Assembly (NCBI GenBank): GCA_947378615.1
Contig: CANCKV010000202.1
Location: forward strand, 1-6,369
Length of the DNA: 6,369 bases
Source of the DNA: Chitinophagaceae bacterium
Lineage (GTDB): Bacteria > Bacteroidota > Bacteroidia > Chitinophagales > Chitinophagaceae
Direction of reading: 5' to 3'
Position numbers and translations under genes: made by a program. The notes under the pieces were generated by a model. It did not search any database. It was given only the letters and a program-made list of their open reading frames with translations, and was not told the DNA's origin. Shown in pieces: positions 1 to 6,369 of this stretch. The number at the start of each line of letters is the position of its first letter. Position 1 is the first letter of the stretch.

Positions 1-73
1 TCATTATTCCCAATTTTTCGTGAATGTAATTGATTTGTATGTTGACTCCCCTATTTACTTTTTGTGACTTCAT
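1..73 (-). CDS. possible start of a divergent gene (partial, weak)
   Basis: On the minus strand an ATG at 73-71 opens a reading frame that runs to the window edge without a stop (24 codons, beginning MKSQKVNRGVNI). A purine-rich stretch (ggaaa) lies just before the ATG. If real, this gene is transcribed away from the ATPase operon and the repeat-rich stretch to its right is a divergent intergenic region. The evidence is thin: 24 open codons can occur by chance, and a + strand frame is also open from position 2 to a TGA at 65-67, so the stretch could instead be the tail of an upstream + strand gene. I recognise no protein family in either reading. Confidence 0.2.
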   Translation of the reverse strand, partial: MKSQKVNRGVNIQINYIHEKLGIM

Positions 74-128
74 TTTCCATTTCTAATTCTCCACACATTT
101 TCCATTTTCCATTTTCAATTATCAATTA
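71..128. repeat. short tandem 7-bp repeats in the upstream region
   Basis: Three direct tandem copies of CATTTTC occupy 96-116, and a further copy stands at 71-77. They are followed by two tandem copies of TCAATTA at 115-128. The same 12-mer, CATTTTCCATTT, therefore occurs at 71-82, 96-107 and 103-114. The run ends immediately upstream of the probable -7 promoter element. It may be simple low-complexity intergenic sequence, or binding sites for a regulator. The sequence alone does not decide between these. Confidence 0.6.
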
Positions 129-131
129 CCA

Positions 132-139
132 TATTTTTG
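132..139 (+). promoter_or_regulatory. probable Bacteroidota-type promoter (-7 box)
   Basis: TATTTTTG at 132-139 matches exactly the TAnnTTTG -7 element used by the primary sigma factor of Bacteroidota. No perfect TTTG or TTG -33 element is found at the usual 17-23 bp spacing; the closest are TTTC at 106-109 (22 bp) and at 113-116 (15 bp). Transcription would start near 145, leaving a leader of about 20 bases before the ATG at 167. The match also argues against translation starting at the TTG at 137-139, which lies inside the box. An eight-base AT-rich motif can arise by chance. Confidence 0.4.
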
Positions 140-166
140 TCCACTTTAAACTCTACTTACTTTTCA

Positions 167-2851
167 ATGCAGCAAACACCCGACATTCAACATAAATTTA
201 CTACATCAATCAATATTATCCGTGATAGTGATAGGAAGATAAGCTATATCCCTACCCCTAATGCAAGTCGGGTTGTCAATCAGTTAGCGAATGACTTCAA
301 GACAGGCATTCGTTCCTTCAGTATCATCGGGTCGTACGGAACAGGAAAGTCGGCTTTTTTGTGGGCATTGCGTCAAACGCTATTAGGAAAGGAAACCTAT
401 TTTGATATTCGCCTACTCGATAACGCCACAATCGACTTCATCAATATCATCGGAGAGTATAAGTCGGTAAAAGAAGTGTTTGCCCACTATTTCAACCTAC
501 CCGATACAACCGACGATTTATCTACAAACATATTTGCCTGTATTACAGAACGCTATCAGCAAACAGCCACTCATCAAACCCCGATATTATTTCTAGTCAT
601 CGATGAGTTTGGTAAGTTTCTCGAATTTGCCGCACATAACGACCCCGAAAAGGAGTTGTATTTCTTGCAGCAGTTAGCCGAGTTTGTCAATAATCCCGAT
701 AATAACATCATCCTCTGCACCACCGTGCATCAGAATTTCGATGCCTACGCTGTCGCCTTAAATCAAGCACAAAAGCAAGAGTGGACAAAGGTAAAAGGTC
801 GTTTCAGAGAAATTACCTTCAATGAACCCGTAGAGCAATTGTTGTTTTTGGCTGCCGAGCATCTGAATAGGAATCCTTCGAGTGGCGGGTATTCCAAATC
901 TATCAAGGAGGCCGTCAAGCTATTAACCACTTCAAAGGCATTTAGTTTCAATAGTGAGTACATCAATGAAATTGCCGAAAAGTTGTTTCCCCTCGATATC
1001 CTTTCTGCTTTTACCCTAACCCTTTCCCTACAGAAATACGGACAGAATGAGCGTTCTCTTTTCTCCTTCTTAGAATCTACCGACCATACAGGATTGTCTC
1101 AACACCTTGATTCAAAGAAAGGGCTCTACACGATTGCCGATGTTTATGACTATCTTATCTACAACTTTTATTCTCTCCTAAATTCAAAGTACAATACCGA
1201 TTTCATTGCATGGAAATCCATTAAAAGTGCTTTAGATAGGATAGAAACCTCTTTCGAGGAGAATATTGTAGAATATACCAAGATTGTCAAGGTGATAGGC
1301 TTATTGAATATAAATACGATTGCAGGTTCAAGACTCGATGATGTTTTCTTAACCCATTATCTAAAGCAATGCGTAGGCATTTCTAATGCTGATTCATTGA
1401 TTAAGGCACTTGAAAAGAAGGGAATTATTCTATATAGAAACTATAATAAGCGTTTCGTACTCTTCGAAGGAACCGATATAGATATTGATGATGAAATAGA
1501 AAAGGCAGGAAGTGCAATTGATGGAATCATTGATATTGTTACCTTATTAAAAAGATACTATGAACTTCCTCCGATTGTTGCAAAGAGGGCGATGTTCGAA
1601 AAAGGCACGCCACGTCTCTTTGAATATAGAATCTCTAATGAGCCAATCAATGACATTCCGCAAGATGAGATTGATGGTTTTGTCAACTTGATTTTCAATG
1701 AAAATGACAGCTTGAACGAAGTCATCGAGCATTCAAAAAACAATGAAGAGGCTATCTTATATTGTTATTATACCGATGCAAAGGCGATTAAGGACCTATT
1801 GTTTGAGATAGAAAAGGTGCAACATGTAATTGAAAACTTCTTTGATGACAAAATCGCTGTCCGAGAGCTCAACAATATCTTATTAGATTATAAGGAACAA
1901 CTAAACGATAAAATCCTAAATAACTTTTACGGTTCCGAAACAGAGGTAGTTTGGTATTTCAGAGGGCAACAATTAACTATCAACAATAAAAAGGAGTTTA
2001 ATAGAACCCTCTCTAGCATTTCCGAAATAGTGTATCCCTATGCCCCTTCCTTCAATAATGAGTTGGTCAATAAGCATAAGATTTCTCCTTCTATACATAC
2101 CGCAAAGCGTAATTATTTTAGGGCATTAGTAGATTCGTGGGATGAACCCGACTTAGGATTTGACCCTGCTAGATTTCCGCCCGAAAAAACTATCTACATT
2201 ACCCTATTAAAGGAGAATGGAATTGATTTATATACCGATACTAATAATAAAGAGATTGAAGTAGATGAAAATTCTTCCTTCAAGCATCTTTGGAATCAAT
2301 CAATCGAGATTCTCGAGAGTACAAAGCACGGCAGAAAATCTGTCGCCACTTTTATTGAGCAACTCTCAAAACGCCCTTTCAAATTAAAGCAAGGGGTGAT
2401 TGATTTTTGGGTGGCGTCTTTCTTATTCATCAAGAGGAATGATTATGCCTTATTTGGTGCGAGTGGATATATCCCCTACCTAACGGATGAAATCATCGAA
2501 TTAGTCATGAAATATCCGCAAGACTACGACGTGAAGGCCTTAGAAATTGAAGGAGTGAAATTGGATATCTCCAATATTTATCGTCAATTTCTCAATCAGG
2601 CTGAACAATCAAAAATGAGCAATCAATTGTTCATCGAAACAATTAAGCCGTTCCTTTCTTTTTATGGTTCGCTCACCGAATATGCAAAAAATACAAAACG
2701 ATTAGCAAAAGAAACAATCTCCCTGCGTGACGCTATTTCTAAATCTTTAGACCCTGAAAAGACCTTCTTCGAGGACTTTCCAAATGCCTTAGGCTATTCA
2801 ATCGAATCCTTACAACAATCGAAGACTGATTTTCAGATTTGTCTAAATTAG
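167..2851 (+). CDS. BrxC/PglY-like P-loop ATPase, N-terminal part
   Basis: This is a large AAA-type ATPase, probably the NTP-driven motor or regulator of the defence operon. Counting from the ATG at 167, the product is 894 aa. Walker A is GSYGTGKS at residues 55-62. Walker B is LFLVIDEFGK at 141-150, with D146 and E147. A sensor-1-like strand (IILCTTVHQNF, 181-191) is followed by VKGRFREITFNEP (209-221), whose GRF arginine could act in trans as an arginine finger. The remaining 650 or so residues are mostly predicted helical and match nothing I can name. The layout recalls BREX BrxC/PglY ATPases, but this is resemblance by eye. A TTG at 137 would add ten residues; I prefer the ATG because TTG starts are rare in Bacteroidota and that TTG lies inside the -7 box. 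The frame ends at a TAG that probably interrupts a longer protein. Confidence 0.65.
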   Translation: MQQTPDIQHKFTTSINIIRDSDRKISYIPTPNASRVVNQLANDFKTGIRSFSIIGSYGTGKSAFLWALRQTLLGKETYFDIRLLDNATIDFINIIGEYKSVKEVFAHYFNLPDTTDDLSTNIFACITERYQQTATHQTPILFLVIDEFGKFLEFAAHNDPEKELYFLQQLAEFVNNPDNNIILCTTVHQNFDAYAVALNQAQKQEWTKVKGRFREITFNEPVEQLLFLAAEHLNRNPSSGGYSKSIKEAVKLLTTSKAFSFNSEYINEIAEKLFPLDILSAFTLTLSLQKYGQNERSLFSFLESTDHTGLSQHLDSKKGLYTIADVYDYLIYNFYSLLNSKYNTDFIAWKSIKSALDRIETSFEENIVEYTKIVKVIGLLNINTIAGSRLDDVFLTHYLKQCVGISNADSLIKALEKKGIILYRNYNKRFVLFEGTDIDIDDEIEKAGSAIDGIIDIVTLLKRYYELPPIVAKRAMFEKGTPRLFEYRISNEPINDIPQDEIDGFVNLIFNENDSLNEVIEHSKNNEEAILYCYYTDAKAIKDLLFEIEKVQHVIENFFDDKIAVRELNNILLDYKEQLNDKILNNFYGSETEVVWYFRGQQLTINNKKEFNRTLSSISEIVYPYAPSFNNELVNKHKISPSIHTAKRNYFRALVDSWDEPDLGFDPARFPPEKTIYITLLKENGIDLYTDTNNKEIEVDENSSFKHLWNQSIEILESTKHGRKSVATFIEQLSKRPFKLKQGVIDFWVASFLFIKRNDYALFGASGYIPYLTDEIIELVMKYPQDYDVKALEIEGVKLDISNIYRQFLNQAEQSKMSNQLFIETIKPFLSFYGSLTEYAKNTKRLAKETISLRDAISKSLDPEKTFFEDFPNALGYSIESLQQSKTDFQICLN

Positions 2852-2896
2852 TTGTAAGAGGCAATACGAAAATTAAGAACTTGTCAGGATAGTTTA

Positions 2897-3373
2897 GTGG
2901 AGCGATTTGAGAGTTTCATCAATACAGAATTTATTGGCGAACAAGTCAATTTCGAAGATTATAAAACTATTCTACAAAACCGTTTTAAAAAGCTAAAAAA
3001 GCATCTTTGTTTACCCATTCAAAAAACATTTATACAGCGGCTCGATTCGCAGTTAGATGATAAAAATGCTTGGCTAAATTCTATTTCTCAATCTGTTGTC
3101 GGCAAACCCCTCAATAACTTTAAGGACGAAGATGAATTTGCACTTTACGATAAATTCAAGACTTTAATCAGCGATTTAGATAGTCTTACCAATCTATCGG
3201 AGGAAGATGTAAATGAGGAAACAGAAGAGGTTTTTGGTATAGAATTCAGTTCCTTTTCGGAAGGAATCAAAAAAAGCTTTATCCGATTACCTAAAGCGAA
3301 AAGTTTTGAGGCAAACTCAATGCAGGTCAATATCAAAAAGTCACTTACTAAGGATAAAACACTATTATTGTAG
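2897..3373 (+). CDS. detached C-terminal part of the ATPase
   Basis: This 158-aa reading frame is most likely the tail of the upstream ATPase rather than an independent gene. It lies in exactly the same frame, 45 bp after the preceding stop. Its first start is a GTG with no ribosome binding site, and the frame encodes plausible helical sequence (EAIRKLRTCQDSLVERF) before that GTG, back to the TAA at 2855. The product is charged and helical, with a stretch of basic residues near the start (RFKKLKKH) and an acidic segment in the middle (SEEDVNEETEEV). It has no catalytic motif I recognise. It stops abruptly at KDKTLLL, followed by a second in-frame stop. The -1 frame gives a better ending that couples to the next gene. 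If expressed separately it could still be a partner of the N-terminal piece, but I consider that less likely. Confidence 0.55.
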   Translation: MERFESFINTEFIGEQVNFEDYKTILQNRFKKLKKHLCLPIQKTFIQRLDSQLDDKNAWLNSISQSVVGKPLNNFKDEDEFALYDKFKTLISDLDSLTNLSEEDVNEETEEVFGIEFSSFSEGIKKSFIRLPKAKSFEANSMQVNIKKSLTKDKTLLL

Positions 3374-3406
3374 TAATCACGAACGTTTTAAAAGAATTAT
3401 TAAATA

Positions 3407-4513
3407 ATGAGTAAAGTCAGGCATGTTTTAGGAATATCAGGAGGTAAGGACAGTGCCGCTTTAGCCATCTATATGAAAGACCACTACCCTCATCTAGATA
3501 TTGAATACTACACTTGTGATACGGGTAAGGAATTAGAAGAAACCTATCAGTTAATCACTAATCTAGAAATTTACTTAGGCAAAAAGATTACACTACTAAG
3601 GGCAGCTGAAGGAAGTAATGAAGACCCTTTTGAGCATTATCTTAAATTATACGGAGGCTATATTCCTTCATCAACAGCAAGGTGGTGTACCAAAAAACTC
3701 AAGCTTGAACCCTTCGAAAGATTTGTAGGCGATGAGCCTGTTATCTCCTATGTAGGTATCAGAGGTGATGAAGACAGGGAAGGATATATTTCTAAAAAGA
3801 CAACCATTCAGAGCATATTTCCCTTTCGGAAAAATATATGGAGCGAGGATGTCATTAATAAGGTATTGAGCAATAGCAATAGTAGTCAGGTGATTAGTCT
3901 GTATGAATCTTTGGAGAAAAAGAAATTGAAGAGTCATTTCCTCGATTTATTAAAACATCCGATTACCCCTAATTTCACACAAACACAAAAGTTAAACCTA
4001 TTATTAGATACAAGCATTTCCGAATTCAATGCAATTGTTTTTGCCTACCTCAAAACAACAAATTATCCCTTAGCAAACGAGGAAAACTTTGAATTGATTG
4101 ATAATGAAGAAGTCTTAGTAAGGGCTGATATCTTTAGAATCCTCGAAGAAAGTGGTGTAGGTGTACCTGCCTACTACAAGGAAATTGGCTTTGAAGTCAA
4201 TGACAAGAAGGGTACTTATGCCCGCAGCCGTTCAGGTTGTTATTTCTGTTTCTTTCAACAAAAGATAGAGTGGGTGTGGCTTTACGAACAACATCCCGAC
4301 CGCTATTCAAAAGCGATGGAATATGAAAAAGATGGTTTCACTTGGAATCAAGATGAAACGCTTGCAGATTTGATTAAACCAAAAAGAATACTGTTTATCA
4401 AAGAAGATAATATGAAACGAAAAGCAAATAAAATTAGTAGGACTAAATCACCCTATCTCATAGATATTCTGGAAGATTCTGAAGAGGATGGATGTGCAAG
4501 CTGCTTTATTTAA
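3407..4513 (+). CDS. DndC-like PP-loop enzyme (PAPS reductase superfamily)
   Basis: This 368-aa protein belongs to the ATP-pyrophosphatase/PAPS reductase superfamily, which activates substrates by adenylation; in Dnd systems the relative DndC takes part in putting sulfur into the DNA backbone. The PP-loop SGGKDS is at residues 11-16. Other family-like blocks are YYTCDTGKE (35-42), ARWCTKKLKLEPF (91-103) and YVGIRGDEDREGY (115-127). A segment of roughly 100 residues follows (about 143-245), before GVPAYYKEIGF and the cysteine motif SGCYFC with C278 and C281. Further cysteines are C37, C94 and a terminal CxxC pair, C363 and C366, two residues from the end. These could bind an Fe-S cluster, as DndC does, or carry persulfide. 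It is longer than CysH-type reductases, and no sulfate assimilation genes lie nearby, so a defence role is far more likely. The ATG overlaps the repaired ATPase stop. The substrate is unknown. Confidence 0.85.
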   Translation: MSKVRHVLGISGGKDSAALAIYMKDHYPHLDIEYYTCDTGKELEETYQLITNLEIYLGKKITLLRAAEGSNEDPFEHYLKLYGGYIPSSTARWCTKKLKLEPFERFVGDEPVISYVGIRGDEDREGYISKKTTIQSIFPFRKNIWSEDVINKVLSNSNSSQVISLYESLEKKKLKSHFLDLLKHPITPNFTQTQKLNLLLDTSISEFNAIVFAYLKTTNYPLANEENFELIDNEEVLVRADIFRILEESGVGVPAYYKEIGFEVNDKKGTYARSRSGCYFCFFQQKIEWVWLYEQHPDRYSKAMEYEKDGFTWNQDETLADLIKPKRILFIKEDNMKRKANKISRTKSPYLIDILEDSEEDGCASCFI

Positions 4514-4539
4514 TAAATCAACAGATAAAAAATAACGAT

Positions 4540-5664
4540 ATGCAATTACCTTATCATGACAAACTTGACATTTCTAAATTAACTGCTGTATTTTCAGATG
4601 TACAAAAATCGTATAAGTTTTATTGGTTTCTATCCATTTTAGACATACTTCAAGAAAGTGAACTTACACTTATTCCAATTAATGACATATTATTAAGGAT
4701 GGTAGCTCATGTTTGGTATCCCTTGGACTATTATAAATTATCTTTTGGTAAAAAAGATAGATTCAAAAATATAGCTCACTTTATTACAGGTAAGATTTAT
4801 ATAGATAATAATCCCAATTCTCCTTCTCTGATAGAACAGATAAAATCAAAACTCCCATCGGAAGAACAAAATTCATTAAATGCAAGAGTGGAAACGTTGA
4901 TTAATTATGTTCCTTATCGCTTTTTACGTCCTTTCTTTTCAGAAGAAACAAGTGGAATTTTAGACACGCTAGTCAATAATAAGATAAAAGGTCTTCTTGA
5001 ACAATATTTTCATAGTTCACCCGAAAGAGTTATTTACAAATTTGTTGACAAGGGAAACCTTAAATTCATTGAAGTCAATCCTATTTGGAGGGATTATCTT
5101 AATAAACACCAAGGAATATTAAGAGGATTTATTAATTGGCATTTATTAAAGTTTGTGCAAAAAAACAATCCAAATGTAATTGGACTATCTGAAAAACTTA
5201 ATAAACCTATTAAAAGAGATTTGTCAGATGCAAGTAAGTTTTGGAAAGAATATATTAGAGATGAAAATACACATATTCAATGTATTTATTCTGGTCAAGA
5301 AATAACATTGGCTAATTTAAGTTTAGACCATTTTCTTCCTTGGTCTTTAGTTGCTCACGATTTAGTTTGGAATATCATTCCCACTCCAAAAAGTATTAAT
5401 TCATCTAAAAGTGATAAGATACCTTCGGTTGATTTATATCTTAATCAATTTATCAAGTTGCAATTTGATGCATTTAAGTTTCATTCAGAAAGGGGGGCAA
5501 CTGCTTTGTTAGAAGATTACAGTCAGATTTTCGGACAAACGACTGATGAGATAATTATGAAACCGTATGAAACATTTAATGAAGAATTATCCAAGATAGT
5601 TTTGCCACAAATACAAACTGCGAGGAATATGGGGTTTGATTATCCATTTATCTACAAAATATAA
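4540..5664 (+). CDS. HNH endonuclease
   Basis: This 374-aa protein is probably a metal-dependent DNA endonuclease and the likely cutting effector of the operon. The HNH fold is in the C-terminal third: IQCIYSGQEIT (246-256), then SLDHFLPWS (261-269) with catalytic-type D263 and H264, WNIIP (277-281) with N278, and NSSKSD (287-292). Only one cysteine (C248) stands where many HNH proteins have CxxC, so the structural zinc site may be absent. Residues 1-240 are helical and of unknown function; the opening (MQLPYHDKLDISKL, then YKFYWFLSIL) resembles a recurrent Bacteroidota HNH family as I remember it. I see no recognisable sulfur-binding domain. The ATG at 4540 lies 26 bp after the previous stop; an in-frame ATG at 4492 would add 16 residues and overlap the upstream gene, and I judge it less likely. 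The coding sequence is clearly more AT-rich than the ATPase gene. Confidence 0.85.
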   Translation: MQLPYHDKLDISKLTAVFSDVQKSYKFYWFLSILDILQESELTLIPINDILLRMVAHVWYPLDYYKLSFGKKDRFKNIAHFITGKIYIDNNPNSPSLIEQIKSKLPSEEQNSLNARVETLINYVPYRFLRPFFSEETSGILDTLVNNKIKGLLEQYFHSSPERVIYKFVDKGNLKFIEVNPIWRDYLNKHQGILRGFINWHLLKFVQKNNPNVIGLSEKLNKPIKRDLSDASKFWKEYIRDENTHIQCIYSGQEITLANLSLDHFLPWSLVAHDLVWNIIPTPKSINSSKSDKIPSVDLYLNQFIKLQFDAFKFHSERGATALLEDYSQIFGQTTDEIIMKPYETFNEELSKIVLPQIQTARNMGFDYPFIYKI

Positions 5665-5667
5665 GCA

Positions 5668-6210
5668 ATGCAAAATGAGATTAAAATTAGTAAATTTTTA
5701 AGTTTAATACTACGTCATAACCCAAATAAGATTGGAATAACTCTCGACGAAAATGGATGGGTAAAGGTTGATATTCTATTAGAAAATCTAAAAAAAGCCA
5801 ATGTCTATTTATCATTCGATGAACTTAAAGAATTGGTTGAAAATAACAATAAGAAAAGATTTGCTTTTGATGGTGATTTCAAAAAGATTAGAGCTAGCCA
5901 AGGGCATTCACTGGAAATAGATTTAGATTATCAAGAACAAAAACCTCCAGACATTCTTTTTCATGGAACATCTACAGAACATCTGAAATTAATCAGGTCG
6001 CAAGGACTAAATAAAATGAAAAGACACCATGTTCATTTAAGTCAAGACGAAACCACTGCATTGCAAGTTGGGAAAAGACATGGAACTCCTATCATTTTAA
6101 AAGTCAATTCGATTGGTATGTTTAATGATGGATTTGCATTTTATCTTTCGGAAAATAATGTTTGGCTAACAGAGTTTGTACCAATTAAATATCTACAAAT
6201 CGATGATTAA
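5668..6210 (+). CDS. kptA: RNA 2'-phosphotransferase, Tpt1/KptA family
   Basis: This 180-aa protein is a full-length Tpt1/KptA enzyme. The family uses NAD+ to remove an internal 2'-phosphate from RNA through an ADP-ribosylated intermediate. Family motifs are all present: SKFLSLILRHNP (8-19), LDENGWVKVDILL (26-38), KKRFAFDGDFKKIRASQGHS (62-81), FHGT (98-101), HVHLSQDETTALQVGKRHGTP (121-141) and FYLSENNVWLTEFVP (158-172). The catalytic tetrad known in yeast (Arg-His-Arg-Arg) maps to R16, H17, R75 and R137, so it should be active. Bacteria do not normally splice tRNA by the route that makes 2'-phosphates, so its cellular substrate is unclear. Some Tpt1 enzymes can also ADP-ribosylate 5'-phosphate ends of RNA or DNA. 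It starts 3 bp after the HNH gene, shares its AT-rich composition, and its stop overlaps the next start (ATGATTAA), implying co-translation. Confidence 0.95.
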   Translation: MQNEIKISKFLSLILRHNPNKIGITLDENGWVKVDILLENLKKANVYLSFDELKELVENNNKKRFAFDGDFKKIRASQGHSLEIDLDYQEQKPPDILFHGTSTEHLKLIRSQGLNKMKRHHVHLSQDETTALQVGKRHGTPIILKVNSIGMFNDGFAFYLSENNVWLTEFVPIKYLQIDD

Positions 6211-6369
6211 GAATCTATACAGTCACCTCACTGCCAAAGAAAGGGATAGCCTTTCATTCCCTGCAAGAATATTGTTGGAGAGAAACCTGATTAAAGGAGA
6301 AGTCCTCGATTTTGGTTGTGGCTTAGGCAAGGATGTAGAATTACTCAATGCCAAAGGAATCCATATTGT
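6203..6369 (+). CDS. class I SAM-dependent methyltransferase (5' part only)
   Basis: The first 55 residues of a gene that continues beyond the window. Residues 34-42 are VLDFGCGLG, the glycine-rich SAM-binding motif I of Rossmann-fold methyltransferases, followed by KDVELLNAKGI, where an acidic residue binding the SAM ribose would come shortly after. The preceding block, LSFPARILLERNLI (17-30), resembles the opening of the family annotated as DNA phosphorothioation-associated putative methyltransferase, which would fit the DndC-like gene upstream. That match is from memory of the family pattern and covers only the N-terminus. The ATG overlaps the Tpt1 stop by eight bases, so it is almost certainly in the same operon. 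The sampled base composition returns to that of the earlier genes. The substrate (DNA, RNA, protein or small molecule) cannot be told. Confidence 0.8.
   Translation, partial: MIKNLYSHLTAKERDSLSFPARILLERNLIKGEVLDFGCGLGKDVELLNAKGIHI

Follow-up and report, generated by a model that had tools for sequence, protein, structure and literature searches.

The closest described relatives of this locus are the phosphorothioate (PT) systems SspABCD-SspE and SspABCD-SspFGH, BREX type 4, and the type IV PT-dependent enzymes ScoMcrA and Hga. In the accessible portions of PMC10853773 and PMC12839542, Dnd and BREX systems are described with HNH and other nucleases in their surroundings, and type 4 BREX is counted among the PT systems. 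The main text of neither paper mentions Tpt1, and KptA is absent from the main text of PMC10853773. Among the matches listed for KptA/Tpt1 or HIT together with phosphorothioation, the literature showed no description of the cassette considered here, an HNH protein whose N-terminal part is predicted to resemble a sulfur-binding domain (SBD), with a methyltransferase-HIT fusion (MT-HIT) and KptA.

The window, by which we mean the entire 6,369-nucleotide stretch analysed, is contig C202 (positions 1-6369) of a Chitinophagaceae genome assembly that is 67.7% complete and consists of 590 contigs; we take the window edges to be contig ends. Its successive open reading frames all lie on the + strand and are separated by 45, 33, 26, 3 and -8 bases, in agreement with the initial annotation of five tightly packed same-strand gene types. 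The count of five stands for gene types, but a 158-codon frame (2897..3373), which encodes the C-terminal end of SspC, had been overlooked. As in the SspABCD systems, SspC and SspD are recognised by PADLOC, their genes are in the order sspC-sspD, and sspB stands in front in relatives. Unlike SspABCD-SspE, the window carries genes for an HNH endonuclease, KptA and a methyltransferase behind sspD instead of SspE, sspC is interrupted, and SspA and SspB are not on the contig. None of the six reading frames scanned matched the PADLOC models for SspE or SspFGH. Related ATPase, PAPS-reductase and DUF4007 genes link the locus to BREX type 4, and at loci L006 (with L099), L008, L026 and L070 the HNH cassette lies beside PglZ and BrxL, whereas the window contig has neither. 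ScoMcrA and Hga likewise join a reader domain, here proposed from a weak structural match, to an HNH nuclease, but they show no significant sequence match to the window protein, which differs in its Cas9-type HNH and its HIT, methyltransferase and KptA partners.

The first gene is open from a TTG at 137, with an ATG at 167 (frame 137-2851). From the ATG (167..2851, + strand) it encodes 894 residues, the N-terminal part of an sspC-like AAA+ ATPase with Walker A and B motifs. This part aligned to positions 1-871 of the PADLOC SspC model PDLC02776 with 1226.8 bits, against 238.6 bits for the BrxC model PDLC02478, which bears out the earlier view of a BrxC-like rather than SMC-like ATPase in a PT-type operon. 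Two stop codons split the gene, and the downstream piece (2897..3373, +) continues in the same frame; it matches PDLC02776 positions 892-1038 (4.5e-47) and was rejected as a gene of its own. Among the matches listed, 117 of 120 SspC relatives are 1069-1077 residues long. An identical 894-residue SspC is present on three contigs in the protein database, perhaps not independent ones, so the break is either real or common to assemblies of one population. The window's writer is probably inactive.

The next gene (3407..4513, +) encodes a 368-residue sspD-like PP-loop (PAPS-reductase-like) protein, with SGGKDS at residue 11, cysteines at 278, 281, 363 and 366, and a PF01507 match (1.2e-5). The SspD model PDLC02782 matched in two separate stretches (E 1.1e-91), and the DndC model TIGR03183 gave 16.8 bits against a cut-off of 290.4; no match to PDB sequences was found at 0.01. 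The initial annotation had proposed an undescribed DndC-like writer. This is not supported, because the Ssp models match far better and relatives hold ordinary sspB-sspC-sspD operons. The two-stretch match and the late cysteine pairs recall an additional domain and a cysteine-rich region described in the accessible part of PMC12839542 for type 4 BREX and some SspD proteins. Neither SspB (DUF4007) nor BrxL was found in the window's own 67.7%-complete genome, and the contig begins 166 bases before sspC.

Relatives of the window SspD, at 56-73% identity, were present in 15 other genomes among the 298 of the order (the L140 match spans positions 3-228 of 275). Surroundings were fetched for 14 of these, the fifteenth, G240, being locus L087. 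In 13 of the 15, sspB, sspC (open frames of 1066-1094 codons) and sspD form one operon; L148 is rearranged, and L087 reads HNH-MT-sspD with no sspB or sspC in the fetched stretch. A further complete operon, L129, comes from the genome of L004 and brings the intact operons to 14, none of which has an HNH gene behind sspD. The genes found there vary: SspE follows sspD directly in L130 (2e-294), other operons encode proteins of 768-797 residues whose N-terminal parts match this SspE or the post-sspD gene of L129, and others again differ. In L144 an MT-HIT protein is encoded two frames further on. Because of this variety, we infer that the position behind sspD is an exchangeable effector slot; in the window it is filled by HNH-KptA-MT, where relatives hold SspE or other genes.

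The HNH protein (4540..5664, +; 374 residues) consists of a helical N-terminal domain, predicted to be sulfur-binding-like, and a Cas9-type HNH domain (PF13395, 2.4e-9), and the unusual nuclease noted earlier is thereby confirmed. Residues H264, N278 and N287 are invariant in 56/56 sequences, and YK and YP positions are conserved. Structure models had pLDDT values of 95.4 and 95.7. Structural comparison of the N-terminal model returned weak rows of sulfur-binding domains, with ORC winged helices nearly equal (5.6-6.1). Foldseek gave nothing at E<=0.001, and for the whole HNH protein nothing below E 0.018, the best rows being Cas9 chains. Profile comparison with sulfur-binding domains fell short of significance (P 0.013 and 0.04, with probabilities of 3.3 and 1.3%; the best of 12 controls had 0.056), and the N-terminal profile produced two chance-level rows against PDB sequences. 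A single-sequence query found no relatives in viral contigs, and the family alignment found three loci there, one near full length at 33% identity. The N-terminal domain may bind PT DNA, and the protein is likely a PT-DNA sensing nuclease. A likely role as reader and cutter fits its PT neighbourhoods, its persistence where no writer is detectable, and the broken writers alongside it.

We tentatively favour, at somewhat short of an even chance, the following reading: the window holds an interrupted sspC and an sspD of an Ssp-type PT operon, with HNH-KptA-MT in the variable slot, and the HNH protein is likely a PT-sensing nuclease, acting through its predicted sulfur-binding-like domain and probably independent of the writer. 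Its N-terminal domain would bind PT DNA and the HNH protein would cut it, as the type IV enzyme ScoMcrA does; an active writer of the matching mark would then be harmful, and its loss would be explained. The weak sulfur-binding resemblance in Foldseek, against ORC winged helices and in profile comparison counts against this reading.

The HNH family alignment identified 67 loci in named genomes, with members in 13 of the 298 genomes of the order. An MT-HIT fusion or HIT protein adjoins the HNH gene in 27/67 loci, mostly without ssp genes. The full order sspC-sspD-HNH-KptA-MT was found once more, in Arsenicibacter rosenii (L036), with sspC reduced to its C-terminal part. The pairing of HNH with MT-HIT is recurrent. 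Locus L006, probably continued in L099, reads SspB-SspC-HNH-KptA-MT-HIT followed by PglZ and BrxL, a BREX-4-like setting; its MT-HIT status rests on L099, a contig of the same genome with the other half of kptA, so that adjacency is inferred. Large proteins between MT-HIT and PglZ in L008, L070 and L099 had no Pfam match at 0.01. Simple insertion of HNH-MT into sspC was rejected, as no sspC remainder was seen downstream of the methyltransferase gene in the truncated loci.

These neighbourhoods bear on whether sulfur is involved at all. HNH and HIT, the one a nuclease and the other handling nucleotides, could be a pair that attaches itself to many defence systems and plays no part in sulfur reading. 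Elsewhere the neighbours of HNH or HIT are Schlafen-type helicases, DUF3427 helicases, and Druantia-like and BREX genes, and in the fetched flanks of 40/67 loci none of the PT genes searched, SspA/DndA or PglZ was found; the helicase and Druantia-like neighbours also weigh against the favoured reading. However, 26/67 loci hold PT genes or fragments, of very different PT types, in their fetched flanks, and the conserved YK and YP positions and the sulfur-binding domains in the structural comparison also speak for sulfur reading. We regard a general defence add-on as rather unlikely.

In a set of genomes picked because their loci mostly stand alone, 16/18 gave no DUF4007 match, and DndC was not matched in 16/17. 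Among the 18, the L020 locus holds an SspD end and the L004 locus an SspB fragment, and L028 and L033 lack MT-HIT. In L007 (Runella aurantiaca) and L010, the closest pair without a match to DUF4007 or DndC, dN and dS were 0.060 and 0.57 for HNH and 0.043 and 0.64 for MT-HIT; both genes are under purifying selection in this pair. In all other pairs compared, dS was above 1 or saturated. Since cassette relatives persist where no marking genes are detected, the cutter is probably independent of its own. The initial annotation had the HNH protein cutting unmarked invaders. A cutter of unmarked DNA needs its modification, so cassettes without a detectable writer, together with purifying selection in one such pair and the interrupted sspC here, speak against that role. 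Strict incompatibility between cassette and writer was also rejected, because the genome of L004 carries a full sspBCD set on a different contig; this coexistence likewise weighs against the favoured reading.

Where HNH and MT-HIT occur together at ssp loci, the local writer is broken or incomplete in 12/12. SspB is cut in L004; SspC is cut after model position 74 (L012), 96 (L026), 276 (L011), 410 (L039), 514 (L008) or 718 (L070), lacks its N-terminus in L036 and contains the stops described above in the window. SspD is missing beside full SspB and SspC in L006 and L085, and SspB and SspC are missing in L087. At E<=1e-20, the genomes of L006, L008, L011, L012, L026, L039 and L070 yielded no SspD; the search that gave this result overlooked the SspD fragments at the edges of L020 and L041 and may therefore miss fragments or distant forms. 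G128, to which L085 belongs, does not appear among the 16 SspD-positive genomes of the 298-genome search. In contrast, HNH without MT-HIT has unbroken writer genes in view at 10/12 loci (L014, L017, L021, L023, L030, L038, L044, L049, L056 and L100, the last from Hymenobacter yonginensis with an intact sspBCD), the two exceptions with a broken writer being L022 and L101. For L017, L021 and L023 the fetched stretch does not reach over the whole writer, with SspD present in the genomes of L017 and L021, and DndC of L030 is cut by the locus edge; the methyltransferase genes of L039 and the window are cut by the sequence end. The comparison of 12/12 with 2/12, made post hoc and ignoring kinship, gave a Fisher value of 6.7e-5; it excludes loci in which a contig end cuts the gene in question (L020, L041, L045, L063 and L102) and those whose only such genes are DndFGH or SspH (L019, L066 and L067). 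Where sspD is in the operon, SspC is intact in 0/3 loci with the HNH cassette against 14/15 without (Fisher 0.005, again post hoc and ignoring kinship). In a quick tree with long branches, the close neighbours L026 and L049 differ in context.

These counts also bear on a reading in which the HNH protein stands in for SspE: in a functional Ssp system, with SspBCD supplying the PT, it would be the effector that PT activates and would damage invader DNA lacking the mark, as SspE does. The gene stands directly behind sspD, the place of SspE in L130, and the unbroken writers at 10/12 loci without MT-HIT fit this proposal and count against the favoured one. It is nevertheless unlikely, given the interrupted sspC of the window, the broken or incomplete writers at all 12 ssp loci with MT-HIT, and the occurrence of cassettes where the genome shows no detectable DUF4007 or DndC. 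That the whole locus is a dying operon with a functionless cassette is very improbable: two stops in sspC, truncated sspB or sspC in L004, L008, L011, L012, L022, L026, L036, L039, L070 and pSYSM, and a KptA remnant in L009 point that way, but the frames of sspD, hnh and kptA are uninterrupted and retain the catalytic residues expected of them, and in a different pair of genomes purifying selection acts on HNH and MT-HIT.

Under the favoured reading of a writer-independent PT-sensing nuclease, tolerance of writers by HNH proteins without MT-HIT could follow from sequence-dependent sulfur reading, a dependence reported for SBDs in the accessible part of PMC7470945. A broader form of this reading, which we consider doubtful, is that a class of PT-reading nucleases (a divergent sulfur-binding domain and a Cas9-type HNH, with HIT or MT-HIT and sometimes KptA) takes over the Ssp/BREX-4 effector slot; hosts would lose their writers to a reader that cuts PT DNA, while the cassette would persist as a stand-alone guard against PT-marked invaders, its NAD+- and AMP-handling partners acting on the cut ends. 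Should the HNH protein indeed read phosphorothioate, it would represent an additional class of reader, one that escapes sequence models. Loci with writers dismantled where the reader cassette is present would then be a genomic signature of PT writer-reader conflict, and Tpt1/KptA, usually an RNA repair enzyme, and a HIT domain often without its middle histidine would be placed in a DNA-targeting cassette.

The KptA/Tpt1 RNA 2'-phosphotransferase (5668..6210, +; 180 residues; PF01885, 1e-53) is full-length and retains R16, H17, R64 and R119, consistent with the embedded RNA-repair enzyme first proposed; it differs from known KptA/Tpt1 in its placement inside a nuclease cassette. The first three residues are those named for RslTpt1 in the portion of the source available, and R119 was assigned through its CthTpt1 equivalent, Arg121. 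KptA-like enzymes are able to ADP-ribosylate 5'-phosphate ends, according to the accessible part of PMC11833690. KptA was found in 11/42 genomes searched. It lies within the cassette in L006/L099, L013 and L036, about 0.7 kb away in L050 and about 5 kb away in L031, and is a recurrent but rare cassette member.

The last gene (6203..6369, +) is the start of a SAM methyltransferase (PF13489, 0.0018), cut by the contig end before any HIT part, and the HIT domain is known from relatives; that this part of the window's own gene lies outside the contig counts against the favoured reading. The fragment scored 32.7 bits with TIGR04096 and the full relatives in L004 and L036 61.6 bits, all below the cut-off of 150. 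In L004, L036 and L099 the methyltransferase is fused to a HIT domain. Among the matches listed, which are biased to the query's clade, 111/120 MT-HIT homologues lack the middle histidine of the HIT triad, and an active HIT hydrolase in all members was rejected on this ground. The likely role of MT-HIT and KptA is to process the ends of nucleic acids, or nucleotide adducts, when cleavage takes place. The remainder of the methyltransferase was not found in the window's own incomplete genome. Contig C539 begins with a HIT gene that has 34% identity over query residues 176-277 and is a candidate continuation only. The middle histidine is kept in Chloroflexi loci and in P0331, P0335 and P0340, which are, with others, nearest to the window methyltransferase fragment (72-75%).

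In genomes of the same order, the gene content downstream of sspD relatives varies from one genome to the next (L135–L147), and the position behind sspD appears to be an exchangeable effector slot. In L144 this slot is occupied by the methyltransferase–HIT fusion (MT-HIT), without the HNH gene. In L129 (13914–18999), a complete sspBCD operon is adjoined by genes resembling PbeA and PbeC, together with an incomplete SspA/DndA-like ORF.

Plasmid pSYSM of Synechocystis sp. PCC 6803 (L101, 2780–10855) carries, in series, DUF4007, a cut SspC, a LAGLIDADG gene, an HNH-family member and a cysteine desulfurase. The cut in SspC is at model position 526 of 942, and the LAGLIDADG gene, between the cut SspC and the HNH-family gene, lies on the strand opposite to the surrounding row. 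Farther along is a gene annotated as a phosphorothioation-associated methyltransferase.

In L040 (3088–4062), a sulfur-binding-domain HNH protein is encoded immediately downstream of an HNH-family member. It matched 8h0l at 5.2e-8, and scored 100 bits against NF045808, under the cut-off of 180. Besides phosphorothioation genes, the HNH family also adjoins helicase or Druantia-like defence genes: an SLFN-g3 helicase (L089, L091 and L027), a PLD or DUF3427 helicase (L064, L065 and L089) and a DruF/DruL-like gene (L088).

Large ORFs lie between MT-HIT and PglZ in L008 (14554–17892), L070 (9206–12802) and L099 (1539–3479). None of them gave a Pfam match at 0.01; the longer L070 ORF matched LmuB weakly (2.6e-4). 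Of the 120 MT-HIT homologues listed (P0241–P0360), 9 retain the middle histidine of the HIT triad; the other 111 have Ser, Thr, Gly, Asn, Ala, Cys, Arg or Val at this position.
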